DNA from: Candidatus Fermentibacterota bacterium
Lineage (GTDB): Bacteria; JAFGKV01
DNA: 9,528 nt
Direction of reading: 5' to 3'
Assembly: GCA_030620115.1 (NCBI GenBank)
Contig: JAUXFG010000150.1
Coordinates: forward strand, 1-9,528
In this document: positions 1 to 9,528 of the stretch, piece by piece
Layout of the letters: each line of letters opens with the position of its first letter
Numbering within the stretch: position 1 is the first letter of the stretch
Made by a program: the position numbers and the translations under genes
Notes under the pieces: generated by a model
Seen by the model: only the letters and a program-made list of their open reading frames with translations
The model's database searches: none
Told to the model about the DNA's origin: nothing

Positions 1-93
1 AGGAGGGTTCCGAAAGTGTAAAGCACTTCCCGGCCTGTCCTGAGACATCCCCAAACTTCGTCTCGAACTTTATCCCGAACTCCTCCTCCCCGC
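1..93. other. Non-coding, repeat-like left edge
   Basis: No credible gene is visible. Read on the minus strand, 40-90 contains motifs of the type AAGTTCGGGA and GACGAAGTTTGGGGA. Similar motifs recur on the plus strand at 4086-4175. A small hairpin, AAGTG (14-18) with CACTT (24-28), sits near the edge. The stretch looks like part of a dispersed intergenic repeat, but membership in a family is inferred only from resemblance within this window. Confidence 0.35.
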
Positions 94-194
94 AGATTCT
101 TCGGTCGCCCCGCTCCCTCAGAATGACACGCAATGCCACGACTGTTTGCATGCAATCCCTGTCATTCTGAGCGACTGCAAGAAGCGAAGAATCT
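94..194. repeat. 101-bp imperfect palindromic repeat, copy A
   Basis: The two 34-nt arms are 94-127 and 161-194. Their outer 10 bp (AGATTCTTCG) and inner 11 bp (CTCAGAATGAC) are inverted repeats of each other, separated by a mismatched middle and a 33-nt central loop. Both arms match the corresponding arms of the copy at 7465-7565 base for base, in the same orientation, whereas the central 33 nt differ apart from a short shared start. The matching sequence continues past the right arm (CTCCTTGCC). This conservation pattern suggests a REP/MITE-like dispersed element whose arms are under structural constraint. It encodes no protein. Confidence 0.85.
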
Positions 195-234
195 CTCCTT
201 GCCGCAGCATCGCAACGCTGAACGCTCTCTTCTT

Positions 235-280
235 CCCCATCCCCCATCCCCCATTCCAGCAATCAAGCAATCAAGCAATC
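235..280 (+). repeat. Two short tandem repeats
   Basis: Positions 235-256 hold about three C-rich units of roughly CCCCCAT. Positions 258-280 hold about three units of the 8-mer AATCAAGC. They sit between palindromic repeat A and the first promoter. They look like slippage-prone intergenic sequence, and no protein-binding function can be assigned. Confidence 0.7.
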
Positions 281-298
281 CGAAATTCCCCCCTTCCC

Positions 299-345
299 TT
301 GACAAATCGATAGAAGCTATTATAATGTGCGCGATAGTTCGATTT
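299..345 (+). promoter_or_regulatory. Consensus sigma70 promoter with flanking inverted repeat
   Basis: TTGACA (299-304) and TATAAT (321-326) are both perfect consensus hexamers, spaced by 16 bp. A 7-bp inverted repeat, AAATCGA (304-310) and TCGATTT (339-345), brackets the -10 box and probable start site. CGATAG occurs twice as a direct repeat (308-313 and 332-337). These could form an operator. The promoter points toward merR but lies about 265 nt upstream of its start codon, so a transcript would have a long leader. The sequence match is direct; use in vivo is inferred. Confidence 0.6.
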
Positions 346-363
346 CGGTTTCATTAATCGTCT

Positions 364-449
364 TTGAATGTGGAAGATATGATCGCTATAATGAAGCCTC
401 TATTTTGAACATCTGCTCTTGATAATTGGAGTGGTAATAACATTATGAT
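364..449 (+). promoter_or_regulatory. Two weaker tandem promoter candidates
   Basis: TTGAAT (364-369) and TATAAT (387-392) are 17 bp apart. TTGATA (419-424) and TATGAT (444-449) are 19 bp apart. Both point toward merR and lie in an AT-rich non-coding stretch, where chance matches are common. Either may be real or background. No gene of credible length starts just downstream of them before merR. Confidence 0.3.
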
Positions 450-538
450 AAACAATCTCGCCAATAGCTCCACACATCTGTTGCATATTGAGTCAATTGG
501 AAGCCAGAGATATTCTCATACGTATGGTTGTCTTTTTT

Positions 539-570
539 TTGACATAAGTACGAAGTGCCACTTTCTACTT
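539..570 (+). promoter_or_regulatory. MerR-type promoter/operator of the efflux operon
   Basis: A perfect -35 box TTGACA (539-544) is followed after 19 bp by a TCTACT -10-like box (564-569, four of six matches). A 19-20 bp spacer is the hallmark of promoters activated by MerR regulators, which untwist the DNA to realign the boxes. A 25-bp dyad centred on 558 fills most of the spacer and the -10 box: AAGTA/TACTT outside, AAGTG/CACTT inside, 10 of 12 positions paired. Transcription would begin near 576, giving a short leader with the GGAGAGG ribosome site (579-585). The dyad centre is offset by about 4 bp from the spacer midpoint, so its exact geometry needs experimental mapping. Confidence 0.6.
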
Positions 571-590
571 TTCGCAGAGGAGAGGATGCT

Positions 591-1331
591 ATGGAAAAGG
601 GTCTCAAAATCAGTGAACTGTCGAAGAGGACAGGGGTGACCAAGTCCACGATTCTCTACTACGTGAAGATGGGGCTCTTGCCTGAGCCAACGAAGACAAG
701 CCGAAACATGGCATGGTACGATGAGTCGTGTGTGAAGCGGTTGAGCCTCATCAGGGAACTCCAACGGAGGAAGTTCATACCGTTGGAGCACATCAAACAG
801 ATTATCGACAAGATGGACGCTTCTCATGCGCAGGCACAGATGCTCATCGACTCCCACAGGCTGATCTTCGAGTACCGTCCTCCTGATGAAAAAACCTACA
901 CCCGCAAGCAAATGCTGAAGCGTTCGGGGCTGACCGAGGATGAGTTGAAGCATGCGGAACGACTGGAGCACATCATCCCCTCTGGAGAAACGCCTCGACC
1001 ATATGATGAAGATGACATCCGCCAGAGTATTGAGCTCAAGAAGTTGTTGGATCTCGGCGTGTCTTTGGAACGTATCGAATACTATCCTAGGCTGACTCAA
1101 GAATTTATCGATAATGATCTTCAATTACATGACGAGATTACCGCAGAATATCACAAGACAGACCCGGTGCTATTCCTTCATACCACCGAAATGATGATCA
1201 GTGCTGCCAGAAGATGCCGTGAGTATCTCTTCACGCGGATGTTTCAAGTACGTGTGCGCGATCATATAGAAGAGGAGATGGCCAAGGGCAACTGCTCTGT
1301 CTGCAACCCGACGGGAGACCAGGGCCAATGA
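591..1331 (+). CDS. MerR-family transcriptional regulator with two MerR-like domains
   Basis: Predicted 246-residue DNA-binding regulator of the downstream efflux genes. The ATG at 591 is chosen over an in-frame GTG at 555 because GGAGAGG lies 5 nt upstream and the operator/promoter covers 539-570. Residues 5-72 form a classic MerR winged helix-turn-helix, with ISELSKRTGVTKSTILYY, then KMGLLPEP and a W-Y-D wing segment. Residues 103-165 repeat the same pattern (KRSGLTEDELK, PRPYDEDDI, LKKLLDLGVSLERI), so it appears to be a second, diverged MerR-like fold. The C-terminal part (about 166-246) is helical in character and ends with a Cys235-x2-Cys238 pair. No typical effector domain is recognisable. 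At 246 residues it is longer than the minimal MerR proteins (about 130-150). The stop codon overlaps the next start as ATGA, implying cotranscription and autoregulation. Family assignment is firm; the inducer is unknown. Confidence 0.9.
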   Translation: MEKGLKISELSKRTGVTKSTILYYVKMGLLPEPTKTSRNMAWYDESCVKRLSLIRELQRRKFIPLEHIKQIIDKMDASHAQAQMLIDSHRLIFEYRPPDEKTYTRKQMLKRSGLTEDELKHAERLEHIIPSGETPRPYDEDDIRQSIELKKLLDLGVSLERIEYYPRLTQEFIDNDLQLHDEITAEYHKTDPVLFLHTTEMMISAARRCREYLFTRMFQVRVRDHIEEEMAKGNCSVCNPTGDQGQ

Positions 1332-2770
1332 GAGGGAACCAATACATCACGCACATCCTGTGCGCCATCATCGTCTTTTCCGCCTCCGCAGGAGGGCGCC
1401 CACCTGAGATGCCAAGTCCAACTGATTCATCATTCACTGTAGCAGACATGGCCAGGAACTCACCGTTGGTCCACCAGTTGGACACATATTTCGATCTTGC
1501 TCTCAAGGGTAACCTCGAGCTCGCACGGCTTCAGACACGGGTCTCCGCTGCCGACGCTGAACGGAAGAGCGCCCGCGCCAAGTTCCTACCGCACATCGAT
1601 GTGCAGACCAGATATTCCCGAGCCGAAGGGGGCCGTGAGATCATCATTGATGTCAACGAGATCATGGGGCCGCTCCTCCCCCCCGACACCACCATCCCCC
1701 CCATAGAGTTCGGTTTTCTGCGCTCCCGCGAGCAGGAAACACGTTTTAGGGTAACGCAACCGCTCTTCACCGGTGGTGCTCTGGTGAATGCATACGCCGC
1801 GCGTTCAGCACTCAAGAGTGCTGCGGAGTATCAGCTTGAGGCGGCGCGACTCGATCTGCACAGACGCGTCAGTGAAGCCTATCTCACCTACCTGAAGGCT
1901 GAACAATTGGAAGCCATCAAACAGGAAATCCTCGCCCTCACCCAGGAAAATCTGCGAGTCACAGAGGCGCTATACGAACAGGACAAGCTCATTCAGAACG
2001 ATGTCCTACGAGCACGCGTCATGGTGGCCGAGGCACGCGGGGAACTCGCAGAAACGGCACAGCAGCAAGCTTTGGCGAGCAGGTATTTTAATGATCTCCT
2101 CCGCCGCGCATCCGACGAACCGGTGCTGTCAGTTCCGCTGACCGTTGAAGACGCCCGCGCCCTGGACATTTTCGGGGAATCGTCCATAGCCACTGATCGG
2201 GAAGACTTGAAGCATCTTGAGGATATGGCCTATGAGAATCGGCGCGAGCTTCTCGGCCTTCAATATTCCTTGCGGGCAGCACAACGCATGAAGCGAGCGG
2301 CAACAGGGAGCTATCTCCCTCGTATCTCCTTAGTGGCGGACTATGGATGGCAAGGCGAGGAGTATCGCTTCACACGTGATGATGACTACTACATGGCTTC
2401 CTTGGTCTTGGGATGGGATCTCTTCGACGGGTTGGGAAGGGAAGCGAAGATCCAGGGAGCAGCCGCGCAGGTGGCGGAATTCAGGATCGAGCACGAAATC
2501 GCGAGAAGACGAATCGGATTACAGGTAGAGGAGGCCTACCTCACATTACGAACCGCTCGGCTATTGCTGGAATCGGCAGAAGAACGACTGCGGAGCGCAG
2601 AGGAGGGTTACCGAATCACACAAAAGCGCTTTCATGCGGGAATGGCGCTGGCATTGGAGATCAAGGACTCGCTGACTCAGCTCGATGCCGCACGTTCCGC
2701 ACACACCATTACTCTCTACGATTACGTTATCGTCATCGAGAAGATGAAGAACGCCATAGGGATATGGTAA
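1328..2770 (+). CDS. TolC-family outer-membrane efflux channel protein
   Basis: Predicted 480-residue outer-membrane factor that forms the exit duct of the tripartite pump as a trimer. A signal peptide covers about residues 1-23 (hydrophobic ILCAIIVFSASA core, small residues before the cleavage site). No lipobox cysteine is present, so it is not a lipoprotein. The mature protein shows the two-fold internal repeat of the family: one half about 50-270 and one about 295-475, each with long alanine- and glutamate-rich helices. Each half has the matching strand motif, TQPLFTGG in the first and LGWDLFDGLGR in the second. Length is normal for TolC/OprM relatives. The start overlaps merR by 4 nt and is probably translationally coupled. 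Substrate specificity normally lies with the pump, so none is inferred here. Confidence 0.93.
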   Translation: MRGNQYITHILCAIIVFSASAGGRPPEMPSPTDSSFTVADMARNSPLVHQLDTYFDLALKGNLELARLQTRVSAADAERKSARAKFLPHIDVQTRYSRAEGGREIIIDVNEIMGPLLPPDTTIPPIEFGFLRSREQETRFRVTQPLFTGGALVNAYAARSALKSAAEYQLEAARLDLHRRVSEAYLTYLKAEQLEAIKQEILALTQENLRVTEALYEQDKLIQNDVLRARVMVAEARGELAETAQQQALASRYFNDLLRRASDEPVLSVPLTVEDARALDIFGESSIATDREDLKHLEDMAYENRRELLGLQYSLRAAQRMKRAATGSYLPRISLVADYGWQGEEYRFTRDDDYYMASLVLGWDLFDGLGREAKIQGAAAQVAEFRIEHEIARRRIGLQVEEAYLTLRTARLLLESAEERLRSAEEGYRITQKRFHAGMALALEIKDSLTQLDAARSAHTITLYDYVIVIEKMKNAIGIW

Positions 2771-2780
2771 AGGAGATGCC

Positions 2781-4037
2781 ATGTCAGGAATGAAGCACGC
2801 GCACACGTCGGTCATCGCTCTTGTGATGGCCGAGATATCGCTGGTCAGCCTTATGTGCTTGATGGCCGGTTGCAACGGCACGGGCAATGACGGCGAAGAA
2901 GCACTGCAGGCCATAACTACGCACGTGGTGACGGCATCAAGACAGCACGCCAAGATTGTGATCTCGGGAAAGCTGGAGGCCTGGGAGAACACCACGCTCA
3001 GCTTCAAGATCGGCGGGCGTATCGCATCGATCGCATGTGATGTTGGTGATTCGGCAGAGAAGGATTTCGACATGGCCGCTTTGGATCAAGCGGAGATCGA
3101 CGCTCGGGCTGTACAAGCCCGGCTGGGATACGAAAAGGCGAAAAGGGATTTCGAGCGCGTGCAGGAGCTTCACGATGAGAAGGCGGCAACAAAGGAGCAA
3201 TTGCAGGATATCACCACGGTCCTGGAAAATGCAAGGCAGCAGCTCAATGTGGCCCAATATAATCTCGAGCACTCCCATATCCGGGCGCCTTTTAATGGAT
3301 TCGTGACACAGAGGCGGCATGAACCCGGAGAGATGGTTCAGGCGGGCGACCCTGTCTTTGCCTTCATCAGTGACTCGGGGGAATTCAAAGCAAAGGTTGG
3401 TGTTGCCGGCCGACACGTGGGAAAGATCGCCACCGGAGACAGCGCACACATACGGCTCTCCGCATTGCCGCGCCGGTCCTTTGCCGGGACAGTCTCGCGC
3501 GTGGGATCAGCAGCGGATCGTATGACAGGAACGTTCCCAGTAGAAATCGCGGTGAAGGGTACTACCGGTGTGCTGCGGGCCGGCATGGTGGCCACTGTGA
3601 CGATATACGTCAAAGAGGTTCATGAGTCCTTCCTGATTCCGCCTGAGTCATTGATTGAAGCAGACGAGGATCGTGGATATGTGTTCATCTACCAACCATC
3701 TGATAGCACTGTGCACAAGCGCGAGGTCTTGATTGGGGAGGTGATGGGCGCCGAGATATCCATTGTTGGTGGCCTTCGTGCTGGTGATGAGATAGTGGAG
3801 GAAGGCGCACAATTCCTCGTCAGTGGTGATCGAGTACTTGCCCGCACTTCTCACCAGCTTCCTGCTGCGACAGCCGATATGGCTCTGTCTGCTGCGTTAC
3901 GCTCCTTCGGCTTCCTCACCGTATCGCAGAGGATACGCCTGCGGGAGCCTCGGTCGCAAGCCTTGCAGCCACAACCATTTCTCCCGTCTCGCGACGAAAG
4001 CCGGAGAGAAGTGCGGGCCAAGCACCTCGTCGGATGA
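2781..4037 (+). CDS. RND efflux periplasmic adaptor (HlyD/AcrA family) lipoprotein with altered C-terminus
   Basis: Predicted 418-residue membrane fusion protein joining the RND pump to the TolC-like channel. AAAGGAG (2769-2775) overlaps the preceding stop and precedes ATG 2781; a second in-frame ATG at 2790 is possible. A lipoprotein signal ends at LMAGC (Cys31), so the protein should be lipid-anchored in the periplasm. Domain order fits the family: first lipoyl half near 70-103, alpha-hairpin about 104-163, second lipoyl half with SHIRAPFNGFV (165-175) and EPGEMVQAGDPVF, beta-barrel about 200-280, and membrane-proximal domain about 283-352 ending in GLRAGDEIV...VSGDRV. Family members usually end soon after that point. 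Here residues 353-418 are a basic, proline- and arginine-rich tail encoded by the hairpin element at 3834-4025. The native end has probably been replaced. The core appears intact, so function is plausible. Confidence 0.9.
   Translation: MSGMKHAHTSVIALVMAEISLVSLMCLMAGCNGTGNDGEEALQAITTHVVTASRQHAKIVISGKLEAWENTTLSFKIGGRIASIACDVGDSAEKDFDMAALDQAEIDARAVQARLGYEKAKRDFERVQELHDEKAATKEQLQDITTVLENARQQLNVAQYNLEHSHIRAPFNGFVTQRRHEPGEMVQAGDPVFAFISDSGEFKAKVGVAGRHVGKIATGDSAHIRLSALPRRSFAGTVSRVGSAADRMTGTFPVEIAVKGTTGVLRAGMVATVTIYVKEVHESFLIPPESLIEADEDRGYVFIYQPSDSTVHKREVLIGEVMGAEISIVGGLRAGDEIVEEGAQFLVSGDRVLARTSHQLPAATADMALSAALRSFGFLTVSQRIRLREPRSQALQPQPFLPSRDESRREVRAKHLVG
3834..4025. repeat. ~190-bp long-hairpin (MITE/REP-like) element in the 3' end of the adaptor gene
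   Basis: Terminal inverted repeats lie at 3834-3852 and 4006-4025 and match over 19-20 bp with one mismatch and one gap. The inner 13 bp are perfect (GCCCGCACTTCTC with its complement). Pairing continues inward about the same centre (about 3929): 3880-3892 with 3965-3977, GGCTTCC (3909-3915) with GGGAGCC (3943-3949), and a perfect tip stem CGTATC (3920-3925) with GATACG (3932-3937) around a 6-nt loop. The whole unit therefore folds as one long interrupted hairpin. It encodes no transposase, and no target-site duplication is evident. It lies between two operon genes, so its transcript could act as an RNA-stability or processing signal, as REP elements do in malE-malF. That role is inferred. 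Confidence 0.8.
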
Positions 4038-4252
4038 GTAGCCACAACTGGCGGAACCATTCATGGAAGAAACTTAGCTCGGATTCGACGAAGCTTGGGA
4101 CAGAGTTTCGGGGAAATCGACGAGGCTCCCGATGAGGTTTTTGGGAGGAGGAAAGGGAAGTTCGGGACGGCGTTTCAGGTCAGGGGAAACAATGAATTCT
4201 CTTCACCGCATGTGGTGTTCGCACAATCAACCAAGAAGCAGAGGCTGAGACG
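4026..4252. other. Non-coding spacer between adaptor and pump genes, degenerate direct repeats
   Basis: After the adaptor stop (4035-4037) there are about 215 nt without a gene, unusually wide for an operon of this kind. Related motifs recur: CGACGAAGCTTGGGA (4086), CGACGAGGCTCCCGA (4118), CGATGAGGTTTTTGGGA (4129) and AAGTTCGGGACG (4159). They resemble the minus-strand sequence at 40-90. AGAGG (4240-4244) supplies the ribosome site for the pump. I see no convincing promoter or terminator. Confidence 0.6.
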
Positions 4253-7200
4253 ATGAGGTTACCAGCATACGCGATAAAGAACTATCAATTCACCATCATG
4301 GCCTTTGGCCTACTGTTGTTGATGGGACTCACAAGTTTCCTGACGATGCCCCGCTCCGAAGACCCGTATGTTGAGCCGCCTTTTGCCAACGTGATTGTCG
4401 TCGCCCCGGGAACGAGCGCCATCGATATGGAGACCGGTGTGGCCGATATCCTGGAAGATCGATTCAACGGTATCGAGGCGGTGAAGCACATCGACACGAC
4501 CATTGAAGACGGGCTGCTGCTCTCATCAATCAAGTTTGAGGCGGATGCCGACATGGATGAGCTCGAAGCACAACTGAAGCGCGAAGTCATGGCGGCATCA
4601 GCGGATTTCCCGCCCGGCGTGGTGGACTGGGAAGCATATACTTTCAGCATCCTCTACGTCAAAGTCCTGCAGATCGCCGTGGGAGGAACAGGCTACGAGC
4701 TGCGCGAACTATGGAACTACGCCGATGTGATCAAAGATGAGCTACAGAAGGTGCATGGGGTCACCAACGTTGAAGTAGTCGGCTATCCCGGCGAGGAAGT
4801 GGCCGTGACCTTGCATCCTGAGCGGCTTTCGCAGTATGGGGTACCAATAACGGCGGTATTCCAGGTACTCCAGACGAATAGCTCCAATATCCCTGGAGGC
4901 GAAGTCAGAATCGGAGAGAGACGATTCAACTTGAGGACCAGTGGCAAATATCAGAGCCTGAAGCAGTTGGGGGGAACCGTCATCGGTGCCAACGACGGCG
5001 GGGTGGTCTATCTCCGAGATGTGGCTGATATCGGCTACCGCTATTCCAGACCGCGATTCAAGATCTTCCACGGCGGTGGTCCTGCGCTGCTCGTCACGCT
5101 CGAACAGCAAAAAGGCGAGAACCTTCTCAAGATCAATGATCAGATGAAGCAAAGATTGGAGGATCTCGAGAGCCGCCTCCCCCCCGACCTGTCCGTCAAA
5201 GTGGTTTTCGAACAAGCACAGTCTGTCCGCCAACAGGTCAACGCCTTCTTCGGCAACCTGATGCAGGGGATTTTGCTCGTAGGAATCGTAGTCCTGCTCC
5301 TGATCGGCGCTCGGCCCTCCATAGTGATCATGCTCGCGATCCCCACCTCTCTCATCATGTCCATAGGCTTCATCGATCTGAGCGGTTTCGGGCTGCAGCA
5401 GATGACCATCACGGCACTGATCATTTCTCTCGGTCTCTTGGTGGACAATGCCATTGTCATAACTGAAAATATCCAACGATTCTTGAACGACGGCCACCCC
5501 CGGCTGAAAGCTGCCCAACTGGGTGCGGCGGAAGTCGGCTGGCCGGTAGTATCAGCCACGGCAACTACGGTGCTCGCCTTTGTCCCCCTGATGTTGATGA
5601 AGGATATGACCGGCGACTATATGCGTTCACTGTCGGTAGGGATTGCCATCACCCTGATCTGTTCGCTCGTTGTCGCCGTGACGCTCTCCCCCATGATCTC
5701 CTACCATGCGTTGACACCAATCCGTGAGGCGAAGGTACGCCGGGCCAAACGCCTGTTCGACCGAATCGTTACCCAAAGATATCGGCCTTTGCTTGCCAAG
5801 GCATTGAGACATCGGAAGACCGTGCTTCTCCTGGCATGTGGTGTGTTCACCTGCGCCCTCCTGCTCTTCCCCCTGGTCGGAATCAGCTACTTCCCCATGG
5901 CCGAGAAGCCGCAACTGCTCGTGAATGTACATCTTCCACGGGGAGCATCTTTGGAGAGAACGGAGTCAGTGGTTCTTGGCCTCGCCCGAAGCCTCAAGGA
6001 GAAGCCTGAGATAGTCGACATGGTGAGCAATGTCGGGAAAGGCAATCCTCCGGTGTACTACAATATGGGAGCGGCGCCGGAGAAGAACCACTTTGGTCAG
6101 ATTCTATTGCAGTTGGATCCGGGTCTCTCGCTGCAAGAGATGAATGAGCTTGCACAAGAGCTCCGCCACCAATTCGCCGCGGTTCCCGGCGCACGGGTGG
6201 AAGTCAAACAGTTCCGGCAAGGACCGGGGGGCGGGGCGCCCATCGAGGTGCGGGTCATTGGTGATAATCAGCGTGTGCTGAAGAAGCTTGGGGCCCAAGT
6301 AAAGACCATAGTCGAAAACACGCCGGGTTGCATCAATGTACAGAATCCTTTGGAGCTGGATGCCATTGATCTCAAGCTGAATATAGATCGCGACAAGGCG
6401 GCCCTGCTCGGTGTCTCCCTGATTGATATCGATCGAATCGTCCGTCTCGCGGTCAGTGGCGTCCCGGTGGGCTCCTATCAGGATGACGCCGGCGACCTAT
6501 ATGACATCGTCCTTCGATTGCCCGAGACAGAAGACGAACGTTTCGCTGACTTCGATCTGATCTCTTTGCCGAGTCGGCACGGAGAGATCCCGCTTGCCCA
6601 AGTTGCACACGTTGCCTTCACGCCAGGCTACAACGTTGTCCAACACTATGATCTGGACCGCGCGGTGACCATTACCGCTGATATCATGGGCCGTGAAGTC
6701 GAGCCGGTGAATCGCGAGATCCAAGCAAAACTCAAGGAAATCAATCTTCCAACCGGCTACCGCTTTCTTCTTGGTGGAATCGAGGAACAGCGGGGGGAAT
6801 CGTTCAACAGCCTCGCGCGTGCGACGCTCATCGCGGTCATCGGCATCTATGGAATCCTTGTGCTCCAGTTCCGGTCGTTCCTCCAGCCCTTCATCATCTA
6901 TGCAACGATCCCCCTGGCGGTGGTTGGTTCCGTCCTGGCGCTCCTGGTGACCGGGTTCAGCTTCAGTGTGTCGGCGTTTATCGGCTTCGCGAGTCTCATC
7001 GGCATTGTGATCAACAACGCCATCATCCTTGTGGACTACACAAACCGGCTGATCGCCCAAGGAATGGACAAGACCGAAGCCTTGCTCACCGCCGGGTCAG
7101 TCCGCTTCAGACCGATCATTGCCACCACCCTCACCACCATCGGCGGACTCCTCCCTCTCACCCTACTGGGAAGCAGCCTTTGGGCTCCTCTGGGATTGGT

Positions 7201-7330
7201 GATCATGGGCGGGCTTTCCATGTCCACAGCCCTGACCCTGCTGGTGGTGCCGGTTCTCTATCATATCCTGGTGAAGGAGCCAGACGCGGCCTCCGGCCGC
7301 CATCCGCCGACCGATGGATCATGTCGGTGA
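4253..7330 (+). CDS. RND-family multidrug efflux pump, inner-membrane permease (HAE1/AcrB-like)
   Basis: Predicted 1025-residue proton-driven exporter, normal length for the AcrB/AcrF group. ATG 4253 has AGAGG 8 nt upstream, and the first helix (about 10-31) follows directly. The fold is the standard internal duplication: TM1, a periplasmic loop of about 300 residues, TM2-6 (about 338-482), TM7 (about 521-541), a second large loop, and TM8-12 (about 854-1003). TM4 carries GLLVDNAIVITENI: Asp398 matches AcrB Asp407, while Asn399 replaces Asp408. TM10 carries GIVINNAIILVDY, where Asn921 replaces AcrB Lys940. This D-N plus N-N pattern occurs in a known branch of HAE1 pumps and differs from the D-D/K relay of AcrB. 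It lacks the TM4 signature of the heavy-metal (CzcA) branch. The cargo cannot be read from sequence, but drugs, detergents or lipophilic metabolites are typical. Confidence 0.94.
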   Translation: MRLPAYAIKNYQFTIMAFGLLLLMGLTSFLTMPRSEDPYVEPPFANVIVVAPGTSAIDMETGVADILEDRFNGIEAVKHIDTTIEDGLLLSSIKFEADADMDELEAQLKREVMAASADFPPGVVDWEAYTFSILYVKVLQIAVGGTGYELRELWNYADVIKDELQKVHGVTNVEVVGYPGEEVAVTLHPERLSQYGVPITAVFQVLQTNSSNIPGGEVRIGERRFNLRTSGKYQSLKQLGGTVIGANDGGVVYLRDVADIGYRYSRPRFKIFHGGGPALLVTLEQQKGENLLKINDQMKQRLEDLESRLPPDLSVKVVFEQAQSVRQQVNAFFGNLMQGILLVGIVVLLLIGARPSIVIMLAIPTSLIMSIGFIDLSGFGLQQMTITALIISLGLLVDNAIVITENIQRFLNDGHPRLKAAQLGAAEVGWPVVSATATTVLAFVPLMLMKDMTGDYMRSLSVGIAITLICSLVVAVTLSPMISYHALTPIREAKVRRAKRLFDRIVTQRYRPLLAKALRHRKTVLLLACGVFTCALLLFPLVGISYFPMAEKPQLLVNVHLPRGASLERTESVVLGLARSLKEKPEIVDMVSNVGKGNPPVYYNMGAAPEKNHFGQILLQLDPGLSLQEMNELAQELRHQFAAVPGARVEVKQFRQGPGGGAPIEVRVIGDNQRVLKKLGAQVKTIVENTPGCINVQNPLELDAIDLKLNIDRDKAALLGVSLIDIDRIVRLAVSGVPVGSYQDDAGDLYDIVLRLPETEDERFADFDLISLPSRHGEIPLAQVAHVAFTPGYNVVQHYDLDRAVTITADIMGREVEPVNREIQAKLKEINLPTGYRFLLGGIEEQRGESFNSLARATLIAVIGIYGILVLQFRSFLQPFIIYATIPLAVVGSVLALLVTGFSFSVSAFIGFASLIGIVINNAIILVDYTNRLIAQGMDKTEALLTAGSVRFRPIIATTLTTIGGLLPLTLLGSSLWAPLGLVIMGGLSMSTALTLLVVPVLYHILVKEPDAASGRHPPTDGSCR

Positions 7331-7464
7331 ACAACTACTTCGGTCGAAGCCCTCGTACGAAGTTGAATGCTCATGTAGGTGTGGCACGTGTATGCCATTG
7401 GTACAGATAAGGGCGGAGGGAAACGACTTGCTCAGCACAAATTCCACATTCCCCCTCCTCCCCC

Positions 7465-7565
7465 AGATTCTTCGGTCGCCCCGCTCCCTCAGAATGACAC
7501 GCAGTGCCACATCCGCCTGCGCTCCACCCCTGTCATTCTGAGCGACTGCAAGAAGCGAAGAATCT
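7465..7565. repeat. 101-bp imperfect palindromic repeat, copy B
   Basis: Arms 7465-7498 and 7532-7565 are identical to those of copy A (94-127 and 161-194), in the same orientation and with the same total length. The central 33 nt have diverged except for the ACGCARTGCCAC start. The flanking CCTCCTCCCC before and CTCCTTGCC after are also shared. Together the two copies bracket the whole efflux operon, about 7.4 kb apart. Confidence 0.85.
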
Positions 7566-7660
7566 CTCCTTGCCCCCATTTTCCTCTCCTCCTGCTCAAT
7601 ACCTCATCACCTTCCGCCCTTTGCGCCTCACCCCACAATCCCATCCCCATCTCCTTTCCC

Positions 7661-7717
7661 AATCTGTGTAATCTGTGGTTCCGCCTTCTTGTCACGGCGA
7701 AGCCTCGGCGTAGACGG
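7661..7717. repeat. Short dispersed-type motifs
   Basis: AATCTGTGTAATCTGTGGTT (7661-7680) contains a direct repeat of AATCTGTG. Positions 7691-7717 read GTCACGGCGAAG then CCTCGGCGTAGACGG, with a partly palindromic CGGCGAAGCC/GGCG core. Similar phrases recur in intergenic DNA of many environmental genomes; that is my general recollection, not a database result. No function is assignable. Confidence 0.4.
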
Positions 7718-7746
7718 ATGCGTGAGACCCATTCCCCCCTCTCTCA

Positions 7747-7781
7747 AGATTCTCAGATTCCAGATTGACAGATTGTAGATT
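7747..7781 (+). repeat. Five AGATT repeats with 7-8 bp period
   Basis: AGATT begins at 7747, 7755, 7762, 7770 and 7777, giving spacings of 8, 7, 8 and 7 bp. The array is too short and simple to call an origin iteron set, and no replication gene is near. It ends about 130 nt upstream of the glycosyltransferase start and could be slippage-derived or a binding array. Confidence 0.6.
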
Positions 7782-7912
7782 CCTCCCCATTCCAACATAT
7801 ATTATCCGCTTGTCTCGATCATAAGAGATGCTCCTATCCTTTGTGAGCCTGTTGCATCTATGGAGGAAGTCGGGTTCATGGCGCAATGAGTCAACTCAGG
7901 TAGAGGTTCTTC

Positions 7913-9528
7913 ATGAGTCGAAAGACAGAGATTCTCATTGGCCTCGCGCTGGCTGCTTTCCTATTCTCGCGGGGATGGACCAGTTTATCCGTGAAGTCAT
8001 CGACCTATGACGAGTGGGGGCATCTGGAGAACGGCATTACCTTCCTGAGACCTTCTGACACACGCTTCCATCTTGATCTGGCCGATCTCATCAACCCTCC
8101 TCTGGCAAGAGCCCTGGCCGCACTGCCGTCCCATCCGACATCATGGTCAACACAGATCCATAGCGACTCTCCTCCCGCACGCTGCAGAGCAGAAGAGAAG
8201 TTCCACCAACGCCTTTCTGGATTCCCGTTTCGTTTTGACCTGGATTCGCTCGCACTGCTGCGCAAATGCAGGCTCCCAATCCTCGGTTTCTCGCTCCTAG
8301 GAATCCCGTTGCTCTTCTTGCTGGCACGGCAGTTGGGTAGACCTGGAGCAGGACCATGGGCTGCTCTGGCATACGCAGCAAGCCCGAACATTCTGGCTCA
8401 TTCCCGGCTCATGACGCCCGACTTGCCTGTGACAGTTCTTTTCCTGGCAACGACTCTTGCTTGGCTTCGTCTCGGTGAGAGGCCCAGCATAGCGCGCGGA
8501 ATTCTCGCGGGGATTGTGTTCGGATTGGCGCTGGCAACCAAGTACTCAGCGGGCCTCTTGGTGCCGATACTGGGTCTTACGTTGGTTGTTGCGCCTGTGG
8601 GCTCACGTGTTCGAACATTCTGGCTCTCCGTGTTCGCGGGGTTCGTCGCCCTTTTCGTACTGATCCTCGTATACGCAGTCTTGGTCGTGCCTGTCTTAGC
8701 CCATGTGAGCTTCACCAGTGAACGGGCTCATGAAGTGGAACGTTTTTCTTTTCTATTGGATACGTGGTTGGGCCGCAACCTTTGCATGCCACTCGTTCTG
8801 TACAGATATGGGGCAGCTATTGCGGGTGGTGCGGTAATGAAGAGCTTTCTCCTGGGCCACCACAAGTTCGGAGGATGGTTAAGCTACTTCCCCATAGTGA
8901 TGAGCATCAAGACCCCGCTTGCTATCCTGTTTTCTCTCTCCTTGGGGCTGGGTTGGGCGCTGAGGCAACGGCGCCGCATCACTCCATCGATGTGCTGGGT
9001 TGCCGCGATCCCTGTGTTCTACCTCGCGGTGACACTGGCGCTGGGGATCCAAGTCGGATTGCGCCATATCCTCCCCATCTATCCGTTTTTGGCACTCGGC
9101 GCGGGTCTGCTCCTTTCCACATGGTGGCGCCAGGGAAAAGCCCTTAGAGTTTCCTCATTGCTCCTGGCAATGGCCATCATTGTGGAAGGCGTGACGATTC
9201 ATCCCCACTACCTTGCCTACTTCAACGCTGGGACCGGCGGGCCGGATCGGGGATATCATTACCTTGTTGATTGCAATTTGGATTGGGGTCAGGACCTCCC
9301 CGCGCTGGCAGAGTTCCAGCAGAAGCATGGCATGGAGCAGCTTTCCCTCCTCTACTTCGGGACCGATGTGCCGGAGCACTATGGGATCAAGTACGAATTC
9401 TCGTGCCGGCCCATGGGGAGAAAAAGACCGCCTCCTGGAGTCTATGCCGTGAGCGCCACGTATCGGCAGGGCCTCTATCACTTCCCGAACCGTATGCAGG
9501 AACTGGCCTGGTTCAGGATGAACCCACC
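7913..9528 (+). CDS. Polyprenyl-phosphate-dependent membrane glycosyltransferase (GT-C fold, PMT/ArnT-like), partial
   Basis: The frame from ATG 7913 (AGAGG at 7902-7906, 6 nt spacing) stays open for 538 codons to the window edge, so the 3' end is missing. The family normally uses a polyprenyl-phosphate-linked sugar and modifies a lipid, glycan or protein at the periplasmic face. After a first membrane helix (about 7-24), the external loop carries Asp33-Glu34 in TYDEWGHLENG, the position of the catalytic acidic pair in GT-C enzymes, then NPPLARALAALP (61-72). Hydrophobic helices follow from about 121 to 430, with SPNILAHSRLMTPD (157-170) and ATKYS (208-212) matching family motifs. The C-terminal segment has HPHYLAYFN (430-438) and NLDWGQDL (455-462), a strong signature of this PMT-like group. 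Donor and acceptor are unknown. It is separated from the efflux operon by a repeat-rich spacer, so a functional link is unlikely. Confidence 0.85.
   Translation, partial: MSRKTEILIGLALAAFLFSRGWTSLSVKSSTYDEWGHLENGITFLRPSDTRFHLDLADLINPPLARALAALPSHPTSWSTQIHSDSPPARCRAEEKFHQRLSGFPFRFDLDSLALLRKCRLPILGFSLLGIPLLFLLARQLGRPGAGPWAALAYAASPNILAHSRLMTPDLPVTVLFLATTLAWLRLGERPSIARGILAGIVFGLALATKYSAGLLVPILGLTLVVAPVGSRVRTFWLSVFAGFVALFVLILVYAVLVVPVLAHVSFTSERAHEVERFSFLLDTWLGRNLCMPLVLYRYGAAIAGGAVMKSFLLGHHKFGGWLSYFPIVMSIKTPLAILFSLSLGLGWALRQRRRITPSMCWVAAIPVFYLAVTLALGIQVGLRHILPIYPFLALGAGLLLSTWWRQGKALRVSSLLLAMAIIVEGVTIHPHYLAYFNAGTGGPDRGYHYLVDCNLDWGQDLPALAEFQQKHGMEQLSLLYFGTDVPEHYGIKYEFSCRPMGRKRPPPGVYAVSATYRQGLYHFPNRMQELAWFRMNP

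Follow-up and report, generated by a model that had tools for sequence, protein, structure and literature searches.

The window, a 9,528-nt stretch of DNA from a Candidatus Fermentibacterota genome, carries an efflux operon whose ORFs and Pfam matches give the order MerR-type regulator, TolC-like outer membrane protein, adaptor and RND permease. The last part of the adaptor gene lies within a long palindrome (Table 1), and this raises the question of where the end of the protein came from. In a first-pass annotation made from the letters alone, the palindrome was read as a non-autonomous element inserted into the last codons of the gene. The copies of the element, their fixed ends and the homologues that lack the tail all agree with this reading, while several of its details have been revised.

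Table 1. Features of the adaptor gene, the palindromic element and their surroundings (window positions)
Feature	Position	Strand	Basis
RND efflux adaptor, HlyD/CusB-type membrane fusion protein, 418 aa	2781..4037	+	Pfam HlyD_D23, HlyD_3
RND permease, same operon as the adaptor	4253..7330	+	Pfam ACR_tran; gene order identical in L089
MITE-like palindromic element, 179 bp	3840..4018	+	TIRs, BLAST copies, aligned copies
Left terminal inverted repeat (TIR)	3840..3860	+	Inverted-repeat search
Right TIR, GGAGAG versus GGTGAG in most copies (TGA in the adaptor frame)	3998..4018	+	
Left target dinucleotide, TT (consensus TA)	3838..3839	+	Copy flanks
Right target dinucleotide copy, CA (consensus TA)	4019..4020	+	Copy flanks
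Inferred former end of the adaptor gene (S T S S D E, then stop TAG), out of frame at present	4021..4041	+	Flank joining
Stop codon in present use, TGA, product of the shifted frame	4035..4037	+	

The palindrome at the adaptor 3' end

The flanking sequences of 117 copies served to set the limits of the element. The two TIRs are 21 nt long and 90% complementary, and they are the sole inverted repeat detected in 3600-4300; an element bounded by TIRs had been proposed before, and this part stands, with its limits moved inward from 3834-4025 and its TIRs lengthened from 19-20 bp. The element is an imperfect palindrome that forms one rod, with the loop at element positions 87-92, that is, around 3929 of the window. 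The region 3820-4050 folds at -91.9 kcal/mol (z = -3.19), and none of 200 shuffles was equally stable. Further support for self-pairing about a single centre near 3929, also claimed earlier, was provided by compensatory changes in the 34 copies of the same length. A search of the window against Rfam returned no family at the gathering threshold, and the TIR strings were not found in the literature searched.

Two other repeats occur in the window. The interval 4050-4187, between adaptor and permease, is a different, second dispersed repeat, fragments of which match about 40 places in the genome. A third repeat is present in two copies (89-203 and 7460-7574; 90% identity over 115 nt), and each of them is an imperfect palindrome with TGTCATTCTGAG inside.

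A dispersed family with fixed ends

The host assembly comprises 4.1 Mb in 296 contigs and is estimated to be 98% complete. BLAST against this genome returned at least 40 matches per query on many contigs, at 80-98% identity (the best 40 of about 300 candidates), and the TIR pattern, with up to two mismatches, gave 269 + 277 = 546 hits, against 2 + 2 = 4 for the reversed control pattern; the further copies that had been anticipated are therefore present. From stretches around the copies, 118 distinct paired copies were read, with 40-411 bp between their outer ends, nested ones included, and the commonest length is 179 bp (34 of the 118). The copies are short and non-autonomous, as a transposase-sized frame is absent between the TIRs of all 118.

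The target is YTAR, with the TA duplicated. Among the 117 copies with flanks, the dinucleotide TA stands at the left end in 93, at the right end in 89 and at both in 72; outside it, most copies have C or T before and G or A after, and no duplication longer than 2 bp was seen in this set. Removal of the inner copy and one dinucleotide from the nested copy L009 leaves GGGGTCCTCAGTCGCAAGCCTAGCATTCAGAACC, which has the length of uninterrupted copies (GGGGTCCTCAGTCGCAAGCCTCGCATTCAG...), indicating that each insertion brings in the element and duplicates 2 bp. Nesting of one copy within another occurs at an identical position in L007, L008, L009 and L012, which suggests that the nested composite may itself have spread.

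Within the genome, compensatory changes mark 13 of 40 pairs across the 34 copies of equal length, and for paired cells, double changes and covariation score alike, not one of 500 shuffles attained the value of the real alignment. Four genomes outside the phylum also have full-length copies, of 177-178 bp, with TIR hits numbering 4 in G373, 127 in G274, 18 in G358 and 72 in G120 (controls 0-1); in the two other genomes of the host's family the element was not found. A cross-genome alignment of 17 sequences has compensatory changes at 28 of 48 pairs (116 such cells, against 37 in shuffles), and 92% of its cells are paired, compared with 32-45% in slid controls. Because of the compensatory changes at 28 of 48 pairs, the hairpin itself is maintained; the pattern fits either selection that keeps the arms paired or a process by which one arm is repeatedly corrected to match its partner. 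The palindrome thus belongs to a large, dispersed, MITE-like family whose copies have fixed ends and duplicate 2 bp of the target, and whose full-length hairpin is maintained. Six viral contigs of IMG/VR (L197-L202) also carry the TIR; in four of them it lies about 105 bases from the contig end, where it would be expected if the repeat interrupts assembly.

MITEs derived from IS630/Tc1-mariner transposons duplicate a TA target, have short TIRs and are without coding capacity, and the element shares all three properties. The TA duplication hints at an enzyme of this type, yet the cognate DDE_3 transposase had no match in the assembly, estimated to be 98% complete, so that IS630/Tc1-mariner parentage is putative. 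No transposase between these termini was found in the part of the genome read. Two ISAzo13-type transposases were considered as mobilisers but received no support, as their flanks are without these TIRs.

Origin and reading of the adaptor tail

Residues 1-352 are the conserved part of the adaptor, and residues 353-418 are element-derived or frame-shifted. The motif GDRV occupies residues 349-352, as the first-pass annotation had noticed, and the alignments with homologues extend just to about residue 352. Sixteen of the 18 complete homologues end 4-17 residues beyond the equivalent of residue 352, which answers the question, put forward with that annotation, of whether homologues carry the same 66-residue tail: they do not, although the tails of two, L084 and L088, are longer, at 31 and 56 residues. 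The closest homologue, in L089 (Acidobacteria bacterium isolate Zod_Metabat.1058), is 51% identical over residues 21-352 and lies in a syntenic operon of MerR, TolC-like, adaptor and RND genes; its adaptor has a short tail, ending GDQVEKVQAQAGGEK. In a search of 60 genomes, residues 353-414, like the C-terminal 60, matched solely element copies in the host's own genome. When the window flanks are joined with one TA, the result is GLRAGDEIVEEGAQFLVSGDRVLSTSSDE followed by a stop, that is, an adaptor ending in GDRVLSTSSDE, seven residues past GDRV. By this joining, the gene would formerly have ended in that way; the 2-bp duplication is seen directly in the nested copies.

The tail, of which LPAATADMALSAALR is one predicted peptide, comprises 60 codons of the element (residues 354-413) and five residues, KHLVG (414-418), of the frame-shifted native tail. 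The claim that the final ~66 residues come from the element therefore holds for 354-413 and not for 414-418. The earlier statement that an open frame was retained also needs qualification: the frame is open, but it is a shifted one, 181 nt having been inserted, and the loss of a TGA was required as well. In most copies this frame meets a TGA once, within the right inverted repeat (GGTGAG), and the window copy, alone among 34 aligned copies, has A at that position. As GGAGAG contains no TGA, reading runs on into the out-of-frame old tail and ends at its TGA, which begins 15 nt after the right dinucleotide and not, as first placed, 10 nt beyond the element. The change from GGTGAG to GGAGAG may predate or postdate the insertion. 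Stop codons are scarce in the element as a whole: the window copy has 3 over six frames, where its shuffles average 9.7 and 0.1% of them go this low, and the consensus has 5, where the shuffles average 11.5 and 0.4% go this low. In the predicted protein model, pLDDT is 80-98 for most of residues 41-350 and 41-54 in the tail, which therefore has no confident predicted fold. The tail is predicted to be translated and stable, and is most likely tolerated rather than useful. A longer reading, in which the adaptor frame would go on past the TGA and end at a stop that overlaps the permease start (71 open codons), was given up: among shuffles of that stretch, 18% are open in the frame concerned and 50% in at least one of the three frames.

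Insertion of a mini-transposon into the last codons of the adaptor very probably produced the tail of about 60 residues. A MITE-like, non-autonomous mini-transposon with TIRs of about 21 bp, a YTAR target and TA duplication would have entered at a CTA codon, seven codons upstream of the adaptor stop, and the gain of 181 nt would have shifted the ribosome into a frame almost free of stops across the element. With the TGA of the right TIR lost, translation would cross the element, enter the frame-shifted old tail and end at the TGA there. The outcome would be an adaptor of 418 aa with a basic tail beyond the conserved membrane-proximal domain, and a putative RNA rod between the adaptor and permease coding regions that may alter operon expression. 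Against this history, the target dinucleotides at the window copy have decayed, being TT and CA rather than TA, the part of the genome read yielded no transposase with these termini, and the assembly that holds the window is in 296 contigs.

The opposite course, in which the adaptor had the tail from the start and its gene was the source from which the repeat spread, so that the resemblance would be secondary, could draw on the open frame and on the two homologues with tails of 31 and 56 residues. It has next to no chance of being correct, as residues 353-414 match element copies alone, these copies sit at unrelated sites with fixed ends and TA duplications, and, of the 18 complete homologues, 16 stop at most 17 residues beyond the equivalent of residue 352. 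Only slightly more credible, and still very improbable, is a chimeric join at the repeat, by which the adaptor and the downstream DNA would not be contiguous through the copy. Such an error might be suspected in a metagenome-type assembly of 296 contigs with an abundant repeat, some other copies of which lie at contig edges (L010 and L014); against it, the adaptor is followed by the permease as in L089, the joined flanks give a sensible frame with a stop at the expected length, and the window copy is at most 97% identical to every other copy found. The elongated gene might also be decaying in the manner of a pseudogene, with the pump out of use, and the frame-shifted C-terminus and the further dispersed repeat between adaptor and permease would fit such decay, but it is unlikely given that the four operon genes are otherwise full length with intact domains and just seven terminal residues were lost.

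A larger, although still minor, share of belief goes to the possibility that the RNA hairpin between adaptor and permease (an mRNA end, an RNase III site or an attenuator) is what matters and that the protein tail is a by-product. The element stands within the operon, directly ahead of the permease gene, and compensatory changes maintain the full rod in the host genome and in the four genomes outside the phylum. However, copies occur at many unrelated places and in both orientations, and hence the pairing is a property of the element rather than of this operon.

Other insertions and comparison with known systems

The insertion favoured here for the adaptor has counterparts elsewhere in the genome. 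Element-read C-termini were found in an aromatic amino acid lyase (Lyase_aromatic; L011), an RlmN-like radical SAM protein (L005) and a protein of metallo-beta-lactamase fold (L015), in each case with 8-14 codons from the element. An in-frame copy of 204 nt (L134:1365-1566) forms a 68-residue internal insert, with a signal peptide on one side and a BNR/sortilin-like domain on the other, and L045 is similar, with an in-frame copy of 180 nt. The 195-nt copy at L122:1045-1237 shares its frame with a 2,3-BPG-independent phosphoglycerate mutase and precedes the catalytic domain (iPGM_N) of that enzyme; here, initiation at a codon downstream of the element is an alternative to an in-frame insert. 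The overlap of an ORF with the element in a ClpB-like gene (L124) was set aside as spurious: four positions of the right TIR are mismatched, and this TIR falls inside a conserved domain.

Copies in frame inside genes are a minority, most being located at the ends of genes or outside coding sequence. When sites were sorted by a simple scheme built on ORFs, copies proved to be depleted within genes (13 of 109 copies fell there, compared with 240 of 617 YTAR sites; p ~1e-8). Stop codons, relative to intergenic sites, are somewhat enriched (15 versus 66 copies, where 26 versus 295 were expected; p = 0.012); the signal, based on 109 sites, is of moderate strength and concerns one category among several examined. 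A stop-codon preference is easy to rationalise, because Y-TAA and Y-TAG fit the target and TA followed by the first G of the element rebuilds TAG. On a more speculative level, the length of 177-179 bp and the full-length imperfect rod may have been selected as such in a structured element common to distant lineages, with base pairing along the whole element, in the form of RNA or single-stranded DNA, needed for its spread; starting with G and targeting TA, it would enter TAA and TAG stops and rebuild TAG, and gene ends would be a safe harbour from which occasional read-through creates new C-termini.

The locus offers a clear, dated-looking example of a mobile hairpin that wrote a protein end, in a phylum represented by three genomes. 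More than 100 insertion sites in one genome, including gene ends, stop codons and in-frame inserts, bear on how often mini-transposons make protein sequence, and the cross-lineage set bears on why a non-coding transposon keeps its hairpin paired from end to end.

The family appears to be new, set apart from known ones by their descriptions and by the lack of an Rfam match, whereas MITE-derived protein ends have already been published for Coxiella QMITE, enterobacterial RU and Rickettsia RPE elements. QMITE1 and QMITE2 of Coxiella burnetii are non-autonomous palindromic mini-transposons that supply the stop codon or last residues of genes, such as the 33 C-terminal residues of EnhC in the Dugway strain, which come from QMITE2 (PMC5896051). 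The present element is likewise palindromic and non-autonomous and writes gene ends; likened by description, it differs in host and copy number, and the adaptor tail is about twice as long and spans the whole element. RU-1/ERIC-type elements of enterobacteria share the TA duplication, the stem-loop and C-terminal fusions, e.g., the ECA3499 amidase, but measure 127, 168 or 103 bp, as opposed to 177-179 bp here, and in that paper are confined to enterobacteria (PMC2759123). Rickettsia palindromic elements are palindromes of about 150 bp inserted in frame in coding sequences (reviewed in PMC10969869); the comparable in-frame inserts here are those of L134, L045 and L122, whereas the present family, again likened by description, lies mostly outside coding sequence or at gene ends.
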